DNA of 64,000 nt from Sulfurovum sp. GTDB lineage: Bacteria > Campylobacterota > Campylobacteria > Campylobacterales > Sulfurovaceae. The stretch is taken from the NCBI GenBank assembly GCA_020525365.1, contig JAIZOF010000001.1:464381-528380 (forward strand). The letters run 5' to 3'. This document shows, one piece after another, positions 1-64,000 of the stretch (positions are counted from its first letter, which is position 1; every line of letters starts with the position of its first letter). The notes below the pieces were generated by a model that had not been told where the DNA came from, made no database searches, and saw only the letters and a list, made by a program, of their open reading frames with translations. Made by a program: the position numbers and the translations under genes.

Positions 1-2
1 AT

Positions 3-407
3 GCCTACTTTGGTAAAAAGGATGCCCAGCAATTAGCACTTATTACTCAGATGGTGAGGCATTATTTTATGTCTGTACAGATTGTTCCATGTGAGATTAT
101 ACGGGATGAGAAAGGGCTAGCATTGAGCTCTCGTAATACCTATATGAGTACAGAAGAGAAAAAACGGGCTTTGATGTTATCATGTTCTCTCAATCGAGCA
201 ACTAAAATGGTGATGTCCAAAGAGCTTGATGTTGAAATAATTAAAACTCAGATGCTAAAAGTACTTGCAGGAACTGACAAGATTGAATATGTTACTATTG
301 TTGATCGGGAATTTCATACATTGAAAAAAATAGAGATTGGTAATACCATTATTTTAGTTGCTGCTTGGATTGGAAAACTGAGACTTATTGATAATATTTG
401 GATATGA
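3..407 (+). CDS. panC: Pantothenate synthetase, C-terminal part (cut by window edge)
   Basis: Condenses pantoate and beta-alanine with ATP in the cytoplasm to give pantothenate for coenzyme A. The frame is open from base 3, so the N-terminal half, including the HIGH-type nucleotide motif, lies outside the window. The visible part reads AYFGKKDAQQ, then IVPCEIIRDEKGLALSSRNTY, the conserved PanC block with the pantoate/ATP-contacting SSRN segment, and a small C-terminal lid domain. It ends 35 bases before the convergent ftsI gene. The in-frame ATG at 51 is internal and not the start. Confidence 0.93.
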   Translation, partial: AYFGKKDAQQLALITQMVRHYFMSVQIVPCEIIRDEKGLALSSRNTYMSTEEKKRALMLSCSLNRATKMVMSKELDVEIIKTQMLKVLAGTDKIEYVTIVDREFHTLKKIEIGNTIILVAAWIGKLRLIDNIWI

Positions 408-442
408 CCTCAAGAGATATATAATAAATTATTTCCTATTTC

Positions 443-2467
443 CTAAAACATATTTGCTGCTTCTTCTGCCATATCAATAATAGATGTTTTATGTGGTTTG
501 AGCTTTATTTTTTTTGGAATTAGAATAGTCTTTTGTGGTTTGGGTTTAAAGATTTTAGGCAAAGTCTTCTCCTTTGGTAATGGAGGAAGGATTGGTTCAG
601 AAACTTTAATATAGGACCCTCTGTCTTCATATAGTGGAGTGTCTTGTTTTGCTTCTATCTCTGCAGTCGAATCTGGTTTTAGATACCCTTGATCGACTAA
701 AATACGTACTACATTTTTAAAGGTTGGTACTGCCGATTGAGAAGCAAAATATTTATAGCGACCTTTAGCACGAATAACCAATATGCCTATTGTGTATTTG
801 TGTCCCTTCTTGTCGTTTGCAAAACCATAAAAGCTACTGTGATACTCATGTGTATAGTGTCCATGTTTAGCAATATGTGATGTTCCAGTCTTTCCTCCAA
901 TTTCTAGACCAAGGTATTGGGTTTTAAGCCCTGTTCCACGCTTAACAACCTCCTTGAGAATTTCATGAATCTGTTGTGCTGTTTTTTTACTTATAGGATG
1001 AAGGTTTCCTTCTGATGGAGAAAGGATAAAGTGTCTTCCTATGCTATCTTGAAGATAGTTTACAATGCGAGGAGTCACCGCTATACCACCATTATTGAAA
1101 GCAGAGTAAGCTTTCCAAAGTTGTGCAAAAGTGACTAGCATACCATAGCCGTAGGCACTATTGGCACGGTGCATTTTATTGTTGAGAAGGTGTAGCGATT
1201 TGATACGACCTGAAAGTTCACGAGAGAGGTCTATACCTGATGGTCTAGAGAAGCCAAATGCAAGGAGTCCGTCTCGAAACTCTTTACCTGTTAGCCTCCA
1301 AGATATCTGTGAAATTCCAACATTAGAAGAGTGTACAATAATATCAGTAGCGGTTAAAGAATCAAACTTCTCATCATCAGTAACGGTATATTGTTTACCT
1401 ATTTTCATGCGCCCATTGTAAGTTTTAAACCATGTTTGTGGAGTGACTACTTTGTGATCAATGGCAACCGCAAGTGTAATAGGCTTGAGTACCGAACCTG
1501 CTTCATAAGGATATTCAGTAAATTTCAAATTAAGTTTTGGGATATCTTTTTGTGTAATATGGTCTGGGTCATAGCGTTCAGTTGTCGCAAGTGAAAGTAC
1601 CTTTCCGGTACGGCTCTCCATAACCCCTATGAGTATCTCCTCTGCATCAATACGTTTTTTCATGGTATCAATCATTTTTTCGATATGGCGTTGAAATGCA
1701 AGAGATATATTGAGGTGAAGATCCATCCCATTTACACGTTTTTGCTTGATACTATTTTTATCATAAATAATATTTCCACCTACATCACGTTTTCCTCTAA
1801 GATAGCCATCCTTTTTAGATATGATATATTTTTCATATTTACGTTCAAGTCCCTTTTTTCCTTGAGGACGTGTATAGTGCTCATCATTTTTTTTATGAAC
1901 ATAGCCAAGAACAGGGCTGAGAGTATCATGCAGTGGGAATTGACGACTCTCCCCTATTTCAATAATATCTAGACCATAAAGTACCTCGATGCCTGAATGT
2001 ATTTTAACTGAACGGAAAATTTTGAGCCGACGAAATTTATAAGCAAGAGATTTAAGTTGCATAGCCTGTTTAGCATTGAGGGTTTTAGAGAGGACAATAT
2101 TGCCTTTGATTTGTCTGCCTTTTTGGTCCTTGAAACGTTTGCGAATCTCATTTTTTGGAATACCACTATAGATACTAAAAAGAGTAATAAATATCTCTTT
2201 TTTCTTGGGGTCAATACTCTCCCCACGTATAACAGCTTGATAGGTTTTGTAGGAGTGACTTAAAGTATAATTGTCTGCAGAGATAATGGATCCTCTAAAA
2301 GAGCGATTATGGATTGTAGTATGTTGACTAGGAATATGGCGATCAGATAAGATTATATTGAAAACTGAAAAAAGAAGGAAAACCATAGCAAGTGTGATGA
2401 GCATGAAGAGCCATGTAATCTTATTGGTGCGTTGTTGCATTGCTGTATTTTTGATCTCTTGGTTCAT
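443..2467 (-). CDS. ftsI: Penicillin-binding protein, FtsI/PBP3-type D,D-transpeptidase
   Basis: Cross-links septal peptidoglycan in the periplasm during division. The 674-residue protein has one N-terminal membrane anchor (about residues 19-40), a class B PBP dimerisation region, and a transpeptidase domain with all three motifs: SVLK (Ser325/Lys328), SSN (380-382) and KTGT (526-529). The C-terminal tail after about 620 is proline- and lysine-rich. It diverges from ftsW with about 90 bases between the two starts, so the division genes share a control region. FtsI is favoured over PBP2/MrdA by the ftsW-murG neighbours, but symbol choice rests on context. Confidence 0.92.
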   Translation of the reverse strand: MNQEIKNTAMQQRTNKITWLFMLITLAMVFLLFSVFNIILSDRHIPSQHTTIHNRSFRGSIISADNYTLSHSYKTYQAVIRGESIDPKKKEIFITLFSIYSGIPKNEIRKRFKDQKGRQIKGNIVLSKTLNAKQAMQLKSLAYKFRRLKIFRSVKIHSGIEVLYGLDIIEIGESRQFPLHDTLSPVLGYVHKKNDEHYTRPQGKKGLERKYEKYIISKKDGYLRGKRDVGGNIIYDKNSIKQKRVNGMDLHLNISLAFQRHIEKMIDTMKKRIDAEEILIGVMESRTGKVLSLATTERYDPDHITQKDIPKLNLKFTEYPYEAGSVLKPITLAVAIDHKVVTPQTWFKTYNGRMKIGKQYTVTDDEKFDSLTATDIIVHSSNVGISQISWRLTGKEFRDGLLAFGFSRPSGIDLSRELSGRIKSLHLLNNKMHRANSAYGYGMLVTFAQLWKAYSAFNNGGIAVTPRIVNYLQDSIGRHFILSPSEGNLHPISKKTAQQIHEILKEVVKRGTGLKTQYLGLEIGGKTGTSHIAKHGHYTHEYHSSFYGFANDKKGHKYTIGILVIRAKGRYKYFASQSAVPTFKNVVRILVDQGYLKPDSTAEIEAKQDTPLYEDRGSYIKVSEPILPPLPKEKTLPKIFKPKPQKTILIPKKIKLKPHKTSIIDMAEEAANMF

Positions 2468-2514
2468 CTTTTCCTCATTTGAGTAGAATTTTATCGAAGT
2501 TATCTATTAAATTT

Positions 2515-2522
2515 GATAAAAT
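2515..2522 (+). promoter_or_regulatory. Putative -10 box for ftsW-murG
   Basis: GATAAAAT at 2515-2522 matches the extended, AT-rich -10 elements typical of Campylobacterota sigma-70 promoters. Transcription would start near 2529. Because the box lies inside the longer open frame that begins with TTG at 2479, it argues that translation starts at the ATG at 2557. Confidence 0.4.
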
Positions 2523-2556
2523 ACACTCAATTGATATTCTATACTATGGACACAAA

Positions 2557-3741
2557 ATGATTGATAAACCCTTACTTATTGCTGTTGTCATGCTTTTAAC
2601 GCTCTCACTTGTGATGGACTACTCTCTTTCTGTCTATACGGTACAGCATTTTGGTTATGGTGACTTTCATTTTTTAATGAGGCAAGGAGCGGCAGTTTTT
2701 CTTAGCCTTACAGTAATAGTTTTTTTGAGTAAATTTAATCCAGATACATGGTTTGTATGGATTGGCTGGGCACTTTTTATTGTATTTTTCCTTTTGATGG
2801 CGATAATGCAGGCTCTTCCTGCATCACTAGTAAGTGAAGTGGGGGGAGCCAAACGTTGGATACATATAGGATCAATATCCATTGCACCTGTTGAATTTTT
2901 TAAAGTCGGTTTTATTTTTTTTCTCTCTTGGAGTTTTACTCGCAAATTCAAACAAAAAGAGAAGATGGGTTTTCAGGAAGAGATAATGATGTTCGCACCT
3001 TATCTGTTTGTTTTCTTTTTTGCGGTAGTACTTATTGCAATTTTTCAAAAGGATCTTGGTCAGGTCATTGTATTGGGTGCAGCTCTCTTAACACTTTTTC
3101 TTTTTGTAGGCAGCTCCTATAAGTTTTTTTTCATGCTGCTCTCTTCAGCTTTTTTGGGAGCTGTGGCACTGATTTTTCTTGCACCACACCGTATGGCACG
3201 TATCAAAAGCTGGTGGATAGGAGTACAAGATACAATACTTTCTCTTTTTCCTTTTGAATCGATACAGAATCTCAGAGTAGAATCAAATGTCAAAGAGCCT
3301 TGGCAGATCTCTAATTCCCTCAATGCAATTCATAATGGGGGTCTTTGGGGACAGGGGCTTGGAAATGGTCAATTTAAGCTAGGGTATCTTTCCGAGGTAC
3401 ATACAGACTTTATTTTGGCAGGCATAACAGAGGAGTTTGGGTTTCTTGGTATGAGTGTTGTAGTGCTGACTATACTTTTTATAATTTTTCGGATTTTTAA
3501 GATTGCTTCAAGGGTTAAAAATCCTATGTACTATCTCTTTTGTATAGGAATAGGCTTGCTTATTACTTTTGCATTTCTTCTTAATGCATACGGTATTGCA
3601 GGAATCACCCCTATAAAAGGGATTGCAGTACCTTTCTTGAGTTATGGAGGTTCACATATACTGGCAACCTCTATTGCTATTGGGATAGTGCTAATGATTT
3701 CAAAAAAAATACCACGTGATATGCATGGTAATATGTTATAG
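2557..3741 (+). CDS. ftsW: FtsW/RodA family peptidoglycan glycosyltransferase
   Basis: SEDS-family membrane enzyme that polymerises lipid II; FtsW works with FtsI at the septum. From ATG 2557 it has 394 residues and about ten hydrophobic segments, with the family signature near the C-terminus (PFLSYGGSHILAT) and the conserved GLWGQGLGNGQFKLGYLSEVHTDF region split between loops. A TTG start at 2479 would add 26 residues that look non-membrane and span a promoter-like box, so the ATG is preferred. murG follows 17 bases later, which supports FtsW rather than RodA. Confidence 0.88.
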   Translation: MIDKPLLIAVVMLLTLSLVMDYSLSVYTVQHFGYGDFHFLMRQGAAVFLSLTVIVFLSKFNPDTWFVWIGWALFIVFFLLMAIMQALPASLVSEVGGAKRWIHIGSISIAPVEFFKVGFIFFLSWSFTRKFKQKEKMGFQEEIMMFAPYLFVFFFAVVLIAIFQKDLGQVIVLGAALLTLFLFVGSSYKFFFMLLSSAFLGAVALIFLAPHRMARIKSWWIGVQDTILSLFPFESIQNLRVESNVKEPWQISNSLNAIHNGGLWGQGLGNGQFKLGYLSEVHTDFILAGITEEFGFLGMSVVVLTILFIIFRIFKIASRVKNPMYYLFCIGIGLLITFAFLLNAYGIAGITPIKGIAVPFLSYGGSHILATSIAIGIVLMISKKIPRDMHGNML

Positions 3742-3758
3742 TTTTTAGGAAGACAAGT

Positions 3759-4838
3759 ATGAGTATAGTGATGACAGGTGGCGGTACTGGTGGACATTTG
3801 GCAATTGTTCAGGCGGTTAAAGAGCAGCTTGCTGACAATATTAGAAAGGGTATTCAGTATGAGGTGCCTCAGGGAGACAAAGCGCTTTTCTCTCCTTTTT
3901 CTCCACTTATTTATATTGGCTCTACTAAAGGACAGGATAAGCAGTGGTTTGAAGATGATGAAGACTTTGATATTAAATATTTTTTTGAAACAGAAGGAGT
4001 GGTTAATCAAAGGGGCATTAGAAAACTGAAATCACTTTGGAAAATGTTTCATGCTGTATATCAGGCACGAAGACTACTTAAAAAACATGATGTTAAAGTA
4101 GTTTTTTCTGTAGGTGGATTTTCTGCTGCAGCAACAGCAATAGCAGCAAAAACACTACGTATTCCATTGGTAATCCATGAACAGAATGCAGCACTTGGAT
4201 CCCTAAACAGATTACTCAAGCCCTATGCCAATGTGTTTATCTCCTCCTATCTTAAGGAGAGTCCTATTAAAGCTTATCCAGTCAAAAAGGTATTTTTTGA
4301 TAATGCCCGTATTAGGAAGACAATTAAAACAATTATTTTTCTTGGTGGCTCACAGGGAGCACGTGCTATTAATACACTAGCACTCTCTATTGCTCCTGAA
4401 CTTAAAAAACACAATATAAAGATTATCCATCAAGCAGGAGTAAATCATATTGATTCTATTCAGAATGCGTATGTTGATCTTGATATTGAAGCAGAAGTTT
4501 TTGGATTTACAACCAAACTTTCTGACTATATGAAAGAGGCAGATTTTGCCATTGCAAGAGCTGGAGCTTCAACACTTTGGGAGTTGGTATCAACCGCATT
4601 ACCGACACTTTTTATTCCTTACCCTTATGCTGTCAGTGATCATCAGTATCACAATGCAAAGTTCCTTGTAGAGAAAAAACTTGCTTGGATGATGCGTGAG
4701 AATGAGATAAGCAAAGAGAAGATACTTTCACTACTTCATGAAAATATTTCAGATAGAAGTAAAGAGTTAATGAAGATTGTTGAGTGTAATGGAAGCCAAA
4801 AGATTGCCACATTGCTACAAACATATACTACAAGATAA
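3759..4838 (+). CDS. murG: UDP-GlcNAc:undecaprenyl-PP-MurNAc-pentapeptide GlcNAc transferase
   Basis: Peripheral inner-membrane glycosyltransferase (GT28) that converts lipid I to lipid II. The 359-residue protein starts SIVMTGGGTGGHLAIV, the donor-side glycine-rich loop, and has the second loop FLGGSQGARAIN near residue 200 and the C-terminal ARAGASTLWELV block with the HQYHNAKFL segment. A ribosome site AGGAAG precedes the ATG. It follows ftsW in one operon, so the flippase-site polymerase and the lipid II synthase are co-expressed. Confidence 0.95.
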   Translation: MSIVMTGGGTGGHLAIVQAVKEQLADNIRKGIQYEVPQGDKALFSPFSPLIYIGSTKGQDKQWFEDDEDFDIKYFFETEGVVNQRGIRKLKSLWKMFHAVYQARRLLKKHDVKVVFSVGGFSAAATAIAAKTLRIPLVIHEQNAALGSLNRLLKPYANVFISSYLKESPIKAYPVKKVFFDNARIRKTIKTIIFLGGSQGARAINTLALSIAPELKKHNIKIIHQAGVNHIDSIQNAYVDLDIEAEVFGFTTKLSDYMKEADFAIARAGASTLWELVSTALPTLFIPYPYAVSDHQYHNAKFLVEKKLAWMMRENEISKEKILSLLHENISDRSKELMKIVECNGSQKIATLLQTYTTR

Positions 4839-4893
4839 AGTAATATAATTTTTTACCACCCACACCTCTTTTTATGTTTTCTTCACCTCTAAG

Positions 4894-4916
4894 TAACCAC
4901 AATTTGGTTAAAATAT
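4894..4916 (+). promoter_or_regulatory. Inverted repeat and -10-like sequence upstream of alaS
   Basis: TAACCA and TGGTTA (4894-4899 and 4905-4910) form a perfect 6-bp inverted repeat with a 5-base loop, and run straight into TTAAAATAT, a -10-like element. It may be a promoter with an operator, or part of the murG terminator. No protein can be assigned to it. Confidence 0.3.
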
Positions 4917-4944
4917 CCTAATTTTGTATACAGGATACTTTTCC

Positions 4945-7521
4945 ATGGATATTAGAAAAACTTTTTTAGATTACTTTGAGAGTAAAGGGCATCAGGTTGT
5001 AGAGAGTTCTCCTTTGGTCCCTGATGACCCAACACTTCTCTTTGTCAATGCAGGAATGGTACAGTTTAAGAATATTTTCACTGGTGAAGCACCCATTCCT
5101 GATTTTCCACGTGCCACCTCTTCACAGACTTGTATTAGGGCAGGTGGAAAACACAATGATCTTGATAATGTCGGTTATACTGCACGTCATCATACCTTCT
5201 TTGAAATGTTAGGAAATTTTAGTTTTGGTAATTACTTTAAAAAAGAGGCAATTGCTTATGCATGGGAGTTTATAACAGGAAAAGAGTACCTTGCATTGCC
5301 TATTGAAAAAATTTGGGTAACCGTTCATGACAGTGATGATGAAGCATATGAGATATGGAAAGAGCATATTGCCAAAGAGCATATTGTCCGTTTTGGTAAC
5401 AAGGATAATTTTTGGCAAATGGGTGATACCGGTCCATGTGGTCCGTGTTCCGAAATATTCTATGATCAAGGAGAAGAGCACTTTAGTTCTCCTGAAGATG
5501 TAATGGGTGGAGAAGGTGACCGTTTTCTTGAGATATGGAATCTTGTCTTTATGCAATATGAGCGTGATGAGAAAGGGAAACTACATCCATTGCCAAGACC
5601 AAGTATTGATACTGGAATGGGATTGGAGCGCGTGGTTGCTATTAAGGAGGGGGTGACTAATAACTATCACTCATCTCTTTTTAAACCATTGCTTGACGCT
5701 ATTGGTGATTTAATAGGAGAACCTTACAACTATGAGTTATCAAATTCAGCAAGTTACCGTGTCATTGCTGACCATCTTCGCTCGGTTAGTTTTTTGCTTG
5801 CACAGGGTATAAATTTTGACAAAGAGGGACGCGGGTATGTGCTTCGTCGTGTCATGCGACGTGCTATTCGTCATGGATATCTTCTGGGATTACGTAAGCC
5901 ATTCATGTATAAGCTTGTCGATACACTTATTGAAGTAATAGGTGGACATTATGCCTATCTTAAGACCAAAAAGGAGGCTATTGAGACCTCAATGAAACTT
6001 GAAGAAGAGCACTTTTTTGATACCATTGAAGCAGGAATTAAACTCTTTAATCAAGAACTTAAGAAAACTACCAACACTTTCAGTGGCGAAGTAGCATTTA
6101 AGCTTTATGATACCTTTGGTTTTCCGCTTGACTTAACAAAAGATATGCTTAGAGAAAAGGGGATTATGCTTGATATCAATACCTTTAATGCGAAGATGGA
6201 AGCACAGAAATTGCAATCTAAAGTGAATTGGAAAGGTACCGGTGATGTAGCAACAATAGGTGATTTCAAGCAGATTAAGGAGAAATTTGGTGTTAATGAA
6301 TTTGTTGGTTATGAAAAAACTGCAATAGCTACAAAAATACTTGTGCTACTCGATAAAAATTTCAAACAGGTTAATACCCTTGATGGTAAAGGTTGGGTAA
6401 TGCTGGAACAAACACCATTCTATGCAGAGTCTGGTGGTCAGGTTGGTGACCATGGGGTCATTAATGTAGTAAACAGTAATGAGCAGGTAGCAGTGAAAGA
6501 TACCAAGAAGTTTTTAGACATAAATTTCTCTGAAGTGGAAGGGAAACTTTCTGTGGAAGATGAGGTACTCGCTACCATTGATCAATCTCGTGTAGAGGTT
6601 GAAAAACACCATTCGGCAACACATTTGTTGCATGCAGCACTTAGAGTGGTATTGGGAGATCATATTTCGCAGGCAGGATCTTTTAATGATGACAAACGTC
6701 TACGTTTTGATTTTTCTCATCCTAAAGCAGTGACAGTTGAGGAGCTACAGAAAGTAGAAGATTGGGTTAATAGCAAAATACAATGTGCCATCCCCCGTAA
6801 AACAGAAATTATGAATATTGATGAAGCAAAAAACTCCAATGCATTGGCACTTTTTGGAGAGAAGTATGGAGAGAAAGTACGTGTAGTTAGTATGGGTGAT
6901 GCCTCTATAGAACTATGTGGAGGGACACACGTCAATAACACTTCCCATATTGGGCTTTTCATGATTACCAAAGAGAGTGGCGTAAGTGCAGGAGTTAGGC
7001 GTATCGAGGCAATTTGTGGTTATGCAGCAATTCAAAAGGTTAAAGAGCTTCGTGTAGAGATTGCAGAGATTAAGAAGGCAGTGAAGAATCAACAACCAAT
7101 TATTGGTATTAGTAAACTTAAAGAGGAGATTAAGACACTTAAAGGTGAGCTCAAGGCGGCACTTAGTTCTTCTAAAAAAGCATTAATACCAGTTGAGTTG
7201 AATGGCATCAATACCATTGTTGATGAGGTAGAAACAGGAGATATCAAGGAGATGATTGATGAAGCTAAGAACAAGTATGACAATATTGCCATTATGCTTT
7301 TTCAGAAAAAAGGTGAGAAGGTATTGCTTGCAGCAGGCTCCAAAGAGACATCAGTGAAGGCAGGTGATTGGATCAAGTCTATAGCGCCAGTTGTTGGCGG
7401 CGGCGGTGGTGGTCGTTCTGACTTTGCACAGGCGGGTGGAAAGAAACCTGAAAATATTACTAAAGCAATCAAAGAGGCGAAAACCTATCTAGCTGAATTA
7501 CTTGAGAGTGGAAATGAATGA
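4945..7521 (+). CDS. alaS: Alanyl-tRNA synthetase
   Basis: Charges tRNA-Ala and edits Ser and Gly mischarging. The 858-residue protein has the class II catalytic core ([13 protein letters not shown], then the [10 protein letters not shown] and TGMGLERVV motifs), the editing domain with [12 protein letters not shown] and CGGTHV zinc ligands, and the C-Ala domain ending in [19 protein letters not shown] at 4924 lies in frame, but the ATG at 4945 has AGGA nine bases upstream and fits family N-termini ([11 protein letters not shown]). It begins a maf-bioF-pbp1a run. Confidence 0.97.
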
Positions 7522-7624
7522 ATCATACGACTGTTTTTTACATATTCTCTCTGCATTTGTCTGGGTAGGTGGAATGATTACTATCCGTGTGGCAGCACAT
7601 CCAGTCATTTTGCGTGGACTGTAA
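7514..7624 (+). pseudogene. Remnant of a small membrane protein gene (36 codons)
   Basis: The frame starts at an ATG overlapping the alaS stop by 8 bases, the usual arrangement of a translationally coupled gene. It encodes [15 protein letters not shown], then VWVGGMITIRVAAHPVI, and stops. The start of a transmembrane helix with His and WVGG resembles the first helix of CopD-like or haem-type integral membrane proteins, which are normally over 120 residues. Nothing downstream continues it, because maf begins 3 bases later. I read it as a gene reduced to its first helix by deletion. An intact tiny membrane peptide is the alternative. Confidence 0.5.
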
Positions 7625-7627
7625 TCA

Positions 7628-8230
7628 ATGATTGTTCTCTGTTCTCAGTCTGAGTCGCGTGCACTACTTTTGCAAGAAGCAGGTATTGATTTCATACAGA
7701 AACCCACTGATTTTGATGAAAATCAAATTAAAACTACTGTAGCCAAAGACTTCGTTTATGCTGCGAGCAAAGGGAAACTGGAAATGGCAGAACGTCTCTA
7801 TGGGCTTGATGTACCACTACTAACAGCAGACAGCATTATTGCCACTCAAAGTGGAGAAATACTTCGTAAACCCAAAAATAGTGAAGATGCTAGAAGAGTC
7901 CTTCTCAAACAGAGTGCTGCATCTATCAGTATCATCTCTTCTGTACACTACAAGACGAAAACCATGCTTTTTATCAATATTTCTGCTGCCCACTACTGTT
8001 TTGCTTCGTTTGACAAAGATGATCTTGAAGCCTATATTCAAAGTGGTGAGTGGCAAGGGAAGGCTGGTGGTTGCATGGTTGAAGGATTCTGTAAGAAATA
8101 TATTACTGAAACAAATGGTCATGAGAGTACGGCAAGAGGGCTTCAGGTTGAGGTATTGAAACCATGGCTTAACTTTGGTAAAAGTATCTCAAACAATGCG
8201 AAGGAAAACTATGTACGAAAAAGAACTTGA
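7628..8230 (+). CDS. maf: Maf-family nucleoside triphosphate pyrophosphatase
   Basis: Hydrolyses non-canonical NTPs or dTTP/UTP in the cytoplasm (house-cleaning; linked to septum formation). It shows the N-terminal SQSESRALLLQEAGIDF motif, the central LLTADSII in place of the usual GADTVV, and the conserved SGEWQGKAGG loop. The central change from GADT to TADS keeps the aspartate. It runs into bioF with a 20-base overlap, so the two genes are coupled. Confidence 0.87.
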   Translation: MIVLCSQSESRALLLQEAGIDFIQKPTDFDENQIKTTVAKDFVYAASKGKLEMAERLYGLDVPLLTADSIIATQSGEILRKPKNSEDARRVLLKQSAASISIISSVHYKTKTMLFINISAAHYCFASFDKDDLEAYIQSGEWQGKAGGCMVEGFCKKYITETNGHESTARGLQVEVLKPWLNFGKSISNNAKENYVRKRT

Positions 8231-9305
8231 AGCATTGAAAAAGGCAGGACGTTTTAGGGAAAGAATACTCTACTCTGATATGTTAGATGATTTTGCTTCC
8301 AATGATTACCTTGGACTGTCTAAACGTAAAAAATCTTTCAAAAGAGCAGTCAAAATGGTGAAAGAATATAGCACCTTTTCGCCACGTGCAAGCCAGTTGG
8401 TTAATGGTTATCATTCTATTCACTACTTACTTGAATTAGAGATGGCAAAGATAAATGGATTTGAAAAAGGAATGATTATTGGTAGTGGATTTTTGGCAAA
8501 TCTTGCACTTATTGAAGCACTTGTACGTAAAGGAGATATGCTTTTTCTTGATGAAGCATATCATGCTTCTGGCCAACTTGCTGCGCAGTTGCATCCTGGA
8601 CAGGTGGTGACTTTTAAGCACAACGATGTAGAAAATCTCAAAGAAAAACTACTAAAGCATACTGCAAAACGTCGTATTATTGCTGTTGAGGGGGTCTACT
8701 CAATGGAAGGAGATCTTTGTGTACGTGAGATCTTTGAAGTAGCAGAAGAGTTTGAAGCCTTGCTGATTGTCGATGAAGCCCATAGTTCAGGTATATTGGG
8801 AGAAAATTTATTGGGAATATTTGAACACTATGGTATTATCCCTAATGAGCATCATATTAAAATGGGAACTTTAGGAAAAGCTTATGGTAGCTATGGCGCT
8901 TATATCCTTGCCTCTAAGACAATCATCAGTTTTTTGGAGAACCGTGCTAAATCGGTTATTTACACTACTGCCCCTTCGGTTTTTGATACAGCATTAGCTT
9001 ATGTTAACATGCAACATATCCAGAAAAATGTTAAAAAGTTCCATAAGAAAATATTTGAACGACAAGCAATTGTCAAGCAAGAGAGTGGTGCAGTATGCGA
9101 GAGTCTCATTTTTCCCATTGAGGTTCCTGACAATGCATTTGCACTTTTTATGCAAAAAGGATTAATGAAACAGAACTATCTTGTAGGCGCTATCCGCCAG
9201 CCAACAGTCACCAAGCCAATCTTACGTATTATCCTCAATATTACAGAATCTACAAAGAAGCTTCATCATCTATTGAAGCTCATTAGAATTAACTTGGTAC
9301 AATAG
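8211..9305 (+). CDS. bioF: 8-amino-7-oxononanoate synthase (PLP-dependent)
   Basis: Condenses L-alanine with pimeloyl-ACP/CoA in biotin synthesis. Fold-type I alpha-oxoamine synthase, 364 residues: ASNDYLGLS substrate segment, LIVDEAHSSG (PLP-pyridine aspartate) and TLGKAYGSYGAY with the Schiff-base lysine near residue 223. The ATG at 8211 follows AAGGAAAA and gives the standard N-terminus; a GTG at 8175 is too far upstream. KBL or SPT relatives share the fold, but length and the TLGKAYGS motif favour BioF. No other bio genes are in the window. Confidence 0.85.
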   Translation: MYEKELEALKKAGRFRERILYSDMLDDFASNDYLGLSKRKKSFKRAVKMVKEYSTFSPRASQLVNGYHSIHYLLELEMAKINGFEKGMIIGSGFLANLALIEALVRKGDMLFLDEAYHASGQLAAQLHPGQVVTFKHNDVENLKEKLLKHTAKRRIIAVEGVYSMEGDLCVREIFEVAEEFEALLIVDEAHSSGILGENLLGIFEHYGIIPNEHHIKMGTLGKAYGSYGAYILASKTIISFLENRAKSVIYTTAPSVFDTALAYVNMQHIQKNVKKFHKKIFERQAIVKQESGAVCESLIFPIEVPDNAFALFMQKGLMKQNYLVGAIRQPTVTKPILRIILNITESTKKLHHLLKLIRINLVQ

Positions 9306-9326
9306 GTTTAAAAAAGAAAGGGTTGC

Positions 9327-11489
9327 GTGTTTGGCTTAATCAAAGGATCCATTATTTTGCTAATGATTTTTGCTGCAGCATTTACTGCAGCTTTTATCTA
9401 TGCGTATGAAGAAGTCTCGCTTGATGCAGACAAGCTAATCAATTACAGACCAGAGATATCTTCAGTCGTACTTGATAGAAATGGTAAAAAGCTTGCTTAT
9501 ATCTTTAAAAAACACCATCGTCTTTATGCCCGTTACGATGAGCTTCCTAGTTATTTTATTGAGGGGCTTGTTGCAATGGAAGATACCAAGTTCTTTGAGC
9601 ATAATGGTATTGACATGGATGCAATCCTGCGTGCACTTATCAAAGATATTCAGGTAGGGAATTTTGCTGAAGGAGGGAGCACGCTCACACAGCAGCTTAT
9701 CAAAAACAAAATTCTTACCAATGAAAAAAAACTGGCACGAAAAATCAGAGAAGTGATACTCGCAATTAAAATAGAGCATGTATTAAGTAAAGAGGATATC
9801 ATTGAGCGTTATTTAAATGAAATATCCTATGGGAATAACTATTTTGGGGTGAAGACTGCCGCAGATGGATACTTTCATAAGGAATTAGATGAACTAACCC
9901 TTAAGGAGATAGCTATTTTGATAGCACTCCCTAATGCACCAAGCTACTATAACCCACTTAAGCACTATAAGCGTGTACTCAATCGTGCTAACAATGTACT
10001 TTATCGTATGAAGGGTCTGGGATGGATTTCAGACAAGAAATATCTTGAGGCAGTTAAGGAATCTCCAAAGGTCTATAAAACTTCTCTAAGACAGAATATT
10101 GCACCCTATGTGGTAGATGAAGTAGTTAGGCGTTTTAAGAATAGACTCGGAGATGTTCGTACAGGTGGATACAAGATCTATACAACAATTGATATGAAGC
10201 AACAAAATATTGCTAGAAAGTCAATTAAATATGCCTATAAGCGTGTACTCAAGAGGTACAAAGAGAAACCAAGAACCTCTACAATTAATGCAGCTCTCAT
10301 ATCGGTTGAAAGCAATACGGGAGATATTCTGAGTATGGTGGGAGGAGTAGACTACAAAAAATCTACATTCAATCGTGTGACACAGGCACTTCGACAGCCT
10401 GGGTCAGCTTTTAAACCTTTTATTTATCAAACAGCACTTGATATAGGTTACAATCCTGCAAGTCCTTTGACAGACATTGCAAGAACCTTTCAGTATTATC
10501 AAGATGGTGAGCCAAAGATATGGTCTCCAAGGAACTATGAGAAGAATTTTAGAGGGTTTATGCCATTAAGAGAGGCGCTAGTACATTCACGTAATCTCGC
10601 AACAATCAATTTGGTATCTGATATTGGTGTCAGCACAATTAGAAAGCGTTTAGCATTTCTTGATATACCTCATATTCCCCGTGACATGTCGATTGCACTA
10701 GGAAATCTTGGTACCAGTCCTTTAAAAATGGCACAAATATATACGGTCTTCTCCAATAAAGGACACATGATTGAGCCACGACTAGTTAGTAAAATTGTCT
10801 CTAGAGAAGGTGCGGTTATTTACGAAACGCGCCCCAAAGAGATTGCTGATTTTACTACCCCAGAACAAGCATACTTGATGACTGATATTCTTAAAGATGT
10901 GATTAAACGAGGTACTGGATGGAATGCGCAGGTAGAGGGGATAGAGTTAGCAGGGAAGACCGGAACAACTAATAATAATATTGATGCATGGTTCTGTGGC
11001 TATTCCCCTACAATCGAGACAATTGTCTGGTTTGGGCGCGATAACAATAAACCTATTGGAAGAAATGCAACGGGTGGTTCAATTGCAGCACCAGCATTTG
11101 CTTATTATTATAAACATTTATTGGAGATTTATCCTTATATCAAGAAGACATTTAATGTTCCAGAAAGGGTTTTTATAGGTAAATATAAGGACAAAGAAGA
11201 GATATATACAGAGATATCACATCTACCAAAAACAAAAAAACAGATTGATGCTCTTAACGAAGAAGATCAGATAGATGATGGTGGGTATATGATTGGGAAT
11301 GAGTTTGATGATGAAGATATTGCACCAGAAGAGGAGACGGTTATTCGAGAAAAGGATAATATTGAATATGCAAAACCCATCAATATTAACAAGAACCTGA
11401 CAGAGAAAAAAAAGAAAAGTAATTCACTACATCCATCGTACAAGATACCAGAAGTACCAGTAGCAGAAGATAGTGGAACACTATTTTAG
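9327..11489 (+). CDS. mrcA: Class A penicillin-binding protein 1A (transglycosylase/transpeptidase)
   Basis: Bifunctional periplasmic enzyme that polymerises and cross-links peptidoglycan. The 720-residue protein has an N-terminal anchor (residues 6-27), a GT51 domain with EDTKFFEHNGID (Glu85) and GGSTLTQQLIKN, and a transpeptidase domain with PGSAFKPF (Ser360/Lys363), SRN (421-423) and KTGT (544-547). The C-terminus after about 630 is acidic and low in complexity. The start is GTG after an AAGAAAGGG ribosome site. It ends the alaS-maf-bioF run. Confidence 0.93.
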   Translation: MFGLIKGSIILLMIFAAAFTAAFIYAYEEVSLDADKLINYRPEISSVVLDRNGKKLAYIFKKHHRLYARYDELPSYFIEGLVAMEDTKFFEHNGIDMDAILRALIKDIQVGNFAEGGSTLTQQLIKNKILTNEKKLARKIREVILAIKIEHVLSKEDIIERYLNEISYGNNYFGVKTAADGYFHKELDELTLKEIAILIALPNAPSYYNPLKHYKRVLNRANNVLYRMKGLGWISDKKYLEAVKESPKVYKTSLRQNIAPYVVDEVVRRFKNRLGDVRTGGYKIYTTIDMKQQNIARKSIKYAYKRVLKRYKEKPRTSTINAALISVESNTGDILSMVGGVDYKKSTFNRVTQALRQPGSAFKPFIYQTALDIGYNPASPLTDIARTFQYYQDGEPKIWSPRNYEKNFRGFMPLREALVHSRNLATINLVSDIGVSTIRKRLAFLDIPHIPRDMSIALGNLGTSPLKMAQIYTVFSNKGHMIEPRLVSKIVSREGAVIYETRPKEIADFTTPEQAYLMTDILKDVIKRGTGWNAQVEGIELAGKTGTTNNNIDAWFCGYSPTIETIVWFGRDNNKPIGRNATGGSIAAPAFAYYYKHLLEIYPYIKKTFNVPERVFIGKYKDKEEIYTEISHLPKTKKQIDALNEEDQIDDGGYMIGNEFDDEDIAPEEETVIREKDNIEYAKPININKNLTEKKKKSNSLHPSYKIPEVPVAEDSGTLF

Positions 11490-11651
11490 GTACCATAATC
11501 ACTAAATTTTTTCCTTGGTAGGTAAAATTCCATGTACTTGTGACGACAGTGCAGTAGTTGTTGCCTTTTTCTGTAGTTATTTCAGACAGAGAAAGGGATA
11601 TATCACCAAAGATTATAGATCTAAAAGTGAAAGTATGAAAGAGGTATACCA

Positions 11652-12575
11652 ATGGATTATCAGGTTATATTAGATGAGATATATGAAGAGATAGCACCTG
11701 AGTTATATGATGGAAAGGTGGCAGACTATATTCCGGCATTAGCCTCTGTGCCTAGAGGCTCTTTTGCTATGACGGTGACACTTGAGGATGGTACTTCATT
11801 CTCTGTTGGTAAAAGTCAAAAGAAGTTTTCTATTCAGAGTATCTCTAAAGTCTTTACTTTTTCCCATGCACTCAATCTTTATAGTAAAGAGCTCTATAAA
11901 CGTATTGGAGTAGAGCCCTCTGGAAACTCTTTCAACTCTTTGGTACAGTTAGAGTATGAGAATGGTATCCCCAGAAACCCCTTTATTAATGCGGGAGCAT
12001 TGGTTATTACTGATGTATTGGTGAGCCACTACCAAGATGAGTTTCATGCCCTAGAGATGATCCTTTCTTTTGTACGAGAGATTGCCAATAATAATACAAT
12101 TACTTTTGATGCAGAAGTAGCAAGATCAGAAATGGAGCATGGTAACCGTAATATTGCATTGGCACACTTAATGAAAAGTTTTGGAAACTTCAAGAATGAT
12201 ATTCATCAATCAGTGATGACTTATTTTAAACATTGTGCCATTACCATGAATACCGAAGAGCTTTCGCGCGCTATGCTTTTTTTGGCGTTTGGAGGGCGTG
12301 ATCCTGTGACAGAAAAAGTCTTCACTACACCATCACAGGCTAAGCGGATTAATGCGGTGATGCTCACCTGTGGACACTATGATGCAAGCGGTGAGTTTGC
12401 TTATCATGTGGGACTACCTGCCAAGAGTGGTGTGGGCGGAGGTATTGTTGCGACGGTTCCAGGAAAGATGTCTATTTCTGTTTGGTCTCCAGCACTCAAT
12501 AAATATGGCAATTCACATGCAGGTACACTCGCACTACAAATGTTTACAGATAAAAGTGGACTTTCAATTTTTTAG
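11652..12575 (+). CDS. glsA: Glutaminase (serine-dependent, GlsA family)
   Basis: Hydrolyses glutamine to glutamate and ammonia. The 307-residue protein carries the Ser-x-x-Lys pair of the beta-lactamase-like fold (FSIQSISKVF), NPFINAGALV, and the C-terminal GVGGGIVATVPGKM block. Length is normal for the family. An AGGT ribosome site precedes the ATG. It converges on glnA, so glutamine breakdown and glutamine synthesis sit tail to tail here. The 160 bases upstream show no gene. Confidence 0.94.
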   Translation: MDYQVILDEIYEEIAPELYDGKVADYIPALASVPRGSFAMTVTLEDGTSFSVGKSQKKFSIQSISKVFTFSHALNLYSKELYKRIGVEPSGNSFNSLVQLEYENGIPRNPFINAGALVITDVLVSHYQDEFHALEMILSFVREIANNNTITFDAEVARSEMEHGNRNIALAHLMKSFGNFKNDIHQSVMTYFKHCAITMNTEELSRAMLFLAFGGRDPVTEKVFTTPSQAKRINAVMLTCGHYDASGEFAYHVGLPAKSGVGGGIVATVPGKMSISVWSPALNKYGNSHAGTLALQMFTDKSGLSIF

Positions 12576-12607
12576 ACTTAAGGGGTAATAAAAGCATGAG
12601 AGATTAC

Positions 12608-12630
12608 GCATCCGTACTATAGACGGATGC
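12608..12630. terminator. Hairpin between convergent glsA and glnA
   Basis: GCATCCGT and ACGGATGC form a perfect 8-bp stem with a 7-base loop, 8 bases beyond the glnA stop. Neither side has a long U tract, so it may act as a bidirectional or Rho-assisted terminator. Confidence 0.5.
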
Positions 12631-12637
12631 AGGAGGT

Positions 12638-14071
12638 TTAGCAAGAGTATGTAGAGACATACTCATATGCAGTTGGTCTTCCTTCTACAGGAATGACGTG
12701 TCTTTCGAATTGATAATCGACATAAGTTTTGATAAATTCTTCATCCATAACAGGCGCAAGGAAGTTATAATCTTTTTCAAGTCCTTCAAGTGCATCTCTA
12801 AAGCTATTTGGAAGTTCGGGAATCTTTCTCTCTTTAAGTTCATCTCTTGTTAACTCAAAAAGGTCTTCATTGAATGGTCCAACAAGATCATACCCACCTT
12901 TTTCGATACCATCAAGACCTGCCATCATAAGAACAGTAAAGGCAAGATATGGGCATGAAGTAGAGTCTGGGAAACGTGTTTCAATACGTGTTGCTTTTTC
13001 GCCCGCACCATAAGGGATACGACATGCAGCTGATCTATTTTGGCTTGAATATGTCAAAATACGTGGTGCTTCAAATCCTGGAAGGAGTCTTTTGTAAGAG
13101 TTGGTAGAAGCATTTGTAAATGCTGCAACCGCCTCTTTATGTGCAAAGATACCACTAAGGTAATCAAGTGCTGTTTTGGAGAGATTTGCATACTCACCCT
13201 CTTTGTAAAAGAGATTTTTGCCATTTTTCCAAAGAGACTGATGTACATGCATACCATTTCCATTATCATTGTAAATAGGTTTAGGCATGAATGTGGCTGT
13301 TTTCCCATTAAGGTGTGCAACCATCTTAACAACATATTTATACTTTTGTACATTATCAGCAGCGGTAATGATGTCAGAGAATACAATACCAATTTCACCC
13401 TGTCCCTGTGCCACTTCGTGGTGTCCAAGCACAACTTCAAGACCTACTTCTTCAAGAAGCAACATCATCTCCGCACGGAGATCTACCATGGAGTCTGTAG
13501 GCATAACTGGGAAATAGCCACCTTTGATTCTTGGTCTATGACCCATATTTCCAATCTCATCATAATCAGCCCCATCAGCCCAGTGACCTTCATCTGTTTC
13601 AACTCTAAAGGATTGGTGGTTGTCTTTGTCTTCAATTTTGACATCATCAAAAATAAAGAACTCATTTTCAGGACCAAAGTATGCTGCATCAGCCACGCCT
13701 TTTTCTTCAAGCACTTTCAGTGCTTTTTTAGCAATAGACCTTGGACATTTTGCATAAAGCTCATTTTTATAGATATCGTAAACATCACAGATAACAATCA
13801 CTGTACTGTCTGCAGTAAATGGATCGAGAAATGCAGTGGGAACATCAGGCTTAAGAAGCATATCTGACTGGTTAATTGGTTGCCAGTTCTCAATAGAGGA
13901 TCCATCGAATGGAAGACCAGCTTCAAGCATACCGTCATCGACAGCACTTCTTTTGTATGTAATGTGGTGCCATGCTCCTTTAATGTCTGTAAACCTAAAG
14001 TCAATGAACTCTACCTCGTTCTCCTTACAGAATGTATTAAATTCTGTTATATTGTTAACAAATTTACCCAT
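12638..14071 (-). CDS. glnA: Glutamine synthetase, type I
   Basis: ATP-dependent synthesis of glutamine from glutamate and ammonia; dodecameric cytoplasmic enzyme. The 477-residue protein shows [10 protein letters not shown], the metal-binding [22 protein letters not shown] and [10 protein letters not shown] motifs. At the usual adenylylation site (NLYDLP in enterics) the sequence reads [11 protein letters not shown], so the modifiable tyrosine is phenylalanine, as I recall for Helicobacter. Control by GlnE is therefore unlikely. A clear AGGAGG ribosome site and a TATAAT box precede it. Confidence 0.96.
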
Positions 14072-14075
14072 TTAT

Positions 14076-14109
14076 AATCCTCCTGATTAAAATTTTTCCC
14101 TACATTATA
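14076..14109 (-). promoter_or_regulatory. glnA promoter -10 box and strong ribosome binding site
   Basis: On the minus strand, TATAAT lies at 14109-14104 (preceded by TGTGGC) and AGGAGGATT at 14084-14076, five bases before the ATG. The 5' untranslated region is thus about 25-30 bases. A second AT-rich tract lies between 14115 and 14150. Confidence 0.5.
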
Positions 14110-14144
14110 GCCACAATATTTTTAATCTTCTCCATAAGATTTGA

Positions 14145-14933
14145 TTAAAAAGTAATCAATTCTCTCTCCCTCTTTTTGAAAGTAACAGCTTTAGTGTAAC
14201 CTACCTCTTTTGCAATCATTGTTGCAGTTTCATATCCAAACCCAACTTGTTTCACAGCGTGTGCATCAGAAGAAAAGGTAATAGGAATATCCATATCATA
14301 CGCCTCTTCAAGAAGTGCTTTTGAAGGGTAGAGTTCTCCAATAGGCTTACGTAGCCCAGCAGTATTGATTTCGAGTACCATATTATTTTTTTTAATAGTC
14401 TTGAGTGTATTTTTTGCAAGCAGGCGTACATCTTTTTTGGGCAGATATTTAAAAACTTTAATAAGATCAAGATGTCCAGCAATATCAAATTTACCTGATC
14501 TTGCCATCATCTCATTTGCCTCAAAATAGGCTTCCCATATCTCATCAATATCTCTATTTTTCCATCCACCAATAAATTCTGGATTATCAAAACCCCATTT
14601 ATTAATAAAATGAACCGATCCAATGAGATAGTCCACATCAGCATTAAGTACCTGTTCATTCATGTGTTCAGGCAACCAGTCAACTTCATAGCCAAGCAAT
14701 ATGTCTATCTGCTCTTTGTATCTCTCTTTTGCACAGAGAATATCATGAACATAAGCATCCATTTCATCCAATGAGAGGCGGTACCCTTCGTCAAAATCCA
14801 TTGGAGCATGTTCAGAAAAACCATAAATATCAATACCAAGATCTATCGCTTTTTGTATATATTCATCAACAGTACCTGTGGCATGGTTGCAACGTGTAGT
14901 GTGGTTATGTAGATCAATTCGTATTGTTTTCAT
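14145..14933 (-). CDS. hisK: Histidinol-phosphatase, PHP family
   Basis: Likely dephosphorylates histidinol phosphate in histidine synthesis. PHP-fold metal phosphoesterase of 262 residues: IDLHNHTTRCNHATG at the N-terminus supplies HxH metal ligands, with GYEVDWLPEH, GSVHFINKWGF and the C-terminal SSDAHAVKQVGFG block. The open frame extends 38 codons upstream, but the ATG at 14933 begins exactly at MKTIRIDLHNHT. It diverges from the U32 gene. Other PHP phosphatases cannot be excluded by sequence alone. Confidence 0.8.
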   Translation of the reverse strand: MKTIRIDLHNHTTRCNHATGTVDEYIQKAIDLGIDIYGFSEHAPMDFDEGYRLSLDEMDAYVHDILCAKERYKEQIDILLGYEVDWLPEHMNEQVLNADVDYLIGSVHFINKWGFDNPEFIGGWKNRDIDEIWEAYFEANEMMARSGKFDIAGHLDLIKVFKYLPKKDVRLLAKNTLKTIKKNNMVLEINTAGLRKPIGELYPSKALLEEAYDMDIPITFSSDAHAVKQVGFGYETATMIAKEVGYTKAVTFKKRERELITF

Positions 14934-15029
14934 GGGTACGATTCTAGCATAAAATCTCTCTTTTACTACTATTAGGATAAAATAGGAGTCAAATGTATCG
15001 TTTGATCTAACGCAAAAATTAGGACAAAA

Positions 15030-16373
15030 ATGATAGAGAAAAATCAAGTAGAGCTCCTCGCTCCAGCAGGTAACCTTGAGAAGATGAAGATTGCTCTAAA
15101 CTATGGGGCAGATGCTGTCTATGGGGGCACAAGTACTTTTTCACTTCGTATTCGCTCGGGTAAAGAGTTTGACATGGACTCTTTTGAGGAGGGAATTAAC
15201 TATGCACACAAGAGAGGAAAAAAGGTCTATGCGACAGTCAACTCTTTTCCATTCAATTCCCAAATCAAGCTCTATGAAAACCATATTGCCAAGATTGCAA
15301 CGCTCAAACCTGATGCACTTATTGTCTCCTCTCCAGGTGTCGTAAAAGTTGCCCACCATATAGCACCTGATATTCCTATCCACCTCTCTACACAGGCAAA
15401 TGTAATGAATGCAATAGATGCAGAAGTCTACTATGATTTAGGCGTTAAGCGTATTATTGTGGCACGTGAGATTAGCCTCAAAGATTGCGAAGCTATCAAA
15501 AATCACTTACCTGATCTTGAATTAGAAGTGTTTGTGCATGGCTCAATGTGTTTTGCCTACAGTGGACGTTGCCTCATCTCTGCACTTCAGACAGGGCGTG
15601 TGCCTAATCGTGGAAGTTGTGCAAATGATTGTCGATTTCCATATGAGATTTATGCACACAACCCCCAAAGTGGTACAACCTTCCGCCTTGACGAAAAGGA
15701 GGGTGTTGGTACCTACATTATGAATGCTAAAGATATGAATATGGCTTCACATATTGATGAGATATTAAACAGTGGTGTAATCGATTCACTGAAGATCGAA
15801 GGTCGTACCAAATCACCTTACTATGCAGGGGTTGTCACCAAGGCTTACCGTCATGCTATTGATGATTATTGTGCTGGAGAGTATAATCCAGCATGTTACC
15901 AAAGAGAGTTGGGAACCACACAGAACCGTGGTTTTACTGATGCCTACCTCATTAGCCGTCCATTCGAACGAAATGATGCAGAGTCTCATACATTTTCTAT
16001 TCAGTATGGTACACATCAGGTAGCAGGTCTTGTGAGCGAGGATGGGCTTAGTTGGAAATGTAAGGACAAGACTTGTGTAGGCGATAGTGTAGAGATTGTG
16101 CTTCCAATGGGTGCGACGGTAAAATTGGTTGACAATGAGATTGGCAAAATTAGTGAAGTAGCAGGGCAGTATTGGTTGACCTTTAAAAAGATTGAAACAG
16201 TTGACAATAAAGTACATGAGTGTGTCCACAGTGGATATCTTGAGCCAATGAAATTGCCAACACGACTTCCAAGCTATACGATTTTACGACGAAAGATTAG
16301 TGAAGCACTAGAGAAGAAAGGACTCAAAGAAGATTCTACTCCAATGAGCATGGAGCCTTGTTGTAGTGGATGA
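15030..16373 (+). CDS. Peptidase U32 family protein (TrhP/RlhA-type RNA hydroxylation factor)
   Basis: The family includes YegQ/TrhP and RlhA, which are needed for prephenate-dependent 5-hydroxylation of tRNA or 23S rRNA; older annotations call them collagenase-like proteases. The 447-residue protein has the U32 signature EVFVHGSMCFAYSGRC, followed by NRGSCANDCRFPYE and SLKIEGRTKSPYY, with cysteines fit for an iron-sulfur cluster, and a C-terminal barrel. It ends in a cysteine-containing tail (EPCCSG). The true substrate here is not fixed by sequence. Confidence 0.83.
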   Translation: MIEKNQVELLAPAGNLEKMKIALNYGADAVYGGTSTFSLRIRSGKEFDMDSFEEGINYAHKRGKKVYATVNSFPFNSQIKLYENHIAKIATLKPDALIVSSPGVVKVAHHIAPDIPIHLSTQANVMNAIDAEVYYDLGVKRIIVAREISLKDCEAIKNHLPDLELEVFVHGSMCFAYSGRCLISALQTGRVPNRGSCANDCRFPYEIYAHNPQSGTTFRLDEKEGVGTYIMNAKDMNMASHIDEILNSGVIDSLKIEGRTKSPYYAGVVTKAYRHAIDDYCAGEYNPACYQRELGTTQNRGFTDAYLISRPFERNDAESHTFSIQYGTHQVAGLVSEDGLSWKCKDKTCVGDSVEIVLPMGATVKLVDNEIGKISEVAGQYWLTFKKIETVDNKVHECVHSGYLEPMKLPTRLPSYTILRRKISEALEKKGLKEDSTPMSMEPCCSG

Positions 16374-16458
16374 TACCCTTTGTTTGTATGAATATAGACG
16401 TGAATGCAGGTGTTTGGATTGATGTATATATTTTCTCATTTAATTTAAAGGATAAATT

Positions 16459-16953
16459 ATGAAATTTGTATCGATTGTCATGGGAAGTAAGAGTGATTAT
16501 GCAATTATGCAAGAGTGTGCAAAAACATTAGAGAAGTTTGGTGTACCCTATGAGCTAATCATCTCTTCTGCACACAGAAGTCCAGAGAGAACCAAAACCT
16601 ATATTAAGACTGCAGAAGAGAAGGGTGCACAGGTGTTCATTGCCGCAGCAGGTATGGCAGCACACCTTGCGGGTGCGGTTGCAGCAAGTACAACCAAGCC
16701 AGTATTGGGTGTACCCATGGAGAGTGGCCCACTCAAGGGGGAAGATGCACTTCTTTCAACAGTAATGATGCCTTCAGGTATGCCAGTAGGCACACTTGCC
16801 ATTGGTAAAGCAGGTGCGGTCAATGCTGCCTACCTTGCCATCCAAATTATGGCACTACAGAATGATGAATTAAGGGTAAAACTTCAAGAAGACCGTATCT
16901 CCAAGGCAAAGAAGGTAGAGTTGGATTCTTTAGAAATTGAAGTCATTCTTTGA
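16459..16953 (+). CDS. purE: 5-(carboxyamino)imidazole ribonucleotide mutase
   Basis: Converts N5-CAIR to CAIR in purine synthesis. The 164-residue protein has the class I PurE signature GSKSDYAIM, the SAHRSPERT loop, the [14 protein letters not shown] glycine/alanine-rich core and [19 protein letters not shown]. An AAAGGAT ribosome site precedes the ATG. purK is not adjacent. Confidence 0.95.
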
Positions 16954-17104
16954 TAGAATGAAGAGAGAAAAGTGAAGAATAAATAGTAAGATGGCTTAGC
17001 TATATTGTGCAGAAGAGTCAAAGTGATTGTAGTATAACTTATTGATTAATGTTGTTTTGGTATTATACCGTTAGAGAATAGCAGTAGATGAAGAAGGGGT
17101 AATA

Positions 17105-17293
17105 ATGAGCGATGGGATAAAACTTTTTCTAAATGGTATCGCAAATAGTTTAAATACTAATGGCTATTATCATATAGTAACGCCTCCAAAAAAAATGGGT
17201 GTAACTACCAAAAAAATAAATGCTGAAAGATCAAAAATCCACAAAATAAAAGAACGGAAAATAAATGAAAGACTCGCAGAAATCACCACCTGA
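17105..17293 (+). CDS. Hypothetical basic protein (62 residues)
   Basis: I do not recognise this protein. It is short, lysine- and asparagine-rich, soluble in appearance, and has GAAGGGG six bases before ATG. Its last 29 bases overlap the next gene, which argues for translational coupling. A TATTATA element at 17061 could be the -10 box. About 150 bases between purE and this gene hold only this promoter-like sequence. It may be a false ORF, but ribosome site and overlap favour a real one. Confidence 0.45.
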   Translation: MSDGIKLFLNGIANSLNTNGYYHIVTPPKKMGVTTKKINAERSKIHKIKERKINERLAEITT

Positions 17294-17765
17294 TTTAATC
17301 GATGAAACTGAAGTTTTAGATGAGAAACCAAATCCCTCTCGAGAATCAAAGATTACTGCCACCTTTCATCAACAAAACAATTATCATCTATCACAAACAA
17401 TTGACTTAGACCAACTATCAATACTCTCACGCAACTCACCAGAAATAGCATCAAGAGTAATGGATCTTTATGAAAAACAGCAGCAACACAATATTGAATG
17501 TGATGAAAAAATTATTGCTCTTGAAGAAAAAGAGCAAAAGGCACGGCTTACAGAAGTCCCATATCAGCGAAAATTTGCATTTAGGGCTTTGAGGTTTGCA
17601 AAACTTCTCGCTCTTGGCGGCCTTATATCTGCTGTATATTTTGCATTTCTTAGATATCCAATCTTGGGAGGTGTTGCCATAACAATTCCTATAGGTATCG
17701 GTGTAGCCAATATACTGGGATTCAAATCAACAATTGGTAATATGAAACAAGATAAAGAACAATAA
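17265..17765 (+). CDS. DUF2335-like small membrane protein
   Basis: A 166-residue protein with a polar N-terminus, a NSPEIASRVMDLYEKQQQHN segment, a short charged helix, and two adjacent hydrophobic segments (about residues 111-128 and 131-150) at the C-terminus. This order of amphipathic EKQQ helix, then a membrane hairpin, matches DUF2335 proteins, which often lie in mobile or accessory regions. Function is unknown. It overlaps the small upstream gene in another frame and is followed by a terminator-like hairpin. Confidence 0.65.
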   Translation: MKDSQKSPPDLIDETEVLDEKPNPSRESKITATFHQQNNYHLSQTIDLDQLSILSRNSPEIASRVMDLYEKQQQHNIECDEKIIALEEKEQKARLTEVPYQRKFAFRALRFAKLLALGGLISAVYFAFLRYPILGGVAITIPIGIGVANILGFKSTIGNMKQDKEQ

Positions 17766-17826
17766 ATTACTTTTAATACTTTGCGGGTCATAAAGAGCTA
17801 CTTTAAATAGATATATAGAAAAATGT

Positions 17827-17856
17827 AAAGCTAGAAAAATTAGAGAAAATAGCTTT
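17827..17856 (+). terminator. Weak hairpin downstream of the DUF2335-like gene
   Basis: AAAGCTA and TAGCTTT form a 7-bp stem with a 16-base A-rich loop, followed by ATTGT. It is AT-rich and lacks a run of T, so confidence is low. The remaining bases to glyQ hold an AAAGGA ribosome site and nothing else I can name. Confidence 0.3.
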
Positions 17857-17925
17857 ATTGTAAAGATTTATACAGAGCCTATATTTTTTAAAGTAACTTA
17901 ATGAATACTATAAAAGGACATTAGC

Positions 17926-18822
17926 ATGCTAACCTTCAGTGAACTACTACTAAAACTACAACAATTCTGGGCAGAACAAGGGTGCAACATCGTACAACCT
18001 TACGACATCCCATCAGGTGCAGGGACATTTCATCCTGCGACACTGCTTAGAAGTCTAGACTCTAAGCCTTGGTCTGTTGCGTATGTAGCACCATGTAGGA
18101 GACCTACTGATGGACGCTATGGAGAGAACCCTAACCGTCTTGGGTCTTACTATCAGTTTCAAGCACTCATTAAACCTAGTCCTGACAATATTCAAGAGCT
18201 TTACTTGAAATCTTTGGAGTATTTGGGACTGAACTTACAAGAGCATGACATTCGTTTTGTAGAAGACAACTGGGAGTCACCAACACTTGGTGCGTGGGGG
18301 CTTGGCTGGGAAGTATGGCTTGATGGTATGGAGGTAACGCAATTTACCTACTTTCAACAAGTAGGGGGCATCGCGTGTGACCCTGTGGCCGTAGAGATTA
18401 CCTATGGGACAGAGCGTTTGGCAATGTACTTACAAGGGGTCGATAGCATCTTTGACATTGTATGGAATAAAAACGGTGACGAGGTAACCACTTATGCTGA
18501 TGTACATAAAGAGAGTGAGTATGAGTTCTCCAAATACCACTTTGAAGTAGCAACGGTGGAAAAGCTTTTTACTCACTTCGATGATGCAAGCAAAGAGTGT
18601 AAACTCTGTCTTGAAAAAGGGCTACCACTCCCTGCCTATGACGAATGCATGAAAGCATCACATGCCTTCAATGTGCTTGATGCCCGCAAAGCAATCTCGC
18701 AGACACAAAGACAAAATTATATTCTCAAAGTTAGAGAGCTTGCCATTGGGTGTGCACAGTTGTACAAAGCTCAGGAAGAGGAGCGTAATGTACGCATACA
18801 GCAAGGAAAGCAGAATAGGTAA
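17926..18822 (+). CDS. glyQ: Glycyl-tRNA synthetase alpha subunit
   Basis: Catalytic subunit of the bacterial alpha2beta2 GlyRS. The 298-residue protein has the class II core: [51 protein letters not shown] and [14 protein letters not shown]. Family length is about 290-300. glyS (beta) is not in the window, as is common in Campylobacterota. It is followed after 6 bases by the NIF3-like gene. Confidence 0.96.
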
Positions 18823-18828
18823 TAAGAT

Positions 18829-19557
18829 ATGCTATTGCAAGATATATATACTTTTTTAGACAACATAAGCCCTTTTGGGTTACAGGAGAAGTGGGATAAT
18901 TCTGGGCTTATTGTTGGTGACATGAAGCGCAAGGTCTCACAGATTGCTATCTCTCTCGATATTAATGAAGAGATGATAGAAACAGCAGAAGAGGGGACAC
19001 TTTTTGTAGTGCATCACCCATTGATATTTGACAAACTCACACAGCTTGATTTTGCCAAATATCCTGCCAATCTTCTTGAGAGACTTATCTTAAAAAAACA
19101 GTCGCTTATTGCAATGCATACTAACTTTGATCAGACCCATTTAAATCGTTATGTTTTTGAAAAAGTACTGGGATTCACGCTTAAAGAAGAGGTGCCATTT
19201 GTCTGCAAGACAGAAGGCAATTGGATGTATGATGGGTTGCTTATGTTACTCAAAGAGAAGTTAAATCTCTCAACATTAAAAGTTGTTGGCAAAAAGGAAT
19301 GCATTGGCTCCATTGCTATGACAACAGGAGCGGGAGCTTCGCTTATCGATATGGTTAATGTAGACTGCTTTCTCACTGGAGACATTAAGTATCACGATGC
19401 TATGAAGGCAATGAGTGAGGGATTAATGATGGTGGAGATAGGGCACTACGAGAGTGAACGTTTTTTTGCCGAAATACTGTTGGAAGAATTGAAAGTTTTA
19501 CCTATTTTGGCTATAATTGCGAATTCTAAAAATCCGTTTCACTTTGAAACACTATAA
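18829..19557 (+). CDS. NIF3/DUF34-like dinuclear metal-binding protein
   Basis: Members bind two divalent metals; some act as GTP cyclohydrolase I type FolE2-like or metal-insertion factors, but the role is unproven. The 242-residue sequence has GLQEKWDNSGLIVGD, FVVHHPLIFD (first metal site), IAMHTNFDQ, GAGASLIDM, FLTGDIKYHDAM and the C-terminal GHYESERFF ligands. This is the complete short form of the family without the inserted PII-like domain. It is coupled to glyQ and the zinc-ribbon gene. Confidence 0.88.
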   Translation: MLLQDIYTFLDNISPFGLQEKWDNSGLIVGDMKRKVSQIAISLDINEEMIETAEEGTLFVVHHPLIFDKLTQLDFAKYPANLLERLILKKQSLIAMHTNFDQTHLNRYVFEKVLGFTLKEEVPFVCKTEGNWMYDGLLMLLKEKLNLSTLKVVGKKECIGSIAMTTGAGASLIDMVNVDCFLTGDIKYHDAMKAMSEGLMMVEIGHYESERFFAEILLEELKVLPILAIIANSKNPFHFETL

Positions 19558-19573
19558 TCCTAAAGGATAAAGA

Positions 19574-20293
19574 TTGAACAAGCATCTACAAGAACTGATA
19601 GAACTTTCACAGATTGATAAATCAGTCGATAACTACAACTTACAACTTGAAGTGGTAGACAAAAAGATAGCAAAAGTACAAAAAAAGATTACTGCAATAC
19701 AAGAAGAGTTTGATGATCTAAATAAAGAGAGTGAAGAGAATGAGGAGAAAATCAAGGCATTTGAAGAGCAGTTAATACTACTCAAAGAGCAGCTTGAAAG
19801 CAATACAAAAAAAGCCAGAGAAATCTCTACAGAGAAAGAGATGAAGGCACTCTCTCTTGAAGAAGATATTGCTAAAGAGAAGATGACCTTTGCCAATGAG
19901 GAGATTGAGAGACTTCAGAAGATTAATGAAACCAAAGAAGCACTTACTAAAGAACTTGAGGAGAAGCTTGCTGAGCTTCAAGAGAATTTCAACAAGGTAA
20001 ACAGTGAGGTCTCTGCAGAAAAAATAGAAATTGAAACAACTAAAGCAGAATATTTTGCAAAGCGTCAGAAGCTTAGCAAGAGTATCGAACAGAAAGTTCT
20101 CTCTTTCTATGAAAAGATTCGTGTGTGGGCAGGCAATACAGCAGTTGTTTCAGTGAAGAAGCAGGCATGCTACGGTTGTTATATGAAGCTTAATGACAAG
20201 ACTTATGCAGAAGTAATCAAAGCAGAAGAAATTGTAAACTGTCCCCACTGTGGTCGTATTCTCCATTTAGAGAGTGTAACCAAAGAAAAGTAA
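19574..20293 (+). CDS. Coiled-coil protein with C4-type zinc ribbon (CdsZ/DUF164-like)
   Basis: A 239-residue protein that is almost all coiled coil from residue 15 to 175 (Glu/Lys heptads), then a zinc ribbon formed by CYGCYMKL and NCPHCGRIL. The family is common in Campylobacterota and was studied in Helicobacter pylori as a possible nucleic-acid-binding protein. The start is TTG after AAAGGATAAAG. It lies 16 bases behind the NIF3-like gene and ends the glyQ operon, followed by a strong terminator. Confidence 0.88.
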   Translation: MNKHLQELIELSQIDKSVDNYNLQLEVVDKKIAKVQKKITAIQEEFDDLNKESEENEEKIKAFEEQLILLKEQLESNTKKAREISTEKEMKALSLEEDIAKEKMTFANEEIERLQKINETKEALTKELEEKLAELQENFNKVNSEVSAEKIEIETTKAEYFAKRQKLSKSIEQKVLSFYEKIRVWAGNTAVVSVKKQACYGCYMKLNDKTYAEVIKAEEIVNCPHCGRILHLESVTKEK

Positions 20294-20310
20294 TAGAAGT
20301 ATTTAGCACT

Positions 20311-20337
20311 AAGTACTCCAAAAGAGTACTTCTTTTA
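20311..20337 (+). terminator. Rho-independent terminator after the zinc-ribbon gene
   Basis: AAGTACTC, loop CAAAA, GAGTACTT form a perfect 8-bp stem, followed by CTTTTAG. It closes the glyQ-NIF3-zinc ribbon operon. Confidence 0.75.
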
Positions 20338-20361
20338 GTCAAGTATGCTAAGTGTTAAAAA

Positions 20362-20386
20362 AGCAAAGCACTGACTTTGCTAAAAT
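20362..20386 (+). promoter_or_regulatory. Inverted repeat overlapping the -10 region upstream of waaA
   Basis: AGCAAAG and CTTTGCT (20362-20368 and 20375-20381) form a perfect 7-bp inverted repeat with a 6-base spacer. The right arm runs into TAAAAT at 20381-20386, a -10-like box 14 bases before the waaA ATG. It could be an operator over the promoter. Confidence 0.35.
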
Positions 20387-20399
20387 ATGAAGGTAGTAA

Positions 20400-21569
20400 A
20401 TGTTTTTTTTTATCTACTCAATATGCACCACCTTTATGTATCTTCTCTTGCTTCCTCTTTTTTCTCTTTTTTCCTTCAAATCCAAATACAAAGAGTCCAT
20501 TCCAGCACGTTTTTTTCTATGGAAAAATCGACCCCTGAAACCTAATGGGATATGGTTCCACTCTTGTAGTTTTGGAGAAGCTAAAGCAATTAAACCATTA
20601 GTAGATGCGTTGCCAAAAGAGGTATTGCGCATGACAACCACAACGCAGACAGGTAGGGGTGTTGTCGATTGTTATACACGGCAGAGCTGTTATCTTCCTT
20701 TTGAACCGTTACTTTTGGGTTGGCTAAGGCCACAAAAAGTACTGGTGGTTATGGAGGCAGAGTTTTGGTATCTGCTTTTTATGCTAGCAAAACGACGTGG
20801 TGCTAGAACCTTCCTTATTAATGCACGTATGAGTGACCACTCTTTTTTAAAGTACCAAAAGATGGCATGGCTCTATCGGCAGATATTTAAACATATTGAT
20901 GTAGTCTATGCCCAAACACGAACCGATAAAATACGCTTAGAATCCTTAGGTGCGCACCATGTAGTGGTCATGGGAAACATCAAACTTGCCTCCTTACCAA
21001 AACCAACAAAACAATTACCAAAACCAAAAACATTGGTTGTATGTGCAGCAAGTACCCATGAAGGGGAAGAGAGGTTGATACTTGAGGCTTTTGCCGCACT
21101 CAAAAAAGAACAAAGTGATGCAAAGCTGATTATTGTGCCACGCCACCCTGAACGATTCAAGAAGGTAGTACAGCTTGTAGATAGTTTTGTAGAACAATAT
21201 GGATTGTTATACCACTGTTATACAGAGAAAGAGAGTGTTGAAAGCGATATTACTGTCATTGATATGCTTGGTGAACTTGTGAATATCTATGCTATTAGTG
21301 ACGTGGTTATTCTTGGTGGCGCATTCGAACCTATTGGGGGACACAATGCAGCAGAGGCAGCACAGTTTGGTTGTCGTATCATCTCTGGACCACACTATTT
21401 TAACCAGAAAGATATTTTTGAAGCAGTAGAGGGAATTGCGATTGTGGAGCCTACCAATCTTTCAAAAAGACTGGTACAATACAAGTTGCTTAAACCAGCC
21501 AAAGTACGTACAAATGTAGATGTACTCCCACTTGTAGAGGAACTTAAAAGTGTTCTATCATATGAATAA
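20400..21569 (+). CDS. waaA: 3-deoxy-D-manno-octulosonic acid transferase
   Basis: Adds Kdo from CMP-Kdo to lipid A at the inner face of the inner membrane. The 389-residue GT30/GT-B protein has an N-terminal membrane segment (about 3-25), IWFHSCSFGEAKAIKPL, TTTTQTGR, VVMEAEFWYLL and the C-terminal GGAFEPIGGHNAAEAAQFG donor-binding block. The DUF167 gene starts inside its last 8 bases. Confidence 0.94.
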   Translation: MFFFIYSICTTFMYLLLLPLFSLFSFKSKYKESIPARFFLWKNRPLKPNGIWFHSCSFGEAKAIKPLVDALPKEVLRMTTTTQTGRGVVDCYTRQSCYLPFEPLLLGWLRPQKVLVVMEAEFWYLLFMLAKRRGARTFLINARMSDHSFLKYQKMAWLYRQIFKHIDVVYAQTRTDKIRLESLGAHHVVVMGNIKLASLPKPTKQLPKPKTLVVCAASTHEGEERLILEAFAALKKEQSDAKLIIVPRHPERFKKVVQLVDSFVEQYGLLYHCYTEKESVESDITVIDMLGELVNIYAISDVVILGGAFEPIGGHNAAEAAQFGCRIISGPHYFNQKDIFEAVEGIAIVEPTNLSKRLVQYKLLKPAKVRTNVDVLPLVEELKSVLSYE

Positions 21570-21843
21570 CGATCAAATAACACTACACATTAAAGCACAA
21601 CCTGCGGCAAGCAAAAATGAATTTTGCGAAGTGTATGGAGATAATGCAATTAAAGTACGCATTAAGGCACCTGCTGTAGAAGGTGCAGCCAACAAAGAAC
21701 TCATTAAATTTCTCTCTAAAAGTTTTAAAGTACCTAAAAATCAGATTATTTTTAAGTCGGGAGAAACAAGTAAAATTAAGGTATTAAAGTTTCCTGCAAC
21801 AGAACAGTTTTTTGCATGGATAGCCCAATATCACAATGGTTAA
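21562..21843 (+). CDS. DUF167 (YggU-family) protein
   Basis: A 93-residue protein with the DUF167 sequence pattern: LHIKAQPAASKNEF, VRIKAPAVEGAANKELI, IFKSGETSKIKVLKF. The fold is known but the function is not. The ATG at 21562 overlaps the waaA stop by 8 bases, so it is probably translated by coupling. The next gene follows 31 bases later with its own ribosome site. Confidence 0.9.
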   Translation: MNNDQITLHIKAQPAASKNEFCEVYGDNAIKVRIKAPAVEGAANKELIKFLSKSFKVPKNQIIFKSGETSKIKVLKFPATEQFFAWIAQYHNG

Positions 21844-21874
21844 AGTGGTACGATAAAAAGAGAAGGTAACACAA

Positions 21875-22612
21875 ATGGCACAAGAGAAAGCATACAAAGT
21901 ACTTGCCCAACAGAAAAAGATTTCAAACAAGAAAGCCAAGGAACTCATAGATAGAGGATTGGTTTTTGTTGGTGACAAGCAGATAAAGATTGCACGGGCA
22001 GAATTAAGTACTGATACAAAGTTTCGCATTGAGTACCCTAGTGATATTGAGATTATCTATGAAGATGAAGAGATGGTTGCAGTTAATAAGCCTGCACAGG
22101 TAGACAGCTATGATATTCAAGACGCCATAGAGGGAGCAGAGTTACTTCATAGGCTTGACCGCGATACTTCAGGAGTATTATTACTTGGACGTAGTGAGGC
22201 TTTTATCAAAAAAGCGGTCAATGCATTCAAGAACAGACGGGTAGAAAAAGAGTATGTCGCATGGGTTGAAGGGGTGGTGTGTGAGACCATGGTGATTGAT
22301 GATCCTATCTATACTATTAAAAAAGGAAAAGCTTTTTCACGTATTGACCCAGTACGTGGCAAAAAAGCTCATACCGTTGTCAAGCCTGAAGAGGTGCAGG
22401 GCAAGAAATCTAAAGTGTATGTTGAGATTACAACAGGGCGTACACATCAAATACGAGTGCACCTAGCACATGCAGGATACCCCATCGTGGGTGACATGCA
22501 GTATGGTAGCCGTACACAATCTAAGCGTATTTTGCTCCACTCGGCAAGAATGGTACTTCTTGGGATGACCTTTGAAGCACCAGAACCCCAAGATATTGTT
22601 CGATACAAATAG
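21875..22612 (+). CDS. RluA-family RNA pseudouridine synthase
   Basis: Isomerises uridine to pseudouridine in rRNA or tRNA. The 245-residue protein has an S4-like N-terminal domain (residues 1-55) and the catalytic HRLDRDTSGVLL loop with Asp, followed by GRTHQIRVHLAHAGYPIVGD. The position right before ffh matches the Campylobacter order. The exact target site cannot be read from sequence. Confidence 0.9.
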   Translation: MAQEKAYKVLAQQKKISNKKAKELIDRGLVFVGDKQIKIARAELSTDTKFRIEYPSDIEIIYEDEEMVAVNKPAQVDSYDIQDAIEGAELLHRLDRDTSGVLLLGRSEAFIKKAVNAFKNRRVEKEYVAWVEGVVCETMVIDDPIYTIKKGKAFSRIDPVRGKKAHTVVKPEEVQGKKSKVYVEITTGRTHQIRVHLAHAGYPIVGDMQYGSRTQSKRILLHSARMVLLGMTFEAPEPQDIVRYK

Positions 22613-22672
22613 GTTAAGTCCAAATAGGATAAAATCGCAACAATCATATTGTAAAGATAATAAGGCAAAAAA

Positions 22673-24031
22673 ATGTTCGATACGTTAACCGATAGTTTTA
22701 AAAATGCTGTAGGAAAGATTCGTTTTCATGATGATGAAAAGGCACTCAAAAAAGCAACAGCAGAACTAAAAAAATCACTACTTAAAGCCGATGTGCATCA
22801 CAAGGTGGTTAAAGACCTAACCTCCTTTGTGGAACTAGAGACGAAAAAACATGGAGTAGGGAAGGACAACTTCCTTGTAGCTCTACAAAAGAAACTAACT
22901 GACATTCTTACCATTGAAGGGGCACCAAAAGGCTTTACTTTTGCTTCAAAGCCACCAACAGTTGTACTCATGATTGGTCTGCAAGGTTCGGGTAAAACGA
23001 CCACTACCGGAAAGCTATCCTATTTCTTAAAAGAGCAGAAAAAGAAAAAAGTATTAATTATTGCAGCAGACCTTCAGCGTCTTGCAGCAGTAGAGCAGTT
23101 ACGCCAGATTACTTCACAGATTGAGGTTGATCTGGTTGCTGAGGAAGATACGAGTCCTGAAGAGATCATCAAAAAAGGACTCAAAAAGGCCAAAGATGGG
23201 CTTTACGATGTTGTGCTCATTGATACCGCTGGTCGTTTAGCCATTGATGAAGAGCTCATGGAGGAGTTGGCACATATCAAAGAGGTGGCACAACCAGACG
23301 AGCTCTTCTATGTTGCCGATGCAATGACGGGACAGGATGCTGTGCGTACTGCACAGACTTTCAAAGAGAAAATTGGTATTACGGGTGTTATTTTAACCAA
23401 GTTTGATGGTGATTCCAGAGGTGGTGTGGCACTTGGACTGACGCAGCAGGTGGGCGTACCATTACGTTTTATTGGGGCAGGCGAAAAGATGCCAGACCTT
23501 GAGCAGTTTATTTCTGACCGTATTGTTAGCCGTCTGATGGGTGCGGGAGATGTTGAGTCATTGGCAGAAAAAGCTGCAGCTGCCATTGACCCTAAAGAAG
23601 CCAAGCGGATGACACAGAAGATTAAGAAGGGACAATTCAATTTTAATGATTTCCTCAATCAGATGGAGCAGATGAAAAAGCTTGGTTCAATGAAGTCTAT
23701 TATGGGAATGATTCCTGGTATGGGAAATATGGCAAAACAGATTGGTGATATGGATTTAGAAAACTCCAAAGAGATTAAAATGATTAAGGCAATGGTTGCC
23801 TCCATGACCCCCAAAGAGCGTGAAAATCCTGATTTGCTTAACAATATGCGAAAACGTCGTATTGCTATGGGTGCTGGACTTGACCAAATGCAGGTCAACC
23901 GTATACTTAAACAGTTTAAATCTGCTGCAAAGATGACAAAGAAACTTGCGGGCAAGGGAGGCATGAAGCAGATGCAGGATATGATGAATCAGATGCAAAA
24001 TGGTGGTGGATTTCCAGGTATGCCAAGATAG
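22673..24031 (+). CDS. ffh: Signal recognition particle protein Ffh
   Basis: SRP54 GTPase that brings ribosomes making membrane proteins to FtsY. The 452-residue protein has the N domain, a G domain with GLQGSGKTTTTGKL, DTAGR and TKFDGD, and a methionine-rich M domain ending in a glycine/methionine tail. A GATAAAAT box at 22629 may be its promoter. rpsP and the rim/trm genes follow, as in other Campylobacterota. Confidence 0.97.
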   Translation: MFDTLTDSFKNAVGKIRFHDDEKALKKATAELKKSLLKADVHHKVVKDLTSFVELETKKHGVGKDNFLVALQKKLTDILTIEGAPKGFTFASKPPTVVLMIGLQGSGKTTTTGKLSYFLKEQKKKKVLIIAADLQRLAAVEQLRQITSQIEVDLVAEEDTSPEEIIKKGLKKAKDGLYDVVLIDTAGRLAIDEELMEELAHIKEVAQPDELFYVADAMTGQDAVRTAQTFKEKIGITGVILTKFDGDSRGGVALGLTQQVGVPLRFIGAGEKMPDLEQFISDRIVSRLMGAGDVESLAEKAAAAIDPKEAKRMTQKIKKGQFNFNDFLNQMEQMKKLGSMKSIMGMIPGMGNMAKQIGDMDLENSKEIKMIKAMVASMTPKERENPDLLNNMRKRRIAMGAGLDQMQVNRILKQFKSAAKMTKKLAGKGGMKQMQDMMNQMQNGGGFPGMPR

Positions 24032-24069
24032 TGCAGGTATGCTTTTATACAATTTTAAAAATGTTTGGG

Positions 24070-24190
24070 TATAATCGCTTTCCAAATAGTCTTGATGAGT
24101 GTATTGAGTCATTAAAAGACAGTTGTCAGGACTTGCAGTGTGCTAGGTGCCAATCCTCCGGTGCTGCCCTGTATTATAGAAGCAAGAGAA
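24070..24190 (+). ncRNA. Candidate structured RNA or leader between ffh and rpsP
   Basis: TATAAT lies at 24070-24075, so a transcript could begin near 24082 and run to the rpsP start with about 135 untranslated bases. Within it, TCAGG then GCAG (24128-24139) can pair with CTGC and CCTG (24166-24173), enclosing GTGCTAGGTG and CCTCCGGTG. The GTGCTAGG and CCCTGTA elements remind me of a 5' segment seen in some bacterial SRP RNAs, but the canonical GGAA-loop core is absent. A ribosomal-protein leader is the other reading. Confidence 0.3.
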
Positions 24191-24217
24191 AAACTAAGAA
24201 CAACAAAAGGACGACAC

Positions 24218-24448
24218 ATGACAATGATTAGAATGACAAGAATGGGTAGAAAAAAGAAACCATTTTATAGAATCGTCGTAACAGACAGCAGAAAGAGAAG
24301 AGATGGTGGATGGATTGAAGCAATTGGTCACTACAATCCTGTATCTGCAGATAAAGAACTTACACTTGATGAAGAGAGACTTAACTATTGGCTTTCAGTT
24401 GGTGCACAAATGAGCCCAACGGTTAAAAGACTTGCAGGGAAAAAATAG
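24218..24448 (+). CDS. rpsP: 30S ribosomal protein S16
   Basis: Small-subunit assembly protein. The 76-residue protein begins [20 protein letters not shown], the standard S16 N-terminus, with AAAGGA seven bases upstream. An in-frame ATG at 24140 would add 26 residues with no family match and would translate the structured leader, so it was not used. KhpA, RimM, TrmD and L19 genes follow. Confidence 0.97.
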
Positions 24449-24453
24449 TCTCA

Positions 24454-24696
24454 ATGGTTAGAGAATTCCTTCAAACCTACACCATGATGCTAGTCAATCA
24501 TCCTGATGATATCTCCATAGAGATCCAAGAGATAAATGAAGGGTTTGATGAGATTACCATCTTTTCCAATAAAGAAGATGTAGGAAAACTAATTGGCAAA
24601 GATGGACGAATGATTAATGCAATTAAAGCAGTGATTTCTGGTTGTAAAGCCAAAGGTGGTAAAAATTACCGTGTTAATGTTGAAGTAGCGATCTAA
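24454..24696 (+). CDS. khpA: KH-domain RNA-binding protein KhpA
   Basis: An 80-residue single KH domain with the GxxG loop in LIGKDGRMINAIKAVI. KhpA pairs with KhpB/Jag in many bacteria and binds RNA. It lies 5 bases after rpsP and 10 before rimM, the conserved context for this gene. Confidence 0.93.
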   Translation: MVREFLQTYTMMLVNHPDDISIEIQEINEGFDEITIFSNKEDVGKLIGKDGRMINAIKAVISGCKAKGGKNYRVNVEVAI

Positions 24697-24706
24697 GACA
24701 CCTCTT

Positions 24707-25234
24707 ATGCCTTCAGAAAAATTCTTCATCGCCCAAATAGGGCGTACAGTTGGACTTTGGGGCGACCTCAAATTTCATCTTCATACTGATTTTCCAGAAC
24801 AGTTTCAAAAAGGCATAACGTTTCAAAGTTCCTATGGTGACTTGACCATTGCCGATATTAACATGAAACGTGAGCTAGTGCGTTTTCAAGGCTTTGAAAA
24901 CATTGATACAGCAAAAAAGTTGACCAATGTCAAGCTTTATGCCGACAAGACACAGACCAAAGCCAGCTGCATACTTGAAAAAGGGCAACACTTTTGGTTT
25001 GATATGATAGGATGTGATGTGGTCGAAAATGATGAAGTATTGGGAAAGATAGATGAAATTCAACGCCTTGCCGATATTGATTATCTCTCCATTGAGACCA
25101 ATGAAAAACTGGTAAATGAGGGTATGCCCAATCGGTTTCTGCTTCCCTATATCAACCGTTATATTATTGATGCCAATACAGATGTGAGAGTGGTTTGGGT
25201 TAAGGATGGCAAAGATGTGCTAGAGGCCAGCTAG
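24707..25234 (+). CDS. rimM: Ribosome maturation factor RimM
   Basis: Binds S19 and helps mature the 30S head. The 175-residue protein has the N-terminal beta-barrel (FFIAQIGRTVGLWGDLKFHL) and the PRC-barrel domain (FWFDMIGCDVVENDEVLGK, then LLPYINRYIIDAN). Its stop overlaps the possible GTG start of trmD. Confidence 0.94.
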   Translation: MPSEKFFIAQIGRTVGLWGDLKFHLHTDFPEQFQKGITFQSSYGDLTIADINMKRELVRFQGFENIDTAKKLTNVKLYADKTQTKASCILEKGQHFWFDMIGCDVVENDEVLGKIDEIQRLADIDYLSIETNEKLVNEGMPNRFLLPYINRYIIDANTDVRVVWVKDGKDVLEAS

Positions 25235-25236
25235 TG

Positions 25237-25932
25237 ATGCATTTTACGTTTGTAACCCTTTTCCCAGAACTGGTACGTGGCTATTTCTCCAGTAGTATCC
25301 TTGGTCGTGCTATTGATGAGAAAAAAATTTCTATGCATTACCAGAACCCAAGAGACTTTACGCACAATAGGCATAAAAAAGTTGATGCTCCAATGATTGG
25401 TGGTGGTGCTGGTATGCTTATGACCCCTCAGCCACTTATCGATACACTTAAACACATTAAAGCAGACTCACCCTATGCACACACTATTTTTTTGACCCCT
25501 GTTGCCAAACGTTTTACACAAAATGATGCAAAACGTTTGGCAAAAAAAGCACATATTGTATTGGTAAGTGGTCGCTATGAAGGGATTGATGAGCGGGTTA
25601 TAGAGCACTATGCCGATGAAGTTTTTTCTATTGGAGATTACATTTTAACTGGTGGTGAACTGGCAAGTATGGTACTGTGTGATGCTATTAGCCGAAATGT
25701 TGAAGGGGTACTTGGAAACAGCAACTCTTTACAGATGGAGAGCTTTGAGTCATCTTTTTTAGAAGCACCTTCGTTTACGAAGCCAACAATTTATGAAAAT
25801 AGTGAAGTGATTTCAGAGTTTTTAAAGGGTAATCATAGTAAAATCACGGACTTAAAAAGAGGGTTGGCTTTATATAAAACGAAGTATTTCCGACCAGATT
25901 TATACAAAAAAGGTATAGCAAATGAGAAATAA
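25237..25932 (+). CDS. trmD: tRNA (guanine-37-N1)-methyltransferase
   Basis: SAM-dependent SPOUT methylase acting at G37. The 231-residue protein has [13 protein letters not shown] at the N-terminus and the deep-knot SAM site [10 protein letters not shown] and [13 protein letters not shown]. The ATG at 25237 is preferred to the GTG one codon upstream that overlaps the rimM stop. rplS starts inside its last 11 bases. Confidence 0.96.
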
Positions 25933-26281
25933 ATACATTGAGAATTTTGAAAAAATACAGACGGAAAGTAAAAATATTCCCGATTTTAGAGCAGGCGATA
26001 CAGTTAAAGTCGCAGTAAGAATCAAAGAGGGTGACAAGACAAGAGTGCAAAACTTTGAAGGTCTCTGTATTGCCATTAGAGGACAAGGGACAGGAAGAAC
26101 TTTCATGGTAAGAAAGATTGGTGCAAACTCTGTTGGTGTTGAGAGAATCTTTCCTCTCTACTCAGAATCTATCGAGAGTATTGAAGTAGTTAGAAAAGGT
26201 AGAGTCAGACGTGCGAAGTTGTTCTACTTGAGAGACCTTAAGGGAAAAGCTGCTCGTATTAAAGAGCTTCGTAGAAAATAG
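25922..26281 (+). CDS. rplS: 50S ribosomal protein L19
   Basis: Located at the subunit interface. The 119-residue sequence has the L19 core: [54 protein letters not shown] and the [13 protein letters not shown] tail. Last gene of the rpsP operon, followed by a long hairpin. Confidence 0.97.
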
Positions 26282-26310
26282 CCCCCTCTGTTTTATATAC
26301 TTTATTTCCA

Positions 26311-26356
26311 AGGTACCCATTTTAGCTATTTGTCAAAATGGATGCTACCTCTTTAT
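26311..26356 (+). terminator. Terminator after rplS
   Basis: AGGTA-CCATTTT pairs with AAAATGG-TACCT across an 11-base loop, with small mismatches between the two helices, then CTTTATAC. The stem is about 12 bp in total. It ends the rpsP-rplS operon. Confidence 0.65.
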
Positions 26357-26477
26357 ACAGTTTTTAACCATAAAAGAAAACCATCGTAATATTATCTTTT
26401 TAAAAATATTTTAATCATCAATAATGAATGACTAATCTACTATAATACACTCTGATAAATTTAAAAGGGAGAAAAGT

Positions 26478-26912
26478 ATGTTCAACAGACTTAAGCAAAA
26501 ATTGATTACTTTATGGCAGTTAATTTTAGTCATTGCCTTCATTCTTTTAGAAGAGATTATTTGGGAGACAGTTGCCAAGCCTATCTATGAGGATATTCGT
26601 TCACACAAGGTACTTCAGGAGGTGAAGGCATGGCTTCATAATATCAATAATACAACAGTTATATTGGTTATTTTTATACTCATGTTGGGTACTGCAGAGA
26701 TACTAAGTATCTACACAATCATACTCTTTTTAAGTGGACATCTACTTCAGGCACTGATGTACTATCTGTTTAAAATACCCATTGCAGTACTTACGCTTTG
26801 GATGTTCCATACAACCGAAGATAAACTAATGGATTCTGAACAATTTGTATGGTTATATGGGAAGATTGCACAGGCAATTGACTGGTTGAAGTCTTTAGAG
26901 AGCTACCAATAA
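26478..26912 (+). CDS. Membrane protein of unknown function (144 residues)
   Basis: I do not recognise a family. There are two or three hydrophobic segments (about 13-30, 58-77 and 80-107) and a short polar C-terminus (ending WLKSLESYQ). AAAAGGGAG precedes the ATG. It converges on smpB with only 7 bases between stops. The segment 26357-26477 is AT-rich, with CTATAATACAC at about 26440 as a likely -10 box. Confidence 0.75.
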   Translation: MFNRLKQKLITLWQLILVIAFILLEEIIWETVAKPIYEDIRSHKVLQEVKAWLHNINNTTVILVIFILMLGTAEILSIYTIILFLSGHLLQALMYYLFKIPIAVLTLWMFHTTEDKLMDSEQFVWLYGKIAQAIDWLKSLESYQ

Positions 26913-26919
26913 TAAGAGT

Positions 26920-27381
26920 CTAACAAGATCGGTTCTTCATGGCAGCCTGTGCTTCACGCTTGAGTGTCTTCTCTTTAAGGTCTGCACGTTTGTCGTGTAA
27001 CTTCTTACCTTTGGCAACGGCAATGCTAACCTTGGCAAAATTATGTTCGTTAAAGTAGAGCATTAGCGGTACGACGGTTAACCCATCCTTATGTATATTA
27101 TTATGAATCCTAAGAAGCTCTTTTTTATGCAGAAGTAGTTTTCGTGGGGTTCTGCTATCTCTTGAAAAATATCGGTTGGTAGTCTCAAGCTCTGCAATAT
27201 GGGTATTCATGAGGTAAAGTTCCCCTTTAATAAACCGACAGAATGCATCATTAAGGTTGGCACGTTTAGCACGTAATGCCTTGACTTCACTACCTTGCAG
27301 TACGATTCCTGCTTCAATTTTTTCACGTATCTCATAATTGTGTCTGGCTTTTTTGTTTTGTGCTACAATATTGATTGCCAA
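26920..27381 (-). CDS. smpB: SsrA-binding protein SmpB
   Basis: Carries tmRNA to stalled ribosomes. The 153-residue protein has KKARHNYEIREKIEAGIVL, GSEVKALRAKRANLNDAF, HIAELE and the C-terminal KGKKLHDKRADLKEKT helix that reaches the decoding site. Family length is about 150-160. The tmRNA gene is not in the window. Confidence 0.96.
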   Translation of the reverse strand: MAINIVAQNKKARHNYEIREKIEAGIVLQGSEVKALRAKRANLNDAFCRFIKGELYLMNTHIAELETTNRYFSRDSRTPRKLLLHKKELLRIHNNIHKDGLTVVPLMLYFNEHNFAKVSIAVAKGKKLHDKRADLKEKTLKREAQAAMKNRSC

Positions 27382-27410
27382 TATATCTTCCTAATTTATA
27401 AGATTAATAT

Positions 27411-27651
27411 ATAGTTAAGTAACCATCATTTATACCATTATAACACAAAATATACCTCAAAACCAAACAAGAAACACTACTCTTTTCTGGTTATTTTGAT
27501 TTTATTTAATTTAAAAGTAATATGATATAAATAGTTTAAATAACCATCATTTATACCGTTGATAGCGCGAGATATGCCTTAAAACCAAACAAAAAACACT
27601 ACTCTTCTCTGGTTATTTTAATTTTATTATAAGTTAAAAATAATATAATAT
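27411..27651. repeat. Imperfect tandem duplication, two units of about 120 bp
   Basis: Unit 1 (27411-27530) and unit 2 (27531-27651) align over their whole length. They share TAACCATCATTTATACC, AAAACCAAACAA, CACTACTCTT, CTGGTTATTTT and ATTTTATT. Each ends in an AT-rich -10-like element; unit 2 has exact TATAAT at 27644-27649. Unit 1 also has AACCA and TGGTT arms bordering the CACTACTC segment, then a T-rich run, so it can form a terminator-like hairpin. No ORF is present. It separates smpB from the lipoprotein gene at 27843. Confidence 0.8.
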
Positions 27652-27659
27652 GACATCCG

Positions 27660-27790
27660 AAATATTAAGATTTTTGGCTGTTGCACTATGTATCGTTCCA
27701 TGGCATGAGCTTTTGCATAAAGCCATGGGCAACCTAACGGGTGTATCCAATTGCGCAAAAGTTCATTAGCGAGCATAGCAATATCTAGAC
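27660..27790. other. GC-richer structured segment, possible mobile-element relic or leader
   Basis: This stretch is richer in GC than the repeat next to it. CCATGGC and GCCATGG arms enclose a 17-base loop; GCTTTTGC in that loop can pair with GCAAAAG near 27760. TTGCACTATG near 27680 and CATAGCAA near 27775 make an imperfect outer inverted repeat. Short open frames exist on both strands (39 codons plus, about 48 codons minus) without recognisable product. It sits in the presumed 5' untranslated region of the next gene. Confidence 0.3.
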
Positions 27791-27842
27791 TCTTGATATT
27801 CGAGATCTCGGATAATAAAACATAAATTACAAGGAGAAGAAT

Positions 27843-28487
27843 ATGAAGAGATATTCACAATGGTTAGCAGTCGCAACAGCAGCAGTAGTGCTTAGTGCAT
27901 GTGGTGGTGGCGATGATGATAAGGCTGATGATATTAATACAACACCAATTGTTTTGGGTCAACTTAAAAAGACAGGTCAGACTGTGAGTTATGATATTAA
28001 TGGTTCAGTAGTATCAGATGGTACGCTTAAAGATGATGGTTACTATAGGGCTGGTGTAGCAGTTTCATATACCAGAAATGATGATACTGGTATCGTAGTT
28101 GACCAAGATACTTTCGGGATGATGTGGCAAGATAATAATGATTCTAGTAGAAATTCTGGAAAAACATATGCACAGGCAGAAGAGTACTGTAGAAACCTTA
28201 GTTTGGGTGGATATGATGACTGGAGACTTCCTACTATAACGGAACTGTTACGCATCATGAACTACGGTACTACTCCAAAAATACCATCTGCTTTTGCGAA
28301 TTTTTCTAATGTAGGTGGCATTGTAGCTGCTTGGTCACAGACACAAGCAGAGGATGGTAACACATGGGATATAAACTTCAATACTGGAACTTTTGGTAGA
28401 AATGAGGCAAGCAATGTAAGTGGTGTAACTTGTGCGAGAGATACAAACAAGTCATTAGCAGCAAAAGCAAAAGCACAACTACTGTAA
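27843..28487 (+). CDS. Exported lipoprotein with DUF1566 domain
   Basis: Function unknown. The 214-residue protein has a lipoprotein signal with lipobox LSAC (Cys20), an Asp/Gly-rich linker, then a DUF1566 (C-type-lectin-like) domain: GMMWQDNND, YCRNLSLGGYDDWRLPTITELLRI and a C-terminal WDINFNTGTFG then CARD. An AAGGAGAAG ribosome site precedes the ATG. The domain also occurs as a variable target of diversity-generating retroelements, but no reverse transcriptase is present here. Outer-membrane surface display is an inference. Confidence 0.85.
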   Translation: MKRYSQWLAVATAAVVLSACGGGDDDKADDINTTPIVLGQLKKTGQTVSYDINGSVVSDGTLKDDGYYRAGVAVSYTRNDDTGIVVDQDTFGMMWQDNNDSSRNSGKTYAQAEEYCRNLSLGGYDDWRLPTITELLRIMNYGTTPKIPSAFANFSNVGGIVAAWSQTQAEDGNTWDINFNTGTFGRNEASNVSGVTCARDTNKSLAAKAKAQLL

Positions 28488-28499
28488 GTAGTTGTTTTT
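28475..28499 (+). terminator. Strong terminator overlapping the end of the DUF1566 lipoprotein gene
   Basis: ACAACTACT, loop GTA, AGTAGTTGT form a perfect 9-bp stem followed by TTTTA. The stop codon lies in the loop and right arm, so the terminator includes the last codons. Confidence 0.8.
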
Positions 28500-28517
28500 A
28501 GGCTATAGAGAATAAGC

Positions 28518-28553
28518 CCATTTTATGCCACTTATACTAAAGTGGATAAATGG
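28518..28553. other. Long hairpin between the two DUF1566 genes
   Basis: CCA-TTTAT-CCACTT pairs with AAGTGG-ATAAA-TGG around loop ATACTA, with one bulged G. No U tract follows. It lies in the 5' leader of the next gene and may be an RNA-stability element or regulatory hairpin. Confidence 0.4.
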
Positions 28554-28589
28554 TGCCGTAATATATTTAAAAATTAGGAGTAATAAGAC

Positions 28590-29078
28590 ATGAAAACAAT
28601 CCTTTTAATAATGGTAGGACTTACTGTTAGCACTTGGGCTAGCTTGAGTAGAGATGCTAGTACATCAGTAGTAACTGATTCCATTACTGGACTTCAGTGG
28701 CAAGACAACAACACAACATCGAATGATTTTCCAGGCGCAATACAGTATTGTGAAGATTTAACGCTTGCTGGAAAGAGTGACTGGAGATTACCTAATATCA
28801 ATGAACTTAACTCTATCTTTGATTTTTCAAAAGCAACAGAAAACAATGTTACTGGTTTACTTGTAGCACCATTTACTCAAGGTGCAGTTATACAAAGTGA
28901 TCCAAATCCTGCTGGAAGAGTCATTAACATGTTCGGTACAATTTCATCTACAACAGATGAGAGCAATACATCAAGAGCATGGTTGGTTAATTTCTATACA
29001 GTTTCCACAAGTGATACTATGATATCAGTTCCTAAGTATGATAGTACCAGCCTTGTACGTTGTGTAAGAAGCAATTAA
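28590..29078 (+). CDS. Secreted DUF1566-domain protein
   Basis: The 162-residue protein has a Sec signal (residues 1-17, ending STWA) and a complete short DUF1566 domain: SITGLQWQDNNTT, YCEDLTLAGKSDWRLPNINELNSI, then a Ser/Thr-rich region and terminal SLVRCVRSN. It is a paralogue of the preceding lipoprotein, sharing the WQDNN, DWRLP and NEL landmarks, but lacks the lipobox. Periplasmic or surface location is inferred. A binding or adhesion role would fit the fold but is unproven. Confidence 0.82.
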   Translation: MKTILLIMVGLTVSTWASLSRDASTSVVTDSITGLQWQDNNTTSNDFPGAIQYCEDLTLAGKSDWRLPNINELNSIFDFSKATENNVTGLLVAPFTQGAVIQSDPNPAGRVINMFGTISSTTDESNTSRAWLVNFYTVSTSDTMISVPKYDSTSLVRCVRSN

Positions 29079-29088
29079 TCAAAACTAA

Positions 29089-29151
29089 AAATAGAGCCAA
29101 ATTTTTGGTCTATTTATGACGTTAGGCGTATAACTCAATGTTATGCGCCTA
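29089..29151 (+). terminator. Two consecutive hairpins after the second DUF1566 gene
   Basis: First hairpin: AAATAGA-CCAAA with TTTGG-TCTATTT (29089-29115, one bulge). Second: TAGGCGTATAAC, loop TCAAT, GTTATGCGCCTA (29123-29151, one G-T wobble in 12 bp). The first probably terminates the gene. The second contains GTTAGGC and GTTATGC, sequences resembling integron recombination cores, though it is too short for an attC site. Confidence 0.55.
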
Positions 29152-29299
29152 CATGCTCCATATCCTCTTTTTTACCCTAGTCAATTTTTCATATATAATA
29201 CCTAATTTAATCAAAATCAGATGACATATAGATATATTCAATATTACAGTATCAATTTCCCCAATACAATATCGTACTTAACTTTTTTTAATTCTTTTT

Positions 29300-30410
29300 A
29301 TGTTACTCTACCCCATGTAGATTTGGTGTGACTCTATATATTTTGTAGAATATAGATAAAATGTAAAGTACAACAGATGTCCTTTGCAGTAGTTTTAGCT
29401 TCTGTGAGAGCTTACATGTATGCACTGTGTGTATCTGGCGCTGTGAACACGCAAGGTTTGTGTGGAAGTTTTTATGCGCTATATATAAATTTCATTCATT
29501 CATTGCACTTTACAAGAACAAAGCTGCATGGCAAAATCTCACCAGTCTCTCAAAATCTCACCAGTGAGCCTCCTCTCACTAGTCTCAGTCCTTTCCATTT
29601 TGAAGGTCATGTACAATTCTTTGTATTTCATATGATGTGACTCATTCTCCCAACCTTTAGTCTTATGCTTTAAGTGCTGCTGCAATTCATAATGAATGGA
29701 AGATGAATTCTCTTCAACCAGCTGGCACATATTTACAAAGCACACCTGATATGGGCACTTTATGTTATTGACAAAGTCCTTAATTCTAATCTCAAGTAGT
29801 GAACCTCACCAAAAGTTTGTTTCTTCCTATACTTGTACATGCGCTACTACAGTTGTCTGTCCTAAGCTTTCCAGCTTTTCATTCTCGTGCCATAGAGAAA
29901 AAAATACCCCCATATCCCAACCAAAACAACAGCTGCTGTTCATGACAAAGAACAAGATAAACAATACAAACACACAGAAAACAGACAAATAAAAGTGAGG
30001 AGTTTGGCCACAGCAGATCTCTTTCTCTCTCTTGGCAGTATAATAAGACAGAAGAAAGTATATATATATATAAATGTTAGAGCATAAACTATGTCTAAAA
30101 AATGTTTAGGGATCTGAGTTAGAAATGATGAAGAAACAGACACAAATAAATCAATTCAAACCACGTACCAACAAACTACGTGAGTCCCCAAGCTGTAAAT
30201 GTTAAGTTTTCATCAGCCACTGATGATGTGGCGGATGACAACACATAATCCACTACGCACTCAGGTACGTAGCAGAGTCCAGCACAGCAGGGAGCACCAC
30301 ATTGCCGGGTCAGCCCCAGGGAAGTGTTGGATGCGTCTGTGAACTCATGCTGAATGCTTGTCACTCCTGTAAAGAAAAAGAACTTGGCAGTAGTTTCGAT
30401 GGCACTAAAA
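29300..30410. other. Non-bacterial-looking noncoding DNA, probably eukaryotic
   Basis: About 1.1 kb with no credible bacterial gene. Evidence for eukaryotic origin: a TA-dinucleotide run (30058-30072); TTCATTCATTCATT tetranucleotide repeat (29491-29504); a minus-strand pyrimidine tract and CAG acceptor at 30367 followed by a 63-codon exon-like frame; a 15-bp direct repeat (29532-29546 and 29551-29565); and patchy base composition (a 60-base sample at 30241 is 33/60 GC, one at 30061 is 14/60). Left and right limits are judged by eye. The flanks 29152-29300 and 30410-30582 are AT-rich and hold no gene. Confidence 0.6.
30176..30366 (-). other. Exon-like open segment inside the eukaryote-like island
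   Basis: On the minus strand the sequence TTCTTTTTCTTTACAG ends at 30367, a model 3' splice site. After it only one frame stays open: VTSIQHEFTDASNTS, then a cysteine-rich piece CGAPCCAGLCYVPECVVDY and an ending in TFTAWGLT before TAG. A donor-like GGTACGT lies at about 30163-30169. Upstream of the acceptor the same frame has no ribosome site. I do not recognise the protein family. Confidence 0.4.
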
Positions 30411-30582
30411 GTATGGGATTTAAGGTTTAGTGATATCAAAAAGAATAAAAATAATGATATATTGCTATTAAGGTTTATTGAGGGTAAATAGTATTGAGCA
30501 TACAAATGCTTTATATAAAAAATCTTAAATATAGATTATGTTAAGTATGTAAGTTATTTTGATAGATGAAGGAAGAATATCT

Positions 30583-31341
30583 ATGAATTTTAACTCATTC
30601 TCAATAATAATGATATTTGTATCATTAATTTTAGTAGGCTGTAAATCTGTATGCGATGCTAATTTTTCAACTACATACAATGGCAATAAATATGGATGTG
30701 TTATTAATAACACAACACATAAAGTATGGTTAGATAGAAATCTGGGTGCTACAAGAGTAGCCAGATCTATTACAGATACACTGTCTTATGGTGATTATTT
30801 TCAGTGGGGCAGAAAAGCTGATGGCCATGAAGACAAGACATCAAAAACAACATCAGTTCTAGCAACAACGCTAGAAAACCCAAATAGTAATTTTATTGTA
30901 AGAGCAGTAGATAGTGATTGGGTAGCTGATGGAGTGGATGATAATGGATCAAAAAGAACAGCTTTTCTATTGAAAACTGATGGAAAAGGTATATGCCCTA
31001 ATGGATTTAGGGTACCAACTAGGCAGGAGTGGGAAAATGAATATCATACTTGGAAAAGTAACGATACCGAAGGTGCCTATACTTCGGTATTAAAATTACC
31101 AACATCAGGTATTCGTGTTGCAGAAGCCCAAGGTGCACGTCTAACAGAAATGGGTGAACGTGGTTACTATTGGACATCTGAGTTTGATGAAACAAGGAGA
31201 CTTGCTCGGTATTTTCGTACCACAAGTGGTAAAGGTGTAAATTTTCGTCCAGGTTTTCCTATATATGGATTATCTATCCGCTGCATTAGAAAAAATAGTG
31301 CTACAGCATATGAAATTGCTAAAAATAAATATTTAGAATAA
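30583..31341 (+). CDS. Lipoprotein with FISUMP (Fibrobacter major paralogous) domain
   Basis: A 252-residue protein with a lipoprotein signal (lipobox LVGC, Cys20) and a full FISUMP/TIGR02145-type domain: VWLDRNLGATRVA, GDYFQWGRKADGHE, CPNGFRVPTRQEWENE, LKLPTSGIR, GYYWTSEFDE and the closing SIRCIRKN. This domain is distantly related to DUF1566 and shares its lectin-like fold. The ATG at 30583 follows GAAGGAAG; a TTG eight codons upstream was rejected. It sits beyond the eukaryote-like island but in the same orientation as the DUF1566 genes. Confidence 0.85.
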   Translation: MNFNSFSIIMIFVSLILVGCKSVCDANFSTTYNGNKYGCVINNTTHKVWLDRNLGATRVARSITDTLSYGDYFQWGRKADGHEDKTSKTTSVLATTLENPNSNFIVRAVDSDWVADGVDDNGSKRTAFLLKTDGKGICPNGFRVPTRQEWENEYHTWKSNDTEGAYTSVLKLPTSGIRVAEAQGARLTEMGERGYYWTSEFDETRRLARYFRTTSGKGVNFRPGFPIYGLSIRCIRKNSATAYEIAKNKYLE

Positions 31342-31351
31342 AAACTAGAAG

Positions 31352-31378
31352 GTAGATAGTAATATAATCTACTTTTCT
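31352..31378 (+). terminator. Terminator after the FISUMP lipoprotein gene
   Basis: GTAGAT and ATCTAC (31352-31357, 31367-31372) form a stem with a 9-base AT loop followed by TTTTCT. A wider GGTAG/CTACC pairing competes with it. From here to 31612 the sequence is AT-rich and holds only promoter-like tracts (TTATAAATTT near 31548). Confidence 0.6.
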
Positions 31379-31612
31379 ACCTCCCCTTTTTTCTTCATCA
31401 ATAGACAATATTCAAGTATTCTATAAATAGTCATTTCATGCACTTTAAATGATCTGCCTAAAGAGAAGACCTATTATAAATACTTAAGAATATTATTTAT
31501 TTTATTGATTATAATCAATTTATCTATTCTCACATTATGTTATAAATTTAATTCGTAGTTCTTATCTATAACAATACTACGTTAAATAATCGTACTAACC
31601 AAAGGAGACCAC

Positions 31613-32011
31613 ATGAACAAAATTATTACAATCTTAGCTTTAGCTTTATTTTCATCTTCCCTATTTGCAGGAGACTTTGCTGACTTGCATGCTAAAGTAA
31701 TGAAAGCAAGAGATACACTTGTAACACTTGTAAAGCATAAAGATAAAAGAGGTGCCGCACAACAAAAACTAGTTAAAGACACAGCAAATGCTGTTAGTGC
31801 TAAAATTGCTACCATGAAAGCACCTGCAGGAAAAGAGGCAGAATTTAAAGAGATGGTAAAAAACTGGGCTGCTTTTAAAAAGACACGTGAAGAAGAATTG
31901 GTTCCACTTATCTTGGCAGGGAAAGAAGCAGAAGGTAAAAAAATTGCTATGGGCATACAAAAAGTAAGATTAAAAAAAGTAATCGAACTTTGTAAAGTAC
32001 TTGATAAATAA
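31613..32011 (+). CDS. Small exported helical protein, function unknown
   Basis: The 132-residue protein has a Sec signal (residues 1-19, ending SLFA) and a lysine/alanine-rich helical mature part of about 113 residues, with repeated KxxKD and KKxRxEEL patterns that suggest a three- or four-helix bundle. It has one cysteine (LCKVL near the end) and no CxxCH haem motif, so it is not a typical cytochrome c'. An AAAGGAG ribosome site precedes the ATG. Periplasmic location is inferred. Confidence 0.75.
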   Translation: MNKIITILALALFSSSLFAGDFADLHAKVMKARDTLVTLVKHKDKRGAAQQKLVKDTANAVSAKIATMKAPAGKEAEFKEMVKNWAAFKKTREEELVPLILAGKEAEGKKIAMGIQKVRLKKVIELCKVLDK

Positions 32012-32046
32012 TATCAACATTTTCATAACTATAAACCCTTAATGTA

Positions 32047-32067
32047 TTTCCACCACTTTGGTGGAAA
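32047..32067. terminator. Hairpin between the helical-protein gene and the rhodanese gene
   Basis: TTTCCACC, loop ACTTT, GGTGGAAA form a perfect 8-bp stem. It lies 36 bases after one stop and 42 before the convergent one, so it may serve both strands. Confidence 0.6.
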
Positions 32068-32108
32068 TTAGTAAGCTAAGACTTTCTATTGCCTCATCTT
32101 AATAGGTA

Positions 32109-32513
32109 TTATTTAATAATTTGTACTCCCGCACCTATCAGTCCTACAATACCCTCTTTAATGTTTATTGGTATAAAACCATGCTTTTCCAAAATACGTG
32201 AAGCTGTTATGCTACGACTGCCACTTCTACAGTACACCAATATTTTTTTATTTTTGTAGAGTACCAATTTATTTAGGTTTTTTTCAAGCTTTGAAAGAGG
32301 GATGAGTATAGCATTGTGAAGGTGACCACCTTTGTACTCTTGGATGGTTCTGACATCAAGAAGCATAATATTGTTATCTTTTTCAAGTAGTGTAATTGCT
32401 TGTTTGGGAGTGATGCTTTCAAAGTTTGCAAATATCCATCCTTTTGTGTAGGCAAACCACACTATCAGTACAATCATTGCAATATAATAAGAGTAGTCGA
32501 TTGCTTTTTTCAT
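32109..32513 (-). CDS. Membrane-anchored rhodanese-like protein
   Basis: A 134-residue protein: N-terminal membrane helix (about residues 8-24), then one rhodanese domain with LLDVRTIQEYKGGHLHNAILIPL and the active-site loop VYCRSGSRS (Cys). Such proteins move sulfane sulfur; in sulfur-oxidising Campylobacterota they are often linked to sulfur metabolism. No other sulfur genes lie nearby. Orientation (periplasmic or cytoplasmic) is not clear. Confidence 0.88.
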   Translation of the reverse strand: MKKAIDYSYYIAMIVLIVWFAYTKGWIFANFESITPKQAITLLEKDNNIMLLDVRTIQEYKGGHLHNAILIPLSKLEKNLNKLVLYKNKKILVYCRSGSRSITASRILEKHGFIPINIKEGIVGLIGAGVQIIK

Positions 32514-32657
32514 TTTATTCTCTTTTTTAATACTATTATATCATTTTTATTTTGTTTCACATAGTTACAGTTGTAATTGATATTATTTTATGATATCAAA
32601 GTAGTACAAATAGTTTAATCATCTTTTAGTTAAGATAGAAGTACTATTCTGAGAATA

Positions 32658-32677
32658 CTTTACCAATACCGGTAAAG
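32658..32677 (+). promoter_or_regulatory. Inverted repeat upstream of the nuo operon
   Basis: CTTTACC, spacer AATACC, GGTAAAG: a perfect 7-bp inverted repeat 29 bases before the nuoA ATG, with ACCGGT at its centre-right. No T run follows, so an operator or leader hairpin is more likely than a terminator. The region 32520-32657 is AT-rich with several possible -10 boxes. Confidence 0.4.
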
Positions 32678-32705
32678 GGGAATGAAACTTAGCTAAGGGA
32701 TTACT

Positions 32706-33095
32706 ATGACTCATGTAATTACACAACATCCATACTACGGTGTTTTTATCCTATTTGCATTAACATCAATTGCATTTACGGCAACACTATTTTTGGCTCG
32801 TCTCATTAGTCGAAAACTTGCCAAACTCGATACTGAGAAGCTTAAACTTACTATCTACGAGTGTGGACCTGAAGTTACCAAACAACCAAATACTATATCA
32901 GCACAGTTCTACTTGATTGCACTTTTGTTTATTTTATTTGATGTGGAGATCATTTTTATGTTTCCATGGGCGATTGATTTTAAGTTACTTGGATGGTTTG
33001 GTTTTGCAGAAATGATTCTATTTATTTTACTACTTGCAATTGGTTTTGTATATGCATGGAAGAAAGGAGCACTTGAATGGCACAGCATCAAGTAA
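32706..33095 (+). CDS. nuoA: Complex I subunit NuoA
   Basis: Membrane subunit at the junction with the peripheral arm. The 129-residue protein has three hydrophobic helices and the conserved [12 protein letters not shown] loop, then [21 protein letters not shown] with the acidic pair. AAGGGA precedes the ATG. First gene of a 17.6-kb operon; nuoB starts inside its last 19 bases. Confidence 0.96.
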
Positions 33096-33595
33096 ATTAT
33101 ACCAGTACAGCTGGATTACCAATAGCACTAACTTCGGTAGACAAACTCGTCAACTGGGGACGTTCAAACTCACTTTGGCCATTAACCTATGGACTCGCAT
33201 GTTGTGCGATTGAGATGATGGCATCAGGAGCTTCCCGTTATGACTTTGACCGTATGGGTACAATTTTTAGGGCTTCTCCAAGGCAAGCAGATGTAATGAT
33301 TCTTGCAGGGACACTCTCAAAGAAGCATGCGGAATTTGCAAGACGTCTTTATGATCAGATGACAGAGCCAAAATGGGTTATTTCCATGGGATCGTGTGCC
33401 AACACGGGTGGTATGTTTAATACTTATGCAACCGTACAAGGTGTTGATCGTATTGTACCAGTTGATATTTACCTACCTGGATGTGCGCCTAGACCAGAGA
33501 CACTTCAGTATGCACTTATGATGCTTCAGAAGAAAATTAGACGTGAGTCTGCAAATATGAAAAAAAATATCAAACAAAACTTGAGGTTAGTATAA
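33077..33595 (+). CDS. nuoB: Complex I subunit NuoB
   Basis: Carries cluster N2, the electron donor to quinone. The 172-residue protein shows the four ligands in [19 protein letters not shown] and PGCAPRPE. Its stop overlaps the nuoC start by one base. Confidence 0.97.
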
Positions 33596-34380
33596 TGAGA
33601 AAATATGTACCAAAAGATAATGTACAAGCAAAATCCTACTATACCGATAGATATTGGGTTGCACCAAGAGTCCCTAGAGAGGCAGTAGAAAAAGGTACAC
33701 ACTTTGAGACAGTAATGAAGGCTATGAAAACTTTTGCTAAAGAGTCATATGTTGAAGCAGAACAACTGGTGATTCACATCGATGCCAAAGAGAATTTTAA
33801 AGCCATCAAGACACTTAAAAAACAGTGTGGTTATACGCAATGTTCAGAACAGAGTGCAGTAGATTATCTTGCACAGAATAATGAATTTGAGCTCTTCTAC
33901 CAGTTCCTTAATATTGATGAAGCAAAGCGTGTACGTATTGTCTGTCGTATTAAACAAGGTGAAGCAATAGAGTCAATTGTACCACTGTTTAACTCAGCAA
34001 ATTTTGCAGAACGTGAGATGTATGATATGTTTGGTATTAAAGTTAATAATCACCCACTTCTTAAGCGTATTATTATGCCTGATGATTGGGAAGGGCATCC
34101 ACTTCTTAAGACTTACCCACTACACGGAGATGAGTTTGCTTCATGGTATGAGGTTGATAAAATTTTTGGAAAAGAGTACCGTAATATTATTGGGCCTGAA
34201 AACCGTGATCCTGCACATATTGATCATTATGATACTAAGCGTTTTTCAAGAGTTGGCTATGAAGTACCGTTTGGTGAGGATATATCCAAGGGCGAGAAAG
34301 AGCAACAGATTGAGTACAGCAAAACCATCCTTGTCGATTATAGTAAAAAGTCTGGCAAACAACTCAATGAGAGAAAGTAA
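33595..34380 (+). CDS. nuoC: Complex I subunit NuoC
   Basis: Peripheral-arm subunit of 261 residues. The 30-kDa subunit core is present: VRIVCRIKQGEAIESIVPLFNSANFAEREMYDMFGI (positions about 120-155), then HPLLKRIIMPDDWEGHPLLKTYPL. It is separate from NuoD, unlike the enteric NuoCD fusion. Confidence 0.95.
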   Translation: MRKYVPKDNVQAKSYYTDRYWVAPRVPREAVEKGTHFETVMKAMKTFAKESYVEAEQLVIHIDAKENFKAIKTLKKQCGYTQCSEQSAVDYLAQNNEFELFYQFLNIDEAKRVRIVCRIKQGEAIESIVPLFNSANFAEREMYDMFGIKVNNHPLLKRIIMPDDWEGHPLLKTYPLHGDEFASWYEVDKIFGKEYRNIIGPENRDPAHIDHYDTKRFSRVGYEVPFGEDISKGEKEQQIEYSKTILVDYSKKSGKQLNERK

Positions 34381-34393
34381 GAGGGAGTAGAGT

Positions 34394-35623
34394 ATGCAAC
34401 AACCAAATAAATTAACACCATTCTTTGAAAATCTCAATTTTGAGCGTGATGACAATACGATGGTAATCAACTTCGGTCCTCAGCACCCTTCTGCTCATGG
34501 ACAGCTGAGATTGGTTCTTGAGCTTGATGGTGAACAGGTGGTCAAAGCTTATCCAGATATTGGGTATCTTCATAGAGGTATTGAAAAGATGGCCGAGAAT
34601 ATGACCTATAATGAGTTTCTACCAACAACAGATCGTTTGGATTATATTGCGGCAACTTCTAATAACTATGCGTATGCATTGGCAGTGGAAAAGCTACTTG
34701 GCATTGAAGCACCACGTCGTGCACAGGCAATTCGTACAATACTGTTGGAGATTAATCGTATTATCTCCCATCTTTTCTTTATTGCAACACATGCACTTGA
34801 TGTTGGTGCCATGTCAGTCTTTCTTTATGCCTTTCGTGAAAGAGAGTTTGCCATGGATCTCATGGAAGACTACTGTGGTGCACGCTTAACACATTCTGCG
34901 GTACGTATTGGGGGTGTACCTCTTGACCTTCCTGAAGGTTTTATTGAGAATATGATTGCATGGTGTGACAAGGTTGACCATGAAGTGAAGAATACTTACG
35001 AGGCACTTCTAACGGAGAACCGTATTTGGAAGATGCGTCTGGAGAATGTCGGGGTAATCTCTGCAGAAGATGCACTCAATTGGGGATGTACCGGTCCAAT
35101 GCTTAGAGGCTCCGGGGTTAAGTATGATATCCGTAAAGAAGAGCCGTATGAACTCTATGGTGAGCTTGATTTTGATATTCCCGTTTCTGATAGATGTGAT
35201 TCTTATGGGCGATATAAGCTTTATATGGAAGAGATTTGTCAATCTACCCGTATCCTTAGACAGCTTGTATCAATATACAAAGATAGTCCCTCTGAACTGA
35301 TGGCACATGCACCACAGTATATCTCTGCACCAAAAGAAGAGATTATGACTCAGAACTATGCACTAATGCAACACTTTGTTTTGGTTACGCAAGGGATGAG
35401 ACCACCTAAAGGCGAGGTTTATGTACCAACCGAATCGCCCAAAGGAGAACTAGGTTTTTATATAAAATCAGAGGGTGAGCCATATGCCTATCGCCTAAAG
35501 TGTAGGGCACCAAGCTTTTTCCATACGGGATTACTTCAAAATATTCTTGTAGGTACATATATTGCAGATGTCGTTACGATTATTGGTTCTACCAATATCG
35601 TATTCGGTGAAGTTGATAGATAG
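34394..35623 (+). CDS. nuoD: Complex I subunit NuoD
   Basis: Quinone-site subunit of 409 residues, related to NiFe-hydrogenase large subunits. [14 protein letters not shown] near residue 27, HRGIEKMAE, the tyrosine-bearing [14 protein letters not shown] segment, and a C-terminal [18 protein letters not shown] are all standard. AGGGAGTAG precedes the ATG. Confidence 0.97.
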
Positions 35624-35631
35624 GAGTAACG

Positions 35632-35964
35632 ATGAAAAGATATGATTTAAGACATTTACATGATAACTTCTATAATAGAATGGCAGAACTAATTGATCAG
35701 GGTCTTAAGGTTGGTGAGGTTGGTATCTTTCTTTTTGAAGTTGGTGATTTTTCCCATATTCAGAAGTCTGCAGATTTTATTAAAGAATTAGGTCATGATT
35801 TAATGAATTCCTTAAAGTTTAATGAAGTAGACTGGACAATTGTTGTCAAAAAGGTTGATGAAGAGATACGTAGAGAAAGAGCCAAAAAAGTGGAAGAAGC
35901 ATGCATTGAAGCAGAAAGAAAAGTAACCGAAAAGATTGCTTTGGCAGAAGAAAAGGCTAAATAA
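35632..35964 (+). CDS. NuoE-position protein (Campylobacterota-specific)
   Basis: A 110-residue protein in the place of nuoE. It has none of the four cysteines that bind N1a in true NuoE and no thioredoxin-like motif. The N-terminus (YDLRHLHDNFYNRMAEL) is followed by EVGIFLFEVGDFSHIQKSADFIKELGHDLMNSL in two overlapping pieces and a charged coiled-coil tail. It matches in size and position the Campylobacter jejuni gene Cj1575c, as I recall it. Probably an accessory subunit of the alternative input module. Confidence 0.75.
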   Translation: MKRYDLRHLHDNFYNRMAELIDQGLKVGEVGIFLFEVGDFSHIQKSADFIKELGHDLMNSLKFNEVDWTIVVKKVDEEIRRERAKKVEEACIEAERKVTEKIALAEEKAK

Positions 35965-35965
35965 A

Positions 35966-37975
35966 ATGTCACGTATAATATTCTCTACTTGGAGGGATGA
36001 ATTTATTGATAATCGTAGTAAATCACCCAATGAGTGGAGTGAATCTAAATTTAAATTACCTGAAACTTATGATGGTGATATAAAGTCTAAGGCTTTTATC
36101 GGATGGGACGGTGTTGCAATCTTTAATGAAGATATTGATGCAGTTGAGCTTGCTTCACAATATGCGGCACAATATCAAGAGTACTCCGAAGCATGTGGAC
36201 GCTGTGCACCTGGTCGGTGGGGTGGACGTATTTTATATGATTTGCTTGATAAAATTGCACGTGGTGAAGGAGCACATGACGATATTGCTCACCTCAAAGA
36301 GATATCTAAGACTATGATGACTACTTCTAAATGTGAGATTGGAAAGACGGTTCCAAAACCTATTCTTGACTTGATGGAGCATTATAAGGATCAATTTGAT
36401 ACTTGTATTAATATGCAGCAACCCTCTAGGCATTATGGTGGAGATACCTCCTATATTGCCAAGATAACAGCACCATGTACCGATATGTGTCCAGCACATG
36501 TAGATATTCCTGCTTATATTGAAGGTGTGCGTGATATGATTTTTACTGATTCACTTGTTGCAACACGCCAGACAATGCCTTTGGCACACACCTGTGGACG
36601 TGTTTGTCCGCACCCATGTGAAGATGCTTGTCGACGTACAAACCTTGATGAGCCAATTTCTATTATGGAACTTAAGCGTCTTGGGGCCGATTATGAAACA
36701 GATCATGCATTATCATGGCAACATCCATTTGAAGTGCAACCCCCAAGAAATGATGGGAAAAAAGTAGCAATTATTGGTGCAGGACCTGCAGGACTGACTG
36801 CAGCATATTATCTTGGTATTCAAGGTATTCACGTTGATATTTTTGAAGAGCTTCCGGTTAATGGAGGAGAAGTTGCAGTAGGTGTACCAGAGTACCGTAT
36901 GCCTATTGACAAGTATAATAAAGATATTCAACTAGTACTTGATTTACCAACAGTCCATATTCACAATAATCATCGCGTTGATGCAAATCGTCTTAAAGAA
37001 ATTGATACTGAATATGATGCAACACTACTTGCTTTTGGTACACGTTTATCTAAGAAAGTACGTGCAACAAATGAGAATCCAAAAATGAAAGGTTATTGGG
37101 GTGCAATTGCTATGCTTGATAAGGTTAACCTTTGGAGTAAGTATGGTATTGGTTCTTCTGTATCTAATGAACTTAAAGACAAAATTATTGTTTGTGTTGG
37201 TGGAGGGTTTACCTCTATGGATGTGGTACGCTGTGCCATTCGTGAAGGCGCAAAGAAAGTAATTATGCTCTATAGGCGTGATGAGAAGACAATTATTCGA
37301 AATACAACGTATGAAGAGTATCATGAAGCTGTTGAAGAAGGTGTTGAGTTCATCTTTCACTCTGCAATTGAAGAGATATTTGATGATGGTGAGAAAATTA
37401 CTAAACTTAAGGTTAACCGCTTTGAACTTGTACCCGATCCTGATGGTGGCAGACCTCAGCTTATTAAGATGGAAGGGGAGGATTTTGAGATTGAGTGCGA
37501 CTATCTGATTCCAGCAGTCTCACAAGCAGCAGATCTTCAGATTCTACCTGAAGAGTGGAATATTGAATTAACATCATGGAATACCATATTAACCAATGGA
37601 CGTGATTTTATGAGTTCATATCCGGGTCTTTTTGCTGCAGGTGATTGTGAATATGGACCAATGACTATTGTGAATGCAGTTGGACAGGCACGACGCGCTG
37701 CATCAGTGATTAGTCGCTATATTTATGATAAAAAAGTTTCTTTGATGGATGATGAGATTATGGAAGATCACCTCAATAAGCTCAAGGTTTATGACAAGAA
37801 TGAGAAGATTACAGGCTGGATGCCAGGATTACCACGTGCAGTTAGTGAAAAACTTGAAGTAGATGAGCGTAAGCATAATAATAAAGAGGTTAACCTTGGT
37901 TTCACTGGAGAAGAGGCAATTGCTGAAGCAGAGCGCTGTATGCGTTGTTACTATATCTCTATGGTAGCAGTGTGA
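35966..37975 (+). CDS. NuoF-position protein: NuoF-like Fe-S segment fused to GltD-like FAD/NAD(P) oxidoreductase
   Basis: This 669-residue protein stands where NuoF should be but lacks its FMN/NADH domain. Residues 70-135 resemble the NuoF N3 domain (SEACGRCAPGRWGG, later SKCEIG), but the third cluster cysteine is glycine (Gly83). From 165 on it is GltD-like: cysteines 171, 175, 210, 214, 218 and 222 for iron-sulfur clusters, FAD motif GAGPAGL (271-277), NAD(P) motif VGGGFTSMDVVR, and FAAGDCEYGP. It ends in CMRCYY. The ATG at 35966 is two bases after the previous stop. NADPH or ferredoxin, rather than classical NADH input, is an inference. Confidence 0.85.
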   Translation: MSRIIFSTWRDEFIDNRSKSPNEWSESKFKLPETYDGDIKSKAFIGWDGVAIFNEDIDAVELASQYAAQYQEYSEACGRCAPGRWGGRILYDLLDKIARGEGAHDDIAHLKEISKTMMTTSKCEIGKTVPKPILDLMEHYKDQFDTCINMQQPSRHYGGDTSYIAKITAPCTDMCPAHVDIPAYIEGVRDMIFTDSLVATRQTMPLAHTCGRVCPHPCEDACRRTNLDEPISIMELKRLGADYETDHALSWQHPFEVQPPRNDGKKVAIIGAGPAGLTAAYYLGIQGIHVDIFEELPVNGGEVAVGVPEYRMPIDKYNKDIQLVLDLPTVHIHNNHRVDANRLKEIDTEYDATLLAFGTRLSKKVRATNENPKMKGYWGAIAMLDKVNLWSKYGIGSSVSNELKDKIIVCVGGGFTSMDVVRCAIREGAKKVIMLYRRDEKTIIRNTTYEEYHEAVEEGVEFIFHSAIEEIFDDGEKITKLKVNRFELVPDPDGGRPQLIKMEGEDFEIECDYLIPAVSQAADLQILPEEWNIELTSWNTILTNGRDFMSSYPGLFAAGDCEYGPMTIVNAVGQARRAASVISRYIYDKKVSLMDDEIMEDHLNKLKVYDKNEKITGWMPGLPRAVSEKLEVDERKHNNKEVNLGFTGEEAIAEAERCMRCYYISMVAV

Positions 37976-37994
37976 TAGGGAAGGGCGGTATAAG

Positions 37995-40283
37995 ATGAGC
38001 AACAGTATACATAATTCGATGAATACGGGAAAACCAATTACTATTACGATTGATGGTAAAAAGTGTAAAAGTATTTTTGGTAAGACAATCCTTGAAATTG
38101 CACGAGAGAATGATATTTATATTCCAACAATGTGTTATTTGACTAAAGTACAGCCAATTGCATCATGCCGTATGTGTGTAGTTAATGTCAAAGATGTTGA
38201 GGGGATGATTCTTTCTTGTCAAGAGAAAGCAGTTGATGGTGCTGTGGTCACAACCAACAACAAAGAGCTCTATCAGGAGCGACAAAATATTATGAAACTC
38301 TATAATGTAAATCACCCTCTTGAGTGTGGTGTATGCGATAAGAGTGGTGAATGTGATCTTCAGAACAAGACAATGGAGTTTGATGTTAATCAACAACATT
38401 TTACCACACGTGATCAGCACAGACCGGTTGAGGATTGGGGGCATGTCTCTTATGACCCAGCACTTTGTATTATGTGTGAGAAGTGTGTACGGGTCTCTAC
38501 AGAAATTACAGGTGATGAAGCTCTTAAGGTAAAATTTGGTGGTTACTCTTCAGAAATTATCAATGTTAAAAAAGAGAAACACTATGCTTCTTTAGGTGAA
38601 GCAGCAGCAGTTTGTCCAGTTGGTGCATTAACACAAACACACTTTAAGTACACAGCAAATGCATGGGAAATGAATAAAATTCCAAGTGCTTGCCCACATT
38701 GTGGTAGTGGTTGTCAAATGTATTATGAGGTACGTAATGACAAGATATATCGTGTGACAAATGAGTATGAATTTAGTAATCTATGTGGTGCAGGGCGTTT
38801 TGGTTTTGATTATGCTAATGAGGATGTTATAAAAGACAAAAAAGCCTTTGCAAAAGCTATCGAGGCATTTAAAAAGGCTAGAAGTATTATATTTGGTAGT
38901 CAGATTAGCAATGAAGAGGCACTAATTCTTCAGAAACTTAAAGAGAAGTATGGTTTCAAGCTTATTTCGCATGAGGCAAGAGCTTACCAGAAGTTTATGG
39001 CTTCTTATGCCAAGATGACAGGAAAGCATCTTTATGGTGGTAGCCTTAAGGAGCTTTCTAGTTCACAGGGAATTATTGTGCTTGGGAGTCGTATTAATAG
39101 TGACTCTCCAGTGGTCAAATATCATATCAATATGGCAAGTAAATGGCACCAAGCAAGAGTAGTCTACATGCATTCTATGGAAGACAGTGAGATTCAAAAT
39201 ATTGTTACACAATTTATTAAGTATGAAGTAGGCAGCGAAGAGGGAGTAGTAGCATTACTATTACATACACTATTAAGTGATATAGAATTAACCAAGACAC
39301 TTAGTACTACATTAAATGCTCTTGATATTGGAAACCTTTCTGCAGAGAGTAATATTGGAGAAGAGGAGTTTGAGACACTCAAAAAATCACTACTTAACAA
39401 ACATAGTTTTTCACTGGTGGTCGGAAATGATCTCTATACTCATCCTAGAGCAGAGCAGATTGCCAAATGGATTGCATTACTTGAGCAATATGCAGGCTTT
39501 AATGTAATTTGTGTACCACCCCCAAGTAATGCAATGGGTATCTCTCTTATCTGTGATCTTGATGATACGACAGAGGGGTACACGGTTGGCTACAATGTTA
39601 GAGGTGACTTTACACTCTCTGCTTTGGGAAATGGTGATCTTGATATGCCTGCACTTAACCAGCAGGAGGGAACACTGGTAACAGTGGACAAGTGTGTCGT
39701 ACCAATGAATGTGGCACTTCCTTATGGTGGATATGTTCTGAATGATATTGCCAATGCACTAGGATTGCATGCAGAATATACAATTGATTATACACCACAA
39801 CTTCCCGAAGAGAAAGGATTTAGTGGTATTGACTTTGATGCATTACCAGATTACTTTGATGCTGTGGGAATGGAACATCGTGGTTATCTTCTCAAGCCTC
39901 AGGAGGTGTCGGTAAAGTGTACACTTGAAGAGGTTAAGGAACTTGAGGCTTATGATGGTGCGGTAATCTATAGGTGTGACCCAGTTAACCAATTTTCTCC
40001 GTTTACAGCAAAGTCACCACTTTTAATGGATGAGCCAGTCCTCTCTGGATCACCACAGTTTGCAACTATAACTAAGTTGCATGATGGTGATCTTATCACC
40101 TTTGAGGTGGATGGTATACAATTTAAACGTATGTTTAAGATCGATACATCCATGAAGGGAACTATTGCACTCAATCCGACATTTGATATGGAATTAAGTG
40201 CATCTTTGCTATCCTCTTACAGGTTTAGTCGGCTGATTTTTGAAAAAGTCAATAACGAGAATATAGGAAATGATCATGAGTGA
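37995..40283 (+). CDS. nuoG: Complex I subunit NuoG, first paralogue
   Basis: A 762-residue molybdopterin-oxidoreductase-like subunit. Visible cluster ligands: C47, C58, C61, C75 (2Fe-2S); H107, C111, C114, C120 (His-ligated 4Fe-4S); C158, C161, C164, C207 (N4-type); C233, C236, C240, C264 (N7-type). The C-terminal half keeps the catalytically dead molybdopterin fold. This is the canonical NuoG cluster set. It overlaps the second nuoG by 8 bases, so both are made together. Confidence 0.93.
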   Translation: MSNSIHNSMNTGKPITITIDGKKCKSIFGKTILEIARENDIYIPTMCYLTKVQPIASCRMCVVNVKDVEGMILSCQEKAVDGAVVTTNNKELYQERQNIMKLYNVNHPLECGVCDKSGECDLQNKTMEFDVNQQHFTTRDQHRPVEDWGHVSYDPALCIMCEKCVRVSTEITGDEALKVKFGGYSSEIINVKKEKHYASLGEAAAVCPVGALTQTHFKYTANAWEMNKIPSACPHCGSGCQMYYEVRNDKIYRVTNEYEFSNLCGAGRFGFDYANEDVIKDKKAFAKAIEAFKKARSIIFGSQISNEEALILQKLKEKYGFKLISHEARAYQKFMASYAKMTGKHLYGGSLKELSSSQGIIVLGSRINSDSPVVKYHINMASKWHQARVVYMHSMEDSEIQNIVTQFIKYEVGSEEGVVALLLHTLLSDIELTKTLSTTLNALDIGNLSAESNIGEEEFETLKKSLLNKHSFSLVVGNDLYTHPRAEQIAKWIALLEQYAGFNVICVPPPSNAMGISLICDLDDTTEGYTVGYNVRGDFTLSALGNGDLDMPALNQQEGTLVTVDKCVVPMNVALPYGGYVLNDIANALGLHAEYTIDYTPQLPEEKGFSGIDFDALPDYFDAVGMEHRGYLLKPQEVSVKCTLEEVKELEAYDGAVIYRCDPVNQFSPFTAKSPLLMDEPVLSGSPQFATITKLHDGDLITFEVDGIQFKRMFKIDTSMKGTIALNPTFDMELSASLLSSYRFSRLIFEKVNNENIGNDHE

Positions 40284-42753
40284 AGTAAAAACAGTAGAGA
40301 GTATGGTTACCATTACTATTGATGGTAAGATATATCAGGCAAAAGAGGGCGAATATATTCTCAATGCCGCACGTGCAAACAATGTTTTCATTCCTGCTAT
40401 TTGTTATTTGACACGATGTAGCCCTACATTGGCATGTCGTCTGTGTTTGGTAGAGGTGGATGGCAAGCAGGTCTATGCTTGTAATGCCAAAGTTAAGGAG
40501 GATATGGAGATCACGGTTGATACACCAAATATCCTTGAAGAGCGCCGTGCGATTATGGAGGTTTATGATGTGAACCACCCACTTCAGTGTGGCGTCTGTG
40601 ACAAGTCTGGTGAATGTGAACTTCAGAACTATACCCTTGAACTGGCAGTGGACTCTCAAAGCTATGCTATCCCTGATACCAAAAGAGAGACTAAGAATTG
40701 GAGTTCAGTACTTCACTATGATGCAGGATTGTGTATTGTCTGTGAAAGATGTACAACCGTTTGTAAGGATATGATTGGTGATACAGCAATTAGTACAACC
40801 AAAAGAGGTGGAGAAGTACTCGATAAGGGTTACAAAGAAACAATGCCAAAAGATGCTTATGCAATGTGGAATAAACTTCAAAAATCAATCATTGCACCAA
40901 GTAATGGTACAGATTTTACTGACTGTTCAGACTGTGGTGAGTGTACAGCAGTTTGTCCAGTTGGTGCATTGACGGGAAGAGATTTTGTTTATGCCTCCAA
41001 TGCTTGGGAGCTAAACCGTGTACCTGCAACTTGTGCGCACTGCTCATCAGGTTGCCAGATTTACTATGAGACAAAGCATACCTCAGTCTTTGACAGAAGC
41101 GAGAAGATTTATCGTGTTACAAATGAATGGAATTATGTCTCTCTTTGTGGTGCAGGACGCTATGGTTATGACTTTGAGAATTATGTAGATGGTAAAGATG
41201 AAGTAGCTTTCAATAGGGCAATTGAAGCACTTAAAAAAGCAGATACTATCCGCTTTAACTCTGTTATTACCAATGAAGAAGCATTGATGCTCCAGACACT
41301 AAAAGAGAAGATGGGGGTTAAGCTTGTCAACCCTGATGCATATGCTTTTCAAAAATTTCTTGGTGCATACAGTATAGTAGCCGGACACTCACTTTATAGC
41401 TATGACTTTAAGCAGGTGATGGCAACAGATTTTGTTATTAGCATTGGTGCGTCATTGCGTAATGATAACCCCAATGCACGTTATGCATTCAATAATGTTC
41501 AAAAGCTTAACAAGGGTGCAGGGCTCTACTTTCATCCAGTAGGCGATACATTAGTGCCAACCTTTGGAAAGAGTGTAGAGGTTTTTACGCATAAAGTAGG
41601 TTTAGAAGAGGCAGCACTTTATTTGATACTTGATCTTTTCTCAGATAAAAAGCAACTACCTACTAATGTGAAGGAATATATTGATAGTTTCAAATCTACT
41701 ATAACTAAGACAGTTAAAGAGACGGTAATAAAAGAGGTTATCCAGACTGTTATTGATGAAGAAACTGGTGAAGAGAAGGAGGTTAAAAATAAGGCTTCTG
41801 AAGTAATAGAAAAAGAGATTACTATAGAAAAGAATGGTTTGATTGATTTGCTTGGTGGTGATAGTAATAGTTTTACTGAGACTTTTAAGAAGATGATGAA
41901 GAAAAAAGAAACATTTTCTATGATTATTGGAGAGGATCTATACTTTCATCCAAAGGCAGAGAATATTGCTAGACTTATTGCACTTATTGAGCAGACCTCT
42001 CCTATACATATTGCAATGATTCCACCAAAGACAAATTCTTTGGGTGTTGCACTTATTTGCGACCTTGACAATGAAGCCACAGGTTATACCGTTGGATATA
42101 ATGAAAATGGTGATTTTAAACTCTCTGCACTTGGAGATGGTGACCTTGATATGCCAGCAATGAACCAGCAAGAGGGAACGCTGACTAACATGCATAAACG
42201 TGTTACGCCAACTAATGCCGCATTAGAATACAAAGGATATAATCTTAATGACTTAATGAAAGTTTTGGTAGGTGCACCCAATTTTACAGTTGATTGGACA
42301 GAAAAACTACCAATGCAAAAGGGTTTCAAGAAAACTAAATTTGATGATTTGCCAAATGGATATCTCAACAATGGTACCGAGAATAGGGGGTATATGCTTG
42401 AGAATATTGCTTGCAAAGTAGAAGAGATTGAAGTTAAAAATTTTGATGAGAATGAAGTACTCGAAGGTGAGATTATCTATCGCTGTAATCCACAGAGACA
42501 GTTTAATGACTTTAGCAATAAGGCACACCAGATTTTTGAAGCTTTTGGACTCTATGTATCTTCTGAAAAGGCAAAAGAGTTGGGTAAAAAGGTTGAGATT
42601 GACTTTGATGGCAGGAGTATTACGGTTGATGTGATTGTAGATGACCGTATGACAGGTGATATTGCAGCACTCTCTGATTTCAAGAGTGCAGAAGATGTCT
42701 ATAGCCTCTTTGGTAATTCACGATATCAGAAAGTAACAATGAGAAAGGTATAA
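40276..42753 (+). CDS. nuoG: Complex I subunit NuoG, second paralogue with an extra Fe-S motif
   Basis: An 825-residue paralogue of the preceding gene. It keeps the 2Fe-2S (C43, C54, C57, C69), His-ligated (H101, C105, C108, C114) and N7-type (C253, C256, C260, C291) sites, but in place of one N4-type set it has two full ferredoxin-like motifs: CIVCERCTTVC (153-163) and CSDCGECTAVCP (217-227). A Lys/Glu-rich insert lies at about 475-525. The ATG at 40276 has better ribosome-site spacing (AGGA, 7 bases) than the ATG at 40270. Confidence 0.92.
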   Translation: MSEVKTVESMVTITIDGKIYQAKEGEYILNAARANNVFIPAICYLTRCSPTLACRLCLVEVDGKQVYACNAKVKEDMEITVDTPNILEERRAIMEVYDVNHPLQCGVCDKSGECELQNYTLELAVDSQSYAIPDTKRETKNWSSVLHYDAGLCIVCERCTTVCKDMIGDTAISTTKRGGEVLDKGYKETMPKDAYAMWNKLQKSIIAPSNGTDFTDCSDCGECTAVCPVGALTGRDFVYASNAWELNRVPATCAHCSSGCQIYYETKHTSVFDRSEKIYRVTNEWNYVSLCGAGRYGYDFENYVDGKDEVAFNRAIEALKKADTIRFNSVITNEEALMLQTLKEKMGVKLVNPDAYAFQKFLGAYSIVAGHSLYSYDFKQVMATDFVISIGASLRNDNPNARYAFNNVQKLNKGAGLYFHPVGDTLVPTFGKSVEVFTHKVGLEEAALYLILDLFSDKKQLPTNVKEYIDSFKSTITKTVKETVIKEVIQTVIDEETGEEKEVKNKASEVIEKEITIEKNGLIDLLGGDSNSFTETFKKMMKKKETFSMIIGEDLYFHPKAENIARLIALIEQTSPIHIAMIPPKTNSLGVALICDLDNEATGYTVGYNENGDFKLSALGDGDLDMPAMNQQEGTLTNMHKRVTPTNAALEYKGYNLNDLMKVLVGAPNFTVDWTEKLPMQKGFKKTKFDDLPNGYLNNGTENRGYMLENIACKVEEIEVKNFDENEVLEGEIIYRCNPQRQFNDFSNKAHQIFEAFGLYVSSEKAKELGKKVEIDFDGRSITVDVIVDDRMTGDIAALSDFKSAEDVYSLFGNSRYQKVTMRKV

Positions 42754-42755
42754 TT

Positions 42756-43808
42756 ATGAAAGCAACAACATATACAAATGTAGAGACATTTGTTACACAC
42801 TTACCTGAAGTAACAGTGGTGGGCGTATGGATTAAGGCTGTCATTATTTTGGCTGTCATCTCTGCAATTGCAGGATTTGGTACTTACCTTGAAAGAAAGG
42901 TATTGGCATTTATGCAACGAAGACTTGGACCAATGCATGTTGGACCCTATGGATTGCTTCAGCTCATTGCTGATGGTATTAAGTTATTTACCAAAGAGGA
43001 TATTGTGCCGCAGAATGCCAATAAGTTTATCTTTATGGTTGCACCAATTATTACTGCAGCAACAGCATTTATTGCATTAGCAGCAGTACCAGTATTTCCT
43101 GACTTCACAATCCCTGAACAGATTCCTGTTTTAGGTGGGACATTTGTTCCTTCTATTGCATCAGATTTAAATATTGGTATCTTATTTGTACTTGGTATGA
43201 TGGCAGCAGGACTTTATGGCCCACTGCTTGCTGGTATGTCGCAGGCAAACAAATGGGGTATCATTGGTGCAGCACGTACAGCAATACAGTTTCTCTCCTA
43301 TGAGGTAGTAACAGGGCTTTCTATTCTTGCACCAATTATGTTAGTGGGCTCACTCTCTTTTGTTGACTTTAATAATGCACAAGCAGGTGGGATTAGCCAC
43401 TGGCTTATTTGGCAACAACCGGTTGCATTTGTACTTTTTCTTATTGCAGGATTTGCAGAAACAAATAGGACACCATTTGATTTGCTTGAAAATGAGGCAG
43501 AGATTATTTCTGGTTATGCGACAGAGTATTCTGGTATGCGATGGGGGATGTTTTTTATTGGTGAATATGCAAACATGATCACCATCTCTATTATTGCTGC
43601 AATAGTATTTCTTGGTGGATACAGTGAAGGTGGTATTGGGTGGCTAACAATCATTCTAAAAATTGGTTTCTTCTTCTTCCTTATGTTGTGGGTAAGGGCA
43701 TCGTGGCCTCATATTAGACCTGATCAACTGATGTGGCTTTGCTGGAAGGTATTAATGCCAATAGCGGTAATCAATGTAGTTATCACTGGTATAGTGATGG
43801 TGGTATAA
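42756..43808 (+). CDS. nuoH: Complex I subunit NuoH
   Basis: Quinone-chamber membrane subunit, 350 residues with about eight helices. Landmarks: GTYLERKVLAFMQRRLGPMHVG, GLLQLIADGIKLFTKED, AETNRTPFDLLENEAEIISGY in two pieces, and WVRASWPHIRPDQLMWL. All are standard. Confidence 0.97.
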   Translation: MKATTYTNVETFVTHLPEVTVVGVWIKAVIILAVISAIAGFGTYLERKVLAFMQRRLGPMHVGPYGLLQLIADGIKLFTKEDIVPQNANKFIFMVAPIITAATAFIALAAVPVFPDFTIPEQIPVLGGTFVPSIASDLNIGILFVLGMMAAGLYGPLLAGMSQANKWGIIGAARTAIQFLSYEVVTGLSILAPIMLVGSLSFVDFNNAQAGGISHWLIWQQPVAFVLFLIAGFAETNRTPFDLLENEAEIISGYATEYSGMRWGMFFIGEYANMITISIIAAIVFLGGYSEGGIGWLTIILKIGFFFFLMLWVRASWPHIRPDQLMWLCWKVLMPIAVINVVITGIVMVV

Positions 43809-43817
43809 GGAGTAGTT

Positions 43818-44441
43818 ATGGGATTAGAACAATTTAAAAATAGAAATATTGGACAACAGGAGTATGTACTTCTTGATCTTGGAGAGACACCGGTAACAGG
43901 AATGGCACAGTTTCAGCAGGTTATTAAAAGAACCTTCAAGGGAGAACTCTTTGTGGGGCTTTGGATAACGATGAGAGAGATGATTAACGCACTTTTTAAA
44001 GGGCAGATGCATACCGTAAAGTATCCATTTGAGAAGCTACCAATATCACCAAGATACAGAGCAATACATGATATGCTAAGATTACTTGAAAGTGGTCACT
44101 ATCGGTGTATTGGTTGTGGTTTATGTGAAAAGATTTGTATCTCTAACTGTATTACGATGGATACACGATATGACGAAAACCAGCGCAAAGAAGTGAGTGA
44201 ATACACTATTAATTTTGGGCGTTGTATCTTTTGTGGATACTGTGCAGAAGTATGTCCAGAGTTAGCGATTGTGCATGGACCCCGTTATGAGACAGCATCA
44301 GAGCAGAGAGCAAGTTTCTCTCTCTTTGAAGATATGCTTACACCAATTGATAAGCTCAATTTACAACAGGAGTATGATGGTTTTGGTGCCATCACACCTG
44401 ATGCAGATGAGAATATTAAGAAAACGCCATTAGCGTATTAA
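43818..44441 (+). CDS. nuoI: Complex I subunit NuoI
   Basis: Carries clusters N6a and N6b between NuoG and NuoB. The 207-residue protein has two 4Fe-4S motifs, CIGCGLCEKICISNC and CIFCGYCAEVCPELAI, preceded by the amphipathic helix that contacts NuoH. AAGGAG precedes the ATG. Confidence 0.97.
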   Translation: MGLEQFKNRNIGQQEYVLLDLGETPVTGMAQFQQVIKRTFKGELFVGLWITMREMINALFKGQMHTVKYPFEKLPISPRYRAIHDMLRLLESGHYRCIGCGLCEKICISNCITMDTRYDENQRKEVSEYTINFGRCIFCGYCAEVCPELAIVHGPRYETASEQRASFSLFEDMLTPIDKLNLQQEYDGFGAITPDADENIKKTPLAY

Positions 44442-44451
44442 AGGAGAGAAG

Positions 44452-45015
44452 ATGCATGAAACAATAGCTTTTTATCTATTTTCGGTTTTAACAATAGGAC
44501 TCTTCCTCGTCACTGTAATGAGCAAGAATGTACTATATGCAATGACATCATTGGCAGCAGGTATGGTACTTATTTCTGGATTCTTCTTTATTTTGGGGGC
44601 AGATTTTCTTGGTGTTGTACAGCTGATTGTTTATGTTGGTGCAGTGATGGCACTCTACTCGTTTGCTATGATGTTTTTTGATGCAACCAAAGATATTAAT
44701 GAGAAAAATACATCCGGATCACTCGTCTTTCTTCTTGGGGGACTTAGTGCACTAGTGTTGGTACTAATGTTTATAGGACCAATTCATTCTGAAGCTATCC
44801 ATGCACTCTATCCAATACATGAGAGTGTGGGTAATGCACAGGATGTGGGTATTGTACTTTTTACAAAGTACCTTGTGCCATTTGAAGTAGCTGCAGTGAT
44901 GTTGCTTGTGGCAATGATTGCTGGCATTATTCTCGCAGGTAAGAAAATGGATCAGAGTTTAACAAAAGACATAAGTGTAGATGATGAAATCTTGACACAA
45001 AAGGATACAAAATGA
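44452..45015 (+). CDS. nuoJ: Complex I subunit NuoJ
   Basis: Membrane-arm subunit of 187 residues with five helices, including GADFLGVVQLIVYVGAVMALY, the conserved segment with the pi-bulge. The C-terminal tail is polar. nuoK overlaps its end by four bases (ATGA). Confidence 0.95.
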   Translation: MHETIAFYLFSVLTIGLFLVTVMSKNVLYAMTSLAAGMVLISGFFFILGADFLGVVQLIVYVGAVMALYSFAMMFFDATKDINEKNTSGSLVFLLGGLSALVLVLMFIGPIHSEAIHALYPIHESVGNAQDVGIVLFTKYLVPFEVAAVMLLVAMIAGIILAGKKMDQSLTKDISVDDEILTQKDTK

Positions 45016-45314
45016 TAGGTCTATCACACTACCTTGTCGTATCGGCAATTCTTTTCTCAGTTGGGTTAATGGGTGTGCTTAGGAGAAGAAACTTACTAAT
45101 GCTCTTTTTTGCAACTGAGGTTATGCTTAATGCGGTTAATATTGCATTTGCGGCAATTTCATACTACTACAATGATTTAACAGGTCAAATGTTTGCATTC
45201 TTTATTATTGCTATTGCAGCGAGTGAAGTGGCAGTAGGTCTTGGTATTCTGATTGTACTTTATAAGAAGCACGGTAGTCTTGATCTTGATGATCTTGCAA
45301 CAATGAGGGGATAA
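45012..45314 (+). CDS. nuoK: Complex I subunit NuoK
   Basis: Mrp/MrpC-like proton-channel subunit of 100 residues with three helices. Two buried glutamates are visible, in FATEVMLNAVNIAF and AIAASEVAVGLGI. Translationally coupled to nuoJ. Confidence 0.96.
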   Translation: MIGLSHYLVVSAILFSVGLMGVLRRRNLLMLFFATEVMLNAVNIAFAAISYYYNDLTGQMFAFFIIAIAASEVAVGLGILIVLYKKHGSLDLDDLATMRG

Positions 45315-45316
45315 GT

Positions 45317-47236
45317 ATGGAAAATTTAATATATATAGCACTATTTGCTCCATTTGTAGGATCACTCTTTGCAGCACTATTTGGAATGAGTGAGAGAAGG
45401 ATATTTGTTGGAATCATTGGTTCAGCTTTGATTGGTATCTCATTTTTGGCATCTGCTATGCTGGCACTATATGTTTTTCAGACAGGTAAAGGTGTGCATG
45501 TAACAATGATGGACTGGATTAGTGCAGGTGATCTTCATATTCCATTTGGTTTTATGATTGATCAGGTCTCTGTCACTATGATGACAGTTGTTACACTGGT
45601 CTCAACCATTGTTCATATATACTCTATTGGATATATGGATCATGATAAGAGTTTTAACCGCTTCTTCTCATACCTATCTGCATTTGTTTTCTCTATGATG
45701 GTTCTTGTTATGAGTGATAACTTTGCAGGACTCTTTATTGGCTGGGAAGGTGTTGGTGTCTGTTCTTGGTTGCTGGTTGGTTTTTGGTACCATAAGCCTG
45801 ACCAGACAAGAGAAGAGAATCCATCCATCTCTCCTTCTTGGGCAGCGAATGAAGCATTCATCATGAATCGTATTGCTGACCTTGGAATGTTAATTGGTCT
45901 TTTTATTATTTATTGGAATGTTGGAAGCTTGCAATATAATGTAGTTTTTTCAACAGTACCTGAACTAAGTGGTACAGTACTTAATGCAGTAGCAATCGCA
46001 CTTTTCATTGGAGCAATGGGGAAATCAGCACAGTTTCCATTGCATACATGGCTGACAGATGCAATGGAAGGTCCTACACCTGTTTCGGCACTGATTCATG
46101 CAGCAACAATGGTAACTGCGGGAGTCTTTTTGGTTATTCGTGCCAACCCTATCTTTGGTATGACACCAGAAGTGAGCTATTTTATCGCAGCACTGGGAAC
46201 TTTTGTTGCATTTTTTGCAGCATCCATGGCACTGGTTAATAGGGACTTAAAACGCATTATTGCCTTTTCGACCCTTTCACAACTTGGCTATATGTTTGCA
46301 GCAGCAGGTCTTGGTGCCTACTGGATTGCACTTTTTCATCTTGCAGCACATGCTTTCTTTAAAGCCCTTCTCTTTCTTGGTGCAGGTAATGTTATGCATG
46401 CGATGCACGATGAACTTGATATCTTCAAGATGGGTGGATTAAAACGTGTGATGAAGTGGTCCTATATTTATATGGGTGTAGCATCATTGGCCTTGGCAGG
46501 TATTCCATTTTTTGCAGGCTTCTTTTCTAAAGATGCAATTATCGAAACTGCATGGAATGAAGGAACAATTGTACTTTGGGCAATCCTTGTAATTACTGCA
46601 GGAATGACAGCATTCTATAGTTTTAGACAGGTATTCTTGACCTTTAAAGGAAATGAACGATATCCTGAAGAAATTAATTACTTTAAAGATGGGAAGCATC
46701 ATCCACATGAGATGTATGGTTATGTGTTGATTGCTATGTCTCCACTTGCAATTCTTGCAGTGGTGGCCGGTTTTGGAATGAATAAATTTGAACATTTTGT
46801 AACAAAATTACTTCCAGAATATCATATGAGTGAGCATACACATCATATTGCATGGATTCTTGGATTTATTGTATTGATATTTGCTGTAGGTGGTATTGTA
46901 TTGGCATATAAAAAGTACTATAAGGAGCTTAAGAGAGATGATATACTTGAGCAAAGTTGGTACTATAAATTACTTGCTAATCAGTACTATATTCCAAATA
47001 TCTATGAAGAGTTTATTACCAAGCCTTACGCAATGATCTCTGATATGATGTGGAATAAGATTGATCTTAAAATTGTTGATACAACAGTTGATGGGATTGC
47101 AAAGTTCCTTTACAAGACAGGCGATAGTTCAAGAAAAATGCAAACAGGTAATCTCTCTAACTATCTAAATTGGATGGCTGTGGGTGCCGTATTACTGCTA
47201 GTTGCTGCAACAATCTCTGTTGTAGTGCTAGGTTAA
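45317..47236 (+). CDS. nuoL: Complex I subunit NuoL
   Basis: Distal antiporter-like proton pump, 639 residues and about 15-16 helices plus a long C-terminal lateral helix. Conserved pieces: FIGWEGVGVCSWLLVGFWY, GAMGKSAQFPLHTWLTDAMEGPTPVSALIHAATMV in two overlapping parts, LAAHAFFKALLFLGAGNVMH. The NuoL-defining lateral helix region (about 520-600) is present. Confidence 0.96.
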   Translation: MENLIYIALFAPFVGSLFAALFGMSERRIFVGIIGSALIGISFLASAMLALYVFQTGKGVHVTMMDWISAGDLHIPFGFMIDQVSVTMMTVVTLVSTIVHIYSIGYMDHDKSFNRFFSYLSAFVFSMMVLVMSDNFAGLFIGWEGVGVCSWLLVGFWYHKPDQTREENPSISPSWAANEAFIMNRIADLGMLIGLFIIYWNVGSLQYNVVFSTVPELSGTVLNAVAIALFIGAMGKSAQFPLHTWLTDAMEGPTPVSALIHAATMVTAGVFLVIRANPIFGMTPEVSYFIAALGTFVAFFAASMALVNRDLKRIIAFSTLSQLGYMFAAAGLGAYWIALFHLAAHAFFKALLFLGAGNVMHAMHDELDIFKMGGLKRVMKWSYIYMGVASLALAGIPFFAGFFSKDAIIETAWNEGTIVLWAILVITAGMTAFYSFRQVFLTFKGNERYPEEINYFKDGKHHPHEMYGYVLIAMSPLAILAVVAGFGMNKFEHFVTKLLPEYHMSEHTHHIAWILGFIVLIFAVGGIVLAYKKYYKELKRDDILEQSWYYKLLANQYYIPNIYEEFITKPYAMISDMMWNKIDLKIVDTTVDGIAKFLYKTGDSSRKMQTGNLSNYLNWMAVGAVLLLVAATISVVVLG

Positions 47237-47246
47237 GGAGAGCCAA

Positions 47247-48782
47247 ATGGATAGTATTTTAAGTGTATTAATATTTTTCCCAGCAATTGCAGGATTGCTT
47301 GGATTTGTTGTAGATAAAAATAGTGCAAGAGTCTATGGTATCACTGTTGCTATAATTGAGTTTCTACTCTCTTTATGGCTTTGGTTTAGTTTTGATGCTA
47401 ATGATGCAGGTATGCAGTTCGTTGAAATGATTCCATTGATCCCTAACCTTGGAGTAAATTATTATCTTGGAGTAGATGGTATTTCTCTCTTTATTGTTCT
47501 TATGACAACACTCATGACCATGATTGGTATGATTAGTATGACCATAGAGAAAAATATGAAAAATATGGTTATCACACTTCTCTTTCTTGAGATGACCATG
47601 ATTGGTGTTTTCATGGCGCTTGATGCAATTATTTTTTATCTTTTTTGGGAGTTATCGCTGGTACCAATGTTCTACATTGTTGGTGCATGGGGAGGCCCAC
47701 TACGTATTTATGCTGCAATCAAATTTTTCCTCTATACCTTTATGGGATCTTTAATTATGCTAGTTGGTATGCTTTTTGTTGCATATGTCTACCATAGCTT
47801 GACTGGTATATGGAGCTTTGCAATTACTGATTGGTATGCATTGGTATTACCTATAGATTATCAGCTATGGCTCTTTGTGGCATTTTTTCTTGGGTTTGCT
47901 ATTAAGGTACCAATGTTTCCGTTTCATACATGGCTTCCCTATGCACATGGTCAGGCACCAACTATCGGCTCAGTCATTCTTGCTGCAGTTTTATTGAAGA
48001 TGGGTACTTATGGATTTGTAAGATTTTCTCTACCAATACTTCCTGACGCATCCGTGATGATGATTACACCAATTGCAGTACTCTCAATTATTATGATCAT
48101 TTATACTGCAATGGTTGCCTATGCACAAAAAGATATGAAGCAGGTTGTTGCCTATTCATCTGTTTCGCATATGGGTATTATTATGATTGGTATTTTTGCT
48201 ATGAATGCTGAGGGTATTGGTGGTTCTATTTTCCAGATGCTTTCGCATGGTATTGTTTCAGGGGCACTTTTTATGCTTGTTGGTGTTATCTATGACCGAA
48301 GACATACAAAATTGATGAGTGAGTTTGGTGGACTTGCGGCAGTCATGCCTAAATATGCTGTCATTTTTGGGATTATGCTGATGGCATCAGTTGGTTTGCC
48401 ATTGACAATTGGATTTGTTGGAGAGTTTTTGGTACTACTTGGTTTCTATCAAATTTCTCCAATTATGACAATATTTGCTGGCACATCAATTATTATTGGT
48501 TCGGTCTATATGCTAGCAGTCTTTAAAAAGAGTTTTTTTGGTCCTGTAACTAAAAAGGAGAATCAAAAATTAATAGACCTTACACCAAAAGAAATATGGT
48601 CGCTTGTACCACTTGTGGCAATAGTAATTTGGCTGGGGGTTTACCCTAAGCCAGTCCTTGACCCAATCAATAAGTCAGTTAATGCAATGTTAGTTTTCAT
48701 GAATGAAAAAGCAATCACAAGTGAGGCAAAGGATATTATTAGAGTGCCAAAGTTAGTGATTAATGCAGGGGGGGTAAAATAA
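47247..48782 (+). CDS. nuoM: Complex I subunit NuoM
   Basis: Antiporter-like subunit of 511 residues. FYLFWELSLVPMFYIVGAWGG contains the key glutamate, KVPMFPFHTWLPYAHGQAP and SVSHMGIIMIGIF carry the pumping lysine and histidine contexts. nuoN starts at its last base. Confidence 0.96.
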   Translation: MDSILSVLIFFPAIAGLLGFVVDKNSARVYGITVAIIEFLLSLWLWFSFDANDAGMQFVEMIPLIPNLGVNYYLGVDGISLFIVLMTTLMTMIGMISMTIEKNMKNMVITLLFLEMTMIGVFMALDAIIFYLFWELSLVPMFYIVGAWGGPLRIYAAIKFFLYTFMGSLIMLVGMLFVAYVYHSLTGIWSFAITDWYALVLPIDYQLWLFVAFFLGFAIKVPMFPFHTWLPYAHGQAPTIGSVILAAVLLKMGTYGFVRFSLPILPDASVMMITPIAVLSIIMIIYTAMVAYAQKDMKQVVAYSSVSHMGIIMIGIFAMNAEGIGGSIFQMLSHGIVSGALFMLVGVIYDRRHTKLMSEFGGLAAVMPKYAVIFGIMLMASVGLPLTIGFVGEFLVLLGFYQISPIMTIFAGTSIIIGSVYMLAVFKKSFFGPVTKKENQKLIDLTPKEIWSLVPLVAIVIWLGVYPKPVLDPINKSVNAMLVFMNEKAITSEAKDIIRVPKLVINAGGVK

Positions 48783-50272
48783 TGTTAGAACCAATTAAAG
48801 TAAGCTTGGAGAGTTTAAACCTTGTTGCCCTAGCACCAATGCTGCTTGCTATTGCAGGTGGCTTAGCGATTTTGATACTTGATTTGATTAATGAAAAGTT
48901 ACACAAGTCACTTTATGTTATGTTGACAATCTTAATCCTTATGGTTGATTTTGGTGTAACTATTGGTCTTAATATCAATGAACGTGGTTTTTTTGATGTA
49001 ATGCTCATAGATGGTATTTCTATCATATCACAATTACTAATTATTGTGGCATCTATTCTGTTTACACCACTTGCATTAACATCTAAGCGTTTTCATGAGT
49101 ACTCTTACCCAGAGTTTTTTGCACTTTTCCTTTTTATGGTAGCAGGTCTTCAGTTTATGGTGGCAAGTGATAATTTAATTTTAATTTTTGTAGGTCTCGA
49201 AACAGCATCACTTTCACTCTATACGTTGATTGCACTACACAATAGGAGCAACTCCTATGAGGCAGCAGTTAAGTACTTCACAATGGGTGCATTGGCAGTA
49301 GGTTTTTTTGCAATGGGTTCGGCAGTTATATATGCATTGACTGGTTCGGTAGAGCTTTATCAAGTTGTAAAGGTACTTTCAGTACGGCTCAATGAACCAG
49401 ACACCATGATGTTGATTTTTGGTTCTTCTGTATTGCTAATGGCAGCACTAGCATTTAAGTTATCGCTCTTTCCATTTCATACTTGGGCACCAGATGTCTA
49501 TGAAGGTGCTTCTGCGCCGTTAGCTGGATATATGTCCATTGTACCAAAGATTGCATCATTTGTAGTAGCAATCAGAATATTTGGAATGTATCTTGATCTT
49601 GGTGTGGAATGGGTTCGTACTATGATTTTGGTACTTGCTGTAGTTACTATGACAATTACAAATGTTATGGCACTTGTGCAAGAAGATGTCAAACGTATGC
49701 TTGCTTATTCATCAATTTCTCATGCTGGATTTATCATGGCAGCATTAGCACTTAATACAACCGAAGCAACAACTAGTATCTTCTTTTACTATGCACTCTT
49801 TATGTTTACTAATCTTGGTGCATTTGCAATGCTGTGGATTTCTCGTCATAAAGCTAGAAGATTTAATACACGTTACGATCATCCATATGAGAAGTTTTCT
49901 GGTCTAATTCAAATTATGCCTATGGGTGCAGTGATTATGGCACTGTTTATGCTCTCATTGGCAGGAGTACCACCATTCTCTGTCTTTTGGGGTAAGATTT
50001 ATGTTATGCAGGCAACGGTCAATGCTGGATATATTTGGCTTGCAGTTGTTATGGGACTCAACTCAGCAATAGCAGCATATTACTACCTTAAGTTGGTAGT
50101 CTATATGTTCCTCAAAGATTCAGTAAAAGATGTTGATACGGTTTACTATAACCTTTCACGCCCACTTATGGTAGTTATTGGATTTGCAGCAATAGCAACA
50201 ATTGCAGCTATCTTCTACGTACAACCATTGGTATCGTACCTCTACTATATGATTTCTGCTTCAGGATATTAA
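48782..50272 (+). CDS. nuoN: Complex I subunit NuoN
   Basis: Proximal antiporter-like subunit of 496 residues. LIFVGLETASLSLYTLIAL, FKLSLFPFHTWAPDVYEGA and LAYSSISHAGFIMAAL are the family signatures. Last gene of the operon; a clear terminator follows. Confidence 0.96.
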   Translation: MLEPIKVSLESLNLVALAPMLLAIAGGLAILILDLINEKLHKSLYVMLTILILMVDFGVTIGLNINERGFFDVMLIDGISIISQLLIIVASILFTPLALTSKRFHEYSYPEFFALFLFMVAGLQFMVASDNLILIFVGLETASLSLYTLIALHNRSNSYEAAVKYFTMGALAVGFFAMGSAVIYALTGSVELYQVVKVLSVRLNEPDTMMLIFGSSVLLMAALAFKLSLFPFHTWAPDVYEGASAPLAGYMSIVPKIASFVVAIRIFGMYLDLGVEWVRTMILVLAVVTMTITNVMALVQEDVKRMLAYSSISHAGFIMAALALNTTEATTSIFFYYALFMFTNLGAFAMLWISRHKARRFNTRYDHPYEKFSGLIQIMPMGAVIMALFMLSLAGVPPFSVFWGKIYVMQATVNAGYIWLAVVMGLNSAIAAYYYLKLVVYMFLKDSVKDVDTVYYNLSRPLMVVIGFAAIATIAAIFYVQPLVSYLYYMISASGY

Positions 50273-50277
50273 TATAC

Positions 50278-50314
50278 AAGTACTCAGCATCTACTGCTGA
50301 ATACTTTACTTTTC
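50278..50314 (+). terminator. Terminator of the nuo operon
   Basis: AAGTA-TCAGCA, loop TCTAC, TGCTGA-TACTT (50278-50306, one C/A mismatch) followed by TACTTTTC. It touches the end of the convergent miaA gene and may act on both strands. Confidence 0.72.
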
Positions 50315-51229
50315 TCTGAACCCTTTAAATGGATGATCTAGCAATAATATTTCTAGTTCTTCTGGGTTTCTGCGTATTGCCTTGTTAAATTGTGAACGGT
50401 TGAAAGTCTCTTGACGTTTTGCCAGTCTTCCTGTGTTAATCATAATTTTGTCCATAAGTGCTACTTTGTTATAAATACCATCAAGATAAGCAAGAGTCTC
50501 TTTAATGCCAATGGCTTTCATACAGTTAGGTGCACGAGTATACTTCTTTTCTAATGAAAAAACTTCATCAATGAGCCCTTCTTGTATCATCTGTTTTGTA
50601 CGTTGTTCAATGCGTTTTCTAAGCATATCACGCTTCCATACGATTTCATAAAGAGGCAATGGTTCTGCAATAATTGGTTTTGGAGGATTAGCTTTAAAAT
50701 AGACACTCGGTATCTTGCCTGTGGCGAGGTAAACTTCTAATGCCTTTGTGATACGATAGGTATCCTTTGGTTCTATCCTTTTCATATACAAAGGATCACA
50801 CTTTGCTAGCATTTCATAGACTGCCATTGGATTTTTCATGTGCATGCGGATCTCTTTTGCTTGTGTGTTTGAAAGTAGAGGGCGTTTAGATATTCCTTCA
50901 AGAAGTATTTTAAGGTAAAAACTTGTTCCTCCCACAATAATAAGATTTTTGTTCTTCTCTTGACACAATTTGTGCACATCTTTGTAGAGCTTAATAAATA
51001 TGGTAACATCAAAGGCTTCATTTGGGAAGAGGTGATCAATACCAAAATGTTTAATTCCTTTCTGTACATCCTGTGTTGGTTTAGCGGAGACAATATTAAC
51101 CTCTTTGTATACTGATAGCGAATCAAGAGAAAGAATATAGGCATTATGTGCATGTGCTATTTTAACAGCTAGTGTAGTTTTTCCTGAAGCAGTGGAGCCA
51201 ATAAGTGCCAATTGTTTGAAGCCTAACAT
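50306..51229 (-). CDS. miaA: tRNA dimethylallyltransferase
   Basis: Adds an isopentenyl group to A37 of tRNAs reading U-starting codons. The 307-residue protein has the P-loop LIGSTASGKTTLAVKIA, LDSLSVYKEVNI, GGTSFYLKILLEG and the ETFNRSQFNKAIR-type C-terminus. It converges on the nuo operon and diverges from pssA. Confidence 0.95.
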   Translation of the reverse strand: MLGFKQLALIGSTASGKTTLAVKIAHAHNAYILSLDSLSVYKEVNIVSAKPTQDVQKGIKHFGIDHLFPNEAFDVTIFIKLYKDVHKLCQEKNKNLIIVGGTSFYLKILLEGISKRPLLSNTQAKEIRMHMKNPMAVYEMLAKCDPLYMKRIEPKDTYRITKALEVYLATGKIPSVYFKANPPKPIIAEPLPLYEIVWKRDMLRKRIEQRTKQMIQEGLIDEVFSLEKKYTRAPNCMKAIGIKETLAYLDGIYNKVALMDKIMINTGRLAKRQETFNRSQFNKAIRRNPEELEILLLDHPFKGFREK

Positions 51230-51272
51230 AATATAATCATAACAAGTTACTGCTAAGGGTTAAGTCTGAAAA

Positions 51273-51285
51273 GTGTAAAATACAC
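51273..51285 (+). promoter_or_regulatory. Palindromic -10 region directly before pssA
   Basis: GTGTA-AAA-TACAC is a perfect 5-bp inverted repeat containing TAAAAT, ending 2 bases before the pssA ATG. If this is the -10 box, transcription would start at or near the start codon, giving a leaderless or nearly leaderless mRNA. No ribosome site is visible in the AT-rich bases just upstream. Confidence 0.35.
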
Positions 51286-51287
51286 AT

Positions 51288-51848
51288 ATGAATCTATTTG
51301 AAAAATATAACCATTTTAACTTTGCAAATCTTATTACCTTTGGCAATATTGCCTGTGGCGTAATAGCAATGTACTTTATTCAACAGAATAACTTTTTTCT
51401 AGCAATTATATTGGCATGGATTGCTGGAATTTTAGATATTGCAGACGGTAAAATGGCACGAAAGTATAATCTCTCTACTGAGTTTGGCGTACAGCTTGAT
51501 AGTTTTGCAGATTTTCTTTCTTTTGTGGTAATGCCAGCTTTTTTGCTCTTTTATGCGACAAGATATTATGTGGCACTCAGCGGAATAGAGGAGTTTGTAC
51601 TCGGACTAGTGTTTATTTGGTATATTATCTCTGGTCTTAGGCGTTTAGTAGAGTTTAATCTTAAGGTTGATGCAGGAAAAGTTTCAAAGTACTTTGAAGG
51701 AGTCCCTACACCATTGGGTGCAATTCTTCTATGGATTATCTATTTATTGACAGCATATGATATACTAACGAGTGGATATATTATTGCTATACTAGTATTG
51801 ATAGTTTCAGAATCACTTAATAGTAATTTAAAAATTCCCCACCCATAA
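51288..51848 (+). CDS. pssA: CDP-diacylglycerol-serine O-phosphatidyltransferase
   Basis: Makes phosphatidylserine, the precursor of phosphatidylethanolamine. The CDP-alcohol phosphatidyltransferase motif DGxxAR...G...D...D is complete (DGKMARK, then EFGVQLDSFAD). The 186-residue protein has about five or six helices and is shorter than the roughly 230-240 residues I expect for the subfamily, ending right after a hydrophobic segment (SLNSNLKIPHP). Substrate assignment rests on the N-terminal FNFANLITFGNIACGV pattern. Confidence 0.85.
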   Translation: MNLFEKYNHFNFANLITFGNIACGVIAMYFIQQNNFFLAIILAWIAGILDIADGKMARKYNLSTEFGVQLDSFADFLSFVVMPAFLLFYATRYYVALSGIEEFVLGLVFIWYIISGLRRLVEFNLKVDAGKVSKYFEGVPTPLGAILLWIIYLLTAYDILTSGYIIAILVLIVSESLNSNLKIPHP

Positions 51849-51928
51849 GACCCTCCTCTTGGAGTAGTGATATTGATTACTTACGAGTATTGAAGTGTGG
51901 TCAAAAGAGTAAAGCAGAAGGATAAAAC

Positions 51929-52804
51929 TTGAAAGAGAATATATTTCTCAAAAAATTAAATTATTTTTCTGAATTGGTAATGTTTAAACATTCAATATTT
52001 TCGCTTCCATTCATTTTTATAGCAATGTTAGTAGGGTCCTACCTTGATACTGGATCAGGATGGTTTGGCTGGAAACTATTGCTGTTTGGTACACTGGAAG
52101 CTATTACTGCACGTAACTTTGCAATGGGTATTAACCGATATCTTGATAGAGATATAGATAGACTTAATCCACGCACAAAGAATAGGCCCTCTGTTGATGG
52201 GCGCATCACAGCTTCCCAGATGCTTTTTTTTATTCTTATTAATGCGATAGTATTTATATCTATTGCCTATTTTATTAATGATCTTGCATTTAAACTTACT
52301 TTACCCATACTTGTTGTGCTAGCAGCTTACCCCCTCTTTAAGCGTTTTTCAGCATTGGCACATCTAATACTTGGCATCAGCCTAGGTCTTGCACCTATTG
52401 CAGGAGTGATTGCAGTAAGTGGACAAGTTCCACTTTGGTCTCTTTGGCTTGCTATTGGGGTGATGTTTTGGGTTTCTGGGTTTGACCTGCTCTACTCTTT
52501 GCAAGATATAGAATTTGACAAAAAGCACCATTTGCACTCTATCCCATCATATTTTGGAGTACAAAATACAATGCGTATTGCCAAAGTATTTCATTTGTTG
52601 GCAGTATTTTTTTGGTCATGGTTCGTTTTTGGTGCCAGATTGGGCATATGGGCACAAGTTGCAGTTGTGTTTGCGGCAGTCATGTTGACATACGAGCACT
52701 ACCTTGTCAACAAAGATTTTACAAAAATAGATAAAGCCTTTTTTACCGTCAATGGTTATCTGGGATTTATCTTTTTAATTTTTATTTTACTGGAGGTGAT
52801 GTAA
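51929..52804 (+). CDS. mqnP: UbiA-family prenyltransferase, MqnP-type
   Basis: Probably prenylates the bicyclic precursor in the futalosine menaquinone pathway used by Campylobacterota. The 291-residue protein has about eight helices and the two aspartate-rich motifs: NRYLDRDID and SLQDIEFDKKHH. The start is TTG after an AAGGATAAAAC ribosome site. UbiA (4-hydroxybenzoate) annotation is common for this gene, but the lineage uses menaquinone, so MqnP is preferred. Confidence 0.82.
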   Translation: MKENIFLKKLNYFSELVMFKHSIFSLPFIFIAMLVGSYLDTGSGWFGWKLLLFGTLEAITARNFAMGINRYLDRDIDRLNPRTKNRPSVDGRITASQMLFFILINAIVFISIAYFINDLAFKLTLPILVVLAAYPLFKRFSALAHLILGISLGLAPIAGVIAVSGQVPLWSLWLAIGVMFWVSGFDLLYSLQDIEFDKKHHLHSIPSYFGVQNTMRIAKVFHLLAVFFWSWFVFGARLGIWAQVAVVFAAVMLTYEHYLVNKDFTKIDKAFFTVNGYLGFIFLIFILLEVM

Positions 52805-53116
52805 ATGGAAACAATAGGTATAATTGCACTTGGATTATTTATGCTACTAGGGGTTACTTTGTCAGTATTAGCAGATGAGAATCGTAAACTAATTAAAGAG
52901 AACATACTTCTAAGGGAATCTGTAGGGAGTAGCAAGAATACAAAAAAAATAGATATAGAATATAGTCATAATGCTTCTGAAACAAAGCATATTATCAAGC
53001 TTATTGAAGATGGCAATAGTATTGAAGATATAGCTCAACTACTTAACTTTCCACTTGATAAAGTAGAGATGATTATTAAATTCAATAGGATTAAAAAAGA
53101 GCATGCCATATCATAG
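52805..53116 (+). CDS. Small membrane-anchored protein with HTH-like C-terminus
   Basis: A 103-residue protein: one N-terminal membrane helix (residues 4-22), a polar linker, and a C-terminal segment ETKHIIKLIEDGNSIEDIAQL then LNFPLDKVEMIIKFNRIKK that resembles the helix-turn-helix tail of DUF6115/DUF2802-like proteins. Function unknown. Its ATG follows the mqnP stop directly, and the next gene overlaps its end by 14 bases, so it is tightly coupled on both sides. Confidence 0.75.
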   Translation: METIGIIALGLFMLLGVTLSVLADENRKLIKENILLRESVGSSKNTKKIDIEYSHNASETKHIIKLIEDGNSIEDIAQLLNFPLDKVEMIIKFNRIKKEHAIS

Positions 53117-53804
53117 TTGGCAATATATACTCCAGCATGCTTATGCGCAACTAGATAAAGACTATAGATACTTTTTAGAGTCAAATAAAGGATACTTTCC
53201 TTCTTGTGAGCATTACTTTAATGCCTTTAAAACACTTCCCAGATATAAGGTAAAATATATTCTTTTTGGACAAGATCCCTATCCGAGGGCTGAAAGTGCA
53301 GGAGGTTATGCCTTTATCGATGAGAAAGTTAAAAAACTATTTAGTGAACAAGGATTAAGCAAAGAGGTAAACCGTGCTACTTCTTTACGTAATTTTATTA
53401 AGATGGCACTGGTGGCAAGAGGGGATCTTGGTGTAGCAGATACCTCACAACCAGCCATAGCAGCTCTGGACAAATTAACCTTGATAGACTCTATTACGCA
53501 ACTACGAAAAAATTTTGAAAAGAATGGTATTTTACTGCTCAATACAGCATTGATCTTTACTGATAAGAAGAGTTCTAATAGGCACATAAAAGCATGGCAA
53601 CCCTTTATGCAGTCACTTCTAAAAGAGATGAAAGAAAATAATCCTAAACTTATTCTTTTTGGTAACCATGCTAAGACTTTAAAAAAATTACTACCTCTAG
53701 AAACATATGAAACAATTGAGATGGAACATCCTTATAATTACACCTTTATTGCCAACAAAAAAGCACAAATGTTTTTTGGGCCCATGCACCTACTTGAAAA
53801 GTAA
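53103..53804 (+). CDS. Divergent uracil-DNA glycosylase family protein
   Basis: Probably excises uracil from DNA. The 233-residue protein has ILFGQDPYPRAESAGGYAF (water-activating Asp and Tyr kept, the usual GQDPYH histidine is proline), ILLLNTALIF (the uracil-specificity asparagine of family 1), and EHPYNYTFIANKK where HPSPLS is normal. It therefore belongs to the superfamily close to family 1, but with changed intercalation and second-motif loops. A role in damage repair is likely; exact specificity is not certain. Confidence 0.78.
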   Translation: MPYHSWQYILQHAYAQLDKDYRYFLESNKGYFPSCEHYFNAFKTLPRYKVKYILFGQDPYPRAESAGGYAFIDEKVKKLFSEQGLSKEVNRATSLRNFIKMALVARGDLGVADTSQPAIAALDKLTLIDSITQLRKNFEKNGILLLNTALIFTDKKSSNRHIKAWQPFMQSLLKEMKENNPKLILFGNHAKTLKKLLPLETYETIEMEHPYNYTFIANKKAQMFFGPMHLLEK

Positions 53805-53855
53805 AGTTTTTTTGGTTACAATTCGCTCACAAAATATCGCAGTACTACTTTGTAT

Positions 53856-53932
53856 GCACTCTTAGCTTAGCTGGATAGAGCATCGGTTTGCGGTACCGAA
53901 GGTCACAGGTTCGAATCCTGTAGAGTGTACCA
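53856..53932 (+). tRNA. tRNA-Arg, anticodon GCG, with encoded CCA
   Basis: Seven-base acceptor stem GCACTCT/AGAGTGT (first pair G1-U72), D arm GCTT...GAGC, anticodon stem TCGGT/ACCGA with loop TTGCGGT (anticodon GCG, reads CGC and CGU), 5-base variable loop, T arm ACAGG-TTCGAAT-CCTGT, discriminator A and CCA. All arms pair. Arg is the cognate amino acid of GCG. Confidence 0.93.
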
Positions 53933-53997
53933 CCCCAACAAACTAATACTAATCATATTTATTCTATAATACAATCAATAATTTTTTGGAGCATTAT

Positions 53998-54486
53998 ATG
54001 AATATTCTCTTGATCAATACTAATCCTGTAGTTTCACGCCTCATTTCACTCTGTACACACAACGATAAATCCATTGTTTTTGAAGAGATAATGGATGTAA
54101 CCGAAGCATCAGAAAATACATATGATATTATATTTGTTGATCATGCTTCTTATGATGACCAAGTAGTATTTTTAGACCAGATTGCCAATATTGGAAAGCT
54201 AGTATTTCTGTCGAGTTATGATACTGATGAAGAGGTAGCTAAAAAGTTTGATATTGTAGTTAAAAAACCTTTTTTACCTTCCCAAATACAGGCTATTGTA
54301 GACCAAGTTAAAACAGAAACTCCTTTAACAGAAGAAGAGCTCGCACTTCTTGAGGTAGAAGATTTAAATGAGATTATTTCAGAGAATACACCGGATATAG
54401 AATGTTGTCTCCTACTTTCAGTGGTTCAGTCTCCTGTAGTTTTGCCTCTTCCAGCTTCACCTGTTTACGCTTATGTGCCTCGTTGA
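53998..54486 (+). CDS. Receiver-like protein, C-terminus lost at a junction
   Basis: The N-terminal part (residues 1-110) looks like a degenerate response-regulator receiver: MNILLINTNPVVSRLI, DIIFVDHASYDDQ, LVFLSSYDTDEEVAKKFDIVVKKPFLPSQI (in pieces, with the Asp and Lys positions). An acidic linker follows. After about residue 135 (ENTPDIE) the frame reads antisense into mutS2 and gives CCLLLSVVQSP..., which is not believable protein. The real gene was cut near 54400. The ATG at 53998 is chosen over the track's longer start because it begins the beta-strand. Confidence 0.6.
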   Translation: MNILLINTNPVVSRLISLCTHNDKSIVFEEIMDVTEASENTYDIIFVDHASYDDQVVFLDQIANIGKLVFLSSYDTDEEVAKKFDIVVKKPFLPSQIQAIVDQVKTETPLTEEELALLEVEDLNEIISENTPDIECCLLLSVVQSPVVLPLPASPVYAYVPR

Positions 54487-56212
54487 GCAATCTATGCCCT
54501 TCACCAAGCTCTTTGACCTTAAGCACTTCACGTGCCTTTTTGGTCGCAGCATTATAACGATTTTCCAGTGTTGCCAGTGTTTTTCGGTGTTGCTCTTTCA
54601 GGGAAGCTTCTTCATCAAGAAGCTTTTGCTTCTGTTTTTCAATGGCTTTAAGTTCATGGTCTACCTGTCCAATCTTTTGTCGCATTTCTCGCTCTAAAGA
54701 GGTAGATCTCTCTATGAGATCATTGAGATTCTCTTTGTCCTCACCATAAACTTTTTTTGCCTCCTGTATAATGGCAGGAGGAACCCCATAGCGCTGCGCT
54801 GTCTCAAATGCATAACTCTTCCCAATACTCCCCTGCAAAAAAGTATAGGTAGGTACACGTTGCTCTTCATCATAGAGTGCGGCAACCAGTTCTACATCAT
54901 CACTACTTGCCATCAAAGAGGCCAGACGTTTATGGTGGGTTGTAACTACAAAACTGATACCACGATTTTTTAATGTCTCAAGCATCACACGAAAGAGTGA
55001 TGCCGCTTCATCCGAGTCTGTTCCAAGCTCAATTTCATCAACCCCAACAATGGCATCACTCTTGGTAAAAAGTCTAGCAAACTCCTGCATGCGCCCTGCA
55101 AAAGTGGAGATGTCATTCTTCACCGACTGCGGATCATCAATAACAGCCTCAATACTCTTGTAGTGCCCCACTTTTGTACGTGTTGCATCACACTTAAAAG
55201 GCAGTAGATACTTACTCATGTAGACTGCCGAGAGGACTGATTTAAGCAGCATAGTCTTTCCTCCGGCATTCACCCCTGTGATTAAAAAAATTGGTTTGGA
55301 CATATCGATACTAACAGGTACAGGATTCTCAATAGCAGGGTGAATAAAGTTGTGCAAGATAACTTGCTTGCCTTTGCTTGGTAGAATAAACTCATACTCC
55401 ATCATACGGGCAAAACTAACCCTTGCTTGATAATGGTCAAATCGATCGTAGGCTTTGTTGATAAATGAGAGAAAGCGCTCCCATTGATGAAATATTTCAG
55501 AAATCTGCTTGCAGTAGCGCCAAATCAGTTCCGAACGGCTACTTAAGAGTGCTGCCTCTTTCTCTTTAAGATGAGAAATATGTTGGGGGATAACATAAAA
55601 AAAGCCACCAGATGATCGCCCTACTACCGTTGCTTTAAGTGCATGATTGAACCCGCCACGCACCAAAAGAGTCTCTTCTCCACTATGAAAATGTACTTGT
55701 GTATCGACCAAATAGTCACGAAGTTTAGTAGAGTGCGTCAGACGATAAAGGGTCTCCTTGATCTCCCCCTTATTATGCTTAATAGCACGCTCTAAACTCA
55801 TTAGCTCTGTATCGCGCTCTGGGTTAATCTTCCCCTCATCGGTAAAATACCCCAATGTCTCCATGATTGCTTCAGGAATTTCTATTTCACCTATCCAGCT
55901 GCCTACTGGCTCTGGCAGACTTGACGCCTTGAGGCGGTTAAAGTAACCAATCATCACTACAAATGCATAAATCTCTTCTAGAGCCAAAACCCCCTGTTTT
56001 TTAATGAGATTGAGCTCTTTATCAAGATTGGGAATCTCTTGGGGAACAGGAAACTGAACAGACGAAAGTGCCTTGATGTAACGAAAATGTTGGTTAATAT
56101 CTCCTTCCATTGCAACCGATTTGTCTCGAGAAAGGAACTGTTTAAACTGGAAAATATAACCCTCTAAATCCAGTTTTTGTATGATTGGCTTTTCTTGGTT
56201 CCCTTGTGGCAC
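54374..56212 (-). CDS. mutS2: MutS2 ATPase, C-terminally truncated
   Basis: MutS2 acts on branched DNA or collided ribosomes. The 612 residues align with Campylobacter MutS2 from the N-terminus through Walker A (GVNAGGKTMLLKS), the NDISTFAGRM signature, Walker B (VDEIELGTD) and the following coiled coil. They stop at KVGDNILYPVYSLK, just where the linker to the Smr nuclease domain should begin. About 110-120 residues are missing. The last few codons are read from the flanking DNA. GC is higher than in neighbours (about 47% in a 60-base sample). Confidence 0.85.
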   Translation of the reverse strand: MPQGNQEKPIIQKLDLEGYIFQFKQFLSRDKSVAMEGDINQHFRYIKALSSVQFPVPQEIPNLDKELNLIKKQGVLALEEIYAFVVMIGYFNRLKASSLPEPVGSWIGEIEIPEAIMETLGYFTDEGKINPERDTELMSLERAIKHNKGEIKETLYRLTHSTKLRDYLVDTQVHFHSGEETLLVRGGFNHALKATVVGRSSGGFFYVIPQHISHLKEKEAALLSSRSELIWRYCKQISEIFHQWERFLSFINKAYDRFDHYQARVSFARMMEYEFILPSKGKQVILHNFIHPAIENPVPVSIDMSKPIFLITGVNAGGKTMLLKSVLSAVYMSKYLLPFKCDATRTKVGHYKSIEAVIDDPQSVKNDISTFAGRMQEFARLFTKSDAIVGVDEIELGTDSDEAASLFRVMLETLKNRGISFVVTTHHKRLASLMASSDDVELVAALYDEEQRVPTYTFLQGSIGKSYAFETAQRYGVPPAIIQEAKKVYGEDKENLNDLIERSTSLEREMRQKIGQVDHELKAIEKQKQKLLDEEASLKEQHRKTLATLENRYNAATKKAREVLKVKELGEGHRLLNEAHKRKQVKLEEAKLQETEPLKVGDNILYPVYSLK

Positions 56213-56735
56213 ATTTTATCCTTTCATTTTGAGAAAATGTAACTATCTATTTTAGCTATATGAAAGATAATACTTTAAATCTCGCCCCGTATCTGATAGG
56301 TGACATCTCCTGCACCAAATGCTGCTACAAGTCCTTCTGAATATTGGCGTATCACTTTGCCATCTTTAAGCACCTTAACCACACTATCCTCTCTGGTAAC
56401 AGTATCTGCCATGAGTAACTCATAGCGACTAAATGCGCCCTTAAGATCAATATCTATCGATAGTTCACCTGCTGACCATATGGGCAGAATAACCAGTTCA
56501 TCTACTCCCTCAAAACACTCAACAAAGCCATGCAGATTATCGATCGTACGAGAGTACTTGTGCGGTTGCCAAATCACACTGAGTGTATGAAAACCTTGTA
56601 GTTTTTTATAGACCTGAAGAGAGTGCATTGTTGCTTTAATCTCGGTGGGGTGATGTCCATAATCGTCTATAACTACTATCTGTTTCTGATTTTGGATAAT
56701 ATCAAAACGTTTTTTAACCCCTTTGTAGCATATCA
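54400..56735. other. GC-richer block with both edges inside genes
   Basis: The block carries mutS2 without its end and murC without its beginning, in the natural murC-mutS2 order on the minus strand. Sampled GC is 28/60 at 54481 and 29/60 at 55501, against 19/60 at 54061 and 20/60 at 57541. At the left edge it also interrupts a receiver-like gene. I see no inverted repeats, target duplication or integrase at either edge. It is either a fragment from another strain or species, or an assembly misjoin. Confidence 0.65.
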
Positions 56736-56736
56736 A
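56275..56736 (-). pseudogene. murC: MurC C-terminal fragment (UDP-MurNAc-L-alanine ligase)
   Basis: 153 codons from a TTG at 56736. YKGVKKRFDI and VVIDDYGHHPTEIKATM mark the junction to the MurC C-terminal domain, followed by WQPHKYSRTIDNLHGF, ELVILPIWSAGE and LVAAFGAGDVTYQIRGEI. Complete MurC has about 430-450 residues; the UDP-binding and ATPase domains are absent, so this cannot be functional. The frame upstream meets TAA within four codons. The break lies near 56730. Confidence 0.85.
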
Positions 56737-56786
56737 CTTATGTACTTATCCAGATATAACTACCCTACCAGATTGATGGAATATCT

Positions 56787-58484
56787 ATGAAATTAAAAGA
56801 AGAAGTTAATAGAATTATACATATTGCTTTTAAAAATGCAGGTATTGAGATAACTCCTATTTCTGTTTCTGAGGCAACTAAACCAGAATTTGGAGATTTT
56901 CAGTTTAATGGGGCAATGGCACTTGCCAAGCCATTAAAGCAAAATCCATATCAGATTGCACAATCTATTGTAAAGAATCTTGATCTTTCAGGAGCAATAA
57001 GTAAAGCAGAGATTGCGGGACCAGGATTTATTAATTTATGGTTGAATGATGAGTGGATTGCAAGTGAGTGTGAAAAAGTTGACAAAGATAAGCGTTTAGG
57101 AGTGAATAGACGAGAGATTCCTATTAAAGTGGTAGTAGACTATTCTGGTCCAAATATGGCAAAGCAGATGCATGTGGGACACTTACGCTCAACCATCATT
57201 GGAGATACACTTTCTAATTTACTGGACTTCCTTGGCGATGAAGTGATACGCCAAAACCATATTGGTGACTGGGGAACACAATTTGGAATGCTGATTGCTT
57301 ATCTTGAAGAGACAGGCGAGGATGGTGATGGAACCCTGAGGGATTTGGAACAGTTTTACAAGGATGCTAAAACACGTTTTGATACTGATATTGAATTTGC
57401 TAATAAATCACGTAAATATGTAGTAAAGATACAAAGTGGTGACACGCATTGCCTGACACTTTGGAAAAAGTTTATTGATATCTCTCTTGGACACTGTGAA
57501 GAGGTATATAAAAAACTTGATATTAATTTAACTCGAGATAATGTACGGGCAGAAAGTTTTTATAATGAATTGCTAGCAATAGTAGTAGCCAATCTTGATA
57601 AATCTGGTCTACTTAGAGAGAGTGATGGTGCGCAATGTGTTTTTCTCAAAGAAGATGAGGTTCCAGTTATTGTGCAAAAACGTGATGGTGGCTATCTTTA
57701 TGCTACAACAGATCTTGCAGCACTCTATTATCGTGCCAATACACTTGGTGCTATGCGTATTAGTTATGTAGTTGATGCTCGTCAAAGTGAGCATTTCAAA
57801 CAGATATTTCGTGTGGCAAAAGAGGCAGGGTTTGTGCCTGAAGGTATTAGGTTAGAGCATATTGCGTTTGGTACCATGATGGATAAAAGCGGTAAGCCAT
57901 TTAAAACACGTGATGGTGGTACGATTAAACTGATTGACCTGCTTGATGAAGCAGTAGTGCGGGCAAAAGAAGCTATTACAGCTAAAGATACTTATAGTCA
58001 AGAGGAGCTTGAACATACAGCAAAGATTATTGGTATTGGAGCAGTCAAGTATGCTGACTTGGCAATCAATCGTGAGTCAAACTATATTTTTAATTGGGAC
58101 AAAATGCTCTCTTTTGAGGGGAACACCTCTCTCTATATGCAGTATGCCTATGCCCGTATTCAGAGTATTTTTCGAAAATATGGACAAAAGCCAAAAGGAA
58201 AGATTATTATAACGGATATACTTGAGCATCGTTTAGCAGTTATGTTGTTACATTTTGAAGATATACTTTTAAGGGCAGCAGAAGATACTGCTCCTAGCCA
58301 GATTACAACATACTTATATGAGCTTGTAACACTTTTTATGCGTTTTTATGAACATAATCCTATACTTAAAGAGGGGATCAAAGAAGACATAAAGCAATCA
58401 CGGCTTCTGTTGGCAGGATTGACTGCCAAGACTATTAAGCAGGGTCTAGATATTTTGGGTATACAAGTTGTTGATAAGCTGTAG
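56787..58484 (+). CDS. argS: Arginyl-tRNA synthetase
   Basis: Class I synthetase of 565 residues. N-terminal Arg-tRNA D-loop domain, HVGHLRSTIIGDTL (HIGH), GDWGTQFGMLI, the KMSK-equivalent MDKSGKPFKTRDGG, and the DALR-type anticodon-binding C-terminus. Gene intact; the right edge of the GC-rich block ends about 50 bases before its ATG. tRNA-Arg(GCG) lies on the other side of that block. Confidence 0.96.
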   Translation: MKLKEEVNRIIHIAFKNAGIEITPISVSEATKPEFGDFQFNGAMALAKPLKQNPYQIAQSIVKNLDLSGAISKAEIAGPGFINLWLNDEWIASECEKVDKDKRLGVNRREIPIKVVVDYSGPNMAKQMHVGHLRSTIIGDTLSNLLDFLGDEVIRQNHIGDWGTQFGMLIAYLEETGEDGDGTLRDLEQFYKDAKTRFDTDIEFANKSRKYVVKIQSGDTHCLTLWKKFIDISLGHCEEVYKKLDINLTRDNVRAESFYNELLAIVVANLDKSGLLRESDGAQCVFLKEDEVPVIVQKRDGGYLYATTDLAALYYRANTLGAMRISYVVDARQSEHFKQIFRVAKEAGFVPEGIRLEHIAFGTMMDKSGKPFKTRDGGTIKLIDLLDEAVVRAKEAITAKDTYSQEELEHTAKIIGIGAVKYADLAINRESNYIFNWDKMLSFEGNTSLYMQYAYARIQSIFRKYGQKPKGKIIITDILEHRLAVMLLHFEDILLRAAEDTAPSQITTYLYELVTLFMRFYEHNPILKEGIKEDIKQSRLLLAGLTAKTIKQGLDILGIQVVDKL

Positions 58485-58498
58485 TATTGATTAAGATA

Positions 58499-58846
58499 TC
58501 AGCCCTCTTTTCTCTTCTTCTGATTCTCTATTAACTCACCTAAAAACTGCTCTAGGTTATAACGTTGACGGTATTCAGGTGTCATAATGTGTATCAATAT
58601 ATCTCCAAGATCGGCAACAATCCACTCATCACTTATATCCGCATGTATAAATATTTCTCCTTTAGGCTTAAGTATATCTTTAAGTTGATCAAAAAGTGCC
58701 CGAGTATGTTTAAGATTGAGTGAGTTTGCAATAACCACACGGTCTGTAATATAATCTGCATCATCAAGGTTGAAGACTTCTATCTCTTCAGCTTTCTTTT
58801 CATCAAGTATCTTTATAATATTGTCAATTCTTTCTTCAGTTATCAT
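58499..58846 (-). CDS. rsfS: Ribosomal silencing factor RsfS
   Basis: Binds L14 and blocks subunit joining. The 115-residue protein has the RsfS core: ILDEKKAEEIEVFNLDDADYI in pieces, RVVIANSLNLKHTRALFDQL, ADISDEWIVADLGDILIHIMTPEYRQRYNLE in pieces. It overlaps the end of nadD by 11 bases, the usual pairing. Confidence 0.95.
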   Translation of the reverse strand: MITEERIDNIIKILDEKKAEEIEVFNLDDADYITDRVVIANSLNLKHTRALFDQLKDILKPKGEIFIHADISDEWIVADLGDILIHIMTPEYRQRYNLEQFLGELIENQKKRKEG

Positions 58847-59411
58847 TTAAGCTTTGTCCTTTTAAAATATATTTTACTGAGCTAACAATTTTCTTATCGA
58901 TATATTCTGTCTGTCCACTCTTTTTAATTTGTGAAGAGCTTATAGGCATATTAAGTGTTAGTAGTTTCCAAGAATTAAGCATTTGTGTTATTAGTGAAAA
59001 ACCAGGACGTGTAACAACTACCCAAGTAATCTCTTTATTGAGCCAATTAAAATTATACCACTGTGTCACTGTCGATAGGTTATCGGAGCCAATAATAAGA
59101 TATTGGACATTATAGTACTTTTGAAAATATTTGATACTCTCTACTGTTTTAACACTTCTGTTTTGTTTTATTTCATAGTCACTAACTATTACTTTTGGAG
59201 TATTGCTAAAGAGATCTTTGCACCATTTGAAGCGCTGTGAGGCACCCGAAAGAGATGAGGATTTAAATGGGTTTAAATAGGTAGGTAGTATAATCAGTTT
59301 ATCAATATTAAGGTGCTTGAGTACCTCTATGACAATTTGCTGGTGTCCTTGGTGGGGTGGGTCAAAACTTCCTCCAAATACGGCAACTGTGAGTCTGGTG
59401 TTATTAACCAA
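58836..59411 (-). CDS. nadD: Nicotinate-nucleotide adenylyltransferase
   Basis: Converts nicotinate mononucleotide to deamido-NAD. The 191-residue protein has AVFGGSFDPPHQGHQQI (HxGH) and the C-terminal MPISSSQIKK. The start is TTG at 59411 with GAGG about nine bases upstream. It diverges from the gap operon. Confidence 0.93.
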   Translation of the reverse strand: MVNNTRLTVAVFGGSFDPPHQGHQQIVIEVLKHLNIDKLIILPTYLNPFKSSSLSGASQRFKWCKDLFSNTPKVIVSDYEIKQNRSVKTVESIKYFQKYYNVQYLIIGSDNLSTVTQWYNFNWLNKEITWVVVTRPGFSLITQMLNSWKLLTLNMPISSSQIKKSGQTEYIDKKIVSSVKYILKGQSLNDN

Positions 59412-59534
59412 ATGCTAACCTCATTTACTGTAAAATTACGCACTTTTCGGTGTGGACAGAACTCTTTTTATGGAGCTGTATTAAATAGCTATATTTTAGC
59501 ATATCTCACCACAAGAGTTATTGAAGGGATTATG

Positions 59535-60530
59535 ATGGCGGTAAAGGTAGCAATAAATGGACTAGGTCGTATTGGTAGGTGTGTAGCACGTATTATTGCA
59601 GATAGAGATGATATTGAACTCGTTGCGGTCAATGCCAGTGGTAGTGAGGAGATGATCGAATATAATCTCAAGTATGATTCTGTACATGGTGCGTATAAGA
59701 GCATAAAGGTTATAGGGGGGTATTTATGTATTGGTAATGATAAGGCAAAGATACTCTCTGAACGCAATCCTGTCAAACTCAATTTTGCTGACTTTGGTGC
59801 TGAGCTTGTACTAGAGTGTACCGGAGCATTTTTGACACAAGAGAGTGTACAGCCTTATCTCGAGAATGGTATTAAAAAAGTAGTTTTCTCTGCACCAGCC
59901 AAGGATGATACACCCACATTTGTTATTGGAGCCAATGCTGATAGCTATGCTGGAGAATCTATTGTTTCCAATGCCTCTTGTACGACCAATGGTCTAGCCC
60001 CTATAGTAAAAGTACTTGATAATGCATTTGGTATTGAGCATGGACTTATGACAACAATTCACTCCTATACCTCTTCTCAGCCTATTCTTGACGGAAAACA
60101 CAAGAAAGACCCACGTAAAGGAAGATCTGGAGCGACCAACCTTGTGCCCACAACAACTGGTGCAGCAAAAGCAATTTCTAAAGTGTTACCATCTTTAAAA
60201 GGCAAACTGAACGGGCAAGCAATCCGTGTTCCGACACCAGATGTCTCATTGGTTGATTTGACAGTAGAGTTAAAGCAGTCTGTTACCAAAGAGGTTGTAC
60301 AGACAGCCTTTAAAATAGCAAGTGAAGGTTCGCACAAGGGAATACTTGGCATTGATGAGTCATACCGTGTTTCTCAGGATTTTGTAGGAGAAGAGCTCAG
60401 TACAGTTGTTGCACTTGATACCATTCAAGTGATTGGCGAGAAAATGGTTAAAGTACTTTCATGGTATGACAATGAGTGGGGTTACTCATGTCGTCTGGTT
60501 GATATGGCTGTATTAATTAGTAAAAAGTAG
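59535..60530 (+). CDS. gapA: Glyceraldehyde-3-phosphate dehydrogenase
   Basis: Glycolytic/gluconeogenic enzyme of 331 residues. Rossmann AINGLGRIGRCVAR, catalytic SNASCTTNGLAPIV (Cys), HSYTSSQPILDG and SWYDNEWGYSCR. The frame stays open 74 codons upstream, but ATG 59535 (or 59532 one codon before) follows GAAGGGA and matches family length. It heads a gap-pgk-tpiA operon. Confidence 0.96.
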   Translation: MAVKVAINGLGRIGRCVARIIADRDDIELVAVNASGSEEMIEYNLKYDSVHGAYKSIKVIGGYLCIGNDKAKILSERNPVKLNFADFGAELVLECTGAFLTQESVQPYLENGIKKVVFSAPAKDDTPTFVIGANADSYAGESIVSNASCTTNGLAPIVKVLDNAFGIEHGLMTTIHSYTSSQPILDGKHKKDPRKGRSGATNLVPTTTGAAKAISKVLPSLKGKLNGQAIRVPTPDVSLVDLTVELKQSVTKEVVQTAFKIASEGSHKGILGIDESYRVSQDFVGEELSTVVALDTIQVIGEKMVKVLSWYDNEWGYSCRLVDMAVLISKK

Positions 60531-60545
60531 AGAATAATAAAATAG

Positions 60546-61742
60546 ATGAAAACAATTAAAGATATTAATATTGATGGCAAACGTGTATTTATCCGATGTG
60601 ATTTCAATGTCCCCAAGGATGAGTTTGGAAATATTACTGATGATAGGCGTATTAGGGCAGCACTTCAGACAATACGTTATTGTATTGATAGGGATTGTAA
60701 GATTATTCTTGCGTCACATTATGAGCGTCCAGAACCAAAAAAGTATGAAGAAAAATACTCCCTTAAGCCTATTGCAAAGAGATTGCATACCCTATTGAAG
60801 ATTAAGAATGAGCTTTATATGGCAGAGGATGTTGTGGGTCCCGATGCTAAAGCAAAAATAGCAAAGCTTGAAGCAGGTGATATTTTATTGTTAGAGAATC
60901 TCCGCTATGAAGTAGAGGAGACTAAAAATGGTGAAATATTTGCTAAAAAACTTGCTTCGTTTGCCGATGTATATATTAATGATGCATTTGGTGCCTGCCA
61001 TAGAAAACATGCTTCTATTCATGCTATCGCCAAGTTTTTTGACAAGAACCATAAGGCAGCAGGTTTTTTGATGAGCAAGGAGGTGAACTTTTTCTCAAAA
61101 GTACTTGAAAACCCTGTACGTCCTTTTGTGGCTGTAGTGGGAGGCTCAAAGGTCTCTGGAAAGCTGGAAGCATTAAATAAACTACTTGATAAGGTAGATA
61201 AAGTAATTATTGGTGGAGGAATGGCATTTACTTTCTTAAAGGCAAAAGGGTACGAGATAGGACAATCACTTGTTGAAGATAATTTACTCAATGAGGCAAC
61301 TAAAATTATGGAGAAGGCACATGAGCAAGGGACAAAATTCTATTTGCCTGTTGATTTTGTGGTTGCTCCAGAATTCTCTGAGAATACAGCAGTTAAATAT
61401 CTGCCTTCACAGGAGATACCTTCAGGCTGGATGGGACTTGATACTGGTCCAGCATCTTCAAGGCTTTTTAGGGAAGTACTCAATGATGCACAGACAATTA
61501 TTTGGAATGGACCAATGGGCGTCTATGAGATGGATAAATTTTCTAAAGGAAGTATTATGATGTCTCACCATATTGCTGAAACACATGCAACAACTATTGT
61601 TGGTGGTGGTGATACGGCAGATGTAGCGCAACGTGCTGGTGATGTTGATGAGATGACATTTGTTAGTACTGGGGGTGGTGCAAGTTTAAAGTTGATCGAA
61701 GGCGAGGAGCTTCCAGGGTTGATAGCCTTGGGAATAGATTAG
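60546..61742 (+). CDS. pgk: Phosphoglycerate kinase
   Basis: 398 residues. [37 protein letters not shown] (GR/SHLGRP equivalent is SHYERP), [16 protein letters not shown], and the C-terminal [10 protein letters not shown] and [13 protein letters not shown] loops. Standard length; 15 bases after gap. Confidence 0.96.
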
Positions 61743-61743
61743 T

Positions 61744-62433
61744 ATGATTTTTGCTGCAAACTTTAAAACATACCATACACGACAAAGTACTCAAAACTAT
61801 CTTCAATCTCTTGCCCTAAAGCTGGTAAATAAAAAAGTAGAAGATCGTATTTTCATCTTCCCCCCTACGACAGCATTGGATAAGTATGAGGGAGACTTCA
61901 CTATTGGAGTACAGAATGCTTACCCAACACGAAATGGTGCTTTTACTGGAGAGATAGGTCTTGAACAGCTTGAAGAGTTTGATATCAGAACTATTCTTAT
62001 TGGACACAGTGAGCGACGTGAGTATATGCTTGAAAACCAGAAGAGAGTGGCTGAAAAATATCACTTCTTTATGGAGCAGGGTTTTGAAATTATCTACTGT
62101 ATTGGCGAACCTCTCGAGGTACGTGAGTTAGGCGAAGAGGCTGTAACAAAGTATCTGCTTGCACAATTTGAAGGAATTGACCTCTCCTATAAAAAGACTA
62201 TTGTCGCCTATGAGCCAATTTGGGCAATTGGTACAGGTCGTTCAGCTACAACAGAAGAGATTGCTTCTACCCATGCAATACTTAAAACTAATATGAATAG
62301 GCCACTGCTTTATGGTGGTTCCGTAAAGCCTTCCAACATTAAAGAGATTATTACACTAGAGGGTGTAGATGGTGTTTTGGTAGGGAGTGCATCACTAGAT
62401 ACAAAAAGCTTTTCTGAAATCATTTTTTCCTAG
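61744..62433 (+). CDS. tpiA: Triosephosphate isomerase
   Basis: 229 residues, slightly short as in other Campylobacterota. FAANFKTYHT (catalytic Lys; the usual GNWKMN is AANFKT), IGHSERREYM, AYEPIWAIGTG (catalytic Glu) and LYGGSVKPSN. It starts one base after the pgk stop and converges on nusA; the 57 bases between hold a small AT-rich palindrome (AATAAA/TTTATT) only. Confidence 0.95.
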   Translation: MIFAANFKTYHTRQSTQNYLQSLALKLVNKKVEDRIFIFPPTTALDKYEGDFTIGVQNAYPTRNGAFTGEIGLEQLEEFDIRTILIGHSERREYMLENQKRVAEKYHFFMEQGFEIIYCIGEPLEVRELGEEAVTKYLLAQFEGIDLSYKKTIVAYEPIWAIGTGRSATTEEIASTHAILKTNMNRPLLYGGSVKPSNIKEIITLEGVDGVLVGSASLDTKSFSEIIFS

Positions 62434-62490
62434 TAATAAACAGGAATAAAGCTTTTATTTAGAGTGTATCTAAAACTATTTTATCTACAA

Positions 62491-63624
62491 TTACCTAAAG
62501 AGATTCTCTAGTGCAGAAGTATCTGTTGTTTTGGTTGTCTCTGGTGTATCAGATGAACTATCTGCTTGTCTTTCTGTAACCCCTTCTATCTCATTGAGTT
62601 GAATATCATAACCTGTTAACATAGAGGCTAGACGGATATTGATACCACTTTTCCCAATTGCTTTAGCTTTTTGATCTCCAGTAATATCGATAATGGCTTT
62701 TTTCTCTTCTTGATCTATTTTGACACTTTGTGTAATTGCAGGAGAAAGTGCTCTTGTAATGAAAATTTCGGGAATTGGTGAGTATTCAATACAGTCAATA
62801 TTTTCACCATTAAGTTCTGCACTGACAGCATTGATACGCACACCTTTCACTCCAACAGCTGCACCAATGGGATCAATGTTCATTTGATCTGTTTTAAGTG
62901 TAATTTTTGCTCTCTCACCAGGAATACGTGCTGCGGCAACAATCTCAACTGCACCATCAGAAATTTCTGGTACTTCGCTTGCCATTAATGCTTCAAGAAA
63001 CTTTGGTGATGTGCGTGTCAATTCAAGAAAGAGACCATATTGTGGATCGACACTGACATACCGTAGTAGCGTTCTGATGGTATCTCCCCGCTTAAAACTC
63101 TCCCCTTTAATACGATTTCTTCGAGTTAGGATCCCCTTGAGTTCACCAATTTCTATATGCGTATTGTCATCAGTATCAATACGATTAACAGTTCCAAGCA
63201 TGACTGTTCCAACCTTTTCTCTGTACTTCTCAAAAAGGTCTTGTTCAACTCGCCGTTGAACATGATATTCAAGCTCTTTAAAGAGATTTGCTGATGCAGT
63301 ACGACCATGATCTTCAAGTATGAACTCTTCCTTGAGTTGATCACCAACCTCAATGGAATTATCAAACCCTTTGGCTTCACTCAAAGAGATATATGCATCA
63401 GGCTCCTCTTCAAGTTTTTCATCATTATCTAGAACAACAGTGATAACCTTGTTTATATTATATGTCTTAATATCATTATCAATTATAATTTCAAATGCAC
63501 TTGAAGGGGTTGTTAATTTTTTTGCTGTATTTATAAGAGCATCTTTAAATGCTTCGAGTGTATTCTCTCTGGAGATATTTTTTTCATGTGCAATTGCTTC
63601 GATAATATCTAATATTTTTTCCAT
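62491..63624 (-). CDS. nusA: Transcription termination/antitermination factor NusA
   Basis: 377 residues: N-terminal RNA polymerase-binding domain, S1 domain (VGTVMLGTVNRIDTD...IGELKGILTRRNRI), KH1 and KH2 (GVKGVRINAVSAELNGENID, AIGKSGINIRLASMLTGYDI). It lacks the C-terminal acidic repeats of enteric NusA and ends in a Thr/Ser-rich tail, as expected here. Confidence 0.95.
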   Translation of the reverse strand: MEKILDIIEAIAHEKNISRENTLEAFKDALINTAKKLTTPSSAFEIIIDNDIKTYNINKVITVVLDNDEKLEEEPDAYISLSEAKGFDNSIEVGDQLKEEFILEDHGRTASANLFKELEYHVQRRVEQDLFEKYREKVGTVMLGTVNRIDTDDNTHIEIGELKGILTRRNRIKGESFKRGDTIRTLLRYVSVDPQYGLFLELTRTSPKFLEALMASEVPEISDGAVEIVAAARIPGERAKITLKTDQMNIDPIGAAVGVKGVRINAVSAELNGENIDCIEYSPIPEIFITRALSPAITQSVKIDQEEKKAIIDITGDQKAKAIGKSGINIRLASMLTGYDIQLNEIEGVTERQADSSSDTPETTKTTDTSALENLFR

Positions 63625-63754
63625 ATGTAGTTTCCTTACTATTAAAATGAATTTACCGCTACAAGAGGTAACATAACAGTGTTAAGAACGTCTAGGAGGG
63701 CTTGTTTTTTGAAGTGGAAGATTATATCTAATCAAACCTTTACTGAAAATGAAG

Positions 63755-63760
63755 TATAAT
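63755..63760 (+). promoter_or_regulatory. -10 box for the HP0268-family gene
   Basis: Exact TATAAT preceded by AATGAAG, 55 bases before the ATG at 63815; an AAAGGAAGAAGAG ribosome site follows. It lies in the divergent interval between nusA and this gene. Confidence 0.5.
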
Positions 63761-63814
63761 CAAACCAACTAGTAAGAGTACCCAAGACAGTGGGCAAATT
63801 CAAAGGAAGAAGAG

Positions 63815-64000
63815 ATGAAATTGAAATTGGCTAGAACCACTTTAAAAGCAAAACCAAAGACCATAGAGCTAAAAAAATTGGAAGAGGAGCTAGCAAACAG
63901 GTCTATTTTTTATTTTGATAAAGATAATTCTCATAAAGAGCTTAAAGTATTAATTGAATATTTTGAAGAGAAGGGTTGCTCTGTTTATATGAGGGAAGTG
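63815..64000 (+). CDS. HP0268-family small protein (cut by window edge)
   Basis: The first 62 codons are present and open to the end of the window. KLKLARTTLKAKPKTIELK, then RSIFYFDKDNSHKELKVLIEYFEEKG follow closely the Helicobacter pylori HP0268 protein, an about 80-residue protein reported as a nuclease with an Smr-like or alpha/beta fold. Only about 20 residues should be missing. In H. pylori the family neighbours miaB; nusA adjacency here matches Campylobacter. Confidence 0.82.
   Translation, partial: MKLKLARTTLKAKPKTIELKKLEEELANRSIFYFDKDNSHKELKVLIEYFEEKGCSVYMREV

Follow-up and report, generated by a model that had tools for sequence, protein, structure and literature searches.

How does a stretch that carries only parts of mutS2 and murC come to lie next to argS in a Sulfurovum genome, with a truncated receiver-like gene on its other side? 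The question arose in a window of 64,000 nucleotides, the whole stretch of DNA analysed here, in which a preliminary description had placed a GC-rich block at 54400-56735 that cuts murC, mutS2 and a receiver gene. Open reading frames and domain matches confirmed that the block cuts these three genes and that its ends lie inside or beside genes. The coordinates proved to be within a few bases of the measured ones, 54402-56728 (2327 bp), with the 5' half of the receiver-like gene on the left and argS on the right. The features of the site are as follows.

53856..53932, plus strand: tRNA-Arg(gcg), native left flank
53998..54401, plus strand: 5' part of the receiver-like gene, about 134 codons, cut by the block (by comparison with the proteins of relatives)
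54402..56728, no strand assigned: exact copy of C1:1399039-1401365, identical over 2327 bp without gaps
54402..56212, minus strand: mutS2 lacking its 3' end and with it the Smr domain (by comparison with the intact 731-aa copy)
56275..56728, minus strand: 3'-terminal third of murC, encoding only the C-terminal ligase domain (TIGR01082 positions 301-446 of 449)
56729..56786, plus strand: remaining native sequence upstream of argS, 58 bp
56787..58484, plus strand: argS, intact, native right flank

The receiver-like frame opens with an ATG at 53998 and is cut after codon ~134 of ~275-293. The protein of close relatives has 274-293 aa and starts with MNILLxNTNPVVSRL; the window holds its N-terminal half only. 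It gave no Pfam match, and "receiver" is a label taken over from the preliminary description and retained for convenience. Inside the block, mutS2 reads through for 612 aa compared with 731 aa in the intact gene, its C-terminal Smr part being gone, and murC retains the C-terminal ~150 of 444 aa.

Duplicates of the block were sought in the genome using chosen queries. All 2327 of 2327 bases were found again at C1:1399039-1401365 of the same genome, about 880 kb away. This donor site holds both genes side by side and in full: mutS2 encodes 731 aa, including the Smr and MSSS domains, and murC encodes 444 aa, including all three Mur ligase domains. Thus both the full murC and the second mutS2 for which a check had been proposed are present, and the essential murC is not lacking, since the donor locus supplies the 444-aa copy. 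The natural mutS2-murC gene order noted earlier is likewise real, the block being a continuous copy of that locus. Its GC content had been overestimated at 47-48%; the measured mean is 41.8% and the maximum over 300 bp is 45.0%. The flanks lie lower, at ~32-35%, and native genes at other positions of the window reach 43-44% (at 60.1 kb). Because the block is identical to the native mutS2-murC locus, its GC contrast is that of native genes.

The two junctions were compared with the donor. On the left, the window reads GGATATAGA followed by ATGTTGTC, whereas at the donor site ATGTTGTC is preceded by GTACTTG. On the right, TTTGTAG is followed by CATATC in the window and by TGGCGT at the donor site. 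The flanks of donor and recipient have no sequence in common at either end. We found no target-site duplication and no inverted or terminal repeat at the block ends, and no IS, transposase, integrase or other mobile gene in the block or at its ends. Insertion of a mobile element was rejected on these grounds. The dead gene fragments of the block have not acquired a single substitution relative to the donor.

The content expected at this site was taken from relatives. The best argS relatives were Sulfurovum MAGs and isolates, which places the window in Sulfurovum. In relatives the gene order is receiver, gmk (guanylate kinase), tatA, argS. We examined 80 argS loci, from the genus and from its neighbours. 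In 74 of them gmk precedes argS, at about -660 to -1205, and in the remaining six the contig breaks off within 400 bp of argS on the upstream side. Neither mutS2 nor murC occurs near argS in any of the 80. The window thus lacks gmk and tatA altogether, the second half of the receiver gene and most of the spacer between tatA and argS, a stretch of ~1.5 kb by comparison with the relative G016, and has the 2327-bp copy in its stead.

The missing genes were then searched for in the whole assembly. A profile search found no gmk. A protein search at E<=10 found none either and returned only weak partial matches, the best of which (17.7 bits) covered a partial N-terminal stretch. A relocated gmk was therefore rejected. 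When the receiver-gmk-tatA DNA of G016 was searched against the assembly, it matched only the remaining receiver part. For tatA, the sole TatA/B match above threshold is tatB, just ahead of an intact tatC; tatA is absent, and tatB and tatC are intact despite this. Of 61 genus genomes searched, the present one included, gmk was found in 59; G011 (94% completeness, ~220 contigs) likewise gave no match. In Bacillus subtilis gmk is described as essential, and its full inactivation is lethal (PMC11980595). The preliminary description had reasoned that there must be an intact murC elsewhere or an error in the assembly. Each of these holds: the copy was found, and the assembly is very probably wrong at this site because gmk and tatA, which belong here, are missing from all of it.

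Other defects were found in the same assembly, which consists of one 1.458-Mb contig and one 7.7-kb contig. A third, inverted copy of mutS2 lies at C1:1386531-1388823 (2532-4824 of locus L012) and is 92% identical to the intact one. It differs by 60 mismatches, spread over all codon positions, and by 82 indel events, mostly of one or two bases; 33 of the 43 deletions fall in homopolymeric runs of at least two bases. Judged by this error spectrum, the copy has the profile of raw long reads and not that of an ageing pseudogene. At this place the open frames are disrupted for ~8 kb, up to about C1:1394.9 kb. In the window itself, the 988 bp at 30374-31361 repeat the contig's own end, C1:2-989, exactly and in reverse orientation. 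The ~1.2 kb before 30374 (from 29100) look non-bacterial, with no long ORFs and a short TA-repeat. Together, 29100-31361 is a probable second misjoin in the window, and the natural neighbour of position 31361 may be the contig start. The contig ends do not overlap and give no evidence of a closed chromosome. The second contig (G000:C2, L013 1-7717) appears eukaryotic and may be host DNA; it contains long masked stretches and a minisatellite-like repeat. This suggests that the sample was animal tissue and that the bacterium is host-associated. The second contig matches neither the window nor the donor region.

Based on these observations, the block is very probably an assembly artefact, in which a gap at gmk-tatA was wrongly filled with mutS2-murC sequence. 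In the true chromosome, the most likely order is tRNA-Arg, full receiver gene, gmk, tatA, argS, which all comparable relatives share. The assembly would have lost ~1.5 kb at gmk-tatA, and the gap or weak join would have been filled with an unchanged 2327-bp copy of the mutS2-murC locus. We infer that the fill arose when the gap was closed wrongly or that it came from a chimeric long read; from the sequence alone, a gap closer, a chimeric long read and manual finishing are all candidate steps. A wrong fill explains the exact copy, the missing gmk-tatA and the other defects most economically. Against it counts that an exact fill from the donor requires two false junctions. In addition, the block is free of raw-read errors, unlike the inverted mutS2 copy, and must therefore have undergone polishing or come from accurate sequence. 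That G011, too, gave no gmk match also counts against it. As expected for a false duplication, there is an exact extra copy, native content is missing at the site and assembly-wide, and the same contig carries other defects. False duplications described previously also consist of exact or error-laden extra copies of loci in one assembly, and incorrect gap filling and copies of raw-read quality are among their described signs and sources (PMC9516828). In contrast to the present case, those assemblies are of diploid vertebrates and the copies are mostly haplotype copies; here the genome is bacterial and the copy replaces other genes.

A real event would require that gmk lies in unassembled DNA or has truly been lost. 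A real and very recent replacement was considered as the main alternative. It would have been an illegitimate or transformation-type recombination in which a copy of mutS2-murC replaced gmk-tatA, both genes persisting in DNA that was not assembled, for example beyond the contig ends. Illegitimate recombination or segmental duplication in bacteria could place a fragment of partial genes at an ectopic site, and the contig ends without overlap would leave room for the missing genes. The donor flanks, unrelated to the recipient flanks at both ends, are also what a double illegitimate joining would leave. However, the block has no homologous anchor at either end, and such an event would remove an essential gene of which the assembly contains no other copy. 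Moreover, gmk must then have moved to a site seen in no relative and been missed by an assembly listed as 99.86% complete. The ends show neither an IS or integrase nor a target-site duplication or inverted repeat, and the dead fragments have no substitution; this too speaks against the alternative, which we regard as unlikely. An assembly error is preferred over recombination because an exact self copy occupies the site of an essential gene that is missing assembly-wide.

A true loss of gmk and tatA, tolerated by a host-associated Sulfurovum with a reduced genome that makes GDP otherwise, would agree with the small genome (1.47 Mb, compared with mostly 1.8-2.6 Mb for more complete relatives) and with the host association that the animal-like second contig suggests. 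It is very improbable, as gmk is nearly universal in the genus, tatB and tatC are still intact without tatA, and clear artefacts occur in the same assembly. A nucleotide transporter of the TLC type (PF03219) could bypass gmk by import, but none was found in the genome, so this route was rejected. It is just as hard to believe that fresh mutS2-murC fragments truly took the place of gmk and tatA in a living, host-associated Sulfurovum that either can do without guanylate kinase or has an unknown enzyme in its stead. Finally, the preliminary description had also considered a real insertion of a GC-different fragment; acquisition of foreign GC-rich DNA by horizontal transfer, for which only the GC above the immediate flanks would speak, has practically no probability left and is refuted by the exact identity to the native locus, since the block is self DNA with the genus's own mutS2-murC genes, is not foreign in composition and bears no mark of a mobile element at either end.

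Thus the block is almost certainly not a real genomic feature. With a listed completeness of 99.86%, the assembly appears to lack guanylate kinase and TatA, and its extra copies of mutS2 and murC appear to be false. An uncritical reading would suggest that a reduced, possibly symbiotic genome had lost an essential gene and expanded mutS2. Completeness scores need not detect local replacements of this kind.

Two groups of repeated genes were observed in addition. Two inverted genes of the PF00144 beta-lactamase family, 75% identical, lie at L012 6689-8260 and 11259-12794; one is intact (591 aa) and one is broken. AT-rich repeats flank them at 4995-6257 and 13626-13932. Lipoprotein-like genes with a Fib_succ_major domain (PF09603) occur in several dispersed copies, ~67-69% identical, that cluster near both contig ends, at window positions 30559-31341, L125 22-804 and C1:1424733-1454674.
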